Source: a virus. Taken from it: a DNA stretch of 64,000 nucleotides. The notes under the pieces were generated by a model. That model made no database searches, was not told the origin of the DNA, and was given only the letters and a program-made list of their open reading frames with translations. The position numbers were made by a program, and so were the translations under genes. Of the stretch, positions 1 through 64,000 are shown in pieces (position 1 is the stretch's first letter; each line of letters opens with the position of its first letter). The DNA lies in the IMG/VR virus record IMGVR_UViG_3300025910_000007, positions 20,484 to 84,483 of that record. One strand, 5' to 3'.

Positions 1-618
1 CAGTTCAGTACCAGACAGTTCGATGCCCTTGTCGGCATGTTCCTTCAGCACCTTCTCGGCGATGACATCGTCGTCCCCGTTCAGGGACGTTTCGCTTACG
101 GTCAGCTTCTTGAAGGATTCGCCCAACTTGTAACACAGTGTCTTGAGTCGAGCATTCCACGGCCGTTTCTGACCGCGTTCCCACGGCTGAAGTTTGGGGT
201 CCAGCAATCCAGCAAAACGCCAGATCGCACCCGCAGTCTGAGCACGGGCAACGTCGATATGGGCCAGCAGCCCCGCGGCGATCACCGCGTCTACCCCGGC
301 GATGCTCATGGCCCAACGGCCCAATGGGCGGGCCTGCGCGAATTCCCGCAGCACCCGGGCTGATTCTCTTTCCAGTCGCTCCAGCCGCTGCTTCATCTCC
401 GTAATGAGGACCGGATCGGCAAGGATATCGGTACTGCGTTCATGTGCCGACTCCTTGTTGCGGGCGCCGACACGCAGTTTCTGGATGCCGTAGTACATGC
501 CTACGGCTGCGGCCATCTGTTCGCGGTCGAACGTGTGAGCTTCAGCCAGCTGGTCCTTGGTGTACCGCGCCGTTTCCGGCTCCATCAGCAGCGGGGCGGT
601 TCCGTTCGTCGTCTTCAT
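1..618 (-). CDS. HhH protein resembling the IS110/IS116 transposase C-terminal domain (partial)
   Basis: The gene is open to the left edge, so its C-terminus is missing. It starts at ATG 618 behind an AGGAGAAACCC ribosome site. The visible 206 residues have an alpha-helical N-terminus rich in Lys and Glu, then MSIAGVDAVIAAGLLAHI, which looks like a helix-hairpin-helix, then WRFAGLLDPK and a basic RGQKRPWNARLK stretch. That order matches the Transposase_20 domain of IS110-family transposases. No DEDD catalytic N-terminal domain is present, so this is not an intact transposase. It is more likely a stand-alone DNA-binding protein built from that fold. Family resemblance is from motif reading only. 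Confidence 0.5.
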   Translation of the reverse strand, partial: MKTTNGTAPLLMEPETARYTKDQLAEAHTFDREQMAAAVGMYYGIQKLRVGARNKESAHERSTDILADPVLITEMKQRLERLERESARVLREFAQARPLGRWAMSIAGVDAVIAAGLLAHIDVARAQTAGAIWRFAGLLDPKLQPWERGQKRPWNARLKTLCYKLGESFKKLTVSETSLNGDDDVIAEKVLKEHADKGIELSGTEL

Positions 619-655
619 GGGTTTCTCCTGTTTGCAAAAGGGACGTTCACAGATA

Positions 656-890
656 GCAGTTCTGTCAGCAGCAGCTCATTCAATCGTTGCAGTTCTATCT
701 TTCGTCTCAGCTCATTCAGGGGATACAGTTCTGTCTGTCAGTGCAATTCATTCTGTTCGTGCAGTTCTGTCTGAGGGTCCAGTTCATTCTCTCGGGGCAG
801 TTCTGTCATACTCCGCAGTTCGTTCCGCCATTTCAGTTCTATCTGTCTGCTTAGCTCATTCTCTCGGAGCGGTTCTATCGGAGGGGTCAG
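656..890 (-). repeat. 18-bp phased degenerate tandem repeat, about 13 units
   Basis: From 672 to 888 the core CAGTTC or CAGCTC recurs every 18 bp without a single indel (672, 690, 708 and so on to 888), plus one off-phase copy at 657. Alternate units differ (AGTTCTRTC versus AGYTCATTC), giving a 36-bp higher-order repeat. Read on the minus strand in the frame of the upstream gene, the units give repeated NEL and T/I-EL triplets whose base changes are nearly all synonymous. In-frame stops lie at 891-893 (TAA) and 738-740 (TGA). The frame ends in an ATGA overlap with the next gene. Confidence 0.8.
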
Positions 891-1382
891 TTACTTCATC
901 GCTTCCTTCATCAGTCCGGCCAGTTGCGCCTCAGTCCAGGCATCTGCAACCATCTGCCCGTCCTGCATTCCCGCTGCCACTGCTTCGAGGAACGCAGCCT
1001 GCCGGGCGTTACCAATCTCACGTTGGCGGTATCCTACAGCCGATTTCATCACCTGCGTTCGAGTAGCGACGGATAGCCGCGTCCCATCAGGCAACGGCCA
1101 GTTGTAGAACTTGCCGCATGCCACTACTATCGAATCACGAAACCGGCGACTGTAGGTTCGCGGCGACCCGCAATCACGGGCAATCACGCAGCGGGCTTCC
1201 CGCTGGACTTCTCGCAAGGCTTCTTTGGCGGCCATTTCTACCGCCGCACGTACCGTCATGGCATTGGCCAGAATCACGACCACCATTTCTTCGACGGCCA
1301 TTGGGGTATAACCGTACTGCTCATAAGCAGCCGTAGCGGCGTCCCGAATTGACACAGCAGTATCTGCCTGTCCGCTCTCCAT
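891..1382 (-). CDS. Hypothetical protein, 163 aa
   Basis: I do not recognise this family. The protein is Ala-rich and mostly helical by composition, with a central ARCVIARDCGSPRTYSRRF segment and no membrane segment. The start ATG overlaps the stop of the upstream gene (GATGACATG), as expected for translational coupling in the leftward replication operon. Its TAA at 891 is followed in the same frame by an 18-bp repeat array that would encode a Glu/Leu-rich hexad repeat, so the gene may once have had, or may sometimes express, a longer tail. Confidence 0.65.
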   Translation of the reverse strand: MESGQADTAVSIRDAATAAYEQYGYTPMAVEEMVVVILANAMTVRAAVEMAAKEALREVQREARCVIARDCGSPRTYSRRFRDSIVVACGKFYNWPLPDGTRLSVATRTQVMKSAVGYRQREIGNARQAAFLEAVAAGMQDGQMVADAWTEAQLAGLMKEAMK

Positions 1383-1383
1383 G

Positions 1384-1854
1384 TCATCGCTCCTTCGTCA
1401 ACGCTACGTCCATGTTGTCCTTCAATTCTTCCATCTCCAGCCGCTTCAGTGTATCGCGCATGCCCTTGATCTGGTCGCGGCGTCGTTGCCGTTTCAGGTT
1501 CAGCAGATGGGCATTCAGTTCGTGCAACGACTTCGGCGGCTGCGGACGATGAAGGTCTCCAGCGGAACGCGGCATCTCATTGTGGCAATCCACGTTCCGC
1601 CGTTCTACTTCATAGCCCAACGCCTGTAGGACGCGGTAAGCGCACGAATAGCGATCTCCGTAGCCGTCGTGAATCAAGACGTCGCCAAGGTAGATCGCGT
1701 CACCGTGATAGCTGATGATGGTGATTTTGGGCTTTGGCTCATTCGCAGTTTCCAGTGCGGCGACCAGAGCGTTGCGCACGTCTGCATCGGTCCAGTGGCT
1801 GTATGGAGGCAGCTTGTTCGCAGCAGCGCAGACCATTGCTTCGGTGACTTGCAT
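1384..1854 (-). CDS. Hypothetical protein, 156 aa
   Basis: Start chosen at ATG 1854, which follows GGAGGCCAAATA and overlaps the stop of the upstream gene (ATAATG). A longer upstream frame exists but would run inside the neighbouring gene. The N-terminus (AANKLPPYSHWTDADVRNAL) is followed by an Ile/Tyr-rich core (ITIISYHGDAIYLGDVL). The C-terminus is highly charged and probably a helix or coiled coil (KRQRRRDQIKGMRDTLKRLE). No known domain is recognised. Its position next to recA suggests a role in phage DNA metabolism, but that is context only. Confidence 0.65.
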   Translation of the reverse strand: MQVTEAMVCAAANKLPPYSHWTDADVRNALVAALETANEPKPKITIISYHGDAIYLGDVLIHDGYGDRYSCAYRVLQALGYEVERRNVDCHNEMPRSAGDLHRPQPPKSLHELNAHLLNLKRQRRRDQIKGMRDTLKRLEMEELKDNMDVALTKER

Positions 1855-2222
1855 TATTTGGCCTCCTTCGTCAGTACCAACGGTCCCGGATCGGCTTCCG
1901 ATTTGAACGTATCGAACAACCAGCGGCGGGCTTCTGGTGGGAATTTCTCTACCATCTTCAGCGGGTCTTTCAACCGCAGCGCTTCCCGCACCGCGTAATG
2001 CCGCAGCAGTTCCTTGGCGATGGCCATAGCACGTATCTGCGTTTTGCAACGGCACAAGCTGTAGCCGACGGACGCTGCGGTGATTTTGTAGCCGGGGACG
2101 TCGTTTATCGGCCTGTGAATGGCCAGCAGCCCATCCGGGGACACCATCGCTTCCCAATCCATGAACGTGAATTTGTCATCTGTCATCAGACGGATGACGC
2201 GAAGTTTCCAGGCTTTACTCAT
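1854..2222 (-). CDS. Hypothetical protein, 122 aa
   Basis: Small soluble protein starting MSKAWKLRVIRLMTDD, with ATG 2222 overlapping the end of the RecA-like gene. It has two Cys in YSLCRCKTQIRAM and a helical, basic C-terminal half. It belongs to the tightly packed leftward run downstream of recA, with short overlaps on both sides. No family recognised. Confidence 0.65.
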   Translation of the reverse strand: MSKAWKLRVIRLMTDDKFTFMDWEAMVSPDGLLAIHRPINDVPGYKITAASVGYSLCRCKTQIRAMAIAKELLRHYAVREALRLKDPLKMVEKFPPEARRWLFDTFKSEADPGPLVLTKEAK

Positions 2223-3294
2223 AACGGGGCTTCCTGTTCACTTCGCATGCTGCTTCGATCTCCGACCAGACTTGACTGACCAGCAGGCGCAGTTCCTTGA
2301 CCTTGTCTTGCTCTTCGATCTGTTCGATTAGCTTCTCCTTTGGTCCCTCGAAATTGAATTCCGGGGCAATGACCGTTTTCGCCTTGCTGGTATCTTTGTC
2401 GTCATCGCCGCCATCTTTGCCCTTGGCGGGCTTCCAGCGTTTCTCTTCCATCATGAAATCGACGCAGCTGCCTACGTCGTCCATGCCCAACCCCGGATAG
2501 AACGGCACGCGAATGCGATGATGGCGGCCGTTCTCGCGGTTCTTCTTGACGTGCATCACGAGGTAAGAGCCGATTTCCCGTTCCTTGCCCAGCACTTTGC
2601 TTTTGATGGCACCACCCAGACTGAACCAGATTTCTGATGTGGCATAGTACGTCAACGCCTGTCCGCCAGAACGTGTCTTGGGGTTGAACGGATTGCCGAT
2701 GTTGACGCGGGACTGTTTGACGACGATCAGGATGCTGCCAGGTTTGGTTTCGTCCAGACCGTTGTGGGCGCCACGCATCTCTGACGAATTCATCATTGCC
2801 TTGTCGGTGCCGTATTCCTTCCCCTTGCTGCCCGCCTCCGTCTTCAGTGCGTCCTCACTGTCCAGAACATACATGAAGGGGCGGCCTTCCTTGACCGCGG
2901 TAGTGACGTTGTCGTAGAACTGGTTGAGCGTGCGTGATGCTCCCTTCTTCGTTGGTGGTTCCAGCCGATCCGCCAACCTGCCACCAAAGAATTTGCGCAC
3001 GTCCATCAAGGCACCGCGTTCAGTTGGGTCATAGATCAGGCGGTAGTTGTCATAGTGCGAATTGATGGATGCTTCCGCCAGCATCTGCAAAGCGGCCATC
3101 GTCTTGCCGGCCTGACTGTCCCCTACCAGCATGTAGTACATCGATGGGAACAACCCAACGCCCGGACGACTGGTCAAACCGAGATTGAGCAGCGTCAAGC
3201 CAGTAGACAGCCCCATCTTGAAATCGGGACGGCCTGCCGGAGGTTTGTCTGCGAGCAGTTTCTTCTTCATGCGTTCGACAGTCTTGCTGGCCAT
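2215..3294 (-). CDS. RecA/UvsX-like recombinase
   Basis: P-loop ATPase of the RecA fold. Walker A is GDSQAGKT near residue 60, following YYMLVG. The Walker B-like strand is FMYVLDSED near residue 130, and ILIVVKQSR looks like the strand that precedes the DNA-binding loop. The acidic tail (GKDGGDDDKDT) resembles those of phage recombinases. At 359 aa it is close to UvsX and RecA length. ATG 3294 follows AAGGAACTTTCAAC; a longer frame to 3333 lacks a good ribosome site. The nearby gp32-like SSB and possible UvsY-like mediator support a strand-exchange role in recombination-dependent replication or repair. Confidence 0.85.
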   Translation of the reverse strand: MASKTVERMKKKLLADKPPAGRPDFKMGLSTGLTLLNLGLTSRPGVGLFPSMYYMLVGDSQAGKTMAALQMLAEASINSHYDNYRLIYDPTERGALMDVRKFFGGRLADRLEPPTKKGASRTLNQFYDNVTTAVKEGRPFMYVLDSEDALKTEAGSKGKEYGTDKAMMNSSEMRGAHNGLDETKPGSILIVVKQSRVNIGNPFNPKTRSGGQALTYYATSEIWFSLGGAIKSKVLGKEREIGSYLVMHVKKNRENGRHHRIRVPFYPGLGMDDVGSCVDFMMEEKRWKPAKGKDGGDDDKDTSKAKTVIAPEFNFEGPKEKLIEQIEEQDKVKELRLLVSQVWSEIEAACEVNRKPRYE

Positions 3295-3313
3295 GTTGAA
3301 AGTTCCTTGAAGA

Positions 3314-3380
3314 CGAGACGTCCGGAGTTGCACCGGGTCCGTTGCCGGACGGGTCTATGGCTAGCCGTCCACACGTCTCG
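3314..3380 (-). ncRNA. tRNA-like structured RNA with acceptor and T-arm helices
   Basis: On the minus strand CGAGACGT pairs with ACGTCTCG across 67 nt. Just inside the 3' arm sits CCGG-TGCAACT-CCGG, a 7-nt T-loop-like hairpin. The centre folds as GTCCG-GCAA-CGGAC, a GNRA tetraloop where an anticodon arm would be. It is therefore tRNA-like at the acceptor end but not a normal tRNA. It is the first of six structured elements packed between the SSB and recombinase genes. Confidence 0.4.
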
Positions 3381-3385
3381 ATGAT

Positions 3386-3492
3386 TAGGAAGTGCCGAGC
3401 TACCACTCGTGCTATTTAGGCCGTTCAAAGCCAGTCACGATTGACCAGTCCAACTGACACCGCTCCAAGTGGTCATTGCCCAGCACTTCCTA
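3386..3492 (-). ncRNA. Structured RNA closed by a 10-bp stem
   Basis: TAGGAAGTGC at one end pairs perfectly with GCACTTCCTA at the other, enclosing 87 nt. An internal CGAG-TGGTAG-CTCG hairpin sits where a T-arm would be, but the loop lacks the TTC or TGC consensus. The length would suit a class II tRNA, yet no convincing anticodon arm is visible. It could be a degenerate tRNA or a separate small RNA. Confidence 0.4.
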
Positions 3493-3493
3493 G

Positions 3494-3564
3494 ATGGGGC
3501 GGTTGGATTTGCACCAACGAATTACCCGGCTATGGGCCAGAGCTTCCTATCCGCTTACACCCCA
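3494..3564 (-). tRNA. tRNA with CAT anticodon (Met, or Ile2 if modified)
   Basis: The acceptor stem is TGGGGTG paired with CGCCCCA. The T-arm is GTTGG-TGCAAAT-CCAAC. The anticodon arm is CTGG-CCCATAG-CCGG with CAT at the anticodon position. Position 33 is C rather than the usual T, and the D-stem is short (AGC/GCT). At 71 nt the size is right for a class I tRNA. Elongator Met, initiator or Ile(CAT) cannot be told apart here. CCA is not encoded. Confidence 0.6.
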
Positions 3565-3568
3565 AACA

Positions 3569-3630
3569 TGGGGATGGTCGGCACCCCGTGTACTCGGTCT
3601 ATGCCTTTGTCCGGTAGCTGACCATCCCCA
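3569..3630 (-). ncRNA. Hairpin RNA with an 11-bp closing stem
   Basis: TGGGGATGGTC pairs perfectly with GACCATCCCCA, with 40 nt between. It lies 4 nt from the tRNA genes on both sides. Too short for a normal tRNA and without a recognisable T-loop. It might be a degenerate tRNA, a processing signal or a small RNA. Confidence 0.4.
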
Positions 3631-3633
3631 AGA

Positions 3634-3711
3634 TATCGGGCAGGGAGTCGAACCCTGCTCTTCCAGTTTGGTTCTGAGGACAAACTGGCGTGCGCCGTAC
3701 ACCACCGATTC
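3634..3711 (-). tRNA. tRNA-like gene with an enlarged anticodon loop
   Basis: The T-arm is canonical (CAGGG-TTCGACT-CCCTG). The D-arm reads GTGT...GCAC as in many class I tRNAs. The acceptor pairs over ATCGG/CCGAT with an irregular end. The anticodon stem CCAGT/ACTGG encloses 16 nt rather than 7, and can extend to CCAGTTTG/CAAACTGG. Either a small insertion sits in the loop or the gene has decayed, so the anticodon cannot be assigned safely. Confidence 0.45.
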
Positions 3712-3758
3712 ATGCGGCGTCCTTGCCTGTCCTCCCTATCCATACGCCTCTGTTCCAG

Positions 3759-3857
3759 CAGGATTGTCTGGAATCGAACCAGATCGGCTGTGGGGAGTTT
3801 CCATCCCCTCCGGGTTACGTTCCTCAGCCTGCAATACCCCGTGATTGCTCCAATCCT
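3759..3857 (-). tRNA. Class II tRNA-like gene (Leu or Ser type)
   Basis: The acceptor AGGATTG/CAATCCT, D-arm GCAA/TTGC with GGGG in the loop, and T-arm TCTGG-TTCGATT-CCAGA are all well formed. A long variable region with GGGG...CCCC pairing marks it as class II. The anticodon arm is poor: CTGAGGA would give GAG (Leu), but its flanks do not pair well. Length is 99 nt. The gene is probably real but its identity is uncertain. Confidence 0.5.
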
Positions 3858-3942
3858 CCAGCCGTTCTTTTTCCACCCTGCGAACGGCAACAGGCAGGAA
3901 GGAACGTCCGCTGATACGCACCGAACGCCCCTTGTGGCTCAG

Positions 3943-5124
3943 TTAGTCCTCGTCATCTTCCGGGTCTTCGTCATCCCCATCGTCTTCATCTTCCTCCGGC
4001 TCTTCGTCGTCCTCGTCATCCGATTCATCATCTTCCTTGACGGCCGACGCCTTGCGCTTCGGGGCCGGTGCATCGTCCTTGTCATCATCATCGTCTTCCG
4101 GCGTATCTTCCTCTTCTTGAATGCGGGTGACGTCGCTCGGCTTGATCTTGGCGTAGGCCGTCCCCTCTTCATCTTCCAGCGCCAGCAGCCCCTTGGATGA
4201 AACGGCGGTGATCTCGCATTCCTTTTTCTTGTACATCACCATCCCGCCGATGACGAAATCCTCCGCCGGTTCAGTAGTATCCTTGTCATCGTCGGCGTCC
4301 TTGTGCGCCTTGGTAGGGGCCGCGTCTTCATCATCCCCATTGTCCGACGCACGAGACCGGCGCGGGGCCTCATCGTCGTCATGATCTTCAGCGTCAACGC
4401 TGCCGGCGTTCAGCAACATCGTCAGCTTCTTGGGATCGGGGCGAATCAGCATGGCTTCCAGCGACGACGTCCGCTCCAGCATGTCATCGGGGTATTCGTA
4501 CTCACGCGGCTGGAAATCGATGCGGCCGACCTGCCGGTATTTCTTGTTGGTGATCGCCACCCGCAGCGTCTGGCCCGTTTTCAGGTCGAAGAAGTCCTTG
4601 TCCCCGCGCAGAGCGTCGATGGCTACCTTGAGTTGCTGGCCGAAGCCAAAGCCGCGATTGAAGTAGGCGGCGCTCAGCACCTTGAGCGGGTTCTTCAACT
4701 TGCCCGGCTTGTCGTTGACCCAGAACAGATTGCGCCGCTGCGGCTGCAACGGATCGGATTCCCCCTTGGGCACCCGCGGCAGTTCGTTACGCATCTTGCA
4801 GACAGGGCAGGGGGCGTCGTACACCTCACGCAGACAGCAGCACTTGTAGCCGAAGCCGCCGTCCGCTTCGGGCACCGAATGCTGTGCGTAGGTCAATTCC
4901 CAGTGCTGGAACCCTGCGTCAGCGCTGGGATTGCGTACCGCATCGCCCACGATGTAGGGCATGATGTCGAACGACAGCACGTCTTCGGTCAGGTCGAACC
5001 ACTCAACGCCTTCTGGCAGCTTGACCGCTGTCGGTCCACGAGTCTCGGACTGCTTCTTCGACCACTCGGCCGCGGACGTCTTCCGTGCCTGTTCCTTCGC
5101 CTTTTCCCTCTGACTCTTCGCCAT
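3943..5124 (-). CDS. gp32-like single-stranded DNA-binding protein
   Basis: The 393-aa protein begins with a basic helix (MAKSQREKAKEQARK) and has an OB-like core. A zinc-binding cluster CCCLREVYDAPCPVCKM near residues 95-111, with an upstream His in YAQHSVP, matches the layout of T4 gp32. The last 130 residues hold a second small domain followed by a very acidic tail of Asp and Glu runs, the hallmark of SSBs that recruit partners through the C-terminus. The protein is predicted to coat single-stranded DNA at forks. Its neighbours are the UvsX-like recombinase downstream and a UvsY-like candidate upstream. Confidence 0.8.
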   Translation of the reverse strand: MAKSQREKAKEQARKTSAAEWSKKQSETRGPTAVKLPEGVEWFDLTEDVLSFDIMPYIVGDAVRNPSADAGFQHWELTYAQHSVPEADGGFGYKCCCLREVYDAPCPVCKMRNELPRVPKGESDPLQPQRRNLFWVNDKPGKLKNPLKVLSAAYFNRGFGFGQQLKVAIDALRGDKDFFDLKTGQTLRVAITNKKYRQVGRIDFQPREYEYPDDMLERTSSLEAMLIRPDPKKLTMLLNAGSVDAEDHDDDEAPRRSRASDNGDDEDAAPTKAHKDADDDKDTTEPAEDFVIGGMVMYKKKECEITAVSSKGLLALEDEEGTAYAKIKPSDVTRIQEEEDTPEDDDDDKDDAPAPKRKASAVKEDDESDDEDDEEPEEDEDDGDDEDPEDDED

Positions 5125-5127
5125 TAG

Positions 5128-5271
5128 TCATTCTCCTTCGTGTGTCGGATCGTTCTTCAATTCGTTGGCTCGCAACCATCCCAGGCGGGCCAGTTTTACG
5201 CAGACATACAGGCCGAACGGTAGTCCGGCCATCGTCATCGCCCCGAAGCAGTACCAGCCGAATTCACTCAT
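5128..5271 (-). CDS. Small membrane protein, 47 aa
   Basis: ATG 5271 opens MSEFGWYCFGAMTMAGLPFG followed by LYVCVKLARLGWL, giving one hydrophobic segment of about 20 residues and a charged C-terminus. It ends 4 nt before the SSB start and begins inside the end of the upstream gene, so it is tightly coupled. Function unknown. Confidence 0.6.
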   Translation of the reverse strand: MSEFGWYCFGAMTMAGLPFGLYVCVKLARLGWLRANELKNDPTHEGE

Positions 5272-5773
5272 CGGTGTTTCGCTCCCGCCGATGCTTGCTT
5301 TGGAACGCAGTCACGGCTTCATTACGGCGGTGTTCATCCATGTGTTCGCGGGCTGCGTCCGTTGATACCCGCGGCTTGGCCCAGTAGCCGCTCAAAAAGA
5401 GGTCAACCTCCTTGGAAATCGCGGTCTTCCTATGTTCCAGTGTACTTACCGCAGCCTGCGCCATATCGACGGCGTGCTTGGCAGTGATTTCCTTGGACAG
5501 TGCCTTGCGGTAACGTGGGTCCAACAAGACCGCTTCCTCGACTGCTTCTTTGGGTTGTGCTTTCACCAGCCCAAAAGCCTCGGGGTTCTTGCGTACTTCC
5601 TGCGCGACTTCGGCGGCGACTACTTCTCGTTGCGCCTTGGCCCGTTCATGATCCTGGCGGACATCAGCCAGGATCGTTGCGTACTGGTGATAGAGGCGAA
5701 CGTGGTTTTCCAGTTCAACCTCTAGCCGGAAACGGTCGAATACGAAGAAATCGGGCTCTTTGTCGGTTTTCAT
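5264..5773 (-). CDS. Possible UvsY-like recombination mediator
   Basis: The 169-aa protein is almost entirely helical. FRLEVELENHVRLYHQYATI is followed by an Ala/Lys/Arg-rich helix, then DPRYRKALSKEITAKHAVD and LEHRKTAISKEVDLF. That order (aromatic N-terminal helix, basic helix, a second helical pair ending near a hydrophobic Leu) resembles phage T4 UvsY and its relatives, and the gene sits with SSB and UvsX-like genes. The resemblance is architectural only, so the function is a hypothesis. ATG 5773 overlaps the upstream stop. Confidence 0.45.
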   Translation of the reverse strand: MKTDKEPDFFVFDRFRLEVELENHVRLYHQYATILADVRQDHERAKAQREVVAAEVAQEVRKNPEAFGLVKAQPKEAVEEAVLLDPRYRKALSKEITAKHAVDMAQAAVSTLEHRKTAISKEVDLFLSGYWAKPRVSTDAAREHMDEHRRNEAVTAFQSKHRRERNTDE

Positions 5774-5955
5774 TTCAATGTATCTCCGGATTGAACGCGG
5801 CGAACCTTGACGGAACTGCGGTCGAACCGATGAACCTTTTCCGTTTGGTCTTTGCTGCCGGCCCAAACGGACACAGCTTCTTCGATGTACTGTTCCATCT
5901 CGGCGATTGTCGCACCGTCAGGAACATCAATGGTCACGAGAAACAACCGAATCAT
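5770..5955 (-). CDS. Hypothetical protein, 61 aa
   Basis: Compact alpha/beta protein opening MIRLFLVTIDVPDGATIAEM, with the pattern beta, loop, helix (EQYIEEAVSVWAG), beta (VKVRRV). Its stop overlaps the next gene's start (TGAAATG) and its start lies inside the end of the upstream gene. No family recognised. Confidence 0.6.
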   Translation of the reverse strand: MIRLFLVTIDVPDGATIAEMEQYIEEAVSVWAGSKDQTEKVHRFDRSSVKVRRVQSGDTLK

Positions 5956-6544
5956 CCTGCACCTCAGTTGCCCACACCCTTAAGTATCCCGCTTCTTCCC
6001 CGCGTTCTTCCAGCCAATCTGCCAGGATCAGCAGTTTGCCCATGTCCAGGGGCAGCAACAGCACTCCGTCCAGCATCTTCTGTGCTGCGGCGAAAATACC
6101 AGTACGGGTGCGGCGTCGTACCAGTTCGCGAATGACTTCTGCGTGCAATGCGGTAAAGATTTCGTCGCGGGGGCTATCATCGTAAGGACGCAGAAACCAG
6201 CGGCAGCCGGCCGGTTCGCCTAGTATCTGATCGCACTCATAACAAACCTTGGCGAAGAATTCCTCAGCTTCCTCAACTGTTGCATCGGACGCATTTGGAT
6301 CAGCTGATGCATCCATCCAGAAACAGAACACTATTGCGTCCGCCGATTCGATAGGCCAATCACGTACTGACTGCACTGGTGGTGGCGAACAGGTTACGCC
6401 CTGTATCAACCGAGCGTCGTCCGATACCAACGCTTCCCGCAATGCTTCCAGCCCCTTTTCGGGCAGCTGATGGACAATGCCTCGTCGCCAGGTATCTCGC
6501 CAGTCTTCCATGCATATCCCCGATTTAGTATCCCAATCAACCAC
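5927..6544 (-). CDS. Protein with a C-terminal TIGR02996-like motif
   Basis: Most of the 205 residues are unrecognised; the N-terminus is Trp-rich (MVDWDTKSGICMEDWRDTW). Near residues 174-190 is LLILADWLEERGEEAGYLR, matching the ADWLEERGD core of TIGR02996, a short domain repeated widely in Gemmata-like planctomycetes. This points to the host lineage and to gene capture. The alternative start at residue 12 (6511) is possible. The 3' end overlaps the next gene by 29 nt, and the 5' end overlaps the clamp-loader gene. Confidence 0.65.
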   Translation of the reverse strand: MVDWDTKSGICMEDWRDTWRRGIVHQLPEKGLEALREALVSDDARLIQGVTCSPPPVQSVRDWPIESADAIVFCFWMDASADPNASDATVEEAEEFFAKVCYECDQILGEPAGCRWFLRPYDDSPRDEIFTALHAEVIRELVRRRTRTGIFAAAQKMLDGVLLLPLDMGKLLILADWLEERGEEAGYLRVWATEVQDDSVVSRDH

Positions 6545-7544
6545 CGCGGCCGCGAACCACTTCGAGACACGCCCAGACCAGTCCGTTGAACCCGTTGCGG
6601 CCAGCGTTGTACATGGGATCGCGGAACGTCTCCAGTATCAACCCCGCTGTGCCCGCAGATTTGACGTCCTTTGCCTTCATTGCAGTATCCGCTGCGTTGG
6701 CCATCACCAGCCGCCGCACCATCTCGGGGTCTTCGCCGCCTTCCTTGACGTCCTTCAGTATCTTCGCCACCGCGTCCCATCTGCCTTGTTGCCAGAGCAA
6801 TGCTTTGACCAGATCGAACGCCTTTTTCTGTACGCCTTCAGGCGCCAGCGCGGCCAGTCGTTCAGCGTCATCAGTGTATCGCAATGCTTTTTGCAGATCG
6901 TTGAGTGCGGTGCGGGCACTGCCTTCCGCTCGTTGCACGATTTGATCGATCAGCTGTGATTTGACGGGTAGTCCTTCCTTGTCCGCAATCGTTTTGACCA
7001 GCGTCGTCAGGTCCGTAATGCTCAGCGGTTTGAGAGCGATCACTTCGCAACGGGTACGGATAGCCTTGATGACCTTTTCGGGATCGGTGGTAGCCAGGAA
7101 GAAGTAGACGTGAGACGGAGTTTCTTCCAGCATGTTCAACAACGCTTGTTGTGCATGCGAAGTTCTGCTTAGCGACTGCACCTCCTCGAAAAACCAGATG
7201 CGACACTTGCCTGAACGGGGGGAAATGCCGATGCGCGATTTGATCCTGCGCGCTACGTTGATCGGTTCATCCCAAGCGGCGCAATCCTCTTCTGCGTAAT
7301 CAGCCTCAGCACACTGTAGCTTCTTTTGCATGATACGGACCATCGTGGTTTTCCCCGTACCTGATGGTCCAGTCAACATGATGGCATGCGGCACTTTGCG
7401 AGCCTTGACCATGTCAGATAGCTGCCGCACTGCGTCTGGCTGTCCGACGACGTCCGCCCATCGCGCCGGCCGCCATTTGCGGTAGAGCTGACTGGCCTCA
7501 TCCCCATTACGTTCAGTCTGCGGGGCAGTATTCGTTTCAGGCAT
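6537..7544 (-). CDS. DNA polymerase III gamma/tau-type clamp-loader ATPase
   Basis: AAA+ protein of 335 aa. YRKWRPARWADVVGQP opens the domain as in DnaX; Walker A is GPSGTGKT; the Walker B/DExx site is IWFFEEVQSL; sensor 1 is YFFLATTDPEKV; the SRC motif is IRTRCEVI. The DnaX zinc site is degenerate, with Cys seen only in LQCAEADYAEEDCAAW. It should load the phage sliding clamp encoded at 15.7-16.8 kb. ATG 7544 follows TGGAGACAACG; a longer frame to 7583 would run into the methylase gene. Confidence 0.85.
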   Translation of the reverse strand: MPETNTAPQTERNGDEASQLYRKWRPARWADVVGQPDAVRQLSDMVKARKVPHAIMLTGPSGTGKTTMVRIMQKKLQCAEADYAEEDCAAWDEPINVARRIKSRIGISPRSGKCRIWFFEEVQSLSRTSHAQQALLNMLEETPSHVYFFLATTDPEKVIKAIRTRCEVIALKPLSITDLTTLVKTIADKEGLPVKSQLIDQIVQRAEGSARTALNDLQKALRYTDDAERLAALAPEGVQKKAFDLVKALLWQQGRWDAVAKILKDVKEGGEDPEMVRRLVMANAADTAMKAKDVKSAGTAGLILETFRDPMYNAGRNGFNGLVWACLEVVRGRGG

Positions 7545-8501
7545 CGTTGTCTCCAGTGGACTGTCGGTAGAGGCGTGCTGCATGTTCCACGTTCGCTACG
7601 GCCTGTCGATAGTACGACTTCTTCAGTTCTGCCCCAATGCCCTTTCTGCCATTCTTGACCGCCACGTAGATTTCGCTTCCCACTCCCATGAATGGAGAAA
7701 ACACCACATCATCGGGGGCAGACCACAAAGCCATGCAACGTTCGATCACATCCAATTGCAAGGGGCATATGTGACGGGCATCATCCTTGTCCTTGGCCTG
7801 CCGATAGGGCAGCACTCGCGTCTGGTCGATATCAAACCAGACCGGCGACGCATATTGCTGCCAGATCCAATGCGCCCGTTTGTTCTTGCGTGGGTCCGTA
7901 TGCATCTTCAACTGCTTCGGTACGGACCGCTCCCCGTAATAGACCGTCAGGCCGTTCTCGTTGTTGATCGGTTTGGCGTTTTCGCCGGGCTTGCGGAACG
8001 CCAGCAAATAGTCGGGTATGCCCGTCCGCACTATCGCGGAATCCTTGACCAGTTGTTGATGAGCCAGCCCAACCGCATGAGTGCGAACCGCCGCTATCAG
8101 CGGGTCTTTCCAAATGCAATGGCGGGAATGGAAGACAAATCCGTGCTCCTGAAACAGCCGGATGATGTCACCGCTAAAATCTTTCAGGCCGATTTCTTCG
8201 CCATTGCGTTTGTACGTTGGCAAGTCCATGCAATGTACCGCCACGATGCGGCCCGATGCCAGCGCCCGAAACAGTTCGGCAGCCAGATAGCCAAACTGCG
8301 TCAGGAATTCCTTGTAGGATCGGCAATTGCTCAGGTCGCGGGGGTCATCGCTGTATGAGTACAAGTCGAAAAAAACGGCGGCGAAAAGATGGAAAATCCT
8401 ACTGATTCCGCCGGCACTCCTTTCAGAATATCCATGCAGTCGCCACAATATAGGGCGTACTGAGGAGTGATTGTTTGTTTGTAGACATTGGCTATTGACA
8501 T
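7537..8501 (-). CDS. DNA methyltransferase (N4-C/N6-A, beta class), frame broken at T7
   Basis: Start ATG 8501 (MSIANVYKQT) follows AGAGGGATTC. The first 47 residues reach the catalytic motif FSPPF, then the frame is lost at a seven-T run (8369-8375). It resumes one frame away as DLYSYSDDPRDLSNC and continues to the SAM-binding FSPFMGVGSE near the C-terminus. Motif IV before motif I marks the beta class. A T5 or T8 run would restore the frame; homologues with SPPF-x-x-LY spacing favour T5 as ancestral. It may be a slippage site, a phase-variable switch, a dead gene or a consensus error. It pairs with the SF2 helicase upstream. Confidence 0.75.
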
Positions 8502-9859
8502 GAATCCCTCTTATTCAACCATGCCGGTACTTCCATGATTTGTTGCGCCACACCGTTAGCAGAGTTATCGCGCAATACCTGATTGATGCTGGCGCAAATG
8601 CCAGCATACATCTCGCAGATTTGCCGTTCCTTGCGCAGCATATTGGCCGCTACCTTGCCTTCTGCTTCAGTATGAACCAGCCGCACATTGACACGATTCT
8701 TCTGCCCAAATCGCCAGCACCGCCGCAGTGCCTGATAGTATTGTTCCACGCTATGCGTTGGAAAGTAACTCACGTCTGCGCAATGCTGCCAGTTCAGGCC
8801 GAAACTGGCGATCTTGGGCTTCGTCACCAGCGCCCGTATCTGGCCGCTGGTGAACGCCATTAGTTTCTCTTCCTTTTCCTCATCACGGTCAGCACCGCTA
8901 ACCTGTACCGCTCCGGGGATGAATCGTTCTAATAGCGCCGCTTCCTTGTTGAGCTGACACCAGGCAAGAACGGGCCGGTCTCTTGGTAGTAGTTCAGCTA
9001 CCTTCTGGCAGCGTCGTTCCGCCGTTCGTTTCTTTTCTTCGCGCTGCTCGGCCAGAGTATTCGCCTGATAAGGGAAAAAACCATTGCGGAAATCATTGGG
9101 CAGTACGACTCGTTCCGCAACCAATTCGGGTAAGATGAATGCACCGTCGGCGTAGCCCAGATCAGAAGGTAGCCGTACCGCTCGTGCCCATCCTGACATC
9201 CATTCCCAGAAGCGTGTACGGGCATGTCCCTTTAACGCCCAATGCTGCGTATCTTCCCCACCGTTGGTGAAGAACATGCCCAGCATTTGCCCACGAGGCA
9301 TGATGCCCAATGCTTCAGACAGCGAACCAATCTCCATGTGATCGTTGGGGGCAGGAGTAGCGGTACAGCCCAAACGATACGGAACCTTCGTCATGAATTC
9401 AGTAACAACTCGCCGTGTTTTGCCGTCGAAATTCTTGATGCAGCTCAGTTCATCACCGACAAAGCCCTGAAAATCAGTAGGGCGGTAATGGTGCAATTGC
9501 TCGTAATTGGTGACGTTGATCCCGCGATGCAATGCTCCGCCCTTGACGCGATGAGCAATCATGCCGAAACGTTCGGCCTCCTGAACGAACTGCCGTCCTA
9601 CAGCCAAAGGTGTCGCAATTAGAATATTGCTGTTGGTATGTCGTACCACGTTTTCAGACCAGACCAATGATAGAAGTGTTTTGCCTAGGCCGCAATCGGC
9701 GAGGGCCGCTGCCCAGCCCTGACGAATTGACCACTCCGCCAGATACTTTTGAAAATCAAAGAGACAGTCCGGTAAGAACGTCGGGGCAAATCCATGCCGA
9801 CGTCCTTGAACGGATTTGTGTTTGAGGAAAGCAGCGTATTCCCCGTTGGTATTTTTCAT
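8492..9859 (-). CDS. SF2 DEAD/SNF2-type helicase
   Basis: This 455-aa protein has a Q-like entry (FQKYLAEWSI), motif I ADCGLGKT, motif II GDELSCIKNFD, motif III GCTATPAPND, motif V/VI region SFGLNWQHC and QALRRCWRFGQKNRV. The last motif is typical of the SNF2-like subgroup often found beside a phage DNA methylase. ATG 9859 overlaps the polymerase stop (ATGA); ATG 9874 is a weaker choice. Its role is probably remodelling or unwinding at forks or at modified sites. Confidence 0.85.
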   Translation of the reverse strand: MKNTNGEYAAFLKHKSVQGRRHGFAPTFLPDCLFDFQKYLAEWSIRQGWAAALADCGLGKTLLSLVWSENVVRHTNSNILIATPLAVGRQFVQEAERFGMIAHRVKGGALHRGINVTNYEQLHHYRPTDFQGFVGDELSCIKNFDGKTRRVVTEFMTKVPYRLGCTATPAPNDHMEIGSLSEALGIMPRGQMLGMFFTNGGEDTQHWALKGHARTRFWEWMSGWARAVRLPSDLGYADGAFILPELVAERVVLPNDFRNGFFPYQANTLAEQREEKKRTAERRCQKVAELLPRDRPVLAWCQLNKEAALLERFIPGAVQVSGADRDEEKEEKLMAFTSGQIRALVTKPKIASFGLNWQHCADVSYFPTHSVEQYYQALRRCWRFGQKNRVNVRLVHTEAEGKVAANMLRKERQICEMYAGICASINQVLRDNSANGVAQQIMEVPAWLNKRDSCQ

Positions 9860-11286
9860 CCCTTCGGCCCCCATTCACCGCTCCTATCAACCCACGGATT
9901 CTTCTGGAACCAGTTCGCTTCCCCAATATCCGCCTCAACCTCCATCGGCACTACCAGCCACGGCCATTCTTTTGGCAGCTTGACTGAAACGAAATGGCGA
10001 ACGGCATTCAGGTAGTCTTGTAGTTCGCTACGGGGCACGCTGCTGATGATTGAGTCATGGATCTGGCCAACGATCTTTGCCCGCATCTTGTGCTTTTCAA
10101 TCCACTGTTGCAGCCAGACCAGCACTTGCAACAGGCAATGGAATGAGGCTCCTTGGATCACGTAGTTCAGGACTTCGTTCCTCTTATATATCCCTGAACA
10201 CTTGAAGCCAGTATGCATGGCGAACCAACCCTTACGACGGTACGCCTGCCACCATTGTTCCTTCCATAGGGTGTAGACGGGAAAGCGGTTCTGCCACAGT
10301 TCGTCTTCTGCTGACTTTACCTGCGCTTCAAATGTACCGACTGCGGGCGCATGCTTGGGATTGCATGCCCCCAATTTCGTGATACCTTTTGCAGCCAGCC
10401 AGCGCCTCATGGGAATCTTGTTGGGTCCACGCAGATAGCGGGAAGTCCGCCACAATGACGGGGCGCACTGGAAATAGACGCTGCCGTAAAATTGTGCGAA
10501 AACGAATGCCCCCTTGCACAGATTCCTGAGTGGTCCTGCATCTTCCTTGGCAATCTGGTTCCATTCTTCTCGGGTGATGAGGAAATTGTCCAGGGCGGCG
10601 TCTCGGTGCATGTCACTATCGGGGTTGACCAGATAGTCTACCAGCGTCGGGTCGTGATGGTAGCACGCGCTTACCCGCACTTCTGCGCCTCGGAAATCGT
10701 TCTCGACGATGACCCAATCTGGCCCGTCAGGTATGAATGCCGTGCGGATGTACTTGGAGATTTCCTTGTTGCGGATGGGGATGTTGGTGAAGTTGGGCGA
10801 ACTTGACGAAGACCGAAATGTGATGACGGTATTCAGGTTGAATGATGGATGCAGCCGGCCGTTGCAGACTTCTTGCGTGATCCCCTTGAGATAGGTGCCC
10901 CGCAGCTTGCACAACTTCTTCCAGCGAAAGTACGGCTTCAGGAACGGCAGCTTGATGCCAGCGAACGCCGCTTCATTGGTACTGTCCCGCCCTGTCGCCG
11001 TTACCGTCTTGCTTTTGTGTTTCAGTTCCTGAAAGACAACATGGGCCAACTGCGGGCCGCTGTCCAGATTGGCCTTCATGCCAAAGCGACGTCGCCAGAT
11101 TTTGTAAACATCGTCCGCACGTAGCTGTCGTTCCAGTTCCTCGATCTGATTGGTAACTTGGACCGTGACCCGTTCCAGATAGGGAATGTCGATACGAATT
11201 CCGTTCGCTTCAACTTTCGCTAGCGCCAGCGCCCCCTCCATGAACAGCTTGAACGCCCGCGGTGAATCGGGAACGACCTTCTGCAT
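9856..11286 (-). CDS. Family A DNA polymerase lacking the exonuclease domain
   Basis: At 476 aa this is only the polymerase half of a PolA enzyme. Motif A is VENDFRGAEVRV (equivalent to DYSQIELR), the O-helix region is LCKGAFVFAQFYGS, and motif C is IVGQIHDSIISSV with the catalytic HD. There is no N-terminal 3'-5' or 5'-3' nuclease. A separate gene at 14.1-15.4 kb supplies a 3'-5' exonuclease fused to a uracil-DNA glycosylase. Some phages such as SPO1 fuse the glycosylase-like domain to the polymerase. ATG 11286 overlaps the upstream stop. Confidence 0.9.
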   Translation of the reverse strand: MQKVVPDSPRAFKLFMEGALALAKVEANGIRIDIPYLERVTVQVTNQIEELERQLRADDVYKIWRRRFGMKANLDSGPQLAHVVFQELKHKSKTVTATGRDSTNEAAFAGIKLPFLKPYFRWKKLCKLRGTYLKGITQEVCNGRLHPSFNLNTVITFRSSSSSPNFTNIPIRNKEISKYIRTAFIPDGPDWVIVENDFRGAEVRVSACYHHDPTLVDYLVNPDSDMHRDAALDNFLITREEWNQIAKEDAGPLRNLCKGAFVFAQFYGSVYFQCAPSLWRTSRYLRGPNKIPMRRWLAAKGITKLGACNPKHAPAVGTFEAQVKSAEDELWQNRFPVYTLWKEQWWQAYRRKGWFAMHTGFKCSGIYKRNEVLNYVIQGASFHCLLQVLVWLQQWIEKHKMRAKIVGQIHDSIISSVPRSELQDYLNAVRHFVSVKLPKEWPWLVVPMEVEADIGEANWFQKNPWVDRSGEWGPKG

Positions 11287-11738
11287 CAGCGGCCTCCCCG
11301 ATGCCGCAGAATGATCTCTTGCGCAACACGCAGGTTCAGCCCGTTGGTTTCCTTTATCACCTTGGCATGATCGGGGCCAATCCAGCCGGGCGGTTTCAGG
11401 AACTTACCTGATGGACTGAATGTCGCCTGACCGCCGGGGAATTTTCTGTCGTTCGCTTCACATACTTCGGCCAGATGGGGCAGGTCAGGAACACCGCAGG
11501 AGAGCATGGTGCCGATGCAGACATATATTGTGTCGCAACAGCCGTCGATGACATCCTTCAGAATGGTTGGGCAATGACCATGCAGTTTCAACCTGTCCGG
11601 TCCCTCAAAATCGGTATCGACCTCAAACCCCAGAGCGTAGATCGTCTCCAGCGCTTCCTCCAGTATCAGTTCCGCCCGCAGCCGGCGTGTCGCTTCATCA
11701 GGCTGGGCTGGGCTGGGCGGGAACCTGCTGGTGGGCAT
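11286..11738 (-). CDS. MazG/PRA-PH-like nucleotide pyrophosphohydrolase
   Basis: All-alpha NTP pyrophosphohydrolase fold, 150 aa. The metal-binding helix pair is RLRAELILEEALETIYAL (ExxE) and KDVIDGCCDTIYV (DxxD). The later AEVCEANDRKF and WIGPDHAKVI segments are typical of the phage PRA-PH-like branch. It probably hydrolyses a (d)NTP to shape the precursor pool, which would fit its place beside thymidylate synthase and polymerase. The start ATG 11738 lies inside a small upstream ORF. Confidence 0.75.
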   Translation of the reverse strand: MPTSRFPPSPAQPDEATRRLRAELILEEALETIYALGFEVDTDFEGPDRLKLHGHCPTILKDVIDGCCDTIYVCIGTMLSCGVPDLPHLAEVCEANDRKFPGGQATFSPSGKFLKPPGWIGPDHAKVIKETNGLNLRVAQEIILRHRGGR

Positions 11739-11805
11739 CAGTAGGGGCGCAGGTGCCCATACAGAATAGGTTGGAGACAGCGGTAGGACTGAGTTTGTCG
11801 AACAT
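11698..11805 (-). CDS. Possible 35-aa peptide
   Basis: ATG 11805 follows a strong AGGAGAATCC site that overlaps the thymidylate synthase stop. The peptide (MFDKLSPTAVSNLF, then CMGTCAP, then a Pro/Gln-rich end) overlaps the first 41 nt of the MazG-like gene in another frame. It could be a leader that couples the two genes. Nothing beyond the ribosome site and context supports it. Confidence 0.4.
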   Translation of the reverse strand: MFDKLSPTAVSNLFCMGTCAPTDAHQQVPAQPSPA

Positions 11806-11813
11806 GGATTCTC

Positions 11814-12629
11814 CTAGACGATCATCTCTGCGCGATCTTGCAACACGGGCTGGTATTCCTTGTCTAATGAAAAATCATCCGCTTTGAAATCTTCGGACGT
11901 TGGGGTATAGACGAGACCGGGCGTTCGCAAACATTGCTTTTTCGCATCAGCGATACGCCGCGCCAGATCGTAGTGGGCTTGATAGATATGAACATCACCG
12001 CCGATCCAAACCAGTTTGGACGCGATCCGCCCGGTCCGATATGCTAACCACATCAAGAACGCCCAATACTGAAACCAATTGTGGGGCAGTCCGCAGATCA
12101 CATCTACCGACCGTTGGTATGTAACCAACGTCAGCCCATTGTTCTTCCCAACGAATGCTTGAATGATGGTGCCGTGGCAATTGGTAATCGGGCAAGACGA
12201 ATGAGTCATATCCGCCGTATTCCAAGTAGTGATGACGTTCCGACGGCTGAATGGATGATTTTGCACCCCATCGAGCATCAGTGCTATTTGGTCCACTGCG
12301 ATGTTGCCGATTAACGATCCACGAAAATTACGAAACTGCTGCGAGTAATTGAATGGTACATTGCCTATGTGATTTGCCCACGGCTGCCACCACGAACGAA
12401 CTTTTTCATGCAAATCCCAGATGTTACACGATCCACTCATGAACCATTCCCATTCACGCAAGCAATTCTTCCATGCCGTTTTGCGGGCTGACACAAGAGG
12501 CACGACGTTAAATTCGATTTGCATAGCGACCATGCGACGGCAAACCGAATTGCGTGTCATCAATTCTTCGCCGTCATCCAGTATGCTGCAAATCAAATCG
12601 GCATAGGTGGCATCCACGTTGCCCATCAT
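11814..12629 (-). CDS. Thymidylate synthase (ThyA family)
   Basis: The protein is 271 aa. The nucleophile lies in CPITNCHGTIIQAF, where NCH replaces the usual PCH. It is followed by TLVTYQRSVDVICGLPHNWF, the dUMP-binding RSxD-x-GLPxN signature. Asn rather than Asp after GLP argues for dUMP over dCMP. The sequence is divergent, so a hydroxymethylase activity is not excluded. ATG 12629 overlaps the upstream stop as ATGA. It should feed dTTP to phage replication. Confidence 0.8.
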   Translation of the reverse strand: MMGNVDATYADLICSILDDGEELMTRNSVCRRMVAMQIEFNVVPLVSARKTAWKNCLREWEWFMSGSCNIWDLHEKVRSWWQPWANHIGNVPFNYSQQFRNFRGSLIGNIAVDQIALMLDGVQNHPFSRRNVITTWNTADMTHSSCPITNCHGTIIQAFVGKNNGLTLVTYQRSVDVICGLPHNWFQYWAFLMWLAYRTGRIASKLVWIGGDVHIYQAHYDLARRIADAKKQCLRTPGLVYTPTSEDFKADDFSLDKEYQPVLQDRAEMIV

Positions 12630-12889
12630 CGGTACTTCCCACCTTCCTTCATTATCTCCACGTCCGTGCCGCCGTTCAGTTCCCGAAACTCTCCGTTCCA
12701 CCAAGTGTCGCCAGTAGGTCCGTCGTACATTTGGATGTTGAAACGGTAGGTTCCCGATATTTCCAACGGGTTGATGAAGCTGTGGTAATGATCGTAGTAG
12801 TATTGGCCGGGAGCGTTGGTTCGGTAGTTCCAACCATAGAGCGGTTCGCTTTCAGCGATCCAGCGTTTGTATCCAGCCAACGCTGCCAT
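12626..12889 (-). CDS. Hypothetical protein, 87 aa
   Basis: Aromatic-rich (SEPLYGWNYRTNAPGQYYYD), with no recognised domain. It is coupled to thymidylate synthase by an ATGA overlap. Function unknown. Confidence 0.6.
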   Translation of the reverse strand: MAALAGYKRWIAESEPLYGWNYRTNAPGQYYYDHYHSFINPLEISGTYRFNIQMYDGPTGDTWWNGEFRELNGGTDVEIMKEGGKYR

Positions 12890-12915
12890 CAGTTCCTATT
12901 TCTTTTCGATGGGAG

Positions 12916-13200
12916 TCACTTCGTATGCTCCTTGATCCATCGCTGGACTTCTTCCGCCACTTCCAAGTATTCCCGCGACGGCGTCAGGTTTACTTCTTGA
13001 CCCGGCCGATAGCTCTTCCAGATTTTTGCCCTCAAATAGGCCGGCAGCTTGAACCAATGCGCGGAACAGCCCCACATAGCCGGCGGACATTGTTTCGGGC
13101 AATTTGGCCAGTGGCAGTGATGATTGCGTGTCTGCCCCTGCGATTTGACGTAGGCCGCTTTCGCCGCGATTGATTCACCTGCGCTACGTTTCTTTGCCAT
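12916..13200 (-). CDS. Zinc-binding phage protein, 94 aa
   Basis: A Cys/His cluster (HHCHWPNCPKQCPPAMWGC, then HWFKLP) is followed by YRPGQE and a C-terminal helix EVAEEVQRWIKEH. This pattern recurs in many phage proteins of unknown role. The zinc site is inferred from the Cys and His spacing. Confidence 0.65.
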   Translation of the reverse strand: MAKKRSAGESIAAKAAYVKSQGQTRNHHCHWPNCPKQCPPAMWGCSAHWFKLPAYLRAKIWKSYRPGQEVNLTPSREYLEVAEEVQRWIKEHTK

Positions 13201-13396
13201 CGGTTTTCCTTTTCTTTTCAGCGGCGCGGGCGGTCAGGTACTTACGGAAGTCTTCCAGTTCCTTGGTGTCGTTGTCCAGTTCTTTCGGATCAGGTTTCCA
13301 GCCGCAGCGGGGGCAACCGAGATGATCCTTACAGGAACCTTGCCAGCCAAACCGCTTCTTGCATTTGGGGCAGCAGGCGTCATTGAACGTGGTCAT
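13184..13396 (-). CDS. Zinc-ribbon protein, 70 aa
   Basis: Two CxxC pairs (CCPKCKKRFGWQ and GCPRCGWKP) form a zinc ribbon at residues 8-32, followed by a charged helix (EDFRKYLTARAAEKKRK). Its stop overlaps the next start. Possibly a nucleic-acid or protein adaptor; role unknown. Confidence 0.65.
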   Translation of the reverse strand: MTTFNDACCPKCKKRFGWQGSCKDHLGCPRCGWKPDPKELDNDTKELEDFRKYLTARAAEKKRKTDGKET

Positions 13397-13734
13397 CAGG
13401 CGCTATGCCCCTTCCGCATCTCAGCGATAGTGTCGGGGTCATCCCTGCGGTGCAGACCACGCGTCGGATCACCCTGCCCATGCGTAATGCGGTAGGCGTC
13501 GAATTCGTCAGCCAGCCTACGCAGACGTGCGGGGAAATCGGGATGTACGTCAGGATCGTTGGCGATGCTGTCCGCGTAGGCCCGCAAAGCGACAGCGGCG
13601 TGCGGATCACGGGCACCCAGCACGAAGTTGGGCCACTCAACCACCGTACCATCCCTGCGCTTTACAAGGTATTTGCCCTCTGGCGACTTGGGATCGTCAC
13701 GGACTAAGCCGGCCAACTTCGGTTTCTCGTTCAT
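13396..13734 (-). CDS. Hypothetical protein, 112 aa
   Basis: ATG 13734 follows TTTTGGGGAAAACG; the longer frame to 13827 lies inside the upstream gene. It reads as a small alpha/beta N-terminus (YLVKRRDGTVVEWPNFVLG) followed by an Ala/Asp-rich helix pair (HAAVALRAYADSIAND) and a His/Arg-rich end. Widespread in phages as an unknown, but I cannot name the family. Confidence 0.6.
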   Translation of the reverse strand: MNEKPKLAGLVRDDPKSPEGKYLVKRRDGTVVEWPNFVLGARDPHAAVALRAYADSIANDPDVHPDFPARLRRLADEFDAYRITHGQGDPTRGLHRRDDPDTIAEMRKGHSA

Positions 13735-14173
13735 CGTTTTCCCCAAAAGGGTTTTGTGGCGATGGTAGGGCATGAGACGCACATCCAACGTGTCCGCATC
13801 TAGGACATTTGCCAACGCCCTTAACAATTTCGTCCAGCGTCGCGGTCAATTGTCGATCATGGTAACGAGCGGCCCGTGCCTCGAACACGAACAACGCAGC
13901 CTTCAGCAAACCGATACCCGCTTCGGTTTCCGCACAGGGCAACTGGCTGTTGACATATTCGGCGCGGTCGATCAACGCCCGCAGCACTTCTTGCATCGTC
14001 GTGCCAGGGTGATGGCCAATGTTGCCGGGGTACTTGGTCCCTTCTCGCTTGACGAATGTAAGCGTTTGGAGCAGTTCTCCGTCTAGCGGGTCCAATAGGT
14101 ATTCATGGCCGCGATCAACCACTATCACAGTTTCAACCCCATTTTTGGCGCCAGCTTTTGTGCGATGTGCCAT
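13697..14173 (-). CDS. Helical-hairpin protein with C-terminal zinc motif
   Basis: The 158-aa protein has KYPGNIGHHPGTTMQEVLRA, then a helix pair (IDRAEYVNSQLPCAETEAG and FVFEARAARYHDRQL), then a CPRCGHVGC zinc site. The core recurs in many phages. The helix-pair pattern loosely recalls the hairpin of nucleotide-sponge proteins such as Acb2/Tad1, but I would not assign that function. It overlaps the exonuclease gene at its start. Confidence 0.6.
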   Translation of the reverse strand: MAHRTKAGAKNGVETVIVVDRGHEYLLDPLDGELLQTLTFVKREGTKYPGNIGHHPGTTMQEVLRALIDRAEYVNSQLPCAETEAGIGLLKAALFVFEARAARYHDRQLTATLDEIVKGVGKCPRCGHVGCASHALPSPQNPFGENDERETEVGRLSP

Positions 14174-15363
14174 TCCACCAACGAGTCCATCCCGTTATAC
14201 AGCAGCAGTTTTTGTAGCGGGGCCTCGCGGATGCGGTTGGGTGAATTGCCACCCCCTTTGGATGTCAGAAATGGCTTGATTTCATCATCGTAGCTTTCCC
14301 CACCTAGTAGCGCGAACGTCATGAACTTGGCGCCGGTGATACCCCGCCGGTTGTCCGCTACATGAGACGCCAGCATGTCGTCGATCTTCCAGTTCCGCGG
14401 CATCACGCCCAGCTTGGCCAACGACCACCGAATCTCGAACTGAATATGCTGCCCGATCTTGGGCGAGTCCGACAGGAGCATTTCTTTAGTGGCTTGGATC
14501 GCTTCCCCGTGCCAGGGGTAAGCGACGCTGATCACCCCGTCGCTAACCGAACAGCTGTAGATTTCGGCATGCGCCCCGTCCGGCTTCAAAGTGGTAGTTT
14601 CATAGTCGAACGCCAGCGGCTTCCCCACCGCCGTCATCTTCCGCACCGCTGCTGCTGCCTTGTTCGCGTCCAGCTCCACCCGCACCATCGCCTTGTAGTC
14701 AGGCGGGCCGTCCGGCCACGGCCGTCCCTTCAGTTTCAGCGCCCATTCCAACTGCTTTTCAAAATCGTTCAGCACCAATGGGTCGGGCTTGTCGTTGAAC
14801 CGCTGAGCACTGCGTAGGACGTGGCTAGGATGCCAAACGGGTGCTACCCAGGCGTTTAGTTGCTGGTTGGGGATGCGCCAACCGACCCATTTGGTGACTT
14901 CGCCGGGGTCTTCCTTCCACAGCCAGCCGATGACCGACTTGACCGCGTGTTTGCCCAACAGGATCACCAGCTCGGGCTTCAGTGCTTTGATAGCGTTGAC
15001 GACGGTAGGACGGCAGTAGCCGATTTCCTTGTCGGTAGGTTGACGGTTTTTGCCCTTGGCGTCGCTAGCGCGGCAGGCGATGGCGTTCATAATCCAGCAA
15101 TCGCGGGTCAGTTCGCACTTGAACCGACGCAGCGTTTGCTTCAGCAGATCACCAGCGGGTCCGACAAACGGCCGGCCGACAAGGTCTTCGTTTTCACCGG
15201 GGCCTTCACCGCAGATGAGGATTTTGCGGGCGCCGTCTCCATCAATCGGCATGCGAGGGCTTGCGCACTTCTTGTCGAGCTTACACGTCCAGCATTGTGG
15301 TTGCGGCGGGACCAGCAGCTTGAGCGAACGGGTTGTGACGGCGGAAAAGAAACCGGCCATCAT
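14125..15363 (-). CDS. Uracil-DNA glycosylase fused to a 3'-5' exonuclease
   Basis: The first 200 residues resemble iron-sulphur uracil-DNA glycosylases: Cys pairs CWTCKLDKKC, the uracil pocket GEGPGENEDLVGRPFVGPAG, and VWHPSHVLR as the late active-site loop. From about residue 240 a DnaQ/PolA-type exonuclease begins with Exo I LAFDYETTTLKPD, Exo II IGQHIQFEIRW and Exo III YNGMDSLVEW. The fusion supplies the proofreading that the 476-aa polymerase lacks. The glycosylase half may bind rather than excise uracil. Length is 412 aa. Confidence 0.8.
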   Translation of the reverse strand: MMAGFFSAVTTRSLKLLVPPQPQCWTCKLDKKCASPRMPIDGDGARKILICGEGPGENEDLVGRPFVGPAGDLLKQTLRRFKCELTRDCWIMNAIACRASDAKGKNRQPTDKEIGYCRPTVVNAIKALKPELVILLGKHAVKSVIGWLWKEDPGEVTKWVGWRIPNQQLNAWVAPVWHPSHVLRSAQRFNDKPDPLVLNDFEKQLEWALKLKGRPWPDGPPDYKAMVRVELDANKAAAAVRKMTAVGKPLAFDYETTTLKPDGAHAEIYSCSVSDGVISVAYPWHGEAIQATKEMLLSDSPKIGQHIQFEIRWSLAKLGVMPRNWKIDDMLASHVADNRRGITGAKFMTFALLGGESYDDEIKPFLTSKGGGNSPNRIREAPLQKLLLYNGMDSLVEWHIAQKLAPKMGLKL

Positions 15364-15563
15364 TCTGCCCCCATTGCGTAATCATCAGCTTCGGCGCAAT
15401 CACTGCACAATCCCAATGGCGGCGGATCTTCAACTGACCAAGGGAACAACCGTCGGCAATTGGTACATGCGTAACAATCTGGGCACGCCACTACTTCGCG
15501 AAACACATCGCCGAATTGCCTGCCGCAGCGTCGACAGCATGGTGGATTATTGCTGTCCATCAT
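15360..15563 (-). CDS. Cys-rich zinc-finger protein, 67 aa
   Basis: Eight Cys in four CxxC pairs (CCRRCGRQF, ACPDCYACTNC, LCSDCAEADD) suggest two small zinc ribbons. ATGA coupled to the genes on both sides. Role unknown. Confidence 0.6.
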   Translation of the reverse strand: MMDSNNPPCCRRCGRQFGDVFREVVACPDCYACTNCRRLFPWSVEDPPPLGLCSDCAEADDYAMGAE

Positions 15564-15739
15564 GCAGCCCCAATCGTCTCAGTGTCTACCAGCATCCGGT
15601 CAATGTCGTCGTACCCACCTGCCAGCATCCGCTCCTCTACCTCACGCGGATCAACGCCCGGCACCTTGCTCCAACCTGCCAGATGATGAAAGTCCCACAG
15701 CGAATCCAACACAGCGTTCCACGCACTTTGCGTCATCAT
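15560..15739 (-). CDS. Hypothetical protein, 59 aa
   Basis: Small acidic, helical protein (MMTQSAWNAVLDSLWDFHH, then DPREVEERMLAGGYDD). It overlaps the clamp stop at its start and the zinc-finger gene at its end, which supports it as a genuine member of the operon. Unknown. Confidence 0.55.
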   Translation of the reverse strand: MMTQSAWNAVLDSLWDFHHLAGWSKVPGVDPREVEERMLAGGYDDIDRMLVDTETIGAA

Positions 15740-16809
15740 GACTCCTGTTCGACTACTTCAGTAGCTTCTTCATGTGTCCCATCGCCGTTGCTGATAGGGG
15801 ACACGTTCGGCCGAAAGAGCCATGCCGTGTAAATGTACCCACCCGCATCAACCCGCAGCCGATCCGTTGTCAGCGTCATCTCGCGGTGTTTGGTGACAAT
15901 ATCGCTCAGAATCTTGGGCGAAATCAGGAACGTCAGCTTGGGACCGTTGTACGTTACCTTGGGCGTTTCCTCGAACCAACCGGACACGCCCGTACCGCGT
16001 AATACCAATCGCCCCGGCCGCAACGAAACCTCCAGCATGTTGTTGTCAGTATTCTCTTGAGAGAATACCTCAGCGCGGGCGGCTGCTTCGGCCAGCCCCT
16101 TCGGCAACGCAGCGGGCTCGCCGCCTTCGGCCAGGAATTCCGTCAGGCTGGGGTAGTCTTCCAGATAGCGACGGCAGGACAGCACCAATCCGTTGGGATT
16201 GCGGAAATGAACCCAGCCCGCCGTTTCCCCGAATTCGACCATGCCCAACGATACGACGTTCTTCAGACTGGACGGCTTGAACATGGCCGGTTCGGCGAAG
16301 CCCGTTTTCAGTCGCCAGCGGCATGCCTGAAAATCAGTACCGGCTTCGATCCATTTGGGATGGACGTGGACAACGTTCGCGGCCGCCTTGGGGTCTTTCT
16401 CGTCTGCGCAGTTGTGGACGATGTTGACTGCCTCGCAGAAGTCCTTGTGCAACTTGTGCCACTCTGTTGGCGTTTCGATGCTGTCGATGGGCAGCAGGAT
16501 TTCCTTCTCCATGCGGATGCCGGATCGGCGACGTTTGCCTGCTACCAGCAGTTCGCCGTCGCCTGCGCTGACGTCAATGTCGTCGTCGGGTAGCAGCTTC
16601 AGGATGTCCAGCAGCGATTTGGACTGGACGGCGCCAGTGAACGCCTTCTCCAGACCGGATGGACCGCGGCAGGCGATTTCGTCGTTGAATGCGCAGACCT
16701 GCCCCTTGACAAAAATGAAGCACTGACTTTGCTCGATGACCTCCCTCGTAGCCAGGCCGGGGGCGACACCTTCCAGGCAACGCAGGAAATGCTCACGTCC
16801 GATTTTCAC
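15736..16809 (-). CDS. DNA polymerase sliding clamp (beta-clamp/DnaN-like)
   Basis: At 357 aa the length is right for three clamp domains. The N-terminus (KIGREHFLRCLEGVAPGLA) matches the first helix-strand unit of DnaN. DIDVSAGDGELLVAGKRRRS matches the end of domain I, and MTLTTDRLRVDAGGY is the domain III pattern. It is predicted to be a ring-shaped processivity factor for the phage polymerase, loaded by the gamma/tau-like ATPase at 6.5 kb. The C-terminus carries an extra acidic tail. Confidence 0.8.
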   Translation of the reverse strand: MKIGREHFLRCLEGVAPGLATREVIEQSQCFIFVKGQVCAFNDEIACRGPSGLEKAFTGAVQSKSLLDILKLLPDDDIDVSAGDGELLVAGKRRRSGIRMEKEILLPIDSIETPTEWHKLHKDFCEAVNIVHNCADEKDPKAAANVVHVHPKWIEAGTDFQACRWRLKTGFAEPAMFKPSSLKNVVSLGMVEFGETAGWVHFRNPNGLVLSCRRYLEDYPSLTEFLAEGGEPAALPKGLAEAAARAEVFSQENTDNNMLEVSLRPGRLVLRGTGVSGWFEETPKVTYNGPKLTFLISPKILSDIVTKHREMTLTTDRLRVDAGGYIYTAWLFRPNVSPISNGDGTHEEATEVVEQES

Positions 16810-17386
16810 AATGTTCCTCCTGTCCGAGCGATAGTATCAAACGTTTCAATGCACCGGCGCTATTCAGCAGATGACTGAGGCGCCGGGCTATCTCCAGATC
16901 AGTCAGCTCTGTTTTGTCGTGGCGGCTGAATGGACCGGCGGCTGTGTTCAAAGTACGTTGCATCCAGGCATGAATCTCTTGCTTGCTGCGGCTTGTCAGT
17001 TTGGCGATCCATGACAGTTTATAGGCCCCGTTCTTCTGCCCCGCTTCGCCGAAACAGAGAGCCAGCAGGTCCAGTTCCCGCTTGCTGAACGGTTCGCCGG
17101 CACGGTTGATCCGATTCGTCGAAACGTAACCAGCGACGTCTGGATAGCGGGCCGGTAGTTTCCAAAGCCGTGTCCAGATGGATTTGGGGCTCCTGCCCAT
17201 TTCGCTGTGGAAAGAGGGCGGCCGACCAGAAGCAATCCAACCATGAACAAGGAAACCGTCCAACAGTATATCATCATCGGCTGGCGTCCACGGATCGCCG
17301 TCGTGATAGAATTCGCCGTACCGTTCCGCCAGCCGGCGTTTCTGTTCGTTGAGTTTCGATCTGGGGTTGATGTGACGTTCACGCAT
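16793..17386 (-). CDS. Myb/SANT-like DNA-binding candidate
   Basis: The 197-aa basic protein has WTPADDDILLDGFLVHG at residues 33-49 and a second helix GRSPKSIWTRLWKLP. Together they resemble the helical Trp-containing SANT/Myb repeat seen in phage and plasmid regulators. The C-terminal half is helical and unrecognised. It overlaps the clamp start by 17 nt. DNA binding is an inference from the fold pattern. Confidence 0.5.
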   Translation of the reverse strand: MRERHINPRSKLNEQKRRLAERYGEFYHDGDPWTPADDDILLDGFLVHGWIASGRPPSFHSEMGRSPKSIWTRLWKLPARYPDVAGYVSTNRINRAGEPFSKRELDLLALCFGEAGQKNGAYKLSWIAKLTSRSKQEIHAWMQRTLNTAAGPFSRHDKTELTDLEIARRLSHLLNSAGALKRLILSLGQEEHCENRT

Positions 17387-17388
17387 GG

Positions 17389-17571
17389 TTATTTCGTTTT
17401 CCTACTCTGTACATAATGACGCAATCGCAGCTTTTGATCCTGCATCCGATTGGTTATCAGGTAGTATGAGAGCATGAATACCCGACGCCCCCCCCGTAAC
17501 ACAATCTCCGGTTCACCAACCAGCTTCCGTCCGGGTAGGGCGCCGCAGCTGCCCGAGTAAAACAGGATCAT
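17389..17571 (-). CDS. YSG/MLSYY module, copy 7 (intact, G8 run)
   Basis: This 60-aa protein reads MILFYSGSCG, a short spacer with EPEIVL, a G8-encoded RGGRR, then VFMLSYYLIT and a basic tail. It is the in-frame reference for the G-run copies: eight Gs (17488-17495 on the plus strand as C) keep the frame. The same pattern (YYSG, PETVL, IMLSFF) forms the C-terminus of the first DpdA-like barrel. Some DpdA/TGT-like proteins carry a similar YYSG-type segment next to the barrel. Function unknown; possibly an accessory to the barrel. Confidence 0.6.
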   Translation of the reverse strand: MILFYSGSCGALPGRKLVGEPEIVLRGGRRVFMLSYYLITNRMQDQKLRLRHYVQSRKTK

Positions 17572-17730
17572 GCGTCATCTTTCCGAAGCGATAGTTTTGC
17601 ATCTGTCCACTACCCTCTTCTTTCGGACAAGAAATCAGGTAGTACGACAACATCAATGCAGCGCCCCCCCAAGGACGTCTTCTGGTTCCAGATCTTTGTT
17701 GCCGTTACTGCCTGAGTAGAACAGAATCAC
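17513..17730 (-). CDS. YSG/MLSYY module, copy 6 (frame broken, G7)
   Basis: GTG 17730 overlaps the stop of copy 5. It reads ILFYSGSNGNKDLEPEDVL and then enters a G7 run. In the zero frame it stops 4 codons later. With one more G it would continue ALMLSYYLISCPKEE to a stop at 17513, overlapping copy 7. A -1 ribosomal shift or one added G during transcription would give the full 72 residues. Confidence 0.5.
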
Positions 17731-17912
17731 GCGGGTAACTTCTTCCGCATACGGCGATAGCGACGGAAGCGGCCCTGCTGCATTTTCACCGCGGCCTGTC
17801 CTGAGAGCATATGATAGGTGAGCATGAAATCGCCTTTGCGCAACACCAGCTCAGGATCACATCGCGTGATCTTCAGCGTCCCGTCGCCGTTTCCCGAGAA
17901 AAAAATACGAAT
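17727..17912 (-). CDS. YSG/MLSYY module, copy 5 (intact, no G run)
   Basis: The frame IRIFFSGNGDGT, CDPELVLRKGD, FMLTYHMLSG and a very basic tail (RFRRYRRMRKK) is uninterrupted for 61 codons. No ATG, GTG or TTG precedes the module in this frame; the best start is ATT at 17912 behind AGAGGG, or translation is coupled to copy 4. Its stop overlaps the GTG of copy 6. It shows what the module looks like without the G run (CGCAAAGGC at that place). Confidence 0.5.
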   Translation of the reverse strand: MRIFFSGNGDGTLKITRCDPELVLRKGDFMLTYHMLSGQAAVKMQQGRFRRYRRMRKKLPA

Positions 17913-18076
17913 AACTTTCCCTCTTCTGTTTGCATACCAGCCGAAAACGGGGCTCTGGCCTACGTTTGCCTACTGAGTTGACAGCTGTCAGCATCAGCGT
18001 AGCCGCAGCCCCGAAGTATCGTTCAGGATCAGTGGTATGGTCTCCCCCCCCCGTCGCCACTGTAGAAAATTACCAC
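17857..18076 (-). CDS. YSG/MLSYY module, copy 4 (frame broken, G9)
   Basis: GTG 18076 overlaps the stop of copy 3 and opens VVIFYSGDG. A G9 run (18044-18052) then moves the zero frame to a stop 5 codons on. With eight Gs it would read through GDHTTDPERYFGAAATLMLT to a stop at 17857. Here the G run sits earlier in the module than in copies 1, 2, 6 and 7. The region overlaps copy 5. Confidence 0.45.
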
Positions 18077-18252
18077 GGCCGCTTACTCTGCTTGCGATGA
18101 AATATGCGACGCATGATCTTTTTACCAAATGCTGACGATTTGCCACTGGCGTAAATATCGTAATAGGTGCAGAGCAGACAAGGAACTGTTCGCGACCGTC
18201 GCACCATCGCAATGTCAATAGGTCGATGAACTCCAGCAATGAACATAATCAT
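18070..18252 (-). CDS. YSG/MLSYY module, copy 3 (intact)
   Basis: 60 codons reading MIMFIAGVHRPIDIAMV, VPCLLCTYYDIY and a basic tail (IMRRIFHRKQSKR). It aligns with MILFYSG and MLSYY of the other copies but is the most diverged, with AG for SG. It has no homopolymer run and an ordinary ATG start. Its stop overlaps the GTG of copy 4. Confidence 0.5.
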   Translation of the reverse strand: MIMFIAGVHRPIDIAMVRRSRTVPCLLCTYYDIYASGKSSAFGKKIMRRIFHRKQSKRPW

Positions 18253-18282
18253 CGTGCGATCTCAATCAAGTGCTGAAAATTA

Positions 18283-18468
18283 TCATGGTTGTTTGGCAAT
18301 GTGTTTTCTTTTCAACCACCGGCGTAGGCGGATACGTTGCTTGAACCAAATACGAAGACGGGATTGCAGCTCTTCTTGTCGATTATCGAAATAAGAGAAC
18401 ATCATGTGGCGCCCCCCCTATTTTCGGCTGTTTGGTTCGCAGCCTATGCCAGAAAAAAATAAGATCAT
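18283..18468 (-). CDS. YSG/MLSYY module, copy 2 (in-frame TAG before G7)
   Basis: ATG 18468 opens MILFFSGIGCEPNSRK, then TAG directly before a G7 run, then the same frame continues GGRHMMFSYFDNRQEEL with a basic helix to a TGA at 18283. Unlike copies 1, 4 and 6, changing the G count alone does not repair it. It is either dead or yields a 16-aa peptide and a reinitiated C-terminal part. Confidence 0.4.
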
Positions 18469-18486
18469 TTCACTGTCCGCTGCTTT

Positions 18487-18634
18487 CTATGATCCCGCCA
18501 CACCCACCGTTGCTTGCTTCCTATGTTCATGTATGTCAGTAGCAACGGCAAAGACGCCCCCCCCCGTTCGCCTCTTCATCAAAAGCCCTCGCCCACTTAC
18601 CAGCCGATTCGGGGCCAGAATAAAATAGGATCAT
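18487..18634 (-). CDS. YSG/MLSYY module, copy 1 (frame broken, G9)
   Basis: ATG 18634 lies 6 nt after the stop of the second DpdA-like gene. It reads MILFYSGPESAGKWARAFD and enters a G9 run (18557-18565), after which the zero frame stops 6 codons on. With eight Gs it would continue VFAVATDIHEHRKQ to a stop at 18487. The matching of MILFYSG and the G run to copy 7 is clear; the C-terminal half is diverged. Confidence 0.45.
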
Positions 18635-18640
18635 GGAAGA

Positions 18641-19621
18641 TCACTTGCCATTACCAGAGAAGAATCCAACGGCCGGACGGCGATTGGCTGGCTTGAATGG
18701 CCAGGGATATTCCGATAGCCACTTGCGCAGCCCCTCGAAAAACAACAGGTTGGCAATCTTGCGCTCGCTGTGGCGATTGATGACGCCATGTTCGATAACG
18801 TTGCCGTCCTTGTCGTTCTTGCCCAGCGGTACGCCAATCTGTTTCAGCCATTCCCGCACGATCCGTTGTTCACCGGGTGACAGCGTCGAGTAGTGCTTAC
18901 CCTTGGCTCGCGTAGGGGCGTCCTGCGACATGGTAATTTGGTAGGGCTCTGTTTCGTATGTGAACCTACCGCCACGCTTGTGCGGTAGCAAGATACCGCC
19001 AAACGCCCCTACCTTCGTCCACGTAGCAGAATCCACGCTCCACCACGGATAGCGCAACAAACATTCGTATCCGGTGACGGCGAATCCATGCAGTTTTACT
19101 TTCGGTAGCCGCTTTGGAGTGTCGCAAACGAAATCAAACACGCGGTCTAACCACGTTCGACATGCTGGCGATCCGAAGCTTCCTACTAGGCCGCCGATGG
19201 CGATGAACTCATAACCACGTCGAACGTAGCGACGCAGCCATTTCAGATCGGTGCGAAAATGTACCACCGGAACCGGCGCCAGTCCGTGTTCTTTTTCGAG
19301 GTACTGCTGATTACGCCATGTTAGTTCTGGTTCTGGGATCGCGTCCACATTGGCGTAATAGTCGATGTACTTTCGGTATTTCTTGACGAAGGCCGCGTAC
19401 TCATCCATGTACCGCCAGAATTCTTTGGTGTCGTAATAACTCCAGGGTGATTTTCCGTGCTTCTTTCCGTACTTCGTGGCGGCTGTCCAAAGAGAGAAGC
19501 TGCCACTGTCCAGAAAAAACAAGCCGTTTTCCGTAGTCATTTCATCTGCCGTGAAATAGATTTGTGCGGCCCTAGAACGATACCGAGGCTCCGGACAGCC
19601 TCGCAAGCAAGAGTCTATCAA
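18641..19621 (-). CDS. DpdA/TGT-like barrel, second copy
   Basis: TIM-barrel guanine-exchange enzyme of the tRNA-guanine transglycosylase superfamily, DpdA-like branch, predicted to swap guanine in DNA for a 7-deazaguanine base. The active-site strand is FFLDSGSFSLW. YYANVDAIPEPELTW, FIAIGGLVGSFG and VKLHGFAVTG are shared with the first copy. The start is uncertain: TTG 19621 lies inside the first copy's end, and a frame shift at a T6 run there would join this barrel to the upstream YYSG/IMLSFF module. It ends with a cut-off module (VGFFSGNGK). Confidence 0.75.
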   Translation of the reverse strand: MIDSCLRGCPEPRYRSRAAQIYFTADEMTTENGLFFLDSGSFSLWTAATKYGKKHGKSPWSYYDTKEFWRYMDEYAAFVKKYRKYIDYYANVDAIPEPELTWRNQQYLEKEHGLAPVPVVHFRTDLKWLRRYVRRGYEFIAIGGLVGSFGSPACRTWLDRVFDFVCDTPKRLPKVKLHGFAVTGYECLLRYPWWSVDSATWTKVGAFGGILLPHKRGGRFTYETEPYQITMSQDAPTRAKGKHYSTLSPGEQRIVREWLKQIGVPLGKNDKDGNVIEHGVINRHSERKIANLLFFEGLRKWLSEYPWPFKPANRRPAVGFFSGNGK

Positions 19622-20510
19622 ATCGGGGACACGGTATGTCGAAAAAAGATAGCATGATGCGAGCTTTTGTTTTCAGCACCGTTTCAGGTTGTCCGCCTTT
19701 GGCTCCGGCGCCACTGTAGTAAATCTTCAGGGGCTTATAGCTTCCATCGGGTTGCAGCTTTTGCAATTGTTTCCGCAGCCATTCATAATATTTAAGGTAG
19801 CATGCGTACCAAACTCTCGGATTAGCTAAATCACCTGCGGAGAACCCTAGATGATCGAGCCATCGCAAAACAGCTCTACGATGAAGCGGAGGCAGCGTGT
19901 CGAGATGGCCTTGATTACTTTGTTTGGTATTACCGACTTTTATGATGATTGCATCCTTTTCGGCTGTCCATACACCTTTTTTCGTTAGCGGTAACACTAA
20001 ATATCCGCGGCTACCAAGATGCGCCCAACGTACTGTATCGACTGAATGCCAAGGAAACTGAGCCATCGACCGATGTCCTCCGATTCCAAAACCATGCACT
20101 TTCACTTGCGGGATTCCGCGGCTATTGCACAGCTGATCGAAAACCAGACGAATCCACTCCTTACTCGTTCTTCTAGTTGTCGAGGCTGCGATACCGCCCA
20201 GACCTATGTATCGGTAGCCCCGATTTATGTAGTGTCGAATCCACTGCAAATCTGTTCCTAGGTGTATGACTGGAACGGGAGAAAGCCCGTGCTCTTTTTC
20301 GAGATATTGCTGGTGGTCCCAAGACAACTTTGCGTCAAACATCACGTCGACATTAGCGTAGTAATCAATCGCGATTTCATTGGCATGAATAAAAGCCGCG
20401 TATTCATCCATGTACGTCTTGTAACTGGAGGCCGTCGCTTTCGATTTCTGCCAAAGTGAAAATGCGCCGGAATCTAAGAAATGTGAACGGGGCGGCCAGA
20501 ATTCGGTCAT
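19572..20510 (-). CDS. DpdA/TGT-like barrel with C-terminal YSG module
   Basis: ATG 20510 (MTEFWPPRSHFLDSGAFSLW) follows GGGTGAAACC just after folE. Barrel motifs in order are HFLDSGAFSLW with the likely catalytic Asp, YYANVDVMFDAKLSWD, YIGLGGIAAS, VKVHGFGIGG and WHSVDTVRW. The last 55 residues carry the IYYSGAGAKGG/PETVL/IMLSFF module that recurs as small ORFs downstream. With FolE, QueD, QueE and QueC next door it is predicted to insert preQ0 or a relative into phage DNA. About 35% of positions look shared with the second barrel by eye. Confidence 0.8.
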   Translation of the reverse strand: MTEFWPPRSHFLDSGAFSLWQKSKATASSYKTYMDEYAAFIHANEIAIDYYANVDVMFDAKLSWDHQQYLEKEHGLSPVPVIHLGTDLQWIRHYINRGYRYIGLGGIAASTTRRTSKEWIRLVFDQLCNSRGIPQVKVHGFGIGGHRSMAQFPWHSVDTVRWAHLGSRGYLVLPLTKKGVWTAEKDAIIIKVGNTKQSNQGHLDTLPPLHRRAVLRWLDHLGFSAGDLANPRVWYACYLKYYEWLRKQLQKLQPDGSYKPLKIYYSGAGAKGGQPETVLKTKARIMLSFFDIPCPRFDRLLLARLSGASVSF

Positions 20511-20514
20511 GGTT

Positions 20515-21096
20515 TCACCCGCGGATGAGACTGAGCAGTTCTTGGCGCACGACGGATTCACGAAAAGCCCCTGTCAATGACGATGTTACCAGTTCCGAAT
20601 GCTGTTTCTGTACACCGCGACAAACCATGCAGAAATGAGTCGCTTCCAGTATACAAGCGGCCCCCAGCGGCTTCAGATGCTCGTCCAGCGCAGCAGTCAC
20701 TTGCTGACATAGACGTTCCTGTATCTGCAAACGGCGAGCATAGATGTCGAGAATTCGTGCCAGTTTGCTTACTCCAATCACTCGTTTGTCTGGGATGTAT
20801 GCGATGTGGGCGCTACCGAAAAATGGCTGTAGGTGATGTTCGCAAACAGAATGGAATTCGACATTGCGTAACACTACCATCTCGTCGCAGGCCCCATCCT
20901 CGAACACCTTCAGCACGTCTTCGGGTTTTTGTTTGTAACCTGCGAACAGCTCATCGTAACTGCGCAGCACGCGATCTGGGGTATCTCGCAGCCCCTCGCG
21001 CTCGGGGTCGTCCCCAATGTACGTCAACAACGACAGAACGGCTTGACGGGCCTGACAGTACCAGATGGTATCGCCGGCCGGCTTCGGTTCATCCAT
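20515..21096 (-). CDS. folE: GTP cyclohydrolase I
   Basis: FolE makes dihydroneopterin triphosphate, the first step to preQ0. The zinc and active-site motif HSVCEHHLQPFFG, the loop YIPDKRVIGVSKLARIL, the helix RLQIQERLCQQ and the final HFCMVCRGV are all present. At 193 aa it has normal length. ATG 21096 follows GAGGAACGC; an upstream ATG at 21123 overlaps queC. It heads the deazaguanine genes upstream of the two barrels. Confidence 0.9.
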   Translation of the reverse strand: MDEPKPAGDTIWYCQARQAVLSLLTYIGDDPEREGLRDTPDRVLRSYDELFAGYKQKPEDVLKVFEDGACDEMVVLRNVEFHSVCEHHLQPFFGSAHIAYIPDKRVIGVSKLARILDIYARRLQIQERLCQQVTAALDEHLKPLGAACILEATHFCMVCRGVQKQHSELVTSSLTGAFRESVVRQELLSLIRG

Positions 21097-21103
21097 GCGT
21101 TCC

Positions 21104-21784
21104 TCATTTCGACAGCAATTCACAAGACAGGTAGGACAGCGGGTCTTCTGTGTTGTTGGCCGCGAACGCGGTAAGCCGCTCCTGGCAGCTTCCGCACTTG
21201 CCGCACGCGAGCGGCTGCGCCTTGTAGCAGGTGCGTGTCAGTGCGAACGGAACGTTCAGAAGCAGCCCCTCGCGCACGATGTCGTCCTTGGTAAGTTGCA
21301 GAAATGGCACTCGTAAGGAAACCTTGCCATCAGTCGCAGCAGCAATGGCTTCTCGTGCAGCGTCGATGAATCGTGGGCGACAGTCCGGATAGATGAAATG
21401 ATCCCCCGCATGAACGCCTAGATACATGGTCGCCGCTCCGACGCTCTCAGCAAGACCAGCAAGGACAGATGCGAAAATCAGGTTGCGACAGGGGACCACT
21501 GTTTGGCGCATGCTCTCTGCTTCGTAGTGTCCCTCCGGTATATCGCCACCACTCAACAACAAATCAGAACGGAATCCCGCCATGACACCAGATAAATCGA
21601 TGAGACGAAAAGACACCTCGTAGTAGCCCGCGATCTGCGATGCCGCTTGATTTTCGTATTGATTGTGCTTGGACCCATAGTAGAAGGCGACGGCCATCAG
21701 ATCGTTGGGACGGATATCTCGCAGCACTTGGGCTAGCAGCACAGTGGAATCCAAGCCGCCAGACAGCGAAACTATCGCTCGCAT
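21104..21784 (-). CDS. queC: 7-cyano-7-deazaguanine (preQ0) synthase
   Basis: QueC converts 7-carboxy-7-deazaguanine to preQ0 using ATP and ammonia. The PP-loop SLSGGLDSTVLLAQ is at residues 5-18, the second motif is TVVPCRNLIFAS, and four C-terminal Cys (CYKAQPLACGKCGSC) bind zinc. At 226 aa it is a single-domain QueC, without the glutamine amidotransferase domain of phage Gat-QueC. That predicts preQ0, not G+, as the inserted base. Confidence 0.9.
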   Translation of the reverse strand: MRAIVSLSGGLDSTVLLAQVLRDIRPNDLMAVAFYYGSKHNQYENQAASQIAGYYEVSFRLIDLSGVMAGFRSDLLLSGGDIPEGHYEAESMRQTVVPCRNLIFASVLAGLAESVGAATMYLGVHAGDHFIYPDCRPRFIDAAREAIAAATDGKVSLRVPFLQLTKDDIVREGLLLNVPFALTRTCYKAQPLACGKCGSCQERLTAFAANNTEDPLSYLSCELLSK

Positions 21785-21786
21785 AA

Positions 21787-22515
21787 CTACTCCAATCCAA
21801 CGATCTTGTGTAACTGAAGACAGAGGGTATAGCCAAAGCGTAGACAGCTGTCGACCGCTGCTTTGGTGTTGGCTGCATTCTTGACAGGATCTTGCTCATC
21901 GCAGGGCTGGACATAGACCTTGTCATGGTATTGATGCAGTGGTAAAGGACGGAAGGGGCGACAGCCGTTAAGTGTCACAGACGGCAGCCCGTCAGCCTCG
22001 ACCTGTCCGGCACTGATGACGTATTTCCATGCGTCGACGCGGCGAACGATCTCGGGTGCCACCTTTGGCGTCTTGGGGGAGCAGACGAAGTGCAACTTGG
22101 GGTGATCGTACAAAGTGGAGAGCGATGGATCGTACAACGTGCCATTCGTCTCGATTTGCACGACGAAGTTGGCCAGTGCTGTACCAATGAAATCTCCGAG
22201 CCGCTGCCGTAGCGGTTCCCCTCCGGTAATGACGATCAGGTCACGGTCGGGATGATTCGTCTGGTAGGGGCCGCGCAGTTGCTGCAACACTTCGATAATC
22301 AACTGGAATTTCGACAGAAGCCGACGACCGCTCGTGTAGTCTGTGTCGCAGAGCGGGCACTGGAGATTGCAGCCAGCCAGACGAATAAACACAGCCGGAC
22401 GTCCAGCAAATGGCCCCTCGCCCTGAACCGTGTAGAATACCGAATGGACGTCAAGCAATCCTTCGGGATGCGGCTCACTCTTTTCGATGGGCTGGACATT
22501 CGGCAGGGTAATCAC
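21787..22515 (-). CDS. queE: 7-carboxy-7-deazaguanine synthase (radical SAM)
   Basis: The radical SAM cluster motif CNLQCPLCDTDYT has the CX3CX2C spacing, preceded by VQGEGPFAGRPAVFIRLAG as in QueE. VITGGEPLRQ is the SAM-binding GGE motif. It converts carboxy-tetrahydropterin to carboxy-deazaguanine. The GTG start at 22515 overlaps the csrA stop (GTGA), so the two are translationally coupled and could be a CsrA target. Confidence 0.9.
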   Translation of the reverse strand: MITLPNVQPIEKSEPHPEGLLDVHSVFYTVQGEGPFAGRPAVFIRLAGCNLQCPLCDTDYTSGRRLLSKFQLIIEVLQQLRGPYQTNHPDRDLIVITGGEPLRQRLGDFIGTALANFVVQIETNGTLYDPSLSTLYDHPKLHFVCSPKTPKVAPEIVRRVDAWKYVISAGQVEADGLPSVTLNGCRPFRPLPLHQYHDKVYVQPCDEQDPVKNAANTKAAVDSCLRFGYTLCLQLHKIVGLE

Positions 22516-22691
22516 TGGGCTTCCTCCTGCTGCTGCTTCATGCGGTCCCGCACTTCTTGCCGCAGGATGATGACGTCATCAGGGGCGACGAACCCCAGGC
22601 GAACGCGCTTACCGATCACCTCCAGCACCGTGACCGTGATACCACCGTCCACGACAATCTGTTCGCCTTCTTTGCGACTCAGAACAAGCAT
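22512..22691 (-). CDS. csrA: CsrA/RsmA carbon storage regulator homologue
   Basis: 59 aa, typical CsrA length. MLVLSRKEGEQIVV, the second strand ITVTVLEVIGKRVRLGF, then VAPDDVIILRQEV and a short helix match the whole family. The RNA-binding Arg in VLRQEV appears as ILRQEV, and the Leu4/Arg6 start (LVLSR) is intact. ATG 22691 has an excellent AAGGAGG site. CsrA binds GGA motifs in mRNA leaders to block or stabilise messages. Sitting between queD and queE, it probably controls the modification operon or host metabolism. Confidence 0.9.
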   Translation of the reverse strand: MLVLSRKEGEQIVVDGGITVTVLEVIGKRVRLGFVAPDDVIILRQEVRDRMKQQQEEAQ

Positions 22692-22716
22692 GATTTACCT
22701 CCTTGCTAGGACTGAT

Positions 22717-23145
22717 CTAGTATCCATGTCCGGGATAATCGGCGCAACAGGCCGGCGTTTCCCAGAGCCGCACGTTCGTTACTTCGAGCCCGCTAACCGT
22801 CAGCAGCTCTTGGCATTTTTCGTACAGTTCTCGCGCCATGTTTTCGGCGGTCGGATTGCCGTACTTGACGGCGTAAGGCGGACGTTCCTCGGTTGCTGCT
22901 AAATGGGATAGCTGCGGATCGGCGGCATTCAACAGCAGCGCATGGTCCCAATTGGCGTCCAGCCAGCCCCCAATCAACTCTTTGATCTTGCCAAAGTCGA
23001 CCACCATGCCCAGCCGATCCAAGCCGTCGGCCCGTACCGTTACCTCAGCAACGCCGCGGTGACCGTGCAGCGAACGGCACTTGCCGCCGTGCCCCAGCAC
23101 GCGGTGACCGTAGTCGAATTCCAGGCGGCGGGTAACGGTGGTCAT
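22717..23145 (-). CDS. queD: 6-carboxy-tetrahydropterin synthase
   Basis: QueD family, 142 aa. The zinc His set is YGHRV and LHGHRG, the catalytic Cys is in GKCRSLHGH, VVDFGKIKELI and NWDHALLLN match the central fold, NPTAENMA supplies the Glu, and VRLWETP is the late substrate motif. It makes carboxy-tetrahydropterin from the FolE product. ATG 23145 overlaps the stop of the DUF6884-like gene. Confidence 0.9.
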   Translation of the reverse strand: MTTVTRRLEFDYGHRVLGHGGKCRSLHGHRGVAEVTVRADGLDRLGMVVDFGKIKELIGGWLDANWDHALLLNAADPQLSHLAATEERPPYAVKYGNPTAENMARELYEKCQELLTVSGLEVTNVRLWETPACCADYPGHGY

Positions 23146-23618
23146 GTCCCCCTCGAAAATAATCCGCCAGATCGATGCGAGAGCGTTGATTTGACTGCTG
23201 CCAGCATTTTGCCGATGGGAAGGCCCACGAATGGAAAGACAAGATCAACGGAGCTGTTCGCGAACGCGGCTCGAATTGCTGCGCAATATTCCTTGCCCCC
23301 CAAACCAATCACCTGCTCGAATCTATGCAGTTTCATCCGCAAGACCTGCTCGCAAAGCAACCGAACCGCTATCGGAGATGATGATGGTCGGTTGAAAGAG
23401 ACATCGTAGGGGCCGGGAATCATGAAATCGGGCGAGATGAATCCGTATTTGGCGCTGAGTATCATCCAAACATCGCCGAACTTTTCGGCGTAACGGCGAT
23501 TCAGGCGAAACGGCCCGCCAATGTAGGCCGACTTCGCCTGAATCGCCCCGCGCCGGGGAGCGACGTCCCATGCCTTTGCCTTGCCGCATGGGACTACCAC
23601 TAGCGTCCCGCTTCCCAT
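23142..23618 (-). CDS. DUF6884-like protein in the deazaguanine operon
   Basis: 158 aa. The opening VVVPCGKAKAW, then AKSAYIGGPFRLNRRYA, then VWMILSAKYGFISPD and PGPYDVSF match the DUF6884/YaaA-like pattern. Cys and Lys in PCGK are conserved in that group. ATGA-coupled to queD, so it belongs with the modification genes. It might modify or handle the deazaguanine intermediate or protect DNA, but no activity can be read from sequence. Confidence 0.6.
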   Translation of the reverse strand: MGSGTLVVVPCGKAKAWDVAPRRGAIQAKSAYIGGPFRLNRRYAEKFGDVWMILSAKYGFISPDFMIPGPYDVSFNRPSSSPIAVRLLCEQVLRMKLHRFEQVIGLGGKEYCAAIRAAFANSSVDLVFPFVGLPIGKMLAAVKSTLSHRSGGLFSRGT

Positions 23619-23626
23619 AACAGTCT

Positions 23627-26038
23627 CTACTTCGTGGCACAGCTCGGCAGGTTGTCGCCGCGCCCCCAGGCCGAAATCCAGCCGCGAATGGTGGACACCT
23701 TGACGGCTTGATTGACGGCGTTCGCGTACTCCTCAGCATTCTTGGCCGACTTGTCTTTGTTTTTCAGCCACGCCTTGTAGACCTGCTCTTTGTTCGACGG
23801 ACCGCGGACGGTGTCGCTTTTGGCGACCTTGTCCTTCTTCGCGACCTTTGCCGGCTTGGCAGCAGCTGGGGCCTTGACATGCCCATTGCTCGCGGCTTTG
23901 GGCGCATCCCCTTCCAACCCGATCTCGGTGTGCTCGCCCAGCGCCTTGCGGATGTTCGCCAGCAGGCCCTTCAGCGTCTTGTCTTCGGGCTCGCGGACGT
24001 CCGCCTCACCCATCTCGGCCAACGTGTTCAGGTTGCGCACGATGGCCACACGCTTCGCATCGCCGGCCGCTGCGAACCCCATCGCCGCCAGCAGCTCCCG
24101 GGCCTGCTTTTCGTCAACCAGCAGCTGCTTCTTCCGCTTCGTTGCCGTTGCCATGTCTTCCTCCATTGTGTCTGTAGTGGGCGATGTCGGGTATTGTATG
24201 GACTTCGCCGACTCAGGAAACACCAATCCCGCCGCCTCTGCCTGAATCAACATCTCTTCGCGATTGCTGCCCACCTTGGCCCGACCCGTCCTGCCACAGT
24301 GCGTCCGCTCGGCCGCTTCCAGGGCCGTCCCCAGGCTGCGGTAGTGCTTGGGATAGTTGCTGCCGCCCATCTTGAGGTCCAGCTCACAGACCTGCCACGT
24401 CCCACGAATGCCGTCGACCGACGAGAAGAACTCGGCGAAGAAGTAATTCTCGCCACCGGAGAGCATCGCCGTGGCCCGGCTGACGCGATAGCGTCCGCAG
24501 ACCGTCTCCCAAATCTGCCGATAGGAGGTGGCACCGACCACCCTTTTCTCGTCGAACATCCATTCCAGCCGGCCATCATCGGGCGGGCGGATACGTACCG
24601 GCACCGCATTGTCCCGTGCTGCCGGACGGGATTCCCCAGCGTTGACCCGCTTGCGAGCCGTGAAGTCGCCCTTGCGCATCATCTCGTTCGTGACGTCGCC
24701 GGGCTTCACGCCGTGCGGGGCCAGCAGTTCCGGCCAGTCCGCCCATTGATGGACGTTCGGACCGTGCAGCCAGACCAACTCGTTGACGACGTTCTGCACG
24801 TCCGTCTTCTGCGTCTTGACGACGGGCGGTGCGGGTGCGTCGGCGTTGCCTGCGCGTTTGGTCGGCACTGAAGTGTCCTCCAGAAGTCCCTCATCCAGTG
24901 CTAGTATAACCCAGCGCTCGAACTGGACGTCACCGACCGCCTCCTTGAGCGACGCCAGATCGGCCGGCACCTCGGCATCCCCTGCAACCTGATCCGCGGT
25001 CCAGCCGCTGACGATCAGGATGGCGGCGAACTCCTCGTAGGACTGCGGGACGTCGGCGACGGTGCTGGACACGGTACGCCGTTCCGCTGCCAGCATCTGC
25101 GGTACTGCGAGGGCGCCGACGGCCTTACGGGGCAGGATGATGTCGACGACGCGGTCGTAGGTTTCCTGCAACGATTCCTTCGCAGCCGCTTCCGTCCGAA
25201 ACGGTCCGGCAACGGACGTGTTGCCATCTGCGACGTAGTAGTTCGGGAATGACGCACCGTCCGATGCGACCTTCAGACCATCAGATGCCGGGGCAGGAAT
25301 ACCAGCAGCCGTAGCAGTGGCAGACGGGGCAGGACTGTCCACCGCCGGGGTAGGCGGGAAAGGGGGCTGGTCATTCCAATTGGCGGGCGGTTCACTGACG
25401 AACGCCTCGAAATCAGGGTTGGTGATGGCTTGGCCTTCCTCCTGCTTCTTGAGGTACGCGCTGATCTCATTGGCTGCACGCTGCCGGTTGGCCGCGACCT
25501 CCTCCGGCTGATCCTCCAGCTCGCTCGGGTCCAGTTCAGCATCGGGCGTCCGGTTGGCCTCGTCGTCAGCGATCAGCCGTTCCGCTTCCTCCGGCGACGG
25601 CCGCATGGGGTCGGGCTCTTCACCAAAGTAACCGCCATCCTCCTCGCGGGCCATCAGCTGCGACGCCTGCCATTCCGGGCAGTCCGTGTTACCGCAGCTG
25701 CAACCGGGCGGATGCGCCTGCACGATGGCGTCAGTCTCTTCGCCCCAGACCTTCGCCGCTGCGTTGCTCAGTTCCTCAGCGACCGCGTTCTGCTGTTCGC
25801 AGTGGGCGGCGTAGGCGCCTTCCGTCTGCTTCAGCTCGGCGTCCTGCGCCGCATGCTCTTCGGCGAACGCCTTGGCGGCGGTCAGGGACAGCCGCTTGGT
25901 GCTGATCTTGACGTCCTTGCCATCGACCATGTGGCAGACGTCGAAGAAGCGATCCTTGCGCTTCAGCAACAGGTAGGTCGTGCCCTCACTGAAGTGATTG
26001 CCGCTGTTCTCGTCCCGCGTCCAGTTCAAGCTAGCCAT
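23627..26038 (-). CDS. Large multidomain hypothetical protein, 803 aa
   Basis: ATG 26038 (MASLNWTRDENSGNHF) follows an AGGAGACGACG site. The N-terminal segment has a small Cys site (PGCSCGNTDCPEW). A long acidic, Pro/Ala-rich linker follows (residues 140-250), then several small globular segments (VWLHGPNVHQWADWPEL, WETVCGRYRVSRAT), and a Lys/Ala-rich C-terminal region with GRGDNLPSCATK at the end. A second start with GGAGGAAGAC before ATG (MATATKRKKQLLVDEK) lies near 24155 and may give a separate 176-aa product. Function unknown. Confidence 0.65.
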   Translation of the reverse strand: MASLNWTRDENSGNHFSEGTTYLLLKRKDRFFDVCHMVDGKDVKISTKRLSLTAAKAFAEEHAAQDAELKQTEGAYAAHCEQQNAVAEELSNAAAKVWGEETDAIVQAHPPGCSCGNTDCPEWQASQLMAREEDGGYFGEEPDPMRPSPEEAERLIADDEANRTPDAELDPSELEDQPEEVAANRQRAANEISAYLKKQEEGQAITNPDFEAFVSEPPANWNDQPPFPPTPAVDSPAPSATATAAGIPAPASDGLKVASDGASFPNYYVADGNTSVAGPFRTEAAAKESLQETYDRVVDIILPRKAVGALAVPQMLAAERRTVSSTVADVPQSYEEFAAILIVSGWTADQVAGDAEVPADLASLKEAVGDVQFERWVILALDEGLLEDTSVPTKRAGNADAPAPPVVKTQKTDVQNVVNELVWLHGPNVHQWADWPELLAPHGVKPGDVTNEMMRKGDFTARKRVNAGESRPAARDNAVPVRIRPPDDGRLEWMFDEKRVVGATSYRQIWETVCGRYRVSRATAMLSGGENYFFAEFFSSVDGIRGTWQVCELDLKMGGSNYPKHYRSLGTALEAAERTHCGRTGRAKVGSNREEMLIQAEAAGLVFPESAKSIQYPTSPTTDTMEEDMATATKRKKQLLVDEKQARELLAAMGFAAAGDAKRVAIVRNLNTLAEMGEADVREPEDKTLKGLLANIRKALGEHTEIGLEGDAPKAASNGHVKAPAAAKPAKVAKKDKVAKSDTVRGPSNKEQVYKAWLKNKDKSAKNAEEYANAVNQAVKVSTIRGWISAWGRGDNLPSCATK

Positions 26039-26112
26039 CGTCGTCTCCTGTTGGTGGATTCTTCTCACCGCTTCAACACTGCCCTGTTCCGCAAGGTTGT
26101 TTGGGCTGCGGC

Positions 26113-26373
26113 TTACTCAAGTAGCCGGATCAACTCCGGCAGTTCCTCCGGCGCGATCGGCCGGAGGCTGTTCAGGTCGCCGCCGGTCAACTTGCGGTAC
26201 ACCTGACCCAACCACACCGGGCTGGGGTCATACCGCCGTCCTGCCCCTTGATGCGGTGGTATGTGGGCCGTCGCCACGATCTGCCCGTCGTGGACGGACA
26301 GCGTGCTCCAGGTGTAAGTAACCCGGCATGGTGGCGAGGTCCACATCTCTGGTTCCGTCTGGTACTTCGGCAT
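26113..26373 (-). CDS. Hypothetical protein, 86 aa
   Basis: ATG 26373 follows GGGAGATGGAAAG. MPKYQTEPEMWTSPPCRVTY is followed by SPVWLGQVYRKLTGGDLN and an acidic end. No known domain. It probably shares the transcript that begins at the 26.76-kb promoter. Confidence 0.6.
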   Translation of the reverse strand: MPKYQTEPEMWTSPPCRVTYTWSTLSVHDGQIVATAHIPPHQGAGRRYDPSPVWLGQVYRKLTGGDLNSLRPIAPEELPELIRLLE

Positions 26374-26393
26374 CTTTCCATCTCCCTGCTGCA

Positions 26394-26693
26394 CTACGCA
26401 GCTTCGGTCGGGCGAAAGTGTTCGAGAATGTCTTGCGGCAGATACCTACAGGTCGAGCCGTCGCTGTTCTCGGCGTTGTGGACGAGCACCCACAGCCTCT
26501 CGTGAGCTTCACCGATCTCGAAGCACAGCCCCTTGCTGCCAATGACTGCCTGACAACCGGCAACAAACCCCAACGCCCATCCCGTCACAGACGCGGTAGT
26601 CACTGTTTTGGAAGGTACGAACTCTGCCCACCAAGGACGATCAGCGTAGGGTCCGGCGTCTGGGAAAACCCCTGCGGTTCGGATTGGATGCAT
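26394..26693 (-). CDS. Hypothetical protein, 99 aa
   Basis: First gene behind the operator-type promoter at 26.74-26.77 kb, with an AGGAGAACAGC ribosome site. The sequence (RPWWAEFVPSKTVTTASVTG, then ERLWVLVHNAENSD) looks like a small globular beta protein. Not recognised. Its placement suggests expression under the repeated regulated promoter. Confidence 0.65.
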   Translation of the reverse strand: MHPIRTAGVFPDAGPYADRPWWAEFVPSKTVTTASVTGWALGFVAGCQAVIGSKGLCFEIGEAHERLWVLVHNAENSDGSTCRYLPQDILEHFRPTEAA

Positions 26694-26738
26694 TGCTGTT
26701 CTCCTGTTTTCGTTTCCCGCGTTCCCTTATCTACCCTT

Positions 26739-26767
26739 AATCTTACCGTCAGGTTAGAATAAAGCAA
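26739..26767 (-). promoter_or_regulatory. Operator-overlapped promoter, copy A
   Basis: On the minus strand TTGCTT (26762-26767), 16 nt, TAAGAT (26740-26745). The spacer and -10 contain TCTAACC-TGAC-GGTAAGA, an inverted repeat with one mismatch. An upstream AATTATTTCAGAAAAAAGG block is shared with copies C and D and may act as an UP element. It points at the gene starting at 26693. Confidence 0.75.
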
Positions 26768-26832
26768 TAGCTGTTGCACCTTTTTTCTGAAATAATTTTC
26801 CGGTTCAAGCTCAGCCAATTTCCCCAGCTTAC

Positions 26833-27255
26833 CTATCTTAACAAACGCGCCAGGATCGCGTGTACCGCGTTGGCGGCGTCCCAGCGGGGCAAAGGGCGGT
26901 TTCTAGCACCCTCGTTGATTCTGGGGGCATCCTGTCGCTTTGGCGACCGTATCCTGACGGGCCAGGCGCCCCAGCTTGCGTTCCGCCACGATGGCCCCTT
27001 CTCTGCTTCGGACAGCGGGGCCGGTGCGGCCTGCATTGTGCTGGGCCTGCGTACAGTCAACTCATGTACAGTACCCGGCAGTTCGCCCATCCCGCCTAAC
27101 GTCGCCAGCACAACCTGACCGGGACTGGCATAGCGAACGAACCGCAGCGGCCGGCCGTGGGTATCGCTGTAGACCAGCTCGAACATGCGGTAAGGACACC
27201 AGCGCAGGCTGGCATCGTTCGCGATCTGAGCGGCGGTGGGCTTGCCCTTGGCCAT
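26833..27255 (-). CDS. Hypothetical protein, 140 aa
   Basis: Basic protein (MAKGKPTAAQIANDASLRW...) with FELVYSDTHGRPLRFVRYAS and VHELTVRRPS strands and a basic C-terminal helix. It has its own regulated promoter at 27.30-27.33 kb. No family recognised. Given the short, basic character it could be a regulator or a host take-over protein. Confidence 0.6.
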   Translation of the reverse strand: MAKGKPTAAQIANDASLRWCPYRMFELVYSDTHGRPLRFVRYASPGQVVLATLGGMGELPGTVHELTVRRPSTMQAAPAPLSEAEKGPSWRNASWGAWPVRIRSPKRQDAPRINEGARNRPLPRWDAANAVHAILARLLR

Positions 27256-27298
27256 TGCTGAATCCTATCTTCGCTTCGTTCGTCTTTCCAACGTCCTT

Positions 27299-27327
27299 AA
27301 TCTTACCGTCAGGTTAGATTAAGTCAA
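27299..27327 (-). promoter_or_regulatory. Operator-overlapped promoter, copy B
   Basis: TTGACT (27322-27327), 16-nt spacer, TAAGAT (27300-27305) on the minus strand: the best -35 of the four copies. The 22-bp palindrome spans 27299-27320. It lacks the upstream TTATTTCAGAAA block of the other copies. It drives the gene starting at 27255. Confidence 0.8.
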
Positions 27328-27357
27328 GCGCTTTTTGGCGAAAGTGAAAAGATTTTC

Positions 27358-28836
27358 TCAATCTTCGTCGTCCTTTTCCTTCGGGGCGCCGGCAGGGTAA
27401 CAGCTCACGACGAACGGCCGGCCCAACGGCAGGCAGCCTGCAACGCAGACCTTGTCCCTTCCTGGCGCCCCCTCACGCGGCGGGACAGCCCAGTTCAACC
27501 GCCAAACTCCCAACCGTTCTTCGTCCTGCCGTTGGTTCAACCCGATGACGGCGGTAGGGTGCGCGTTCTTCGTCTTGCTTTCGCTGAAGTTGTCGCGGCC
27601 TAGCCATTCGCGGGTGTAACTATCCGTGTCCGCCTGCGTCGCCGTCAGCAACAGGAAATGGTGCTCAAGGTTGATCCGGCGCAGATGGCGCCATGTCTTG
27701 TCCACCGCCAGCCGCCGTTCCCTCTCGTTGGGTGGGTCCGCCAGAATGTCGGCATAATCCACAAGGACCACGTCGGGGACGAATCCCTGCCGTTTGGCTT
27801 TCTTGATTTCTGCGTCCATCGCCGCAACGGACAACGTCGAATTGGCGCAGCAGTGCAGCCGGAAGTAGCTGTCCAGCGATTTCAGCCCCTTCGTCATCGT
27901 CTGCTGTTCGCCTTCGTCGATCTGCTGGCGGGTCAACGCTGCCCTAAACTCCAGCTTGTCGCATTCCACAGTCGATATCACCTGACCGCGATCTTTCCAT
28001 TGCGAAGTAATCTGCCGCGGCATCTTGACTGTGCAAGGCCATTTGCCTTTTTTGGTGGACTTGTAAGGATGGCGGCACATGCGAGCGGCGAACCGCCAGC
28101 GGATTTGCCGCTCGCTCATGTCCCCGACCTCAAAGAAGAACACGCGATTGCGTTGCATCATGGCATGCCAGGCCATTTCCAGCAGCGCCCATGTCTTGCC
28201 TTTCTTTTCTCCAGCAAGGACTACCACGAAGTTATCGCGGGCCAGCGTATCTCCCAGGAACTCACCCAGCGCCCCGTTGTATCGAATGATCGGTTCTACC
28301 TTCTGCGCGAACATATCGTCCCAGGCGGCGGCATCCCCTAGCAGATTCGATGTCCGCCCAATCGCTTCTCCCGGTTCAGACAAGGCAAACGACGCCAGCC
28401 GTTCCTTCGCCTTGTCTAGCCGGTCCCGGTCCAGGTCACCCCCCATGTCATCGACCAGCCCGCGCAGCAGCGTCTTCTCGAATTGCTCGACGGCCATCTC
28501 GATGATATGCGGCGGCTTTACCTCTTCATGCAGCCTTTCGTACTGGTCGGAAACATCGGACAGCAGGCTCTGTACCAGCTGCACCTCATGCGTATCCCGA
28601 TTGCCCGAACCCACCCACCGGTTGAAATAGTCGGTGATCGATTTGCGGGGCGCCTCGTTGTGGCGATTAAAGTGTTTGACGCACCAGCCCCCAATGCGAT
28701 TGGCGTAGGGGGAAGGCAGTGCATCTGCGGACCAGACACGAGAGAGGCTTTCCAGGACCGGGGTACTCACGATCATCCCCATCAGCACCTGCCGCACCAC
28801 TTCGCCGTCGCCGGTGCTTTCTTCGGAGCGTACCAT
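27358..28836 (-). CDS. DnaB-like replicative helicase
   Basis: RecA-fold hexameric helicase, 492 aa. Walker A is LAGEKKGKTWALLEMA near residue 215, preceded by a helical N-terminal domain. H1a/H2 follow as FFFEVGDMSERQI and PDVVLVDYADILAD, and the H3 region is LLLTATQADTDSY. WRHLRRI and ADPPNERER resemble the DnaB linker to H3. It probably unwinds DNA at the phage fork. The initiator gene is immediately upstream (2-nt gap), a classic loader-helicase pair. Confidence 0.8.
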   Translation of the reverse strand: MVRSEESTGDGEVVRQVLMGMIVSTPVLESLSRVWSADALPSPYANRIGGWCVKHFNRHNEAPRKSITDYFNRWVGSGNRDTHEVQLVQSLLSDVSDQYERLHEEVKPPHIIEMAVEQFEKTLLRGLVDDMGGDLDRDRLDKAKERLASFALSEPGEAIGRTSNLLGDAAAWDDMFAQKVEPIIRYNGALGEFLGDTLARDNFVVVLAGEKKGKTWALLEMAWHAMMQRNRVFFFEVGDMSERQIRWRFAARMCRHPYKSTKKGKWPCTVKMPRQITSQWKDRGQVISTVECDKLEFRAALTRQQIDEGEQQTMTKGLKSLDSYFRLHCCANSTLSVAAMDAEIKKAKRQGFVPDVVLVDYADILADPPNERERRLAVDKTWRHLRRINLEHHFLLLTATQADTDSYTREWLGRDNFSESKTKNAHPTAVIGLNQRQDEERLGVWRLNWAVPPREGAPGRDKVCVAGCLPLGRPFVVSCYPAGAPKEKDDED

Positions 28837-28839
28837 CGC

Positions 28840-29886
28840 TCAGTCCTCCATGTAAGTCATGCGGACCCGCCCGTTCGGTAGTGTTTCCTCGATGTAGCGC
28901 TTGCGTTGCTGAGCGGCCTGTTCTGGACCCAGCGTTTTATTATCACTGCGGCGTTTGGCTGAAATGATCTGCGGGAACTTGTCAGCGATGCCCTTACCTG
29001 AATAGGCTTCGGGCATGTGCTGTTCACCGAAATGGTCCAGATACCACTGGCAGTAGACGCACACGTCCTTTTCGGGATAGGCCCCATGCAAGACGCGCAG
29101 CTGTTTCGCCCATGTTGTAACAACCGCGGCGGCAGACTTGCGATGCGGTCCATTCACCCCTAGCAATCCAGCGCGGTGAACGAGTTCGTACAGGCGGGCT
29201 GCGATATTCCTCTCCATTGATTGAACAGGAAGGGAACCGTTGGTTGATGCGGGATTTGCCTGATGGGAAGTGCTAGATTTCCCGCAAGAAGAATTATCGT
29301 CCCCCCCTGTCCCAAGAACGCCGTTAGGCGTTTGGGACTGTTGTTTTTTGATTGTTTTCTTTTTAGGGGGGTAAATACCCCCCACCCGTCGGGGGTATTT
29401 ACCCCCCGCGGATTCGTCGGGGGTATTTACCCCCCGCGGTTTGCGGGGCGGTATTTCAACTTCGCCCAACTTCAGAGCGGCCAGCTGTTTTTCAACCTTG
29501 CTCGAACAGATATGCACCCACCGCTGTTGTGATTCGCCATGCTTGACGGTCTTGACGAAGCCTTCCTTGCGGAACTTCTTGAAGAACTGCTTTTGCGTAT
29601 CGCTGTCCCAATCAAGGGAAGTGCGAAGAAATGAAGTGGTGCAGAGAAAGTACGTCTGATCGTCGAATTGCTTTTTGACGCTGTGCTTGCCCGTGGCATG
29701 ATTGATGAGGTCTTGATAGAAGAGGGCTTCAACCTTGGTGAAGAGGCGGTAGGTGACGAATTCCCGCCGAAAGAAGAAGTAGTTGCCCTGCGATTGGGTG
29801 ATGAGGTCGTCGCAAGCGCAAAGCGACACGCTGTCCTGCGAACCCTTTACTTTGGCGGTAGGAACGCTAGAATTGTGGGTAGGCAT
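28840..29886 (-). CDS. Replication initiator / helicase-loader candidate
   Basis: The 348-aa protein has an N-terminal winged-helix-like part (YRLFTKVEALFYQDLIN, then KQFFKKFRKEGFVKTVK) as in phage replisome organisers. A low-complexity linker follows that contains repeated NTPDESAGGKYPRRVGGIYP, then a helical C-terminal domain with a CVYCQWYLDH site. The linker DNA holds three palindromic iterons and a T-rich stretch, as in lambda O where the origin lies inside the gene. ATG 29886 follows AGGAGAACGGGT. It is 2 nt upstream of the DnaB-like helicase. Confidence 0.65.
   Translation of the reverse strand: MPTHNSSVPTAKVKGSQDSVSLCACDDLITQSQGNYFFFRREFVTYRLFTKVEALFYQDLINHATGKHSVKKQFDDQTYFLCTTSFLRTSLDWDSDTQKQFFKKFRKEGFVKTVKHGESQQRWVHICSSKVEKQLAALKLGEVEIPPRKPRGVNTPDESAGGKYPRRVGGIYPPKKKTIKKQQSQTPNGVLGTGGDDNSSCGKSSTSHQANPASTNGSLPVQSMERNIAARLYELVHRAGLLGVNGPHRKSAAAVVTTWAKQLRVLHGAYPEKDVCVYCQWYLDHFGEQHMPEAYSGKGIADKFPQIISAKRRSDNKTLGPEQAAQQRKRYIEETLPNGRVRMTYMED
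29338..29435. other. Candidate replication origin: three palindromic iterons plus T-rich stretch
   Basis: GGGGGTA-two bases-TACCCCC occurs at 29367-29382, 29391-29406 and 29419-29434, each flanked by further G or C. A degenerate fourth (GGGGCGGTATTTC) is near 29454. A 29-bp T-rich tract (29338-29366) abuts the first iteron and could be the unwinding element. The array lies within the initiator-like gene. Confidence 0.6.
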
Positions 29887-29921
29887 ACCCGTTCTCCTTC
29901 TTCATGTTGGGGGACAAGGTC

Positions 29922-29948
29922 AAAGGGAGCACTGGTCATGCTCCCTTT
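29922..29948. terminator. Symmetric stem-loop, bidirectional terminator candidate
   Basis: AAAGGGAGCA pairs with TGCTCCCTTT around a 7-nt loop. Plus-strand RNA would end in TTTTT; leftward RNA ends in only TTT. It lies between the 30.0-kb gene and the initiator, so it may separate their transcripts. The 139 bp between these genes hold no other clear feature. Confidence 0.5.
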
Positions 29949-30025
29949 TTCCTTTTCTGGTTCAGCTATTTGATCTCGCCGTGTTCATTTCTAGTCTTGG
30001 GCGCCATTGCCCGTAACGCTCTGTT

Positions 30026-30244
30026 TCAATTGCCCGCTAGCACTTCTTCAATCCATTTGCTTAGGCGTGGGCACCGCACCTCGAAAAAACAGGATTCCGT
30101 GATCGGATCGTTGAGATGGTTGCGGATGATCTGTTTGGCCGCTTGTTCGTAAGCGGCTTCATCGTTTCGACATTCGTTAGGCAGCAACGCCACCGCTACG
30201 GCTATTTTGGGTGGGATGACCTTGGTTAGTTTGTAGGGGCTCAT
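30026..30244 (-). CDS. Hypothetical protein, 72 aa
   Basis: MSPYKLTKVIPPKIAVAVAL is followed by an acidic helix (NDEAAYEQAAKQIIRNHL) and a Cys-containing end. ATG 30244 overlaps the stop of the upstream gene. Possibly a small DNA-binding or adaptor protein. Unknown. Confidence 0.6.
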   Translation of the reverse strand: MSPYKLTKVIPPKIAVAVALLPNECRNDEAAYEQAAKQIIRNHLNDPITESCFFEVRCPRLSKWIEEVLAGN

Positions 30245-30416
30245 GCTGTTCGCCTCCGCCGTTTGTAGGTATCGAGTGGACGTACTGCCGGACGCGGGGG
30301 CGGCATCCCCAGCAGTTCCCGCACGATGGCATTGAACGATTTATCCTTGCCCAAAGCCTTCAACGCTTTGTAGGCATGAACGTCGACGCCGATCACCTTC
30401 TGTTCTGTTTTGGCCA
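30241..30416 (-). CDS. Ribbon-helix-helix-like small protein, 58 aa
   Basis: MAKTEQKVIGVDVHAYKALK followed by ALGKDKSFNAIVRELLG has the length and pattern of an RHH regulator: short strand, helix, turn, helix with NAIVREL. The basic C-terminus (DTYKRRRRTA) supports DNA binding. A TATTAT box with a weak TAGACG -35 element lies upstream on the minus strand near 30455-30485. A role as a repressor or antitoxin is inferred from the pattern. Confidence 0.55.
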
Positions 30417-30499
30417 TAGCTGCCTCCCGTCTGGGTTGGGTAGGATTCAGGTATAATAGCTTATGCAACGGGTTTCCGTCTAGCGGAATTCTGGGAATT

Positions 30500-30943
30500 T
30501 CAAAGCAGGACGTCTGGATCGCGGGCCAGCTGCGCATCCTTGCCGCGGGCCGTCGCGTTGGTGCATTGATGGGATGTGCCACGCTGATAGATTTCGTGGC
30601 AAGCAACGCAGGACGCATTGCCGCTCAGTCGCATGGGGTCTTCGAGCAAGTAGTGCAGCCGCTTCTCGGTCCGTTCCAGTCCTACCTTCGCCTCAGCCGA
30701 TTTGGCGTTAGCCAGGCACGCCTGAATCAACCCCAACAAGCGGATGGCCCCGTCTGCGGTAAAACGGGTGCTGTAATCCCCTGTCAGCGATTCCAGCAGA
30801 TAGGACAGCGCCCGTTCGCGACGCCCGTGTTTGGTGGTGTTTTCCTGCTGATTGACGCAGGAACAGAGGTTTTCCGCCAGGCGGATTTGATAGGTGCGCA
30901 GCAGCCACTGAATTGTGGTGCTGACTTCCTTGTTGTCCATCAT
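30500..30943 (-). CDS. Hypothetical protein, 147 aa
   Basis: Starts MMDNKEVSTTIQWLL behind AAAGGAGAA. Mostly helical (IRLLGLIQACLANAKSAEAK), with a CVACHEIY motif that resembles a single CxxCH or zinc site near the C-terminus. It has no signal peptide, so a cytochrome is unlikely. Overlaps the small zinc gene upstream by ATGATG. Unknown. Confidence 0.6.
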   Translation of the reverse strand: MMDNKEVSTTIQWLLRTYQIRLAENLCSCVNQQENTTKHGRRERALSYLLESLTGDYSTRFTADGAIRLLGLIQACLANAKSAEAKVGLERTEKRLHYLLEDPMRLSGNASCVACHEIYQRGTSHQCTNATARGKDAQLARDPDVLL

Positions 30944-31098
30944 TTCTCCTTTGCGGGCAGTTTCAGTGTCCCGCTTTTGGTGAATTTGATTCTGGTTGTT
31001 GGCGTACAGCGGATGCAATAACTGAACAGCCGGCCGAACTGGCGGACGCACCGAACATTGCCACCGCAATTGCATTTGCAGATGAACTTGGTTTTCAT
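30940..31098 (-). CDS. Zinc-ribbon peptide, 52 aa
   Basis: ATG 31098 opens MKTKFICKCNCGGNVRCVRQ, then CIRCTPTTRIKFTKSG. Six Cys in the first 31 residues suggest a zinc ribbon on a basic beta scaffold. It overlaps genes on both sides. Too short for most gene callers but well supported by the Cys spacing and context. Confidence 0.55.
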   Translation of the reverse strand: MKTKFICKCNCGGNVRCVRQFGRLFSYCIRCTPTTRIKFTKSGTLKLPAKEK

Positions 31099-31625
31099 GT
31101 ATGCCCCTCATGTTTGCGTAGAAATTCCTTCGCCAATCGCGAACAGGTTTTGTCGCACCATACATTCCACGGCGAAACAAGCCGCCCGTGTTTGGTACAG
31201 CCCCGCCGCAAGTCGATCTGTGTCGGGTGGCCTGATACCAGCTCAACTTGCCATCGTCGGCCTTGTCGCAGTTCGATGATCTGTTTGCGCAGCCAATCAG
31301 GTATGCCATTGAAGCGGTCACTGGTCGTTAGTCGGTACAGCGTTACCAGCGAATCGGTAAACAGGACGCCGTTCCAGCCGAATGGTAGGGACAGCAACGC
31401 CTGAACGGCAGCGTATGCCTCCGAGAAATTGTTGGTGATTTTGAGCAGCACTGGGCCGCCCCATGGTTTTACATGCTCGGGTTTGATGATCCCGCAAGCG
31501 GATTTTAGCTTACGTTGACTGATGGAATCGACCCAGCAGAACGCAAATGTACCGCCATGAGACGAAGGGTTCGGTCCGATAACGCCGCCGTCGCAGAAGA
31601 TTTGATCGGGTAGGATTTCGTTCAT
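31095..31625 (-). CDS. RNase H-like nuclease
   Basis: Start ATG 31625 (MNEILPDQIFCDGGVIG). The order CDGG, FAFCWVDSIS, NNFSEAYAAVQALLSL and VLFTDSLVTL gives the D-E-D metal triad of RNase H1: Asp in CDGG, Glu in SEAYAAV, Asp in FTDS. The late His/Asp lies in HPTQIDLRRG or nearby. At 176 aa it fits a single-domain enzyme that removes RNA primers. Primase and helicase are close by. It overlaps the upstream gene as ATGA. Confidence 0.75.
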   Translation of the reverse strand: MNEILPDQIFCDGGVIGPNPSSHGGTFAFCWVDSISQRKLKSACGIIKPEHVKPWGGPVLLKITNNFSEAYAAVQALLSLPFGWNGVLFTDSLVTLYRLTTSDRFNGIPDWLRKQIIELRQGRRWQVELVSGHPTQIDLRRGCTKHGRLVSPWNVWCDKTCSRLAKEFLRKHEGHT

Positions 31626-31798
31626 TGGCCCAAATCCCATACCTCATTGATTCTCTGCTGATCGCCGGACGCGATGGCGTCTTTCAGCAACTGTTCCCAT
31701 TCGATGTAGGCCGCATCCAACATCGCCACTTCTTCCGCAGTTGGCGGGATCGGGTCCGGTTCATACCTGGTCCACGCCCGCCCTTTGGCTTCATTCAT
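31622..31798 (-). CDS. Hypothetical protein, 58 aa
   Basis: MNEAKGRAWTRYEPDPIPPT is followed by AEEVAMLDAAYIEWEQLLKD and a short acidic end. Helical. ATGA coupled to the RNase H gene. Immediately upstream is the conserved inverted-repeat element at 31.82-31.93 kb. Unknown. Confidence 0.55.
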   Translation of the reverse strand: MNEAKGRAWTRYEPDPIPPTAEEVAMLDAAYIEWEQLLKDAIASGDQQRINEVWDLGQ

Positions 31799-31821
31799 TA
31801 TTAGATTCCCTTATACTGCGT

Positions 31822-31925
31822 CAGGATTGCGCAGGTCGCGTTCAGATAGCTCCGCTGCGATTTCCCCTGTTTGCTGTTTCACGTCGCGTTATACGCGATC
31901 CTGGCTTGATTGCGGGGCATTCCTG
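31822..31925. repeat. Conserved 82-bp inverted-repeat element, copy 1
   Basis: CAGGATTGCG and CGCGATCCTG form a 10-bp stem with one G-T wobble across exactly 82 bp. The inner left end CAGGTCGCGT and the right flank GCGGGGCATTCC are shared with copy 2 at 43.89 kb, while about 45 central bases differ. It lies in an intergenic gap of the leftward arm. Confidence 0.7.
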
Positions 31926-31929
31926 ATGG

Positions 31930-32175
31930 TTAGGGCCGTTCCCCTTTCCGCAGTTCTTCAATGTCCAGGTAGCGGAACTGCTGACCGCAACTGACGCAGC
32001 GGTCCAGTTCCAGCAGTTCGCCGCCTTGGTTGTTTCTTTGCATCAGTAGGACGCCACGTTCGCAGACAGGGCAGTCGCGCTTGAAGCGGCTGCGGTAGTC
32101 AAACGGTGTCAATTGCCCATGATAGACGTCGCGGATGGGCTGATCGAAGTTGGGGGCGATTTCGTTCATGTTCAT
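31930..32175 (-). CDS. Zinc-ribbon protein, 81 aa
   Basis: Two CxxC pairs (RDCPVCERGVLL and DRCVSCGQQF, about 27 residues apart) make a zinc ribbon, preceded by NFDQPIRDVYHGQLTPFDY. Its start overlaps the primase stop. It may be an accessory to the primase or to transcription. Confidence 0.6.
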   Translation of the reverse strand: MNMNEIAPNFDQPIRDVYHGQLTPFDYRSRFKRDCPVCERGVLLMQRNNQGGELLELDRCVSCGQQFRYLDIEELRKGERP

Positions 32176-33047
32176 TCCAGAAACTCCCTTCGCAGTTTGC
32201 GAACTTCTTTGGGTGACGCACTGCCGGGATCGGCTGCGTCGATTTCAACGCGAATCGTCTTGCCGGCGAACGCGCTCAGTTCCCGGCACAGTATCTTCGC
32301 ACGTCGTTGTGCGGCCGGTTCTGAATCGAAAATGATGATGCGGATGGGGTGTCGTGATATCAACAGCACCTGTGCCCGCGTTACCCCGACGCCCAGCGTT
32401 GCGACTGCGCCTGGACCCACTCGCATGGCGTCCATTGGCCCTTCCGTCACGATGATGGCGTGGCGGACCATATCATGTCCGAAGAGCAGGGATTTCGCGG
32501 GGAACACTTCTTCTTCTGGCTTGGCGTTCTCATAGCGCAGTTTCGCCTGATCGGACACCGCCCGCGTCGTCCAGCTAACCGTTTCCCCGCGGAAGGTAAT
32601 GGGGATGAATACCCGCCATGCCAGCCGCGCACTTAGTCCGATCCCTTTCAGGCCCCATAGCCGTTCCACTTCAACCGGATCGAAACCACGATGACGCAGG
32701 TATGCCTTGTGGATTGGCAGCAGCGCTCCTAGCCCATGCGGCAGCACCAGCTTGCCCCGCCGACGCATGGTAGGGGCGCGGCGGTCCCAACGCATGCCCT
32801 TGAGCAGTTCGGCGATCTTGCGGGGCTCTTCGCCGGTAACATCGCGAACAACATCCCAAAGACGATGCACCCCGCATTTCCAGCAGGAGCAGGAACCGTG
32901 GGCGATGCTAATGCCCATACCGTAATTGCCCGTACCGATGCCACAATACGGGCAGACGATCCCGAGCCAGCCTTCAGAGACGTGTTGACTTTCGCCGTGC
33001 TGACGAAAGTCAACGTCGTACTCTTGCAGGATTTCGATGAGGGTCAT
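32172..33047 (-). CDS. DnaG-type DNA primase
   Basis: The zinc finger is in GIVCPYCGIGTGNYG and SCSCWKCGVHRLW (residues 30-62). The TOPRIM domain is AIIVTEGPMDAMRVG with the catalytic Glu, then IIIFDSEPAAQRRA supplying the Asp pair region. At 291 aa it is a compact phage primase without a C-terminal helicase-interaction domain. It makes primers for lagging-strand synthesis with the DnaB-like helicase at 27.4 kb. Confidence 0.85.
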   Translation of the reverse strand: MTLIEILQEYDVDFRQHGESQHVSEGWLGIVCPYCGIGTGNYGMGISIAHGSCSCWKCGVHRLWDVVRDVTGEEPRKIAELLKGMRWDRRAPTMRRRGKLVLPHGLGALLPIHKAYLRHRGFDPVEVERLWGLKGIGLSARLAWRVFIPITFRGETVSWTTRAVSDQAKLRYENAKPEEEVFPAKSLLFGHDMVRHAIIVTEGPMDAMRVGPGAVATLGVGVTRAQVLLISRHPIRIIIFDSEPAAQRRAKILCRELSAFAGKTIRVEIDAADPGSASPKEVRKLRREFLE

Positions 33048-33319
33048 GGCTGTTGCGGTTGCGGCGGTCGGTTCAGCATTCGTAGCAGCTGGGCTTCCGC
33101 TTTGGCGCTTCGGACCCCTTCAGCATGAGCATCGTCCAGTGCCAGAGCGATGAGTTTGGTTAGTTCGCTATCGACGGCGGCTTCTTGCTTTAGTCGGCCG
33201 CTCGCTTCGGTAGGCAGATGTACCCAGGCGTCTATTACATGCTGCGCTTGTTCCAGCGATTCTTCAGACACGATCCAGCCGTCGCGAAATGCTGTCAGCA
33301 GTTCATCTTTGTAGGTCAT
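33044..33319 (-). CDS. Hypothetical protein, 91 aa
   Basis: Helical protein (MTYKDELLTAFRDGWIVSEE, then ELTKLIALALDDAHAEGV) ending in a Pro/Gln tail. ATGA coupled to primase. Unknown. Confidence 0.6.
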   Translation of the reverse strand: MTYKDELLTAFRDGWIVSEESLEQAQHVIDAWVHLPTEASGRLKQEAAVDSELTKLIALALDDAHAEGVRSAKAEAQLLRMLNRPPQPQQP

Positions 33320-33591
33320 GGGGCCTCCTTCACGCAGTAGCGTAGCTGAGTGGCGGCATCGGACAGGAAGTCCGCCAATTTGTCCAGGTCTTTCGCCTTG
33401 AGGAAACAGAGCGAAAAGACGGTATTCCCTTCGCTGATGACGAGGTTGCTAATGTCCTTACCTTTGCTGCCCTGTTCGACGTAGATCGTCGCCGAGCCGC
33501 CTTCATCATCTGCCGACAATGGCAAGGTCAGGGTTAGCTGCATTCGCTCCGACTGTTCCGCCAGGGCTTTGTTGAATTCTTGATCGGTCAT
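33316..33591 (-). CDS. Hypothetical protein, 91 aa
   Basis: ATG 33591 (MTDQEFNKALAEQSE) is preferred over an upstream frame that overlaps the kinase gene. The core is beta-rich (MQLTLTLPLSADDEGGSATI) with a final helix DKLADFLSDAATQL. Unknown. Confidence 0.6.
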   Translation of the reverse strand: MTDQEFNKALAEQSERMQLTLTLPLSADDEGGSATIYVEQGSKGKDISNLVISEGNTVFSLCFLKAKDLDKLADFLSDAATQLRYCVKEAP

Positions 33592-34073
33592 GATTTGTCT
33601 CCGCACACAAAGGTCTGTTTCCAGTGAGACGGCAGCCGTTCCGTCAGCAGGTTTTGGTACATCGCCCAGATGATAGCTGGCGGGACGTCGTGAACGTTGC
33701 GGGCGATGGCCACGTCAACCGGGCAAAGGACGTTGACGATCTCGACATCGCGGCCATAGATTTCGGCCAGCCTGTAGTAAGGAGATATTTCCCATGCCTG
33801 CGTATTGGTGTTGTCCACGACCACCGACGCCATATCGCTGTAGTGGTCGGGATCTGTGAGCTGATTCAGGAATTTGCCGAGGCATTGATTGTGCGCCGGC
33901 CCGATGTTCGCCGGGTTGAAACGATAGACGCCGTCGATTACATGAAAGTCATCCGCTGAACAGACCAAAGGTCTGTTCAGACCGTCTAGGCCCCCCAGCA
34001 GACCGTTGTGATTGTCTTCGATCCACGTCGATTTCCCTGATCCCGGCAGCCCTCGCATGATGTAGACTTTCAT
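33588..34073 (-). CDS. 5' polynucleotide kinase-like P-loop NTPase
   Basis: 161 aa. P-loop MRGLPGSGKSTWIED at residues 6-20, then VCSADDFHVIDGVYRFNP with the SADD/YxFNP motif typical of the T4 PNK kinase domain and its relatives, and VVVDNTNTQAWEI as the base-specific NTNT motif. No phosphatase domain. It probably phosphorylates 5' ends of DNA or RNA for repair or ligation, though no ligase is seen in the window. Confidence 0.8.
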   Translation of the reverse strand: MKVYIMRGLPGSGKSTWIEDNHNGLLGGLDGLNRPLVCSADDFHVIDGVYRFNPANIGPAHNQCLGKFLNQLTDPDHYSDMASVVVDNTNTQAWEISPYYRLAEIYGRDVEIVNVLCPVDVAIARNVHDVPPAIIWAMYQNLLTERLPSHWKQTFVCGDKS

Positions 34074-35485
34074 GTGTTTCCCTCGTTGAGAAGTTCCTTG
34101 ATGAGCTGATCGAACACGCTGAGGTTGTCTCCCTTGCCGCGGCCGTCGATGGTACGGTTGATCGTTTTCTGCTTCGCTTGCAACAGTCCTACCAAACGCT
34201 CTTCAATTGTTCCTTTCGCCACGAGCCAAAATGAGCGGGAATGGATACCTTCCTGACCGCGGCCGATGCCGTGCGTGCGGTCTTCTGCTTGCGTATGCGT
34301 GGCAGGTGACCATGCGTATTCGACGAACGCTGTTGTACTGACACCTTTGGCGGACCACCCCACCCCAGTCGCCTTGATCTGCCCCAGGAACACCCGGCAT
34401 TTACCGTTGGTTAGGAACTTGTCAACGGCGTTCTGTCGCTTATGGCCGGTGATGGTGCCATCGACGCGGACGCAGCAATCCTTGTAACGCTTTTCCAGTT
34501 CGCCGAGAACGGAATGATGGACAGCGTACAGGATGATCTTTTCTTCTGAGTCATGCAGGAAGCCGTCCACCCAATCGAACACCGCTTTGAGTTTTAGTTG
34601 TGCCGCCAGTTTCTTCAGCGCTGCCAATTTCACCAACGCTGCGGCCCGCAATGATTTCTTACGTTTCTTCGGATGGAACTTGGCCAGCCATAACCCGAAC
34701 GACCGCTGCGCCAGTTCATACTCCTTCCTGCGTTCAATACCGAGCGGAACAACGTGTCGTGCTTTGGGTGGTAGCTGTTTGAGGACGTCTTCCTTGCGAC
34801 GGCGGATCATCAGGTTGTCTACCAGCAGTCGGTTAAGGACGTCGAGATTGCTGGCCCCGTCGAAGGAAATACCCCACGGTGTACGTCTGGGAGCACAGAA
34901 CTTGTGACCAAATGGCCAGAAGGATGGGAACAGGTCGGGACGAAGTATGTTCAACGTCACGAACAATTCGCGGGGGCGATTACCGATGGGCGTGCCCGAC
35001 AGCGCCAGTACGTGCGGGACGTTTCTGCAAAGCAATCTACAGGCTCGACTGCGGGCAGATTTGGTGTCGAGAAGGTAGTGGCTTTCATCGATGATGATTA
35101 GTTGCGGGTTCAGGCTGGTCAGGGCATCTACCCAGCCTTCCCGATGGACACCCTTGCGTTCGGATGGAGCCAGGATGTCATAGTTGACGATGACGACCTT
35201 TCGACGCGACCACGAACCGCCGCGGCGGGGGGACAGCCCCCCAACCACGGCAGCCCCCAGCCCGAAATGCACGCGGCACTCACGTTCCCAGTTGTACTTC
35301 AATCCTGCTGGACAGACGATGACGATAGGCAGCAGCGCAGGATTGCGGTGAGCGTACAGCAGCGCTTGCAGGCTTTTGCCCAGCCCCATCGAATCGGCAA
35401 GGAGCGCCCTGCCATCGAAGCGTTCTATGGCCTCGACGCCTTCGATTTGGAACGGGTAAGGTTCGGTGAGAATGCGGCGAATCAT
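34070..35485 (-). CDS. SNF2-family helicase
   Basis: 471 aa with all helicase motifs: Q/I region YPFQIEGVEAIE and LADSMGLGKSLQALL, Ia VCPAGLKYNWERE, II IIIDESHYLLD, III ALSGTPIGNRP, V GQIKATGVGWSAKGV and VI TQAEDRTHGIGRGQ. It is a SMARCAL1/HepA-like single-subunit translocase. Possible roles are fork remodelling or displacement of bound proteins. It is the second SF2 enzyme in the left arm. Confidence 0.9.
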   Translation of the reverse strand: MIRRILTEPYPFQIEGVEAIERFDGRALLADSMGLGKSLQALLYAHRNPALLPIVIVCPAGLKYNWERECRVHFGLGAAVVGGLSPRRGGSWSRRKVVIVNYDILAPSERKGVHREGWVDALTSLNPQLIIIDESHYLLDTKSARSRACRLLCRNVPHVLALSGTPIGNRPRELFVTLNILRPDLFPSFWPFGHKFCAPRRTPWGISFDGASNLDVLNRLLVDNLMIRRRKEDVLKQLPPKARHVVPLGIERRKEYELAQRSFGLWLAKFHPKKRKKSLRAAALVKLAALKKLAAQLKLKAVFDWVDGFLHDSEEKIILYAVHHSVLGELEKRYKDCCVRVDGTITGHKRQNAVDKFLTNGKCRVFLGQIKATGVGWSAKGVSTTAFVEYAWSPATHTQAEDRTHGIGRGQEGIHSRSFWLVAKGTIEERLVGLLQAKQKTINRTIDGRGKGDNLSVFDQLIKELLNEGNT

Positions 35486-35500
35486 CTGGTCTCCGTTGAG

Positions 35501-35719
35501 CTACGACACCGTTCCGGCCAAGGTGCAACGATCCTTCATCTTCAGTCGGCAGAGGTAGTCTTCGACAGCTAGCGATGCTTCCGATTCCAGCATCGAGATT
35601 GGGCTGCATCCGATCTGTTTGGCACGTTTCGTCAGCATCTGCCACTCTTCGCGGGTCAGGCGGTCCCGCAGGATGACGGTGCAGCGCTCGACGCCGTCTT
35701 TGCTCATGGTGAACTTCAT
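35501..35719 (-). CDS. Small regulator-like protein, 72 aa
   Basis: MKFTMSKDGVERCTVILRDR followed by LTREEWQMLTKRAKQIGCSP and a helix (MLESEASLAVEDYLCRLK). The strand-helix-helix order resembles ribbon-helix-helix proteins. Function not established. Confidence 0.5.
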   Translation of the reverse strand: MKFTMSKDGVERCTVILRDRLTREEWQMLTKRAKQIGCSPISMLESEASLAVEDYLCRLKMKDRCTLAGTVS

Positions 35720-35727
35720 TGGGATGC

Positions 35728-35922
35728 CTAGCCTTTCTGTTTTTCCAGTGAGGCTTTGGTGACGAAGCTGGTAGTGCCGCGGGGCGATTCGCCGGTTAGG
35801 TCAACCGTGAAGATGACCTGGGCGCAGTCGGGGTGTCGCGCTTTGTATGCCCACATCATCGCCCAGCTGAGGTACTGGTCGATAATCATGAGGTCGTGTT
35901 CGGTGTTGTCCGGCGGTTTCAC
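35728..35922 (-). CDS. Hypothetical protein, 64 aa
   Basis: GTG 35922 overlaps the stop of the sigma-like gene (GTGA). VKPPDNTEHDLMIIDQYLSW is followed by AQVIFTVDLTGESP and TTSFVTKASLEK. Small alpha/beta. Unknown. Confidence 0.55.
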   Translation of the reverse strand: MKPPDNTEHDLMIIDQYLSWAMMWAYKARHPDCAQVIFTVDLTGESPRGTTSFVTKASLEKQKG

Positions 35923-36467
35923 GGCAGCGCCTCCCGCACTTCGGCAAAACTCTCTGCCACCCGCCGCCAGGTCCAACCGAGTTCCAGCAGAAAAGTCATG
36001 ATCGCCCCCCGGCGGCGATCCACCGGCTTTTCTGCCGGCTCTTCATGTTCCCGCTCTTTCATGAGTGCCACGATATCGGGCGGCGGTTCCAGCGCCAGCC
36101 GCAGCACGACCGCAGCGTCATTGCTGACCTCAGCCAGCAGCGAATAGGGGCCGTCGTCCAGTGCGGCCAGTGCTTCCATCTTCAGGCCGTAGGTTTCGTG
36201 GGCAGTTTGCTTGCGTCGGGCTGCTAGACACTTTTGCAAGCCTACCCAGACGCGATAGTAGACCCAGCCCGAGAAGTTCTTGCGTGTCCCATCGAACGTG
36301 TTGTAGGCGATGCAGTAGGCCTCGGATGCATCGCTGAACAGGTCGTCGTAATCGCCGCCATGCGACCGCTGGAACCGGCAGCAGATGTAATGCAGCAGCT
36401 TCTCGACGTGCTCATACGATGCTCGGCGCGGTTGAAACGTCTCCTGTTGAATCGTTGCGGCCATCAT
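35919..36467 (-). CDS. Sigma-70 region 2-like factor
   Basis: 182 aa. HVEKLLHYICCRFQRSHGG, YDDLFSDASEAYCIAYNTFD and NFSGWVYYRVWVGLQKCL match sigma region 2.1-2.4, the part that binds core RNA polymerase and the -10 element. The C-terminal half is weaker; GWTWRRVAESFAEV may be a reduced region 4 helix. ATG 36467 follows ACAGGAGGTTGGTC. It could be a phage sigma factor for early or middle genes, or an RNA polymerase ligand. Confidence 0.6.
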   Translation of the reverse strand: MMAATIQQETFQPRRASYEHVEKLLHYICCRFQRSHGGDYDDLFSDASEAYCIAYNTFDGTRKNFSGWVYYRVWVGLQKCLAARRKQTAHETYGLKMEALAALDDGPYSLLAEVSNDAAVVLRLALEPPPDIVALMKEREHEEPAEKPVDRRRGAIMTFLLELGWTWRRVAESFAEVREALP

Positions 36468-36531
36468 CGACCAACCTCCTGTTTGGGGACATGGTAGGAA
36501 TAGGGGCCTCTTCCCTGTTCCCTGTTCCGGT

Positions 36532-36708
36532 TTACTTCTGGCGGGCCGCCTCAGTCCGCTGAGCGTAGGCGCGTCCCCGCTGCTGCCGCCAGCGGGCGTA
36601 CTGCCTGCGGGTCGGTTCCACCTGGGCCAACCTGCACGCCCTGTTGAACAGGTCGTCGCATACGGCGGCCATTGTGTAGGTAGTGGTCGGCTTCTTCGTG
36701 CTCTTCAT
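36532..36708 (-). CDS. Hypothetical basic protein, 58 aa
   Basis: ATG 36708 follows AGGAGAACGACG. MKSTKKPTTTYTMAAVCDDL is followed by EPTRRQYARWRQQRGRAYAQ, very rich in Arg and Gln. Probably binds nucleic acid. Unknown. Confidence 0.5.
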   Translation of the reverse strand: MKSTKKPTTTYTMAAVCDDLFNRACRLAQVEPTRRQYARWRQQRGRAYAQRTEAARQK

Positions 36709-36744
36709 CGTCGTTCTCCTGTCATGTGATGTAGGGCGAAACAG

Positions 36745-36822
36745 AGCCGCGGATGGGCTTTGAACCCATGTCTCCCGACGCGTGCGGGTATCCTGGTCCA
36801 GCCTTTTCTAGACGACCGCGGC
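36745..36822 (-). tRNA. tRNA gene (CGC anticodon possible, Ala)
   Basis: Acceptor GCCGCGG/CCGCGGC, T-arm ATGGG-TTCAAAG-CCCAT and D-arm GTCT/GGAT with a long 16-nt loop are clear. The anticodon arm CCCG-CACGCGT-CGGG would put CGC at 34-36, but position 33 is A, not T. Length 78 nt. The tRNA nature is well supported; the anticodon is not. Confidence 0.6.
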
Positions 36823-36837
36823 TGATGGTTGCGGCAG

Positions 36838-37035
36838 TTAGCCCAACTGAAGATGATCCCGCAGCTGGTCCTTCATGCCCGCCGGTGCGTACTGAATGAA
36901 CTGTTGAAACTCAGGAATCTTGGCAGTGTCTCCCGCAAGGATATCGCGGGACAGGTTGAGCAGATGACAGTACAGTCCGAAGGATGACATGGACTGATGG
37001 GCCTGCTGCTGACGCTGCTGTTCTCGGGTCTTCAT
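36838..37035 (-). CDS. Hypothetical protein, 65 aa
   Basis: Gln-rich N-terminus (MKTREQQRQQQAHQSMSSFG) followed by a helical core (FQQFIQYAPAGMKDQLRDHL). Preceded by an AGGAGAAACCG site. Unknown. Confidence 0.55.
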   Translation of the reverse strand: MKTREQQRQQQAHQSMSSFGLYCHLLNLSRDILAGDTAKIPEFQQFIQYAPAGMKDQLRDHLQLG

Positions 37036-37066
37036 CGGTTTCTCCTGTTTGGCGGGCGAATGGGAA

Positions 37067-37276
37067 TCACTGTGGACAATTCACGTCGATGGCCACGATG
37101 CGGTTGCGCTCGCTGTAGCGGCCGACGAAAACGGTGCGGGCCTTTTCGATCATGGTCTGGTCGGTATCGTCGGCCGTCTGCTGGACGAAGACGTAGCGGT
37201 TGCGGAACTGGCCATTGATCTCAACAGCGACCCGCACGCGGCGGCATACGCCTAGGATGGTAGATTGGTGGTTCAT
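37067..37276 (-). CDS. Hypothetical protein, 69 aa
   Basis: MNHQSTILGVCRRVRVAVEI then FRNRYVFVQQTADDTDQTMI and a beta-rich end (ARTVFVGRYSERNRIVAIDV). Overlaps the upstream stop. Small beta protein of unknown role. Confidence 0.55.
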   Translation of the reverse strand: MNHQSTILGVCRRVRVAVEINGQFRNRYVFVQQTADDTDQTMIEKARTVFVGRYSERNRIVAIDVNCPQ

Positions 37277-37701
37277 GGGTTGCTCCTGAACAAAGTGTCG
37301 GTGCTGCCGCCGCAGTACGACTCCGGATCGCTCCGTTTCAAATAGCGACGGTAGCGAACTGCCGGCAGATGCAGGAACGTCAGCACGTGTTCGATCAAAT
37401 CTCGTTTGAACAGTGCCACTTCGCGGGACTGTGGATAGCCGGATACCCACGTCGCCCGCCACGGCAGCCGTTTCTTCAGGGCGTCGATGACTGCTGACGG
37501 GACGTAGCGCAGGAACGCCACTTTGCCCAGCCGCGGTATCGCGAAGAAGTCCTCTTCGTACATCAGCCCGGCCTCTTCGGCATGGTCACATGCCACCAGC
37601 CAATCGCCAGGTGCGTAATCCTTCGCCTTGGGGTTGGCTTTCCTCTTGGCTTCGCTCGCGGCCCGCAACGCTGCCTTGACTTCAGGGGTCATCTTGCTCA
37701 T
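37273..37701 (-). CDS. Hypothetical protein, 142 aa
   Basis: ATG 37701 follows GAGGGAACGACG. Lys-rich start (MSKMTPEVKAALRAASEAKR) then APGDWLVACDHAEEAGLMYE and two helical blocks. Its basic C-terminus has RYRRYLKRSDP. Unknown. Confidence 0.6.
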   Translation of the reverse strand: MSKMTPEVKAALRAASEAKRKANPKAKDYAPGDWLVACDHAEEAGLMYEEDFFAIPRLGKVAFLRYVPSAVIDALKKRLPWRATWVSGYPQSREVALFKRDLIEHVLTFLHLPAVRYRRYLKRSDPESYCGGSTDTLFRSNP

Positions 37702-37711
37702 CGTCGTTCCC

Positions 37712-38074
37712 TCAATCAGACACGCGGTGCCAGACGCCATGCATTTTAACGCGGGTGATGCCTTCCACAGCGACGGAGCGGTAGCCATGCTTGGCCATGT
37801 CGAAGATCGTCAGCAGTCCCTTGTCGGTGGGATCGTAGGCCATACCCCGCCCGTTGACATAGGCATGGACACCGATGCGGCCGTTGTACAGCCGCAGTTC
37901 GCCAGTGGAACGCTTGATTGCTTCGACTGCGAACACTTTCCCGCCCGAACTCAGAATGAATTCCACGGCCTGCTGACGACTGACCGTAGGGCCGCAAACC
38001 GCCTGGTGGGCAGCCAGGTCGGTTGCGTTGAACAGGCCCCCACAGTGGGGGCAGGGATTGCTGAAGAGGTCCAT
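37712..38074 (-). CDS. Zinc-finger protein, 120 aa
   Basis: ATG 38074 (MDLFSNPCPHCGGLF). The CPHCGG...HQAVC spacing is a C2HC finger at residues 8-26. It is followed by a beta-rich domain (AVEFILSSGGKVFAVEAIKR, GRGMAYDPTDKGLL). Unknown. Confidence 0.6.
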   Translation of the reverse strand: MDLFSNPCPHCGGLFNATDLAAHQAVCGPTVSRQQAVEFILSSGGKVFAVEAIKRSTGELRLYNGRIGVHAYVNGRGMAYDPTDKGLLTIFDMAKHGYRSVAVEGITRVKMHGVWHRVSD

Positions 38075-38099
38075 CGGAATCGTCTCCGTTTCATGGACG

Positions 38100-38324
38100 T
38101 TAGCGGGCCACGTCAAACATTTCGTCGTCGAATGCTGTCATGCACCAGCGGCCTGACCAGATGATGCGTGCCGGGCATATTTTGCCGCCCACTTCCAGCC
38201 CAGGATGTTCCGAGATGGCGGTGATGGGGTGGGAGCCTCCCAGTGCGAAAATTACGTCGTCGATCTTGAGCGATTTGCCGCAGCGGCGGATCGGCGGTTG
38301 CGGTTTGTTGTAAGGGCTCATCAT
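38100..38324 (-). CDS. Hypothetical protein, 74 aa
   Basis: MMSPYNKPQPPIRRCGKSLK then DDVIFALGGSHPITAISEHP and WSGRWCMTAFDDEM. Preceded by an AGGAGAACG site. Beta-rich. Unknown. Confidence 0.55.
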   Translation of the reverse strand: MMSPYNKPQPPIRRCGKSLKIDDVIFALGGSHPITAISEHPGLEVGGKICPARIIWSGRWCMTAFDDEMFDVAR

Positions 38325-38373
38325 CGTTCTCCTGTGTAACGGAGGAAAGGGAAGCAATCGAGTCGGTTTGAAT

Positions 38374-38559
38374 TCAGCGCGGTCGCGGAAGGCATTCAAA
38401 TCGCTGGTCACCTTCTTTCCACGGACGGCTTTCCTTGACGAACTGAATGTTCACAATGCGCCGCAGATTGTTCTTCGCATGCGCCGCGGTATCCCCCCAA
38501 GACACGTAGGTACGTTCAGCACCATCTGGCATCTCAACCGTGATTGTCCATCGTCGCAT
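38374..38559 (-). CDS. Hypothetical protein, 61 aa
   Basis: First gene after promoter copy C, with an AGGAGAACGCA site. MRRWTITVEMPDGAERTYVS followed by AAHAKNNLRRIVNIQFVKES resembles small alpha/beta DNA mimic or binding proteins, but no family is recognised. Its promoter suggests it is the first gene of a regulated leftward transcript. Confidence 0.6.
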   Translation of the reverse strand: MRRWTITVEMPDGAERTYVSWGDTAAHAKNNLRRIVNIQFVKESRPWKEGDQRFECLPRPR

Positions 38560-38603
38560 TGCGTTCTCCTGTTTTCGTTTCCTTCGGTGCTCCCAACGTT
38601 CTT

Positions 38604-38632
38604 AATCTTACCGTCAGGTAAGAATAAAGCAA
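38604..38632 (-). promoter_or_regulatory. Operator-overlapped promoter, copy C
   Basis: TTGCTT (38627-38632), 16 nt, TAAGAT (38605-38610) on the minus strand. The palindrome ATTCTTACC-TGAC-GGTAAGATT spans 38604-38625. An extra half-site, TTCTTACCG, lies just upstream at 38641-38649, and the AAATTATTTCAGAAA block follows. Confidence 0.8.
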
Positions 38633-38661
38633 GCCCAAACGGTAAGAATTTCTGAAATAAT

Positions 38662-38898
38662 TTACCCCTTGTCTGGTAAGGACTTACGCGGTGGATGATA
38701 CCCTAGCGGCCGTCCCCGTTGGCGCGGGATCGCTGCAAAATGCTCAACGTCCAAGGCGGTAAAGAAGAGCATCGAACGATGGCCGATCTCCAGGCGTTCT
38801 ATGGCCCGCAGTCTCCCCGCACTAACGAACTGCCGTACCCGCTGCTTCGACACCCCCAGCATCTGCGATACCTCGCGCGTCGTCAGCAACTGGTTCAT
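38662..38898 (-). CDS. Excisionase/MerR-type helix-turn-helix regulator, 78 aa
   Basis: TTREVSQMLGVSKQRVRQFV at residues 5-24 is the HTH_17 (excisionase family) signature, followed by the wing RLRAIERLEIGHRS. The C-terminus is basic (RQRGRPLGYHPPRKS). ATG 38898 follows AGGGGTCAGTC. Its promoter at 38.94 kb overlaps a degenerate copy of the operator palindrome. It sits between the leftward and rightward arms and next to operator copy C, so it may be the switch protein that reads all five sites. Confidence 0.75.
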   Translation of the reverse strand: MNQLLTTREVSQMLGVSKQRVRQFVSAGRLRAIERLEIGHRSMLFFTALDVEHFAAIPRQRGRPLGYHPPRKSLPDKG

Positions 38899-38915
38899 GA
38901 CTGACCCCTGAATTA

Positions 38916-38963
38916 AATCTAACCGGACGCATAGATTATACCCGATCAGCAAGAAGGGGTAAA
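38916..38963 (-). promoter_or_regulatory. Promoter of the HTH gene with degenerate operator
   Basis: Minus-strand TTTACC (38958-38963), 17 nt, TATAAT (38935-38940). At 38916-38937 AATCTA and TAGATT flank ACCGGACGCA, which aligns with the TCTAACC-TGACG operator of copies A-D. On the plus strand the same site could also serve rightward transcription of the terminase arm; the rightward -35 match is weak. Confidence 0.6.
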
Positions 38964-39040
38964 GGAAACCTAGCGTCGCTCCCGCAACAACGTTAGAATA
39001 AGGTTCCAGCAAACCAACTCAGGGGAGGTCCGCACGACCA

Positions 39041-39862
39041 ATGGCCGCCAAGTCGAAGACATCCAAGGCTAAAGGGAAACGCCCGGGAAGAAAGTCAGCC
39101 AAGGCAGCCCGTCCCAGGGTACGCCCTGAGATACCTGTTACGCTGAACGAACAGGTGTCCCCGGTATCGGTCCCAACGCCGGAAGAGATTGACAATCTGT
39201 CCGATGGGGAATTATCCCCAAGACAGAACGCTTTTATCCTTCATTACCTCAATGGCGTGCCCGCTACAGAAGCGTATCAGTTAGCAGGGTTCATCACGAA
39301 GTCCTACTCAGCTGCTGCTGCTGGTGCATGCTACCTTTTAAAGTGCCCTAAGATCTATAGAGCGATCAGGGCATGGTTCGTGCAAAGGACTGAACGAGTA
39401 GAGATAGACAAGGACTATTTGATCGCAAAACTGGTGGAAAATCTGGAGCGATCAATGCGTGCCCGCCCGGTGTTTGACGCATTGGGGCACCCTACGGGTG
39501 AGTACCAGTACGAGGGCAATGTAGCCAATCAATCGGCCAAGTTGATCGCGCAGATGCTGGGGATGATTCAACTCAACGTCAATCATCGCGGCAAGGTCGA
39601 CGTAGATCATAGCGGTCAGGTCGGCCACGCCCACCTGCACGCCCACGTAGAAATGAACGGCAAGAAGGTGCTGTTGAAGGATCTGACCCCGGAAGAACGG
39701 CTGACGTTCTGGAACCTGGCCAAGCGCCTGCAAGCAGAAAAGAACGGGGATACTGAACCGATTACCGTTCCTGCTCTACCAGCACCGGAAATCGCCCCAT
39801 CTTCTTCAACGCAGCAGGAGTCCCCTCATGCCGCGTCGCAAACGTCTGAAACCTCTTCCTGA
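39041..39862 (+). CDS. terS: Terminase small subunit
   Basis: Rightmost-reading first gene, 273 aa. After a Lys-rich N-terminus, LSPRQNAFILHYLNGVPATE at residues 65-84 and QLAGFITKSYSAAAAGACYL match the helix-turn-helix of Terminase_2 small subunits, then VEIDKDYLIAKLVENLERSM. TerS recognises the packaging site and regulates TerL. It has an unusual His-rich segment (HAHLHAHVE) and a Pro/Ser tail. TerL is 7.4 kb downstream, an unusual separation. Confidence 0.8.
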   Translation: MAAKSKTSKAKGKRPGRKSAKAARPRVRPEIPVTLNEQVSPVSVPTPEEIDNLSDGELSPRQNAFILHYLNGVPATEAYQLAGFITKSYSAAAAGACYLLKCPKIYRAIRAWFVQRTERVEIDKDYLIAKLVENLERSMRARPVFDALGHPTGEYQYEGNVANQSAKLIAQMLGMIQLNVNHRGKVDVDHSGQVGHAHLHAHVEMNGKKVLLKDLTPEERLTFWNLAKRLQAEKNGDTEPITVPALPAPEIAPSSSTQQESPHAASQTSETSS

Positions 39863-40073
39863 ACACCCCCTCATTCCCGCCGTCCGTTTAGCCATTGATG
39901 CCCTGTTACGCAAACGCGGTTTCTGCCTGTTACGTCGGCCCAAACAGGGAGAACCGATCTGGCAGCGGGCAGGGATACTTTACCGCCAAAGTGCAGCCGT
40001 TCTGACGTTGGACCCGCACGACGTCGAGGATGCGGCCTATCTGGAAACGTTGCGGGCGGAGGGTTATGAATGA
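39828..40073 (+). CDS. Hypothetical protein, 81 aa
   Basis: Overlaps the end of terS by 35 nt in another frame. MPRRKRLKPLPEHPLIPAVR then LLRRPKQGEPIWQRAGILYR. Basic. Its stop overlaps the next start. Unknown. Confidence 0.55.
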   Translation: MPRRKRLKPLPEHPLIPAVRLAIDALLRKRGFCLLRRPKQGEPIWQRAGILYRQSAAVLTLDPHDVEDAAYLETLRAEGYE

Positions 40074-40564
40074 ACGCCATCAAAAGTCAGCTGCATCTAC
40101 GCTGGATGATCCGCCGGGATATGCCGGAAGTGCTTCAAATCGAACAGGCATCTGAGACGGCCCCGTGGACGGAAGAGACATTTCTGCATACCTTACGCGG
40201 CCGCAACTGTATCAGCTTCGTCACCGAGATGAATGGCAAGGTCGTCGCATTCATGGTCTATGAGTTGAGCGAGCACCACCTCGAAATCCTGCGTGGCATA
40301 GCGGTACATCCATCCCAGCGCCGGCAGGGCATCGGTGCTGTGATGATTGCGAAACTGGCCAGCAAGCTCTCCGCTCATCGACGGACGCGCATCATCACCA
40401 CGGTACACGAGACGGATTTGCCGCGGCAGATGTTCTATCGTTCGCAGGGCTTCAAGGCGGTTCGGCTGCTGCGTGGGTACTTTGGCGAAGCGGATGGCTA
40501 CGTGCTGGAGCGGTGTGATTACCCGGACGAATATTGGCGTGGGGTAGCGGAGGTGCTGGAATGA
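40070..40564 (+). CDS. GNAT-family acetyltransferase (RimI-like)
   Basis: 164 aa. MIRRDMPEVLQIEQASETAP, then FVTEMNGKVVAFMVYELSEH and LEILRGIAVHPSQRRQGIGA holding the Q/RxxGxG acetyl-CoA loop, and FYRSQGFKAVRLLRGYFGEA at the C-terminus. It matches RimI-type N-terminal acetyltransferases of ribosomal protein S18. It probably acetylates a protein target in the host. ATGA coupled on both sides. Confidence 0.8.
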   Translation: MNAIKSQLHLRWMIRRDMPEVLQIEQASETAPWTEETFLHTLRGRNCISFVTEMNGKVVAFMVYELSEHHLEILRGIAVHPSQRRQGIGAVMIAKLASKLSAHRRTRIITTVHETDLPRQMFYRSQGFKAVRLLRGYFGEADGYVLERCDYPDEYWRGVAEVLE

Positions 40565-40779
40565 ATGACGTGGCAATGTCAGTAACCAGTGGCATCGATC
40601 TGGAAGAGGCTGGTGCGAACGTCAGCAAGATCGTGGCCGACAAGGTTAATGCCATGTGTGGTGAGTTGACGAAGAAGATGGGCGTGGGCTGGATTATGGA
40701 CGCCATGACGCAGGTGCCGCTGAATGTACTGGGGGCGTCGGTATTGCTCATCACTATCGTCGGCAGGAAGGTGAATTGA
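40561..40779 (+). CDS. Small membrane-associated protein, 72 aa
   Basis: Acidic helical N-terminus (MNDVAMSVTSGIDLEEAGAN) then one hydrophobic stretch (APLN..LGASVLLITIVG type). ATGA overlap with the upstream gene. Unknown. Confidence 0.5.
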   Translation: MNDVAMSVTSGIDLEEAGANVSKIVADKVNAMCGELTKKMGVGWIMDAMTQVPLNVLGASVLLITIVGRKVN

Positions 40780-41057
40780 TGAACGACAAGGTCTACATCG
40801 TACAGGGCGAAACGGGCGAATACGATGATGCACAGAACTGGTACGTCGCTGTTTATTTGGACAAGAAAGCCGCCGATCATGCCTGTCGGGAATTGAATGA
40901 TTGGTGCGTCCGCAATAGGGTGGGCGATGACTGTCATGAGCGGGATTCACTGTCATACGCCGAGCGGCAGAAGCTGCAATGCCCGTTCGATCCCAACTGG
41001 CGGGCCAGTGCCTACGGGATGAGCTATGCGGTGGTCGAAGTACCGTTGCGGGGGTAG
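40779..41057 (+). CDS. Hypothetical protein, 92 aa
   Basis: MNDKVYIVQGETGEYDDAQN then WYVAVYLDKKAADHACRELN and GMSYAVVEVPLRG. The pattern of a short protein that opens KVYIVxGExGEYDD recurs in phages as an unknown. Its start overlaps the upstream stop. Confidence 0.6.
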   Translation: MNDKVYIVQGETGEYDDAQNWYVAVYLDKKAADHACRELNDWCVRNRVGDDCHERDSLSYAERQKLQCPFDPNWRASAYGMSYAVVEVPLRG

Positions 41058-41071
41058 GCGGGCGGACGATA

Positions 41072-41225
41072 TTTAGTTTGTTTAATGGTTGTTTACCATT
41101 AAACAAACTAAAGGATAGGATTCATTAGTTAGTTTAATGTAGCGGCAACATTAAACTAACTAAATCTGCCCTTGTCATTAAACAAACTAAAGGATAGGAT
41201 TCATTAGTTAGTTTAATGTAGCGGC
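41072..41225. repeat. AT-rich hairpins and 50-bp direct repeats
   Basis: Hairpin 1 (41072-41112): 17-bp perfect stem TTTAGTTTGTTTAATGG with a 7-nt loop. Hairpin 2 (41125-41163): 16-bp stem TTAGTTAGTTTAATGT, 7-nt loop. A 50-bp exact direct repeat occupies 41097-41146 and 41176-41225, offset 79 bp. It is far more AT-rich than its surroundings and lies directly upstream of the ParB-like gene. Confidence 0.9.
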
Positions 41226-41282
41226 TGCGTCGGATTGGCTTCTGGCGGCGGCCGACGGTACTCCTACAATGAAAGGATCGCA

Positions 41283-42116
41283 ATGGGCAGCACTACGCAG
41301 AAGAAGAACAAGCCCGCACCGTTTCGCATTGATTTGGAAGACGTCATCGAAGATGAATACTTGCAGCAGCGGGCCAAGCTGTCGGAGGTTACGATTGCGG
41401 AATACACCGAGATGCTCCAGGCCGACAAGGAATTCGACTTCCCGCCGGTTACGGTGTACTGTGATCCGTCTGACGCCACATGGTTGGTCAATGGGTTTCA
41501 TCGCCTGCACGCCTACCGAAATGCGGAGCGTCGCAACATGCCAGTAAAGATCATCAAGGGGACGAAGCGTGAGGCATGGCTGTATTCTTTGTCAGCCAAT
41601 GCCAAGAACGGGCTACGTCGTACCAACGCGGACAAGCACAAGGCCGTCTACTCAGCTTTGGAAGATGAGGAGTTGTGGGGCTGGACGGATACGCGCATCG
41701 CCGAATTGTGCGGGGTCAGCTCGTCTTTCGTTGGGGAAGTCCGCCTGAAGGTGGCCGAAGATCATGGACGGAAGTCCCCGACTGAGCGGGAAGGCAAGGG
41801 CAAAGGTGGCGGCACGCAGAAGGTCAAGGTCGGCAATCAGGGCAGGCCGAAGGCTGCCACTTCAGCAGGATCGGTGCCAGAGCAGAACAATGGGGAATCC
41901 TCACAGATAGTAGTCAAGCTGAATTCAAGCCATTTGCAATTGATCGACAAAATGTCTGAAGGCTTTACATCGTTGAGCGCCTACATCATTACCAACGACG
42001 CCGCTCGTCAGCGGTTGGCAGTTTTGCGGAAGCTCTTCGATCGATTGGTCAAACCATTCGACAAGGCAAAGCCGGCCACTGGAACTACAGGAAAGGATGA
42101 GGAGGAATCTGAATGA
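41283..42116 (+). CDS. ParB/Srx-like nuclease-domain protein
   Basis: ATG 41283 follows GAAAGGATCGCA. IDLEDVIEDEYLQQRAKLSE, the ParB box NGFHRLHAYRNAERRNMPVK, and YSLSANAKNGLRRTNADKHK with TDTRIAELCGVSSSFVGEVR as the helix-turn-helix give the complete ParB N-terminal plus HTH order. 277 aa, ending in a Gly/Lys linker and a helical C-terminus. It may bind the AT-rich repeat block just upstream, for partition, replication or transcription control. Confidence 0.8.
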   Translation: MGSTTQKKNKPAPFRIDLEDVIEDEYLQQRAKLSEVTIAEYTEMLQADKEFDFPPVTVYCDPSDATWLVNGFHRLHAYRNAERRNMPVKIIKGTKREAWLYSLSANAKNGLRRTNADKHKAVYSALEDEELWGWTDTRIAELCGVSSSFVGEVRLKVAEDHGRKSPTEREGKGKGGGTQKVKVGNQGRPKAATSAGSVPEQNNGESSQIVVKLNSSHLQLIDKMSEGFTSLSAYIITNDAARQRLAVLRKLFDRLVKPFDKAKPATGTTGKDEEESE

Positions 42117-42316
42117 CCACAGAACCCAACATTACCGAAGTACAAATCGCCCACGTCCAGCCGGGCGACGTCATCGTCTACCGCAGCCCTACCGCAATGT
42201 CCCCTGAAGATGTCACAGCCGTCGGGGATCGACTGGCCGAAATCTTCCCGGGTCACCAGATTGCGATACTGGATGAGGGCGGCGAACTGCAAGTCCTGCG
42301 GCCGGAGAAGGAGTAG
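42113..42316 (+). CDS. Hypothetical protein, 67 aa
   Basis: MTTEPNITEVQIAHVQPGDV then VIVYRSPTAMSPEDVTAVGD and an acidic C-terminus. Small alpha/beta. ATGA coupled to the ParB-like gene. Unknown. Confidence 0.55.
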   Translation: MTTEPNITEVQIAHVQPGDVIVYRSPTAMSPEDVTAVGDRLAEIFPGHQIAILDEGGELQVLRPEKE

Positions 42317-42319
42317 CCG

Positions 42320-42865
42320 ATGGGTACGTTCACGATTGAATGCCCGACACCGATTCAGGCACAATGCGGCATCAAGGCTCGTGATCTATCGCCGGGCTGG
42401 GACGGTTATGTCATGCCGTACCGTGACCGGCAGGAACAGGTAGTGGTTGGTACGCCGTCCGATGATGATACCGCATGGCTGGAAGAACTGGTGAAGGTTG
42501 AAAAACTCGTTGCGGAAGCGTTGCTTTGCGCAGGAAACATGTGCGATCATGAAACGTCACCGTTGTACGGCAAGCTGCGTCTAGCTACTACGCTATTGGG
42601 CATGCTCTGTGGTGTATGGGCAAAGAACAAGGTGGCCCATCGCAATAACTCAGTTGCGGTGAAGGCCCCTATCGAAGGAAGCCCCAAAGTAGGTTCACGC
42701 TGGTGGGATTGCAACAGTGCTGTCGTGGTCGTGCGGAGCGTTGAAGAACACTACGGCGCTACCTATGTCAATTACACCTGGCGCGATGGCCGGGTCGGTT
42801 ACACCATACTGGATCATTGGCATGAGGCCAACGGCAAGCCCAACTTCATCCCCGTCGAATGGTAA
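42320..42865 (+). CDS. Hypothetical protein, 181 aa
   Basis: MGTFTIECPTPIQAQCGIKA, then LEELVKVEKLVAEALLCAGN and a beta-rich C-terminal half (KVGSRWWDCNSAVVVVRSVE). No membrane segment or known motif. Unknown. Confidence 0.6.
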   Translation: MGTFTIECPTPIQAQCGIKARDLSPGWDGYVMPYRDRQEQVVVGTPSDDDTAWLEELVKVEKLVAEALLCAGNMCDHETSPLYGKLRLATTLLGMLCGVWAKNKVAHRNNSVAVKAPIEGSPKVGSRWWDCNSAVVVVRSVEEHYGATYVNYTWRDGRVGYTILDHWHEANGKPNFIPVEW

Positions 42866-42963
42866 GGTTCTGTCGCTACTGTCTGGGCTGGTTCTTCGTA
42901 CTGGCAGCGGTATTCATGATCTCCCTCGCAATTCTGCGGGCCATCTATCTCTTCAGGCACTAA
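42859..42963 (+). CDS. Single-span membrane peptide, 34 aa
   Basis: Starts ATG 42859 inside the previous stop. MVRFCRYCLGWFFVLAAVFM then ISLAILRAIYLF is a single hydrophobic span. Below usual gene-caller size. Might be a small membrane regulator or leader. Confidence 0.5.
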   Translation: MVRFCRYCLGWFFVLAAVFMISLAILRAIYLFRH

Positions 42964-42964
42964 C

Positions 42965-43240
42965 ATGGGCCGACCTGCCAAGCCAAAACATCCCGGTTGC
43001 GTTTGTTGTGGCGCCCGCAAACGGACGAAGCAGCATTGTCGTAAATGCGCCAAGGCGTTCTCACTCAAGGTCGCATCACGGCAGCAAGTGATGATTGCAG
43101 AAGGCCGTTGCCCAACGTGCGGCGAACTGAAGACAGGGGCCAACAAACGATACTGCATTGACTGCGCCTGCAAGGTGAAGATAGCGGTCAAGGCATGGAA
43201 GGAAAGGCAGAAGGTGGGGACATGCTCGAATTCACCGTAG
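42965..43240 (+). CDS. Zinc-ribbon protein, 91 aa
   Basis: Three CxxC pairs plus one more: GCVCCGARKRTKQHCRKCAK and GRCPTCGELKTGANKRYCID. Two zinc ribbons in tandem. Basic and likely nucleic-acid binding. Unknown. Confidence 0.65.
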   Translation: MGRPAKPKHPGCVCCGARKRTKQHCRKCAKAFSLKVASRQQVMIAEGRCPTCGELKTGANKRYCIDCACKVKIAVKAWKERQKVGTCSNSP

Positions 43241-43473
43241 CCGTTCGTGGGAGTGATGGAGCCGTATTTCATCAGGACAGGACTAGAATTTCGCAATTGG
43301 TTCGTTTGGCTTATGAATCAGCCGACAAATGGCGGTACATCATTCGGCAAGTGACCGAACACCGTCGTTCCTGTCGGATACGGCTCATTGTGGGGTATAC
43401 CGGCTGTCGATACGCTCCGGTATGGAAGTATGAGGAAATGACCATCCGTGTTCGCGATGAGGAAATACCATGA
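43222..43473 (+). CDS. Hypothetical protein, 83 aa
   Basis: Start ATG 43222 (MLEFTVAVRGSDGAVFHQD) is chosen because GGTGGGGAC precedes it; an upstream ATG at 43195 also exists. A beta-rich domain with VTEHRRSCRIRLIVGYTGC. Unknown. Confidence 0.55.
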   Translation: MLEFTVAVRGSDGAVFHQDRTRISQLVRLAYESADKWRYIIRQVTEHRRSCRIRLIVGYTGCRYAPVWKYEEMTIRVRDEEIP

Positions 43474-43877
43474 CACCAGAAGAACGGGCAGCAGCAATTG
43501 TGATCGGCATAAGCGTCGCTCTGCGGGATGAACGAATTGAGAAATCGCTGCAATACCTCATCGCCAGTGCTATTCGCGAAGCGGTCAAGGATCGTGACAT
43601 GGAATGGTGGCAAGCGCTGGCCTGTGTGGACAATGTGGCACCGACGCCCGAAGCGGTCAGGGCGTGGGTACTTGCGCTATCGAAGCATTTTGAGGAAGAG
43701 GCAGTTGATAAGGCCGTGGCAGCAGAACGGGAAGCATTGTTGAATGCCAGCGAATCGCGTAGTTGGCATGATGAGCTTTGCGACGTTATCATCAGCGACC
43801 GCGGCGCTCGTATAGTCAAATGGGACAAGGAACAGACGGCCTATCTATACAAGCGTTTAGGCAAAAAGCCCGAATAG
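43470..43877 (+). CDS. Hypothetical protein, 135 aa
   Basis: Helical: MTPEERAAAIVIGISVALRD, then IEKSLQYLIASAIREAVKDR and EEEAVDKAVAAEREALLNAS. Ends RIVKWDKEQTAYLYKRLGKK. ATGA coupled. Unknown. Confidence 0.6.
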   Translation: MTPEERAAAIVIGISVALRDERIEKSLQYLIASAIREAVKDRDMEWWQALACVDNVAPTPEAVRAWVLALSKHFEEEAVDKAVAAEREALLNASESRSWHDELCDVIISDRGARIVKWDKEQTAYLYKRLGKKPE

Positions 43878-43889
43878 CAGCAATCGTTA

Positions 43890-43993
43890 CAGGATTGCGC
43901 AGGTCGCGTCCAATGCCCTTTTCCCGGTTTACCCCCTTGAAACGATCCCGAAGCGGTTGTACGCAATCCTGGCGCATCTGGCGGGGTATTCCA
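43890..43993. repeat. Conserved 82-bp inverted-repeat element, copy 2
   Basis: CAGGATTGCG and CGCAATCCTG pair perfectly over 10 bp across 82 bp, the same span as copy 1 at 31.82 kb. The inner CAGGTCGCGT and the right flank GCGGGGTATTCC match copy 1. The right flank runs into the ATG of the next gene. Confidence 0.7.
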
Positions 43994-44196
43994 TGACTGA
44001 ACCGCATTGCAGTTGTTTGGCTGCTGCCGGGGACAATCGTTCCTGCCCTGTTCATTTTCCCAACGGCCCACCACCGCTCGCGGGTCGATACTGCATTGAC
44101 TGCGACACGTTTCAGCCGGTCCCGCTTTTCGGTGGACCGTGGCCGCATACATGCCCACGTTGCGGTTGCGTCGATGCGTTCAGGGATAAGTCATGA
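43993..44196 (+). CDS. Zinc-ribbon protein, 67 aa
   Basis: MTEPHCSCLAAAGDNRSCPV then RYCIDCDTFQPV and HTCPRCGCVDAF. Four Cys pairs. ATG 43993 sits directly after the conserved flank of the inverted-repeat element. Unknown. Confidence 0.6.
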   Translation: MTEPHCSCLAAAGDNRSCPVHFPNGPPPLAGRYCIDCDTFQPVPLFGGPWPHTCPRCGCVDAFRDKS

Positions 44197-44552
44197 CCGC
44201 TGAAGAATGCTTCATTGCTGCCATCCTGGCCAACCCTGACGCGGACGGTCCCCGGCTTCAATTCGCGGACTGGCTGGAAGAACGTGGGGACGAACGAGCG
44301 CCCAAGCTGCGGGAACCGGGGCGGCTGATGCTTTGCAGGATTCCGGCAGGTAACAGGCTGGCGTTCGACCTTGAATGGCGAATTCATGGGTATCGCAATA
44401 CCGTAGTAGCCGGACGGATCGACTTTACAGAAGAGACACAGCTCCGCTGCCCTTACAATTGCGCCAATGAGCAAGGCGAGTGGCATGGGCTGTACGTTCG
44501 GGAAGAGGGCAAGTGGACAGGTCTGAGTTGTGCTAATGCCCAGGCTATTTAG
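44193..44552 (+). CDS. TIGR02996-domain protein, 119 aa
   Basis: MTAEECFIAAILANPDADGP followed by RLQFADWLEERGDERA is a full TIGR02996 N-terminal domain. The rest (AKLREPGRLMLCRIPAGNRL, then LEWRIHGYRNTVVAGRID) is unrecognised. The family is amplified in Gemmata-like planctomycetes, so this is the clearest host marker in the window. Confidence 0.75.
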   Translation: MTAEECFIAAILANPDADGPRLQFADWLEERGDERAPKLREPGRLMLCRIPAGNRLAFDLEWRIHGYRNTVVAGRIDFTEETQLRCPYNCANEQGEWHGLYVREEGKWTGLSCANAQAI

Positions 44553-44687
44553 CAGTGCTATTCAGCAGTTCCGCAGTTCAGCAGAGGTGACTCATGCCTA
44601 GCGGCTGAATTGAATTTGTTAGCGTTTGGTGGGGATTTTTGGTAAACTACCGTTGGAAGTTGCCCGGTCGTCGATCCGGAGGTTGTC
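44553..44687 (+). promoter_or_regulatory. Non-coding gap, possible weak promoter
   Basis: No gene seen in these 135 bp. CAGCAGTTCCGCAGTTCAGC near 44568 is a short direct-repeat run. Downstream, TTAGCG-18 nt-TAAACT is a poor sigma-70-type match. Nothing else visible. Confidence 0.3.
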
Positions 44688-45225
44688 ATGTCTGAAGTCA
44701 TTCATGCCCCATCGTATCTAGTCTCGAAAAGTGGCGAAGTCATCGCCAGCAAATTCCTCGGTTGGATACGGTCTACGCAAACCAAGCTGCTCAAGGCATT
44801 CCCTACTGGCGAGCGCGCCTTTTGTCGAATCATCGACAAGATGAAATCTCGATTGCCGAAACGGTACAAGACGCGGTTGTGGTACACCCGTCAGAAGAGA
44901 TTTCTTGTCGCTCCGTCTGTTGTGTTCTTCGGTGATTTCTATTTTCGGAACATGCGGCTGCTGGTCGAAATCGACGGCAGCAGTCATTTGGGAGAGATCG
45001 CCAAGGAAAAAGGATGAGTGGCGCAGTAAGTTGATTGCTATGTGGCATGTGCGGGTCGTGCGTTTGGCGAACGAGCAGGTTTTGAATGGGGATTTTCGGG
45101 AAGTGGAAAAGTGGTTTATTGAGCAGACTGAGCGTCGCGATTTGCTGCGGAGCTATTGCGATATGCGAAATAGGTATAGCGGCATTTACGGCGTGACGGA
45201 AACGTTAACTACGTTCCGGCCGTAA
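44688..45225 (+). CDS. DUF559/Vsr-like endonuclease, frame broken at A5
   Basis: The zero frame carries VVFFGDFYFRNMRLLVEIDG and SSHLGEIAKEK, then stops at TGA 45015. One base away the frame continues DEWRSKLIAMWHVRVVRLAN and EVEKWFIEQ to 45225. Together they form the VEIDG-xxH...D-xxR...VRVVRxxN order of DUF559/very-short-patch-repair-like nucleases. Removing one A from the A5 run (45007-45011) restores the frame. Dead gene, slippage site or consensus error cannot be told apart. Confidence 0.6.
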
Positions 45226-45265
45226 GTAGGGAAGGGGCCGGTTACGCAAAGAGGGGGAAAACGCA

Positions 45266-45484
45266 ATGAATACTCCCCGCTGGATCACGCACTGGGAAGA
45301 AATCTGTAAAGACGATTCGTACATCGTTTGCCCCGTCAACGCCGGTACTGAAGGCCATCTCTACCTGGGTCAGCCCATCGGCATACTGAAGGGCTGGGAA
45401 GTAGTTCGCCTGATGGAACGCTGTTACGTCGCACTGGCCTGTCCGCCGCCAGACCTGACGAAGCTACTGAAGGGGAACACATAA
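45266..45484 (+). CDS. Hypothetical protein, 72 aa
   Basis: MNTPRWITHWEEICKDDSYI then VVRLMERCYVALACPPPDLT. ATG follows GAGGGGGAAAACGCA. Its stop overlaps the next start (ATAATG). Unknown. Confidence 0.6.
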   Translation: MNTPRWITHWEEICKDDSYIVCPVNAGTEGHLYLGQPIGILKGWEVVRLMERCYVALACPPPDLTKLLKGNT

Positions 45485-45849
45485 TGTCGCTCAACGAAGA
45501 CCTGACACAGATCGAAACGCAGAACAACTTCCTCGAAGGTCTGCTGAAGCAGGGGGAAGCCGCCGCGCTGGCATGGCTGCGTCCTGCTTATCTGGCGCTA
45601 GCTGCCCGCGAGGTAATCCTGCGCCGACGCATCGACGAGTTGCGCAAGGTAGCGACGCATTGGGGCAGCATGCTCTGTACCGATCCGTGGACGGTAGAAA
45701 TGGCGACGTTGCTGTATGCGTGCCGTTACTGCCACAAACCCGCTACGGAGCAGATGACGCTAAACTATGGGCAGGAGTTCGCCCATACCGCGTGTTGCGA
45801 ACAGCGGCAGCCGGTCGACGCGCCGGTAGTGGTGGAGGGAAACGAATGA
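45484..45849 (+). CDS. Hypothetical protein, 121 aa
   Basis: Helical N-terminal half (MSLNEDLTQIETQNNFLEGL, then AALAWLRPAYLALAAREVIL) then a Cys pair (CRYCHKPATEQM) near a C-terminal CCEQ, consistent with a zinc site. Unknown. Confidence 0.6.
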   Translation: MSLNEDLTQIETQNNFLEGLLKQGEAAALAWLRPAYLALAAREVILRRRIDELRKVATHWGSMLCTDPWTVEMATLLYACRYCHKPATEQMTLNYGQEFAHTACCEQRQPVDAPVVVEGNE

Positions 45850-46223
45850 AGCTGACTTACGATCAGGTCGCGGCCATGCCTGCTGGACGGGACATGGACG
45901 TGCAAGTAGCCAAACTGCTGGGTTGGAGCGAGATACAGGAAGGGCCGCCGCACGTCGATATGGAATACGTTGGCTACCCCAATCCAGAACAGCCCGGCAA
46001 GTTGCAGATGCAAGTTCCGCACTACAGCATGGATGCCGGGGAAGTCATGCACGCCGTTCGCGATCTGCTTGCTCGACAGGTTCATCCTTTTCGGCGTTTT
46101 GTATTGCACGGCGAAAAAGGCAGCTGGTGGGCGTGGTTCGATTCGGTGACTGAATCTCATTATGGAATTGAACTGGCCCGCGTGATTTGTCAGGCCATTT
46201 TGTATGCCGGACAGGAGGACTAG
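45846..46223 (+). CDS. Phage ABA-sandwich-like protein, first copy
   Basis: 125 aa. LTYDQVAAMPAGRDMDVQVA then KLLGWSEIQEG, VPHYSMDAGEVMHAVRDLLA and AWFDSVTESHYGIELARVIC follow the LDxxVAexVLGW...YSxD...A...AxCxA pattern of the phage ABA-sandwich family. Function in that family is unknown. A paralogue lies at 46.8 kb. ATGA coupled. Confidence 0.65.
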   Translation: MKLTYDQVAAMPAGRDMDVQVAKLLGWSEIQEGPPHVDMEYVGYPNPEQPGKLQMQVPHYSMDAGEVMHAVRDLLARQVHPFRRFVLHGEKGSWWAWFDSVTESHYGIELARVICQAILYAGQED

Positions 46224-46230
46224 ACAACCG

Positions 46231-46572
46231 ATGACTGCACCCGCGGACCTCGACAAACTGAACGATTCCGTCAGCCGGTTGCGCGCCTGGATTAGCAACT
46301 ACGGTGACCAGAAATCGCCCTGCTTTATCGCCGATCTGACGCATGTTCTGGACGAGCTGTGCCGGCTGCGGAAGGCGTCGATAATCACGCCTGCCCTTGA
46401 AGCGGAATTCAGATTGTTGCGGGCGCATAACGACCGTCTTCGTATCCTGCTACGTCAGGTGGAGACGTTGCCCCTGTCCGGCTACACCGAACCAGCTTGC
46501 CCGTTCTGTGCCAGTTACAGCGGACACCGGCCGGATTGTCAACTGAAAGCTGCGCTAGAGGGTAAGCCGTGA
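46231..46572 (+). CDS. Zinc-site helical protein, 113 aa
   Basis: Helical first half (MTAPADLDKLNDSVSRLRAW, then LEAEFRLLRAHNDRLRILLR, coiled-coil-like) and a C-terminal CPFCASYSGHRPDC site. A CPFC...H...DC ending is seen in several small phage proteins. Unknown. Confidence 0.6.
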   Translation: MTAPADLDKLNDSVSRLRAWISNYGDQKSPCFIADLTHVLDELCRLRKASIITPALEAEFRLLRAHNDRLRILLRQVETLPLSGYTEPACPFCASYSGHRPDCQLKAALEGKP

Positions 46573-46823
46573 AAAAGGTCGGGAAGCGCGTTCGGCCATT
46601 CCACGTCGAATGCCCTTTCTGCGGCTTTCTGAACGTTGCGGTCACGACCTATTCGTGGTGCGGTGGGTGCTATGTCGAGTACACGCGGAACAAAAGAAGC
46701 GGTCGCGTCACTTTCGACACGGAACTAAAGACCGACCGATTCATCTGGGCAATCGCGCTTGCGAAGGCGGGTGGGATGAGGATGGGCAGTATCGCAGAAG
46801 AGGAGAAGGAGCGGAACGAATGA
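46569..46823 (+). CDS. Zinc-ribbon protein, 84 aa
   Basis: FHVECPFCGFLNVAVTTYSW followed by CGGCYVEYTRNKRSGRVTFD is a CxxC...CxxC ribbon. The end is helical and charged. ATGA coupled on both sides. Unknown. Confidence 0.6.
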   Translation: MKKVGKRVRPFHVECPFCGFLNVAVTTYSWCGGCYVEYTRNKRSGRVTFDTELKTDRFIWAIALAKAGGMRMGSIAEEEKERNE

Positions 46824-47275
46824 GCGGGACAGAACTGACCCAAGAGCAAGTGCAAAAGCTATCCGCTGGGCGCGACCTTGATTTGCTGATCGCTGAAAAG
46901 GTGCTGGGCTGGCGCTGGTGGTATATCCCTCTGGCGAGAGTACGTGTATTGTATCCACCCGACGAGCAGTTGGCATGGATGACAACGCCCGCGGATGGAA
47001 CGGAGCCAATTGGCGCAGCTACGCGGTTTCTGTGGCCGCCCAAGTACAGCACTGATGTTGCTCTGGCATTCAGCGTTGTTGAGGCGATGTCATCATATGG
47101 CTGCGGTTTGGTTCTCGAAGACTGGCGCAATGAAAGCGAGCTGTATCCGTGGGCAGCATATTTCGGTTTGCCTGACGGTGGTACTAGCGCACAAGGGGTA
47201 GCGGATACCGCACCGCTGGCCATCTGCCGTGCTGCGTTGCTGGTGCCGGAACGTTTGCTGAGGAAAGGGCAATGA
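46820..47275 (+). CDS. Phage ABA-sandwich-like protein, second copy
   Basis: 151 aa. LSAGRDLDLLIAEKVLGWRW, then PPKYSTDVALAFSVVEAMSS and ADTAPLAICRAALLVPERLL are strong matches to the family pattern (LD..IAEKVLGW, YSTD, APLAICRAALL). Better conserved than the first copy. ATGA overlap with terL. Confidence 0.75.
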   Translation: MSGTELTQEQVQKLSAGRDLDLLIAEKVLGWRWWYIPLARVRVLYPPDEQLAWMTTPADGTEPIGAATRFLWPPKYSTDVALAFSVVEAMSSYGCGLVLEDWRNESELYPWAAYFGLPDGGTSAQGVADTAPLAICRAALLVPERLLRKGQ

Positions 47276-49461
47276 CGCTCACGCTGGAACTGGAGAATGG
47301 CATTGCGGTCGTACCGGACGATCCCGCTGAGTATCATCCGCTCATTTGCCAGGATCGTCTGTCTGAGTTCGTCCGAGAATTTTGGTCCGAGATACCCGGT
47401 GCTGGCAAATTGATATGGAACTGGCACATGGATGTGCTATGCGATGAGTTGCAGACCGTTGCTGAGCGGCTGATCGCCGGACTGCCCAAAGAACATGATA
47501 CCGTTTTCAACATCAGCCCCGGCACGTCCAAGTCGTCCATCTGTTCCATTTTGTTCCCTGCTTGGTTATGGACGCGGATGCCCCATGCCCGCATTTTGAC
47601 CGCCAGTCATACTTCGGATTTGGCGTTGGATCTGGCCGCCAAAAGCCGCGATGTTGTCCGCAGTGAAAAGTATCGGGCATGGTTTCCTGACATCGACATT
47701 CGCGAAGATACGGACAGCAAGGGGCATTATCGCAATTCGCATGGTGGGGAGCGGAAGGTCTGCACCGTATCTGGTGTGTCGCCGATGGGCTTTCATGCAC
47801 ATGCCATCATTGTGGATGATCCGATTGACCCGAAGAAGGTGTTGTCTGTTGCTGAACTGGAGACAGCGAAGAAGTTCGTGGACGAGGTAATTCCGTCCCG
47901 CAAAGTGGATAAGTTGGTGTCCGTGACATTCTTGGTTATGCAACGATTGGGATTGGGCGATCCTTCAGATGTGATGCTGAAGGGAGCAGCACGCGAGGGG
48001 GCGTCTCCCGTTCGTCAAGTTTGTTTGCCTGCTGAATTGGTGAAGGGCGATGATGGGGCGTTCGCCGATACGGGCGTGGAGCCAAAGGAACTGGCCCGCC
48101 GTTACATCGAAGGTCTGATGGACCCGATACGGTTGGGTCCGCAGGTATTGCGGGATTTTCATTCTCGCGGCGAGCTGTACTACAGCACGCAATTTCTTCA
48201 GCGTCCGTATGCCCGCAGTGGTGGAATGTTCCATGAAGACTGGTTTTCCAAGAGAATCAAGGCGGCTCCTTACAAATGCAGACGGGTTCGTTCTTGGGAT
48301 CGCGCTCAGACGGAAAGCGGCGGCTGTGCGACAGCTGGGACGTTGTTAGGTATGGACGAGGTCAAGGCGTTGTATGTTGAGGATGTCGTCAAGGGTCATT
48401 GGGCGCCCGATCAGCGCAACGCCATGATTTTGGCTACGGCATTGCGCGACCGCATTCGCTATGGCCCCAAGTATGAGCCCATCATACTGGTTGAGAATGA
48501 AGGGGGCAGTACGTCCGGGGATGCCAATTTGGCGCTGGCCCGCAAGTTGCATGGCTTTCGCGTTATTTTTGAGCATCCTACTGGCAAGAAGGAAATCCGC
48601 GCCGATCCGTGGGCTTCGCAGTTGGCTGCTGGTAACGTTTGGTTAGTAGACAACGGCGAAAGGGAAGGGCAGGGCAAGGCGACGTGGGACATCAATGATT
48701 ACATCGCAGAGCATTTGGCCTTTCCTGTCGGAGCCGCTTTGAAGGATCAGGTAGATTCTTCCAGTGCCGGCAGCACTTGGTTGGCTAATCAGATTCGCAA
48801 TGGCCCTGCCATGCGGACTCTCCCCTACCGCAATCGCAAGAAAAATGAGCTGGGCGTCATCGTCTGCACTGAGGATGAACTGGCGGTTACATTGATAGAG
48901 CAGCAGTGCATGTTGGTTCATGTCGTCGATCCTTCGCCCGCAGTCGAGGAGGTGATGTGCAATGAGGCTTCGGCGGCCGCATCCACAGGCGTGCGATTGT
49001 CAGGAGTGTCGGTTGAAGTGAATGGGGGGGTGGGGCAGTCCGCACTTGTTCGCAACCCCGCGGCGGCCTTGTTGGCCGAAGCTCCGCCCCCTCATGCTTT
49101 ACCGAATCTGTTGGGTCATGTAACGCTGACGTTCGCTGCCATTGATCCGGTCGATTATCAGGACCGTTGGGCTGAGCCCATCCCGCCGTGGAACTTGCCT
49201 GCGGATAAACTCATCATGTCGCGTGATGACGGCCGCAAGCTGTGGGGTTTTCTGTCCAAACGTCGCGATATCCCGCCGGAGGTTGTGGTGTTCTGCGATG
49301 ATGGGGACGGCCGCGCCCTTTCGTTGGCAGTGGCATTCTGTGAGATCATGCGATATCCTTTGGAAACGATCCATCGGCCGAATGAAGAAGCAAAGGTAAC
49401 GGCAGCGCCGATCAAGCACGTGGCGGATATGGCGAAAACTTGTAGGGCATTGGTGATGTAG
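47272..49461 (+). CDS. terL: Terminase large subunit with a C-terminal phosphatase-like domain
   Basis: 729 aa, about 200 more than usual. The ATPase half has the P-loop-like FNISPGTSKSSICSILFPAW near residue 82, ILTASHTSDLALD and the Walker B AIIVDDPIDP. The nuclease half has RSWDRAQTESGGCATAG, PIILVENEGGSTSGD and GAALKDQVDSSSAGS. After residue 550 comes a linker, then HVTLTFAAIDPVDYQDRW, RDDGRKLWGFLSKR and EVVVFCDDGDGRALSLAVAF. The last is a C-x5-R loop in the place where dual-specificity phosphatases have HCxxGxxRS, here FC for HC. The fusion is unusual; catalysis is unproven. Confidence 0.85.
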   Translation: MTLTLELENGIAVVPDDPAEYHPLICQDRLSEFVREFWSEIPGAGKLIWNWHMDVLCDELQTVAERLIAGLPKEHDTVFNISPGTSKSSICSILFPAWLWTRMPHARILTASHTSDLALDLAAKSRDVVRSEKYRAWFPDIDIREDTDSKGHYRNSHGGERKVCTVSGVSPMGFHAHAIIVDDPIDPKKVLSVAELETAKKFVDEVIPSRKVDKLVSVTFLVMQRLGLGDPSDVMLKGAAREGASPVRQVCLPAELVKGDDGAFADTGVEPKELARRYIEGLMDPIRLGPQVLRDFHSRGELYYSTQFLQRPYARSGGMFHEDWFSKRIKAAPYKCRRVRSWDRAQTESGGCATAGTLLGMDEVKALYVEDVVKGHWAPDQRNAMILATALRDRIRYGPKYEPIILVENEGGSTSGDANLALARKLHGFRVIFEHPTGKKEIRADPWASQLAAGNVWLVDNGEREGQGKATWDINDYIAEHLAFPVGAALKDQVDSSSAGSTWLANQIRNGPAMRTLPYRNRKKNELGVIVCTEDELAVTLIEQQCMLVHVVDPSPAVEEVMCNEASAAASTGVRLSGVSVEVNGGVGQSALVRNPAAALLAEAPPPHALPNLLGHVTLTFAAIDPVDYQDRWAEPIPPWNLPADKLIMSRDDGRKLWGFLSKRRDIPPEVVVFCDDGDGRALSLAVAFCEIMRYPLETIHRPNEEAKVTAAPIKHVADMAKTCRALVM

Positions 49462-49469
49462 GAGCATCC

Positions 49470-49856
49470 ATGAACGTGACCGAAGTGGAAATTGTGTTGG
49501 CTGGGCAGCAGGACGATCCTCGCATACTGGGCTACTGTTCGGTGGTGTTCGGTGATGATTTCGTCCTGCACGAACTGAAGATCATCAGCGGTGACTACGG
49601 GCCGATTGTGTGCATGCCGTCGCGCAAGGTAACACGTCGTTGTTTCAAATGCGGCCGCAAGAACGCCGTACAGAACAATTACTGCGGCTACTGCGGTTGT
49701 ACTTTGGAGGTCAGCAACCGCCCGTCGCGTGACAACCATGCGGACATCTTCCACCCCATCAACAATAGCGCCCGTGAGAAGCTGTCTGCGGCGATACTGA
49801 ATGCGTACTGGCGGCAGCAGGATTTGCAGATGGATCATGTGGGGGCCGTTGAATGA
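49470..49856 (+). CDS. SpoVG-like protein with inserted zinc ribbon
   Basis: 128 aa. MNVTEVEIVLAGQQDDPRIL, YCSVVFGDDFVLHELKIISG and YGPIVCMPSRK match the SpoVG fold, and HADIFHPINNSAREKLSAAI matches its C-terminal part. Between them, where SpoVG has a short loop, lies CFKCGRKNAVQNNYCGYCGC, a zinc ribbon. SpoVG proteins bind RNA and DNA and act as global regulators. The insertion appears novel. Next gene is a sigma factor, which suggests late-gene control. Confidence 0.75.
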   Translation: MNVTEVEIVLAGQQDDPRILGYCSVVFGDDFVLHELKIISGDYGPIVCMPSRKVTRRCFKCGRKNAVQNNYCGYCGCTLEVSNRPSRDNHADIFHPINNSAREKLSAAILNAYWRQQDLQMDHVGAVE

Positions 49857-50572
49857 CTGAACAGGAAGCCGAGAAGGAATTCCGCAGCAAGATTGTGAGC
49901 GTGCGCAAGGGCCGCCCGTTGTTCCCGCGGCAACGGTCGCAGGCGGAACGCAACGCATTGTTCAATGAGCATGTTCTACTAGCCTACAAATTTGCGGCCT
50001 GTTACTGGAAGCGGCCTGTTGGTAAGCGGGTAGGTTCGTATGAGGATTGCGTGCAGCATTGTCTGATGGGGCTGTTGCATGCGGCGGAATTGTTCGATGC
50101 GCGTCAGGGCTTTCGGTTTTCTACCTATGCCTACCGTGCGATGTATTCGCATTTGCAACGGGGTGCATCGGACGCACGGTTGATCGGCATTCCTGCACAG
50201 TACCTGAACGGCAGCAACAAGTGCGTCGATCACAAGGACGAGGTAGTGCGGGCCTATCATGTGCAGCAATTTCCGGTAGGGCTTTTCGATGATGGCGATG
50301 CCTGGGAGCCGCTGGCGCCAGTACGGCATTACATGGAACAGGATGAGCGTCAGGAAGTGTTGCGTGCCTTGCAACGATTGCGTCCGCGTCTGCGTTTGTT
50401 GCTGATGCTGCGGTTTGGCATCAGTCCTCTGCCGTGCATCTGGAAGGGCGAAGAGGTAGGGCTGATACTGGGGGTGTCGAAGCAGCGGGTCGATCAGCTA
50501 TGGAATCAGGCCGCACGAGAATTCATGAAGGCGTATCGTACTGAGAAAGATGTTAGCAGGGGACGGTCATGA
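49853..50572 (+). CDS. Sigma-70-family RNA polymerase sigma factor
   Basis: 239 aa. Region 2: NEHVLLAYKFAACYWKRP, SYEDCVQHCLMGLLHAAELF and QGFRFSTYAYRAMYSHLQRG. Region 4: LRALQRLRPRLRLLLMLRFG and EEVGLILGVSKQRVDQLWNQ, the C-terminal helix-turn-helix that reads the -35 box. It is a complete sigma factor and a candidate late-gene activator, following the SpoVG-like gene and the terminase. Confidence 0.85.
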   Translation: MTEQEAEKEFRSKIVSVRKGRPLFPRQRSQAERNALFNEHVLLAYKFAACYWKRPVGKRVGSYEDCVQHCLMGLLHAAELFDARQGFRFSTYAYRAMYSHLQRGASDARLIGIPAQYLNGSNKCVDHKDEVVRAYHVQQFPVGLFDDGDAWEPLAPVRHYMEQDERQEVLRALQRLRPRLRLLLMLRFGISPLPCIWKGEEVGLILGVSKQRVDQLWNQAAREFMKAYRTEKDVSRGRS

Positions 50573-50811
50573 AGGGCGGCTACAAAGACCTCTGCGTCAA
50601 ATGTCATATGCCGTGGGGGCAGGGTACATGCCGAGCCTGTGCGGCAGTGCGATACTATGCTGAGGATGTTTTTGGGAAGGAGTTCAACAATGTGGATGAC
50701 CGATTACATTCGGGAAATTCAGAAGCAACTGGTGAGCCGCTACGGTTTCCCGCCGAACAACGAGGGCCTGCCAACGGCTGTACCGGACGGCGACTACCCG
50801 ATGGAGATTGA
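50569..50811 (+). CDS. Zinc-ribbon protein, possibly shortened
   Basis: MKGGYKDLCVKCHMPWGQGT followed by CRACAAVRYYAEDVFGK. The first 35 residues align with the gene at 50.886 (C-x-C...GQG-x-C...CCAV). Past about residue 40 it overlaps the next gene in another frame and may not be meaningful. Confidence 0.5.
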   Translation: MKGGYKDLCVKCHMPWGQGTCRACAAVRYYAEDVFGKEFNNVDDRLHSGNSEATGEPLRFPAEQRGPANGCTGRRLPDGD

Positions 50812-50893
50812 TGGGAAACTGGACCATGTACAGGTCATTGACGGCAAGATTCATTGCTGTCGATTCGTTGATGAGGAGAAGACCGATGGATGA
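50690..50893 (+). CDS. Hypothetical protein, 67 aa
   Basis: ATG 50690 follows GGAAGGAGTTCAACA, a strong site. MWMTDYIREIQKQLVSRYGF then YPMEIDGKLDHVQVIDGKIH and CCRFVDEEKTDG. Small alpha/beta. Unknown. Confidence 0.6.
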   Translation: MWMTDYIREIQKQLVSRYGFPPNNEGLPTAVPDGDYPMEIDGKLDHVQVIDGKIHCCRFVDEEKTDG

Positions 50894-51107
50894 CAACGAT
50901 TGTGATTGGTGCAAGGAATGTGATTGTCCTGTCGGTCAGGGACGCTGTGATGGCTGTTGTGCAGTAGCCGTTGCATGCGAATACAGCGGTTTCCCCGACG
51001 AAGACATTGCCACATGCCCTCATTGTGGCAAGGAGTACGAGGATTTCAGCGATCTGGGCTGCGGCCATTGCGATGCCCGTCATCCTGATTTCGGAGCGAT
51101 GCCATGA
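50886..51107 (+). CDS. Cys-rich zinc protein, 73 aa
   Basis: MDDNDCDWCKECDCPVGQGR, CDGCCAVAVACEYSG, ATCPHCGKEYEDFSDLGCGH with a final CDARH: at least six Cys pairs. A paralogue of the 50.57-kb gene in its first part. Possibly three zinc sites. Unknown. Confidence 0.6.
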   Translation: MDDNDCDWCKECDCPVGQGRCDGCCAVAVACEYSGFPDEDIATCPHCGKEYEDFSDLGCGHCDARHPDFGAMP

Positions 51108-51313
51108 ATGAAACCATCACAGTAGAACGGGCGATGCTGATAGAACTGCGGGCACAGATTCTGGATGCGCAGGAAATCCGCTGTGGTGCTTTGGCATGTC
51201 CAGACAGCCGCTACAGCGTTGATCCTGCTCTGCGGGCACCTTGCAGCCGGCATGCGCGGGGACGGCGGCTGCTGATTGCTTTGGACGCTCTGTTGCAGGA
51301 GAACAAGACATGA
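51104..51313 (+). CDS. Hypothetical protein, 69 aa
   Basis: MNETITVERAMLIELRAQIL, then CGALACPDSRYSVDPALRAP and CSRHARGRRLLIALDALLQE. Helical with scattered Cys. ATGA overlaps on both sides. Unknown. Confidence 0.6.
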   Translation: MNETITVERAMLIELRAQILDAQEIRCGALACPDSRYSVDPALRAPCSRHARGRRLLIALDALLQENKT

Positions 51314-51699
51314 GTTTGTTTGAGCATGGGGATTTTCACCTGCACAGCGGCGGGCGTTCGACATTCAAGATCGATTGCAACTGGTTGATGGATGAAGACT
51401 GGTGCGCAGTAGCAAGCCTGTTACGTTCGTTGCTGCCGAAGTATGGCGGGGTCGTTGGAATACCGACTGGCGGATTGCAATTAGCCAAGGAAATGCACAG
51501 GGGCGTTACCATTTCTGAACTGGCTGAAGGGAAAACGCTACCGACGCTGCTGGTCGATGATGTGCTGACAACCGGCGCCAGCATGGAAGAATGGCGGGCG
51601 AAAATCAAGGGGGATGTGATTGGGGCAGTAGTGTTCGCACGCGGCTCGTGCCCGGATTGGGTACTAGCCTTGTTCCAGATGAAGGAGAACAAACCATGA
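51310..51699 (+). CDS. Phosphoribosyltransferase-like protein
   Basis: 129 aa. GVVGIPTGGLQLAKEM has the PRTase phosphate-binding pattern, and TLLVDDVLTTGASMEEWRAK is the PRPP-binding motif (DDVxTTG). It resembles orotate phosphoribosyltransferases but is shorter than the 200-aa enzymes. Possibly a salvage enzyme or a nucleotide sensor. ATGA start overlaps the upstream gene. Confidence 0.75.
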   Translation: MSLFEHGDFHLHSGGRSTFKIDCNWLMDEDWCAVASLLRSLLPKYGGVVGIPTGGLQLAKEMHRGVTISELAEGKTLPTLLVDDVLTTGASMEEWRAKIKGDVIGAVVFARGSCPDWVLALFQMKENKP

Positions 51700-52214
51700 G
51701 TCTGCACGACGCCATCCAGGCCATTGTTGAGGACATGGAAGAAGTTGCGGGCAGTCCGCCGCACAGCAACGAATCTCTGCAATTGCGATCCTACGCACGG
51801 ATGCTGCGGATTGCCCTCAAGGCTGCGACTGCGGGCAGTATGATGGGTGTCAATGCCCAGCCTGTCATCCTGCCAGCCTATCCTGATCCCATCACGCAGC
51901 ACGCCACCGAAATCGAAAAGGCCCGCGCCGAGTTTCGCAACAAGAAGAAGCCGAACGAAGACACCGACCGCATGGTGCTGCTGGTGGGGGGCAGCGGCGA
52001 TGGGGCGCTGTTGCCCTTCCCCGAAGCTGCGCCAGTGGGCGCCCGCACGGAAGTGAGTGGAGACGTATACGAGCTGTGGTCAGACGGCAGTTTGCACTAT
52101 GTGCGGCCGCAGCGGACAAAGGCTGAAGTGTTGCGGGCGCGGAATACTCGATCGGGGTGCTGCAATCGCTACGCGGACAACATGGCATGCGATTGTCTAG
52201 AGGGGGCGGTCTGA
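51696..52214 (+). CDS. Hypothetical protein, 172 aa
   Basis: MSLHDAIQAIVEDMEEVAGS, then RMLRIALKAATAGSMMGVNA, Pro-rich linker, VLLVGGSGDGALLPFPEAAP and a Cys pair near the end. Unknown. Confidence 0.6.
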   Translation: MSLHDAIQAIVEDMEEVAGSPPHSNESLQLRSYARMLRIALKAATAGSMMGVNAQPVILPAYPDPITQHATEIEKARAEFRNKKKPNEDTDRMVLLVGGSGDGALLPFPEAAPVGARTEVSGDVYELWSDGSLHYVRPQRTKAEVLRARNTRSGCCNRYADNMACDCLEGAV

Positions 52215-52420
52215 TGAAGCCGCCCCGCAAAAGCGACCCCTACCTGATTTACGTCGCCGATATGTTACGTGATGAAGACCGGCTGGTTTCTTCCTGTCGG
52301 ACACGTGGGCGGGCTGAAGCGGTGGTACGGCGCATCAATCAGGAATTGGTCACTCGCTACGGTGATCCACGCATTGCTCCGTTGTACTATGTGCTGCGAC
52401 GTTCGGACGGTGGGGGCTGA
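52214..52420 (+). CDS. Hypothetical protein, 68 aa
   Basis: Begins ATG 52214, overlapping the upstream stop. MKPPRKSDPYLIYVADMLRD then RGRAEAVVRRINQELVTRYG. Basic helical protein. Unknown. Confidence 0.55.
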   Translation: MKPPRKSDPYLIYVADMLRDEDRLVSSCRTRGRAEAVVRRINQELVTRYGDPRIAPLYYVLRRSDGGG

Positions 52421-52496
52421 ATCCCGCTTTCCCTAGACGAAAACCCGTCCCATCCGTTAGGCTAGGTAATACGGAATCGGGGAACGGGGGTGCTAG

Positions 52497-52886
52497 ATGG
52501 ACTGGCTGCAATTTCTCGACAAGCAGGGGTGGCCAGCCGTCACGACCTTTCTTGTCGTGCTGGGGGTAATCTACACGACACGCGCCGTATGGCGTGATTT
52601 CGTTCTCCCTATCCGCGACCAACTCGTCCTTCGCGGTGTCAAATCTTTCGACAAGTTCGATTCTGAAGTGTGCCGGCTTCGAGATTTGCGTGATATGGTC
52701 GAAGGACTGCATGTTCAGGTGGAAAGGATCATCAACCAATGTACGCGACTGGAGGAACATTTAATGGGTCCGTACCGTCCCTCGTCGCGGACGGATCGCC
52801 CAGCGCCCCTGCGACCGAAAGAACACCAGCACCCGCCAGTAACGTCCGTGGAGCAAAAGCCTCCGTCCTCTACTACGCCGAAGTAG
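52497..52886 (+). CDS. Membrane-anchored protein, lysis candidate
   Basis: 129 aa. An N-terminal membrane segment (AVTTFLVVLGVIYTTRAVW) is followed by a charged helical region and a Pro/Ser C-terminal tail. Its stop overlaps the next gene as TAGTG. Fits an inner-membrane component of a lysis unit, but nothing proves it. Confidence 0.5.
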   Translation: MDWLQFLDKQGWPAVTTFLVVLGVIYTTRAVWRDFVLPIRDQLVLRGVKSFDKFDSEVCRLRDLRDMVEGLHVQVERIINQCTRLEEHLMGPYRPSSRTDRPAPLRPKEHQHPPVTSVEQKPPSSTTPK

Positions 52887-53131
52887 TGGTATTGCTTGGG
52901 GGCATGTTGCTGCTGGGCTTCGTGATCTTGCCGAGGCTGGAGGCGGTTCTTGACAAGCAACGGGAGATCGACTGGAAGCGACACGAAGAAACCGTTCGAC
53001 AGGAAAGTACGGCGGCAACGCTCGAACAATCGCGTGATCGGGCGATCAAGCAGCAGGCCGAGATCATACGGTTGAACGCCGAGAACCTGCGACTGGCGCA
53101 GGAACTCAACAAGAAGCTCAAGGGGGAATGA
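52886..53131 (+). CDS. Spanin-like membrane/coiled-coil protein, 81 aa
   Basis: GTG 52886 overlaps the upstream stop; an in-frame ATG at 52739 would overlap it by 148 nt. VVLLGGMLLLGFVILPRLEA is a membrane segment. HEETVRQESTAATLEQSRDR, IKQQAEIIRLNAENLRLAQE is a coiled coil with a basic end. Membrane plus coiled coil matches inner-membrane spanins. No lipoprotein partner seen. Confidence 0.5.
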   Translation: MVLLGGMLLLGFVILPRLEAVLDKQREIDWKRHEETVRQESTAATLEQSRDRAIKQQAEIIRLNAENLRLAQELNKKLKGE

Positions 53132-53132
53132 C

Positions 53133-53330
53133 GTGGCCTGCGAAGCTGAACAGAGTGCGGTCAACGCAGCTCAGGCATCGGTGGATCAACTGGCTGAGTC
53201 ATTGGTCGTGGCCAGTGCAGCGGTCACAGCAGCGGAAGCGACCGAGACGGCGGTACTGGCGGCATATGGTGCGGCCATCGTGGCACTGACGGCGGCACAA
53301 GCCGCATTGACGGCATGTCAGGGCGGCTAA
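53133..53330 (+). CDS. Ala-rich coiled-coil protein, 65 aa
   Basis: GTG start. MACEAEQSAVNAAQASVDQL and repeated Ala/Val/Thr heptads (AAEATETAVLAAYGAAIVAL). Two Cys at the ends. Low complexity. Unknown. Confidence 0.5.
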   Translation: MACEAEQSAVNAAQASVDQLAESLVVASAAVTAAEATETAVLAAYGAAIVALTAAQAALTACQGG

Positions 53331-53364
53331 TCACCGAGAGATAGGTACAGTGGAGTGGCAACCA

Positions 53365-53640
53365 ATGTTGTTTGCCGAAATCTCGGATACGGTCTGGTTG
53401 GCCATCATCGGCATTGTGGCAATGGTGGTCAAAGATGTGCTCGATGCTTGGCGGGCACGTCGTGCGGCAGCAGCAGTGGTCAAGGCCGTGGTTGATAAGG
53501 CGGACGAGGCTGCTGTGCAGCGCGACGTAGATATGACGGCCATTCGGAATGATACGGTCAAGCAGACGCAGCATCTCGTTTCTGGGTTGGAGAAGGTGGC
53601 GGCTAGTGTGGAAGAGGTGCAGGCGACTGTGACAAAGTGA
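53365..53640 (+). CDS. Membrane coiled-coil protein, first of a tandem pair
   Basis: MLFAEISDTVWLAIIGIVAM then VVKDVLDAWRARRAAAAVVK and a long helix. The membrane segment and start context (GGCAACCAATG) are repeated in the next gene, so a duplication is likely. 91 aa. Confidence 0.55.
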   Translation: MLFAEISDTVWLAIIGIVAMVVKDVLDAWRARRAAAAVVKAVVDKADEAAVQRDVDMTAIRNDTVKQTQHLVSGLEKVAASVEEVQATVTK

Positions 53641-53669
53641 GGACCAGTTTGTATCGGCGGGGGCAACCA

Positions 53670-54206
53670 ATGTTGTTTGCCGAAATTTCAGACGCGGTCT
53701 GGTTGGCTGTCATCGTTCTTGCTGGAACCATTGTCAAGGAAATATTCGACCGTCAACGTGCCAATGATGCAGCGGCCAAGGTAGCTGCTGTAGCTGCAAC
53801 GGCCTCAGAAATTGCAACGGTAGCAGCCAGGAAGGCAGAAGAGGTCAAGACAGTTTTGCAGGCAACAACGGCATCTGTCGCTAGCAAGGTTCAGAAAGCG
53901 ACTGAAGCAGTTGAGGCTGTAAAGGATGCATTGGTAGAAACAACCGAAGCAGCAGTCACAAAAGCGGAAGAGGCTGCCGTTGTACGTGCTCAAACGTTGA
54001 GGGTTGTCAACATTGTTCACGGGCTGGTCAACAATGAAATGCATCTGGCGCTCTCGGCAGCAGCGACGTTGGCCCGGCGTGTGGCTAATATGACGGGCCA
54101 TGCTACCGACGCAGCGTTGGCAACAGAGGCGGAAACGAAGCTGCGGGAACACGACGCGAGACAGACAAGGGTGGATGCGCAGCAGACGAACGGAGGCCGG
54201 CCATGA
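53670..54206 (+). CDS. Membrane coiled-coil protein, second of a tandem pair
   Basis: MLFAEISDAVWLAVIVLAGT is nearly the same as the start of the upstream gene; the rest is a long Ala/Glu/Val coiled coil (ATTASVASKVQKATEAVEAV). 178 aa. Resembles a phase-shifted or extended copy. Possible lysis or tail-fibre-associated role; unproven. Confidence 0.55.
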   Translation: MLFAEISDAVWLAVIVLAGTIVKEIFDRQRANDAAAKVAAVAATASEIATVAARKAEEVKTVLQATTASVASKVQKATEAVEAVKDALVETTEAAVTKAEEAAVVRAQTLRVVNIVHGLVNNEMHLALSAAATLARRVANMTGHATDAALATEAETKLREHDARQTRVDAQQTNGGRP

Positions 54207-54415
54207 TCGCCGATATCATCGTCCACACGAGCAGCGGCAGCAGCATTCTGGGCACGCTCAAGTGGCTGCTGATTATCGCTGGGCTCGTGGCCATCGTCCT
54301 GATCGCCGTCAAGGCGATGGGCTACATAATTCCTGAGTGGTTCATCAAAATCCTGTTCGTGGTCCTGATCGTCGTTGTGGCGGTTCTGGCCCTTGAATTT
54401 CTAGCGGGCCTCTGA
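54203..54415 (+). CDS. Holin-like small membrane protein, 70 aa
   Basis: Two hydrophobic spans: WLLIIAGLVAIVLIAVKAMG and FVVLIVVVAVLALEFLAGL, with a short N-terminal part. Small size and two spans suit a holin. ATGA coupled. Function by topology only. Confidence 0.5.
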   Translation: MIADIIVHTSSGSSILGTLKWLLIIAGLVAIVLIAVKAMGYIIPEWFIKILFVVLIVVVAVLALEFLAGL

Positions 54416-54576
54416 TGTTCCGACCCATCTGCAATTACCTGTCGGCTCTGTTCGACTGTCCGCCCCCGCGGCGGTCGTTTCGTCTCATTCCAGTCCTGAG
54501 TGCGGTGAAAGAACAGAACGGTCCTGTTTCGCCAACACCGCAATATCAGGGCTGGCCTACTACTGGAGAATTACTC

Positions 54577-54900
54577 ATGGCGTTTCAACTCATCGATTCG
54601 CAGTCTGTTTCCCTGTCCGTCAAGGTCGTGGACAAGAAGGGCAATGACGCCAAGGTGGATGGCGTCCCGGAATGGCTGGTCGACAATACCGAGGTATTGG
54701 CATTGACGCCGGCCGCGGACGGGCTGACCTGCGTCGCCGCGGCGGTTGGTCCGTTGGGTACGGCTACGGTCACGTTCAAGGCAGACGCTGATCTGGGCGT
54801 GGGCGTTACCCCGCTGCTGGGCACGTTGGAGGTGCAGGTTGTCGGCGGCCAGGCTGTTACGGTGACAGTGGTGCCGGGGACGCCCACGGAGCAGCCGTAA
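54577..54900 (+). CDS. Ig-like (Big2-type) domain protein, 107 aa
   Basis: MAFQLIDSQSVSLSVKVVDK, then VPEWLVDNTEVLALTPAADG and the strand-rich GTATVTFKADADLGVGVTPL with VEVQVVGGQAVTVTV-like ending match a bacterial Ig-like fold. Starts after CTGGAGAATTACTC; an upstream ATG at 54415 would add an unrelated 54-residue extension. Such domains often decorate capsids or tails. Confidence 0.65.
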   Translation: MAFQLIDSQSVSLSVKVVDKKGNDAKVDGVPEWLVDNTEVLALTPAADGLTCVAAAVGPLGTATVTFKADADLGVGVTPLLGTLEVQVVGGQAVTVTVVPGTPTEQP

Positions 54901-54914
54901 GCGTTCGTTCGTAA

Positions 54915-54953
54915 GGTGGGGAGGGGGTTCCACCCCATTTACCCCTCCCCACC
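54915..54953 (+). terminator. Rho-independent terminator-like hairpin
   Basis: GGTGGGGAGGGG pairs with CCCCTCCCCACC (12 bp) around 15 nt, followed by GTTTCT. It separates the Ig-like gene from the secreted protein gene. Weak T tract. Confidence 0.5.
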
Positions 54954-54973
54954 GTTTCTATCTGGAGGGATTC

Positions 54974-55789
54974 ATGCGTAGATTTGGTGCAGTGGCCTTG
55001 CTGCTGATTCTGGCGGCAACAACGTATGCGGCTGATCCGCCGGTCGAACCGATCATTCTGCTTCCTATCGCACCTCCCGCACCGCAGCCTACCCCTGGAG
55101 TCGCCACGAAGTTGGGCAAGGGCATGCGCTACGTCATTGCATGCAAGGCGGCATGCGATGTGGTGGCGTTCCCTGATACTCTGCTTGTGATTGAAGAGAA
55201 GAAGGGGCCACGTGATTGGACCGCGATTTTCGCCGGTGGTACTGGTGATTACGAAGATCGCACCTTCACCTATCCATTCCTGTACGCACTGAAGGCGAAC
55301 GGCGTGGGGCAGTGTCAGGTCGTTATTATCCCGCGCGGCTACAAGGACAAGTCGGAATGGATGAAGGTTACGCTGGACGTGGACAGCGGCGTCGGACCGC
55401 AACCGCCACCCGGCCCTGGACCGAAGCCACCCGAACCGCCGCCGACGCCCGATCCGTTGACGCTGTCGTTTCAGGCTGCCTACGCTCTCGACACTGATCC
55501 GGCAAAGGCCGCGAAGATCGGGCCGCTGGCCGAACTGCTTGAGGCCATCATCGCAGCCGCAAAGGAATCGGGCAGTATCCAGACGCTCAGCCAACTTCAG
55601 GCGAAGATTCATGAAGCCGATGACCGAGTGGCCGGCAAGGGCGGGCTGCCGGTGCTGCGGAAGACGATGAGCAACTACGTCGCAGCCAGATTCCCCAAGG
55701 AAGATCAACCGATGACGGAAGCCCTGTGGATCACGGCCGCGACGACCTACGCCGAAATCGCAAGGGCTCTTGCAAAAGTGGTGAAGTAA
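54974..55789 (+). CDS. Secreted protein with Pro-rich linker
   Basis: 271 aa. A signal peptide (MRRFGAVALLLILAATTYAA) precedes DPPVEPIILLPI. Globular strands follow, then a Pro-rich hinge (VGPQPPPGPGPKPPEPPPTP), then a helical C-terminal part. Exported from the cell or displayed on the virion. Possibly a lysis or adsorption factor. Unknown. Confidence 0.65.
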   Translation: MRRFGAVALLLILAATTYAADPPVEPIILLPIAPPAPQPTPGVATKLGKGMRYVIACKAACDVVAFPDTLLVIEEKKGPRDWTAIFAGGTGDYEDRTFTYPFLYALKANGVGQCQVVIIPRGYKDKSEWMKVTLDVDSGVGPQPPPGPGPKPPEPPPTPDPLTLSFQAAYALDTDPAKAAKIGPLAELLEAIIAAAKESGSIQTLSQLQAKIHEADDRVAGKGGLPVLRKTMSNYVAARFPKEDQPMTEALWITAATTYAEIARALAKVVK

Positions 55790-55820
55790 CGCAGCTTGTG
55801 CTATGCGGGGAGTAAAGTAC

Positions 55821-56627
55821 ATGGGGCATGGTGTAGGATTTCAAGATTTGACTGGGGCCGTCTTCGGAAGACTGGAAGTCGTTCGGTTGTACAGCAAGGG
55901 TGGAGGCCATACTCGATGGTGGTGTCGGTGTCGGTGCGGACGTGAAAAAGCTGTGCTGGCTCATCATTTGAAGAGTCGGCGCAGCCCATCATGTGGCTGT
56001 GCGATCAGAAGGAATTGCTATCCAGTACAAGTTACACTTGGGCAGCATGGTAAAACCAATACCCCGGAACATAGAATTTGGTGCGGGATGCTGCAACGGT
56101 GTTTCGATCCATCTAGTAGCAGTTATCAGAGGTACGGTGGTCGCGGCATAACCGTATGCGATGGATGGCTGAATTTTGATGCGTTCTTGAAAGACATGGG
56201 GGTGTGTCCGTCTTCGTTGTATTCGCTGGATCGGTTTCCGAACATTGACGGAAACTATGAGCCTAGTAATTGTCGATGGGCTACAGCAAAGGAACAAAAC
56301 AGAAATCGTCGAGACAATCGCATTCTTACTCACAATGGGCAGTCGTTGACACTTGCTGAATGGTCAGAAGTAACAGGTCTTGAAAGATCAACCATTGCAA
56401 ACAGGATTAACAAGTTAGGATGGAGCGTTTCCAAGTCTCTGACAACGGGGCTCTTCGATTCCGTTCGTCGATTAACGCAGCAACAAATTGAAGAGTCGCG
56501 TCAAAGACATGTTGCTGGCGAATCTTACGAGACCATAGCACGATCCTTGGGAGTGGGGACAATGACTCTCTGGCAGAATATTAATGGGCGGTCCAGAGTC
56601 AGTAAGATGAAGGTGGTGAAGCCGTGA
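55821..56627 (+). CDS. Zinc-ribbon plus HNH-type homing endonuclease-like protein
   Basis: ATG 55821 follows GGGGAGTAAAGTAC. FQDLTGAVFGRLEVVRLYSK and WWCRCRCGREKA...SCGC form the N-terminal zinc ribbon common in phage HNH proteins. GGRGITVCDGWLNFDAFLKD, YSLDRFPNIDGNYEPSNCRW and TAKEQNRNRRDN match the HNH/AP2-like core. GVGTMTLWQNI at the end is an HTH. A freestanding homing endonuclease candidate. Confidence 0.75.
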   Translation: MGHGVGFQDLTGAVFGRLEVVRLYSKGGGHTRWWCRCRCGREKAVLAHHLKSRRSPSCGCAIRRNCYPVQVTLGQHGKTNTPEHRIWCGMLQRCFDPSSSSYQRYGGRGITVCDGWLNFDAFLKDMGVCPSSLYSLDRFPNIDGNYEPSNCRWATAKEQNRNRRDNRILTHNGQSLTLAEWSEVTGLERSTIANRINKLGWSVSKSLTTGLFDSVRRLTQQQIEESRQRHVAGESYETIARSLGVGTMTLWQNINGRSRVSKMKVVKP

Positions 56628-57514
56628 GTGACATCATCACGCTTTGCGATGGCCAGCAGGTCCGTATGGGGCGCATTCGCCCTTACGCCCAGGCCGACAC
56701 GCCCCGCTTCAAGATGCTTGTCGCCAGTGATGGTACGCAACGTATCATCCCGAAGCTGGAAGCCTACGCCGACCTGACGATGGCCAGTCCGCCCGTTACA
56801 GTGGACCTGTCGGCAAAGGCAATGGCTACTGTCAAGCGGAAGTACGCGAACGATCAGTACGGCGATTGCGTGATCGCCGGCAAGGCACACCAAATTGGCA
56901 TCTGGACCGGCAATGACAGCGATCAGGCCGTCGAGGTCTCGGACAATCAGGTAGTGTCCTCCTACCACAGTATTTGCGGGCCGGGCGACAACGGTTGCAA
57001 CATCACCGCGGTTCTCGACGTGTTCAAGCAGAGTGGGTTGTGGGGGCACAAGATCGACGGTTACGTCGAGGTGAACCACACGAACAAACTGCTCGTGCAG
57101 ACGGCTATCTACCTGCTCGGCAGTCTGACGCTCGGCATCAATCTGCCGCATGGCTGGACCTGCACGAACTGCGTCTGGGGGCCTTCCAGCGGATCGGTGG
57201 GCGGGCACGATGTCTGCGTCGTCGGTTACGGTCCCGATCTGAAGGACGCCAACGGTAAGCCCTTCAATGAGGACGGCGTTGCAGTGGCTACCTGGGGCGG
57301 CATCGCTCTCATCCCGTGGCCGCAATTTCTCGTACGCAGCTGGGTCGAGGAATGCTACGCCGAGTTGTCGCCGGATTGGTACGGGAAGGACAACCTGGCA
57401 CCGAACGGCATCGACGCCGGTTCCCTGAAGAACGATCTGGACGTGCTGGGCGGTGGAACGCCCCCGCCGTTGCCCGACCCGATCCACTACCTGAATCCTG
57501 ACCTCTGGGTATGA
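56624..57514 (+). CDS. Papain-like cysteine peptidase
   Basis: 296 aa. KRKYANDQYGDCVIAGKAHQ has the GDC nucleophile setting of C1/C39-like folds. VGGHDVCVVGYGPDLKD supplies the His. AVATWGGIALIPWPQ is the late strand with Trp-Gly-Gly. The middle has GPGDNGCNITAVLDVFKQSG. It could cleave structural proteins or a host target. GTG start overlaps the HNH stop. Confidence 0.65.
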   Translation: MSDIITLCDGQQVRMGRIRPYAQADTPRFKMLVASDGTQRIIPKLEAYADLTMASPPVTVDLSAKAMATVKRKYANDQYGDCVIAGKAHQIGIWTGNDSDQAVEVSDNQVVSSYHSICGPGDNGCNITAVLDVFKQSGLWGHKIDGYVEVNHTNKLLVQTAIYLLGSLTLGINLPHGWTCTNCVWGPSSGSVGGHDVCVVGYGPDLKDANGKPFNEDGVAVATWGGIALIPWPQFLVRSWVEECYAELSPDWYGKDNLAPNGIDAGSLKNDLDVLGGGTPPPLPDPIHYLNPDLWV

Positions 57515-57526
57515 AAGGGGGCTCCG

Positions 57527-58119
57527 ATGTCTCCACAAGTAGCTCTTGCGTTAACCCTGACGTTCGGAACGCCGGCACCGAAGCCTGCTGAGCCGGTTGC
57601 CCTGACCTACCCCGCCGCCTACCGCGAGGCCGTCGCCGCCGGCAAGCCCCTCTGCGTGTGGGTGGGGGTCCATTGCACCCTCACGCGCAACCAGACGCCG
57701 GACGTGGTCCATGTGGACCTCGACAGCTTCGACGGCAGCAAGGTGCCACGCGTCGTCTGCTCCGTCCCCGACCTCGTTTATGGCGGGCTCAGACGCACCG
57801 GCGAGGTGCTGGCTGCGGACGTGTGCGCATCAGGCATCAAGTCAAAGGTGACACAGACGACGAAGCCATCGACAAGTTCCGGAATTCCGGAACTTCGGAA
57901 TTCGCCACCACGCCGGACGGACTGCGGTTGCAGCAGCACGCGGAATTGCCGCTGCCCGTCGTCGTCGTGCGACTGCGCGAACTGCTTCCCGGTGTCGAGG
58001 TTCCGCAGCGAGGCCCCTGCGCCGGTTGTGGTGCCGATCAGTACGGTGTCAATCCGCGCAGTCCGAGCGTCGGGCTGCTGACACTGACCCGAAATGCGGC
58101 CGTGAGCCGCGAGGAGTAG
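57527..58119 (+). CDS. Hypothetical protein, frame apparently broken near 57.85 kb
   Basis: The first part (LTYPAAYREAVAAGKPLCVW, VVHVDLDSFDGSKVPRVVCS) is plausible protein to about residue 108, then turns into low-complexity Ser/Pro/Cys. In another frame GDTDDEAIDKFRNSGTSEFA and LPVVVVRLRELLPGVEVPQR continue to 58119 with a CAGCGAD site. The switch lies near 57850; there is no homopolymer here. Either one gene with a shift or two overlapping genes, the second possibly from GTG 57823. Confidence 0.4.
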
Positions 58120-58122
58120 GCT

Positions 58123-58251
58123 GTGTTTGCCAAAAAGATGAACGCCGCGAGAGAATCAGCCAGGAAGGTGCTGGCCATGCTGAACAGGGCTCTCGGCGGG
58201 AAATCCCGCAAGCCGTCGGCTGTGTTAAACACGGACAAGCGAACGGGTTGA
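58123..58251 (+). CDS. Small basic peptide, 42 aa
   Basis: GTG 58123 or ATG 58138. FAKKMNAARESARKVLAMLN then GGKSRKPSAVLNTDKRTG. Basic helix. Unknown and weakly supported. Confidence 0.4.
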   Translation: MFAKKMNAARESARKVLAMLNRALGGKSRKPSAVLNTDKRTG

Positions 58252-58440
58252 ATGGATTGCAGGCTTGGATTTTGGCATTCCGTCGGGGGAAGTGCGGCCG
58301 TGAGAACGTACTACAGGCTGCTTGGGCTGACCCAGGAGGAGATCGACGCCGAGAATCCGACCTGGGTGGACGTGCTGGGCCTCGTCGCCTTCGCGGTGCT
58401 GCTGGTGGCACTGTACTGCCTGCTCGGATCGGGGGAGTGA
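58252..58440 (+). CDS. Small membrane protein, 62 aa
   Basis: The conserved part is YYRLLGLTQEEIDAENPTWV then DVLGLVAFAVLLVALYCLLG, a single span. A GTG at 58300 behind GGGGGAAGTGCGGCC may be the true start, giving 46 aa. Unknown. Confidence 0.5.
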   Translation: MDCRLGFWHSVGGSAAVRTYYRLLGLTQEEIDAENPTWVDVLGLVAFAVLLVALYCLLGSGE

Positions 58441-58682
58441 TGGCCAAGTACCGCAAGAAGCCCAAGATCGACGAGGCAACGCAATGGTTCCCCGGCAAGT
58501 ATGTCGAAGGAGTCTTTTCCAACGGTACAGGCGATGAGCATGGTGCCTACGTCATCACTATTCATGGTCAGCGGGCTTACTTGGCGCCCGGTGATTTCGT
58601 TGTTACAGAACCGGATGGCATCCATCATTACCCCTGCAAGCCTGATATTTTTCGTGATGGACACGAAATGCCGGAAGAGTAA
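58440..58682 (+). CDS. Phage YRKKP-family protein, 80 aa
   Basis: MAKYRKKPKIDEATQWFPGK, then YVITIHGQRAYLAPGDFVVT and HHYPCKPDIFRDGHEM. This is the widespread small phage family that opens YRKKPVxIEAxQW and ends YPCKPDIF. Function unknown. Overlaps the upstream stop as TGATG. Confidence 0.75.
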   Translation: MAKYRKKPKIDEATQWFPGKYVEGVFSNGTGDEHGAYVITIHGQRAYLAPGDFVVTEPDGIHHYPCKPDIFRDGHEMPEE

Positions 58683-58683
58683 C

Positions 58684-58905
58684 ATGCTGCGTCAAATCAT
58701 GCCGGGCTGGTACGTCTACCAGCCGGATTGTCCTACTGTTTCAGAAGAAAAAGCAGACGAGTGCGTGATTGTAGATTCAACGCAACCGTTTCCACCAAGA
58801 GGAGCTTCCTATGGGCTGGGCTGTCATTCTGAAGATGGTGATTATGTTCCTACAGCTGCTGCTGGGCCTGTTGGGGAAGGCACAGAACAAGGGCGAATTG
58901 TCTGA
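58684..58905 (+). CDS. Hypothetical protein, 73 aa
   Basis: MLRQIMPGWYVYQPDCPTVS then ADECVIVDSTQPFPPRGASY. Its last third overlaps the next gene in another frame. Unknown. Confidence 0.45.
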   Translation: MLRQIMPGWYVYQPDCPTVSEEKADECVIVDSTQPFPPRGASYGLGCHSEDGDYVPTAAAGPVGEGTEQGRIV

Positions 58906-59023
58906 GCCGAATCAGGAGCGGTTGTCGCACGTCGCTCAGATGTGTCAGGAGGTAGTGGGCCATACTACCCGGCTGGGCATTGCCCCTGCATCGCCACCAC
59001 CGATGACGCACGAGCCCGATTGA
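58811..59023 (+). CDS. Small membrane protein, 70 aa
   Basis: ATG 58811 follows AGAGGAGCTTCCT. MGWAVILKMVIMFLQLLLGL is a hydrophobic start; the rest is a polar helix and His-rich end. Unknown. Confidence 0.55.
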   Translation: MGWAVILKMVIMFLQLLLGLLGKAQNKGELSEPNQERLSHVAQMCQEVVGHTTRLGIAPASPPPMTHEPD

Positions 59024-59070
59024 TGTCAACGAAACATCGAAGAATCTTCGCCCCTACCAAGGAGACGACC

Positions 59071-59439
59071 ATGTCATTGCCCGATCCCTGTACTTTCGCT
59101 TCCCCAACCTTCGCCGATGTCACGTCGGCGCTGCCAGTCGTGTTGTCGATCATCAAGGGCAGCGGGACTGATTACTCTACTGCAACCAAGGTTCACTGCC
59201 TCTCGACAGCAGCTCTGTTCGGATTGGGGATGGCCTTCCCGCCGGACAAGGGGCCGTTCTTCGCCGAAGCGTCCTGCCCGCAAGACTGCGTCGACCTATG
59301 TCATGATGTGCTGGCAGCGGGTGGCGCCCCAGTGCTGATGGAAGCCGCGGGACCGAAGACGCTGGCGTCGATCAACTGGAAGACGTGGCTTGCCATCGTT
59401 CTGAAGGCGCTTGAAGCGATCCTGAACGGTCTGGGGTAG
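59071..59439 (+). CDS. Paralogue family protein, first copy, 122 aa
   Basis: ATG 59071 follows CCAAGGAGACGACC. FADVTSALPVVLSIIKGSGT, GLGMAFPPDKGPFFAEASCP and INWKTWLAIVLKALEAILNG. The copy at 59.63 kb has the same order (ALPTVLARM, FPTDQAPCTV, WREVLDVLFMMLQLLLA). Hydrophobic C-terminal helix. Unknown. Confidence 0.55.
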   Translation: MSLPDPCTFASPTFADVTSALPVVLSIIKGSGTDYSTATKVHCLSTAALFGLGMAFPPDKGPFFAEASCPQDCVDLCHDVLAAGGAPVLMEAAGPKTLASINWKTWLAIVLKALEAILNGLG

Positions 59440-59442
59440 GAT

Positions 59443-59634
59443 ATGGCCATTCTTATCACGCAACCGGCCTTGCAGAAGGTGCTAGACGGCTATCTGGCGG
59501 TCCTGCGGGAACTGTCTGCATCGCACAGTTTCGCCATGCAGGCCGCCACGATGGTCGAATCATTTCATACCGCACATGAGGCCGATATCTTACGGCTGTT
59601 GCATGAGCGGGGCGTGGTGGAGTATACGACGTGA
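59443..59634 (+). CDS. Hypothetical helical protein, 63 aa
   Basis: MAILITQPALQKVLDGYLAV then FAMQAATMVESFHTAHEADI. Helical, three Met-rich stretches. Overlaps the GTG of the next gene. Unknown. Confidence 0.55.
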   Translation: MAILITQPALQKVLDGYLAVLRELSASHSFAMQAATMVESFHTAHEADILRLLHERGVVEYTT

Positions 59635-59966
59635 CCAATCCCCTCACCAGCTATCCGCCACCCACGTTGGAACAGGTCCGTGCTGCACTGCCAACGGTGC
59701 TGGCGAGGATGAACGGGCAGGTCGTGCAATCGCCTACGGTTGTCGCAGCCGCCTGTACGGTGGAATGTTTCATCCTGTCTTTATTGTTTCCCACCGATCA
59801 GGCCCCTTGTACGGTCGTTACTGTTCCCGCTGATATCGCAGCCATGTGTCAAACGCTGTTGGTTGCGAACGGCCGTTCTTTCGCACCTGTTCCTGATCCA
59901 GCCGCATTCCCCTGGCGGGAGGTGCTGGACGTCCTGTTCATGATGTTGCAGTTGTTGCTGGCATGA
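59631..59966 (+). CDS. Paralogue family protein, second copy, 111 aa
   Basis: GTG start overlapping the upstream stop. LEQVRAALPTVLARMNGQVV, LLFPTDQAPCTVVTVPADIA and VLDVLFMMLQLLLA. Related to the 59.07-kb gene by order of motifs and C-terminal hydrophobic helix. Unknown. Confidence 0.55.
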   Translation: MTNPLTSYPPPTLEQVRAALPTVLARMNGQVVQSPTVVAAACTVECFILSLLFPTDQAPCTVVTVPADIAAMCQTLLVANGRSFAPVPDPAAFPWREVLDVLFMMLQLLLA

Positions 59967-59992
59967 TTGCGCAGCCGCCGCATTATTGAGCC

Positions 59993-60110
59993 AACCGGGG
60001 CGGGCGGTGGGATGGCTTGGCGATGAGCCATTTGCCTGCCCCGGTTCCCCTCATCATTCGCCGTTGGGGCAACTTTGCGCACGGGGTCCGCAACGACCCC
60101 AACGGCGAAT
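59993..60110 (+). ncRNA. Two large intergenic hairpins
   Basis: First (59993-60046): AACCGGGGC/GCCCCGGTT outer stem with ATGGCT/AGCCAT inner stem. Second (60056-60110): ATTCGCCGTTGGGG/CCCCAACGGCGAAT, a perfect 14-bp stem with TTGCG/CGCAA inside. No gene in 59967-60132. They could be terminators, processing sites or a structured RNA. Confidence 0.55.
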
Positions 60111-60132
60111 TGATGTTTTCATGGAGACGGTG

Positions 60133-60348
60133 ATGGACGCCGGACAACGTTGGGCTCATGTGTTCGCTCTGGTCTGGATCGCACAACCGCTGGTATGGAA
60201 CATCATGGTTGCCGCCTTCCCCGATACCTTCGGCTACCGCGTCACCTTCTGCGAGACGTTAGGGGGCTGGTTCACCCGCTGGCCGCTGCTGTGGGCCATC
60301 GTGGCGTTGTTCCTGGCCCATCTGTACGAATGCGGTAAGGCGCCCTGA
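60133..60348 (+). CDS. Membrane protein, 71 aa
   Basis: Start ATG 60133 follows GGAGACGGTG. MDAGQRWAHVFALVWIAQPL, VWNIMVAAF and WFTRWPLLWAIVALFLAHLY form two or three spans with many Trp. Unknown; holin-like size. Confidence 0.5.
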   Translation: MDAGQRWAHVFALVWIAQPLVWNIMVAAFPDTFGYRVTFCETLGGWFTRWPLLWAIVALFLAHLYECGKAP

Positions 60349-60351
60349 GCT

Positions 60352-60500
60352 ACGGTTCGGCGGGGAGGTGGCGCCGCTTGCGTTGAGCGTCGCCCGATGC
60401 TGGGACAACCCGCCGAACCGTTTTTGCTTGCAACGGACGTCCGCTCTCGGGCGGCGCCATTCGACCCCGGTAGCTGCCCTCCAGGCTACCGGGGTTTTTC
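60352..60500 (+). terminator. Two strong intergenic hairpins with T tracts
   Basis: ACGGTTCGGCGGG (60352-60364) pairs with CCCGCCGAACCGT (60409-60421) and is followed by TTTT. CCCCGGTAGC (60465-60474) pairs with GCTACCGGGG (60485-60494) and is followed by TTTTTC. The second is a textbook rho-independent terminator. They insulate the next promoter. Confidence 0.8.
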
Positions 60501-60562
60501 GTTTCCGTAAGTCCTTGCTGCGTAAGGGGGTAAATTATTTCAGAAAAAAGGTGAAAGTGCTA

Positions 60563-60591
60563 TTGCTTTAATCTTACCTGACGGTAAGATT
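60563..60591 (+). promoter_or_regulatory. Operator-overlapped promoter, copy D
   Basis: Rightward TTGCTT (60563-60568), 16 nt, TAAGAT (60585-60590). AATCTTACC-TGAC-GGTAAGATT (60570-60591) is a perfect 9-bp inverted repeat, the best operator of the set. AAATTATTTCAGAAAAAAGG lies upstream as in copies A and C. The only copy in the right arm. Confidence 0.85.
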
Positions 60592-60637
60592 AAGGTGTTG
60601 GATGGATGAACGGGAAACGCAAGACAGGAGAACGACG

Positions 60638-60847
60638 ATGAAGGTTTGCGAGACTTGTGGTGCGGACATCGACGGCACGAAGGATGGGGAAAGCCGCTGT
60701 GCGTATTGCGAAGAGGTCGTTGTCAATCAGGAGAATCTCGCAGTCAAGGCACGTCAACGGGCCAAGCGGCGGGTGCGGGATGCGGCCATGCGGTCCTGCG
60801 GGCTGGTAAAGGTCAAGGGGGCTTTGGGCGGAACGTATTGGGAGTAG
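60638..60847 (+). CDS. Zinc-ribbon protein, 69 aa
   Basis: MKVCETCGADIDGTKDGESR and CAYCEEVVVNQENL make a CxxC/CxxC ribbon, then a very basic helix (KARQRAKRRVRDAAMRSCGL). First gene behind promoter copy D. It could bind DNA or RNA. Unknown. Confidence 0.65.
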   Translation: MKVCETCGADIDGTKDGESRCAYCEEVVVNQENLAVKARQRAKRRVRDAAMRSCGLVKVKGALGGTYWE

Positions 60848-60858
60848 GATCAGCACTG

Positions 60859-60896
60859 CCCCGCGACAGAGTAACCGGGTCCAAACCGGCGCGGGG
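60859..60896 (+). ncRNA. Small hairpin, tRNA-end-like
   Basis: CCCCGCG pairs with CGCGGGG with CCGG-GTCCAAA-CCGG nested inside. It looks like an acceptor plus T-arm but has no anticodon arm. In the 86-bp gap between two genes. Confidence 0.4.
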
Positions 60897-60933
60897 ATTT
60901 GTTCGGAAGAAGGAAACCTGACAGGAGAATGAG

Positions 60934-61350
60934 ATGACTAATACGACCGAAACCGTAGCAATTGAGTACCTGAGCAGCCGCTACTCCTACATCTGCTGGG
61001 ATGACGCTAGCCGTGTCGAACTGCATCGCGAATTCCACGCGCGGTTGCGGCGGAACTTGTCGTCAGGTCGTTGGGCGGTGGCTATCGTTGGTTCTGAACA
61101 GTGGATGAGCAGCGCGGCCATCGGCGACGGCATCACCAGCGCCACGGCCGCGTTGTTGACGCGGTGCAAGACGAAAGCGGAAGCGGAAGCCATTGCCGCC
61201 GCTGCGAACGATTTGGAGCCGGGTTTGCTGCCGGGACAGGGCTTTCGCTGGGTCTATCAGGCGCTGCCGTACCGTCGCGATGACTACATTGGCAGTCAGA
61301 ATCGTCAGCGCGGGCAACGGCGGGATTGTGACCGCCGCATTGCCCGCTGA
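60934..61350 (+). CDS. Hypothetical protein, 138 aa
   Basis: MTNTTETVAIEYLSSRYSYI, then RLRRNLSSGRWAVAIVGSEQ and TKAEAEAIAAAANDLEPGLL. ATG follows AGGAGAATGAG. Alpha/beta, basic at its end (RQRGQRRDCDRR). Unknown. Confidence 0.6.
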   Translation: MTNTTETVAIEYLSSRYSYICWDDASRVELHREFHARLRRNLSSGRWAVAIVGSEQWMSSAAIGDGITSATAALLTRCKTKAEAEAIAAAANDLEPGLLPGQGFRWVYQALPYRRDDYIGSQNRQRGQRRDCDRRIAR

Positions 61351-61435
61351 TCGAGCAACAATTCGGAACAGAGCAGGGGAATACTATTCATGCCCGCCTG
61401 GTGTTGGCGGGCAGCTTCCAACCGGAGGGGTTTCG

Positions 61436-62785
61436 ATGAGCAGCATTCTGGACAGCGTCATTTCCGCAACTGAGAACCGCGTTCGCATCATCAGCGAACA
61501 GCATGACCCGAATCAGATCAAGGTCAACCCGGACGACGTCACCAACGGCGTTGCTTCCCGCAGCGGTCTGCCCAATCCGAACGGGGGCGGTGGTTGGGAC
61601 ACCTCAGAATACGGGATCACCCGTGAGGAGGCGATGGCCCGCATTCGGGCAGCGAACACGCCCGAAGCCCGTGCGGCCGTCCTGCAAGACCTGAAGAGGC
61701 GGGCCATTCAGCGGGCAGGTCTGGATGTCAGCAACGGCCGTGTCAACGTCGCATTTGCCAACCGGGGCGGCTGGCACGATCTAGGTGTTGTGCTGTCCGA
61801 TGTGTTTGACAGCGAGACGGGCATCGTTCAGGGCGGTCTGAACTGGCCGGTGGAGAAGCTGCCGTACTTCTCTCCGGAAGGCCCCGACGGAACCATGATC
61901 GCGTCGGAATCGCGGTTCTATCTGCGCCGCGGTGATACCAAGATCGTCCTGTGCGACAACGTCGGGCGCATCTACCAGCCCATTCAGAACGTCGACGCCT
62001 TCCGGTACGTGGACGGTGTTCTGAGCGAGCGTGGCGCCCGCTACGAAGCGGTCGGCAGCCTGTACCGCGGTGAGAAAATCTTTTTGCTGGTCAACCTGCC
62101 GCAACAGTCGTTCACGCTCAACGGCAAGGATCGCAACGAGGCGTATACCCTATTCACGAACCCGCACGACGGCAGCGGCTGCGCCTACTGCTACCCAACG
62201 AACGAGCGCGTGGGGTGCCGGAACACCCTTCGCCGGTCCCTGTCTGATCGTTGGAAGGGCATTCGCATCCGTCATGACGGCAACTTGCGCAACAGCATGG
62301 CCGACGCTCAGAACGCTCTCGGGTTGGCCGTCCAGGGATTCGACGCCTACAAGGAAGAGGCCGAAGCCCTCTTCCGTCAGCAGTCTGTCAATCCGCAGCA
62401 TTACGCGGCGGATGTGCTGGATGCTGTCCTCGACATCACCGGGGCCGATGCGCTGAAGGGTGCGGACGTTCTGGCCGCAGTCCTTCAGGTGACTGAGGCT
62501 CAGCGGGCGCTGGAGGCCAAGAGCTTCGCCCGTCAGATCAAGCACCGTTCCGCAGTTCTCGATGACATTTTGGAGAGGTACGAGTCGGACCGCTGCGAGC
62601 CGAAGGGGACGGCGTGGGCTGCGTTGCAGGCTGTCACGGAATCGGTCGATCATGGGAAGCTGGGCGGCAGGTTCAAAGGCGCCGAAGACATTCGTGCCAG
62701 TCGTCGGCTGGAGAGCAACGTCAGCGGGGACAACGACGACGTGAAGCAGACCGCGTATCAGATGGCGTTGGCGACGACGCGGTAG
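61436..62785 (+). CDS. DUF932-family protein (phage/plasmid LGT_TIGR03299-like)
   Basis: 449 aa. GGWHDLGVVLSDVFDSETGI, KIVLCDNVGRIYQPIQNVDA and FRYVDGVLSERGARYEAVGS with GEKIFLLVNLPQQSF match the DUF932 order W-LG...PVQN-x-F-F-D...E-GSL..G-x-x-FLL. CAYCYPTNERVGCRNTLRRS is the NxRVxCxNTLR site. ATG 61436 follows ACCGGAGGGGTTTCG. Families in phages and plasmids are of unknown biochemical function, sometimes near anti-restriction genes. Confidence 0.75.
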   Translation: MSSILDSVISATENRVRIISEQHDPNQIKVNPDDVTNGVASRSGLPNPNGGGGWDTSEYGITREEAMARIRAANTPEARAAVLQDLKRRAIQRAGLDVSNGRVNVAFANRGGWHDLGVVLSDVFDSETGIVQGGLNWPVEKLPYFSPEGPDGTMIASESRFYLRRGDTKIVLCDNVGRIYQPIQNVDAFRYVDGVLSERGARYEAVGSLYRGEKIFLLVNLPQQSFTLNGKDRNEAYTLFTNPHDGSGCAYCYPTNERVGCRNTLRRSLSDRWKGIRIRHDGNLRNSMADAQNALGLAVQGFDAYKEEAEALFRQQSVNPQHYAADVLDAVLDITGADALKGADVLAAVLQVTEAQRALEAKSFARQIKHRSAVLDDILERYESDRCEPKGTAWAALQAVTESVDHGKLGGRFKGAEDIRASRRLESNVSGDNDDVKQTAYQMALATTR

Positions 62786-62798
62786 CAGCAATTGAGAC

Positions 62799-62825
62799 AT
62801 GGTCTGGGGGTTTTCCCCAGACCAT
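62799..62825 (+). terminator. Hairpin, terminator-like
   Basis: ATGGTCTGGGG pairs with CCCCAGACCAT (11 bp) around GTTTT. Not followed by a T run, so termination is uncertain; it may also mask the next start. Confidence 0.45.
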
Positions 62826-62839
62826 TTGGGGGAAATAAG

Positions 62840-63406
62840 ATGGCGCGGACTAGGGATGACGGCAAGTTGTGTGCTTGCGGACAACCTGCGAAGTGGCATA
62901 ATTCGCGATGCCAGCAGTGCATCAATATTCGGCATCGGCCGAAGACGCTTCAAAAGCAGAATGAACAATACCGTACTGATGCAACGTTCCGCGAAGCCGT
63001 CAAGGCGAGAGTGAAGGCTCGGCAAGATGCTATGCGGGCCGCTGGCATCAAGCCGCAGGAACAATCACCCCGCCATTGGCTCAAACACATCATGGATGGT
63101 TTGGCGCGAGTGAACAAGCAGCGGATCAGGCCAATTGAAATAACTGTCACCGTGACGGAATTGGTCGAAATATGGGAAAAGCAACAAGGGCGTTGCGCCA
63201 TAACCGGAATCCTCATGAGAACGAAAACACGAACTCCTTATTCAGCATCGGTTGATCGTATCGAATCGTCCAAAGCGTATACTGTTGACAATGTCCAGTT
63301 GGTTTGTGTAGCGATCAACTATGCCAAACTGACGCATTCTCAGGAAGTAATACGTCAATTCGTTGCTGACATTAGGAATGTGCCGCTATTGGCAGATGGG
63401 TGTTGA
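62840..63406 (+). CDS. HNH endonuclease
   Basis: 188 aa. GKLCACGQPAKWHNSRCQQC is an N-terminal zinc site, QGRCAITGILMRTKTRTPYS and ASVDRIESSKAYTVDNVQLV with NYAKLTHSQEVI complete the HNH fold of phage type (SVDRI...YxxxNxQLV..xxN..K). ATG 62840 follows GGGGGAAATAAG. A homing-type nuclease candidate. Confidence 0.7.
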   Translation: MARTRDDGKLCACGQPAKWHNSRCQQCINIRHRPKTLQKQNEQYRTDATFREAVKARVKARQDAMRAAGIKPQEQSPRHWLKHIMDGLARVNKQRIRPIEITVTVTELVEIWEKQQGRCAITGILMRTKTRTPYSASVDRIESSKAYTVDNVQLVCVAINYAKLTHSQEVIRQFVADIRNVPLLADGC

Positions 63407-63478
63407 TTGGACGAGTTGAAGCAGGCCGCTTACGTTCAGGCGGTTGCGAAGGTTCGCTAACGAGAAACCCTTCCGACG

Positions 63479-63504
63479 GGGCGCCAGGGACGGCGCCCTT
63501 TTTT
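63479..63504 (+). terminator. Rho-independent terminator overlapping a ribosome site
   Basis: GGGCGCC-AGGGAC-GGCGCCC followed by TTTTTT (63479-63504). The T run runs straight into GGAG of the next gene's ribosome site, so it could attenuate expression. The gap 63407-63478 has nothing else clear. Confidence 0.75.
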
Positions 63505-63514
63505 GGAGAATACC

Positions 63515-63796
63515 ATGACAGAGCAGCTGTACATTTTCGTGATGGAGCGGGGGTTTGTCCTTGTCGGCATGCCGCAACAGAATAGTGACAATTTTCTGTT
63601 CTGGAATCTGACCAGTTGCGGGGTTGTGCGCAATTGGGGGACTACTGAAGGACTGGGGCAGCTGGCGAGGGAAGGCCCTCGAACGGAAACCAAGATTGAT
63701 CGCGAGCCTGACGGGACTGAGATCAGCAAGCATGCGACTTACCGCCGCATTCCTTGCAATATGAAAGCGTGGAAGAAATGGCTGAGCGATTCCTAA
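63515..63796 (+). CDS. Hypothetical protein, 93 aa
   Basis: ATG 63515 follows GGAGAATACC. MTEQLYIFVMERGFVLVGMP then FLFWNLTSCGVVRNWGTTEG. Alpha/beta with a basic end. Overlaps the next start as TAATG. Unknown. Confidence 0.6.
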   Translation: MTEQLYIFVMERGFVLVGMPQQNSDNFLFWNLTSCGVVRNWGTTEGLGQLAREGPRTETKIDREPDGTEISKHATYRRIPCNMKAWKKWLSDS

Positions 63797-64000
63797 TGCC
63801 CGCTGACGCCGATGTTGCTACCGGATTGGTCTGGTGCGACTGGCTTGAAGAACGCGGCGAAGAAACGACTGGTTTGCGAATGATGCTGGTCCGTCCATCG
63901 CAAAGGCCGTATCCTTGGCCGGATCATGGAAAGCACGGCTACGGCGACGGCTACGGCGACGGCTACGGCGACGGCGACGGCTACGGCGACGGCTACGGCT
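63796..64000 (+). CDS. TIGR02996-like protein with GYGD repeat (partial)
   Basis: Runs off the right edge. ADVATGLVWCDWLEERGEET is the TIGR02996 core (WLEERG), here after a short leader. From residue 54 the sequence becomes GYGD repeats of a 12-bp unit GGCTACGGCGAC, at least five units with one GDGD slip. The repeat is prone to length change. The 3' end lies outside the window. Confidence 0.7.
   Translation, partial: MPADADVATGLVWCDWLEERGEETTGLRMMLVRPSQRPYPWPDHGKHGYGDGYGDGYGDGDGYGDGYG

Follow-up and report, generated by a model that had tools for sequence, protein, structure and literature searches.

Large terminase subunits (TerLs) of the phrog_38 type, such as those of Rhizobium phage RHph_Y52 and the IMG/VR loci L046, L047 and L064, consist of an ATPase and nuclease core with conserved motifs and end, tail-less, near the end of the nuclease at about 470–615 aa in total. 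The phrog_5614-type proteins, which are dual-specificity phosphatase (DSP)-like, are separate proteins of about 140–180 aa, in which the elements VxLxxE...DP, LxF, a helix, VVxCxxGxxR and PN follow one another. Stand-alone members include PhiPA3 gp286, Phosso gp262, D3 orf59, a PAJU2 protein, and Gemmatimonadota and Armatimonadota proteins; we found no description of a role for small DSP-like phage genes. In the DSP/PTP cysteine phosphatases (Pfam DSPc, PF00782; DUSP10 and DUSP16), a CxxGxxR P-loop lies behind a hydrophobic strand and is followed by a helix. The sequence collections and literature that we searched yielded no fusion of a TerL to a cysteine-phosphatase-like domain. Here, we describe a 729-aa viral protein in which a TerL continues into a tail that resembles the phrog_5614-type family.

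The TerL core and its tail-less relatives

We analysed a window of 64,000 bases, the whole stretch of DNA under study, which corresponds to bases 20484–84483 of an 84,483-base virus record. The TerL gene has the following features (window coordinates):

47272..49461, plus strand: complete ORF of 729 aa, stop-free; TerL with a C-terminal DSP-like tail
47272..48816, plus strand: TerL core, residues 1–515, ATPase then RNase H-like nuclease, from PHROG matches and alignment with TerLs
47509..47535, plus strand: Walker A region NISPGTSKS, residues 80–88; N80, P83, K87 and S88 invariant in the TerL alignment
47815..47823, plus strand: Walker B acidic pair D182 D183, then P184; invariant in the TerL alignment
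48298..48756, plus strand: nuclease acidic residues D343, D492 and D495; invariant in the TerL alignment, with a role deduced from TerL nucleases as a family

The TerL-family matches in a PHROG search span residues 26–514, and conserved residues were judged from an alignment with five TerLs. Besides phrog_38 (E 9.4e-51), the ATPase is indicated by phrog_4758 (E 5.8e-34) and the invariance of K87, S88, D182 and D183, and the RNase H-like nuclease by phrog_979 (E 1.2e-20) and the invariance of D343, D492 and D495. Judged by its sequence, the TerL core is complete and intact; as usual for these proteins, the ATPase would translocate DNA and the nuclease would cut it. Relatives of the core occur in Rhizobium phages (about 31% identity) and in IMG/VR contigs (35–42%), and the phrog_38-type TerLs share 31–40% identity with it over about 480 residues. 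At 729 aa with an added domain, the protein departs from the usual TerL length and domain make-up, which has no added C-terminal domain.

An earlier note on this DNA had proposed a TerL with an extra C-terminal domain, and this is borne out by the uninterrupted frame, the PHROG matches and the lack of a counterpart to the tail in relatives. The extension is longer than the roughly 180 residues then given, at about 214, and the motif quoted as the end of the protein is followed by 40 further residues after residue 689. The comparison of homologous TerLs with and without the tail, which the note had suggested, gave a uniform answer: no equivalent of residues 516–729 is present in any of the approximately 80 nearest IMG/VR TerLs, whose frames run on for at most a few dozen residues once the core has ended. 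Larger leftovers among these were read as local alignment halting early inside the core, because the total lengths are about 440–650 aa.

Direct searches with the tail returned no matches in Pfam, PHROGs, NCBIfam, PDB sequences, phages, IMG/VR or GTDB genomes, and an IMG/VR search with a tail-first family alignment found no relative. One hit, in G025, aligned with tail residues 68–111 at E 0.037. A plasmid match, H98 (FCDDADGR, E 0.03), was discarded as a relative since it lies in a spurious frame antisense to a longer frame. The fusion was not found in a second genome among the phages, IMG/VR and GTDB genomes searched and is known from one assembly only.

Comparison of the tail with DSP-like proteins

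As a search probe we used a consensus sequence for a family of small DSP-like proteins. The probe picked up phrog_5614 together with actual proteins of the phages Phosso, Phabio, Noxifer and PhiPA3, and later IMG/VR and bacterial members; those added to the profile were found by family models, independently of the tail. The resulting family profile finds phosphatases with solved structures, of both the dual-specificity and the tyrosine type (DUSP16, E 1.5e-7). In one IMG/VR contig (L007, 2857–3774), a single frame runs from the DSP-like domain into an apparent Nudix motif, GGHMEWGETPEETAIRETLEETG, seen by eye, so fusions of the family to further enzymes may exist. No stand-alone phrog_5614 protein was found in the present virus record.

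The score of the tail against the family profile climbed from 5.5 bits with 12 members to 8.5 with 23 and 15.9 with 41, the last being E 4.6e-7 as a single comparison. Among 8,119 ORFs from the loci and the window, the TerL frame ranked first (12.8 bits, E about 0.033–0.035; runner-up 7.7 bits), and the tail alone over the same number of ORFs gave E 0.0037. Four of five subfamily profiles, each used alone, gave the tail E values of 8e-4 to 1e-7, the best being that of Gemmatimonadota (18.0 bits). Since dropping any one subfamily leaves the tail at E <=3.4e-5, the result is not carried by a single subfamily. With the 41-member profile, none of 5000 shuffles of the tail matched the real score, whether unconstrained, with CDDGDGR fixed or with VVVFCDDGDGRALSLAVAF fixed; with the 23-member profile, the real score was reached by 11 of 5000 shuffles in which VVVFCDDGDGRALSLAVAF was fixed. 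An hmmscan of PHROGs did not detect the relation of the tail to phrog_5614.

Addition of the tail to the family alignment by MAFFT aligned five family features with it in family order:

48817..49458, plus strand: tail, residues 516–729, DSP-like domain interrupted by a long insert; coding frame, 15.9 bits against the family profile, hhalign P 3.7e-5
48853..48936, plus strand: putative strand 1, helix 1 and strand 2, VIVCTEDELAV...MLVHVVDPS, residues 528–555; MAFFT placement
49117..49146, plus strand: HVTLTFAAID, residues 616–625, counterpart of family vLrLqFhDid, with HVTLTF at 616–621
49219..49260, plus strand: helix ahead of the P-loop strand, SRDDGRKLWGFLSK, residues 650–663; profile match and MAFFT placement
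49294..49314, plus strand: P-loop CDDGDGR, residues 675–681; CxxGxxR kept, flanked by F674 and A682
49378..49383, plus strand: P703 N704, aligned by MAFFT with the PN that is conserved in the family; hmmalign places this element elsewhere

Residues 528–555 are the counterpart of the family's VLSRE...ISITDP, with VC...DP placed by MAFFT at 531–554. The reading of CDDGDGR as C-x5-R proved correct, and the stricter CxxGxxR fits as well. The helix ahead of it reads SRDDGRKLWGFL, where the note had given an EHIxxL-type segment. Relative to the phrog_5614-type proteins, the tail keeps the order of the elements but is fused to TerL and holds an insert of roughly 60 residues; it shares with the DSP/PTP cysteine phosphatases the P-loop and its flanking strand and helix, and falls below Pfam DSPc detection. 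The first three, N-terminal family blocks score non-significantly on their own, so the case leans mostly on the last 80–100 residues.

We used AlphaFold2 to model the tail. The single sequence gave a mean pLDDT of 31.5, which is uninformative, while a run with 17 family members gave 64.5, with 81–85 in the first strand-helix-strand and near the P-loop. The top Foldseek matches of the alignment-guided model were PTP/DSP phosphatases (E about 0.05), a circular result: because the input alignment presupposes homology, the model provides consistency, not proof.

The tail might instead be a real C-terminal extension of TerL with another fold or no stable fold, its P-loop resemblance arising by chance. 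The uninformative single-sequence prediction, the alignable part of only about 80 residues, the non-significant first blocks and the E value of 0.03 reached by a spurious antisense frame with FCDDADGR all speak for this, but chance sits poorly with the motif-kept shuffles, the first rank among 8,119 ORFs and the support from several separate subfamilies, and we consider it unlikely. On the same sequence evidence, the tail is homologous at the profile level to the phrog_5614-type DSP-like family.

Catalytic residues of the tail

Five positions are invariant in all 41 family members: the Cys, Gly and Arg of CxxGxxR, the Asp in LxFxD, and the Ser after the Arg. The tail keeps the first three as C675, G678 and R681, whereas MAFFT places A623 at the invariant Asp, with D625 nearby, and A682 replaces the Ser. 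The His usual in the family (35/41) is F674, as the earlier note had observed. Thus, where phrog_5614-type proteins carry HCxxGxSRS and the invariant Asp, the tail has FCDDGDGRA and an Ala, and it is without all three of the His, Asp and Ser of the DSP/PTP cysteine phosphatases. Its P-loop also holds three Asp. In the cysteine-phosphatase mechanism, such losses and an acidic P-loop speak against efficient hydrolysis of phosphate esters.

We therefore consider a binding function of the tail more probable than phosphatase activity. The suggestion of a DSP-like domain that may be only a binding fold holds at the sequence level, with 15.9 bits and five ordered features; an active phosphatase is not supported. 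An active enzyme would work through Cys675 and Arg681 with D625 as a substitute general acid, and, while packaging proceeds, would take phosphate from a nucleotide, a DNA end, or a protein of the host or of the packaging machinery. The retained Cys, Gly and Arg would suit it, as would the Asp that FAAID retains two positions past the lost one; set against the substitution of two invariant residues and the usual His, and three P-loop Asp that are unfavourable to binding a phosphate dianion in the general PTP mechanism, we regard this as distinctly unlikely.

Reading frame across the fusion

Codon usage was compared along the gene. The score in the TerL frame is 0.17 for the tail and 0.20 for the core, and in every full-length stretch this frame outscores the other five; the weakest stretch, residues 541–620 (0.04), coincides with the insert and with seven consecutive G. 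Because codon usage is TerL-like throughout, we read the tail as protein in the TerL frame, and the frameshift between TerL and tail that had been raised as a concern is not indicated. That a chimeric assembly or a frameshift has linked TerL with an adjacent stand-alone DSP-like gene could be suspected from the single metagenomic virus record, the G run near 49024–49031 and the absence of the fusion from siblings, but is very unlikely given that the TerL frame has the top coding score on either side of the G run and over the junction, that codon composition is alike in core and tail, and that inspection by eye of the region where the DSP-like part begins revealed no start codon preceded by a plausible ribosome-binding site.

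Neighbouring genes and host

Immediately upstream of TerL lies a phage ABA sandwich domain (PF18066, E 5.4e-10; 46610–47275, plus strand). Several relatives have a gene of roughly 500 residues downstream of TerL, whereas here a SpoVG-like protein follows immediately (PF04026, E 2.3e-19; 49470–49856, plus strand), with a zinc-ribbon segment (CFKCGRK...CGYCGC) inserted within its domain, and then a sigma-70 factor gene.

Elsewhere in the window, a DNA polymerase (phrog_17) is found in two minus-strand frames (9856–11286 and 14125–15363), covering profile positions 473–828 and 832–1235, with a thymidylate synthase gene between the halves (PF00303, E 1.6e-46; 11814–12833, minus strand). Two helicases (8492–9874 and 34070–35485, minus strand) match the same phrog_62 stretch in one genome, and an 813-residue frame (23627–26068, minus strand) has zero Pfam or PHROG matches.

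TIGR02996 (rpt_mate_G_obs), a repeat-companion domain, scores above its cut-off both at 44202–44303, in the frame 44193–44552 (plus strand), and left of the window in the same record (G000, 14224–14334, minus strand). We take TIGR02996 to be a family of Gemmata-type planctomycetes, and so infer that this phage probably has a planctomycete-like bacterium as its host.

Discussion

The 729-aa protein is best read, with fair probability, as a TerL with a captured and degraded DSP-like domain. On this reading, a gene fusion captured a small, free-standing DSP-like protein of the phrog_5614 type, from which the tail would descend. The tail would then have lost efficient catalysis and would now serve the packaging motor as an attached module for docking or regulation. 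In this role it may recognise a partner that is acidic or phosphorylated, for example the portal, the procapsid or a host factor; alternatively, it may modulate motor assembly. A packaging motor whose own phosphatase domain is active or senses phosphate, and would thereby couple packaging to the phosphorylation state of a viral or host protein, seems to us improbable.

If the tail is only a degraded leftover, the protein shows that TerL tolerates a C-terminal addition of 200 residues. Since fusions point to functional partners, the joining of TerL and tail connects a DSP-like domain with the packaging of DNA or the assembly of virions, a connection that is testable.
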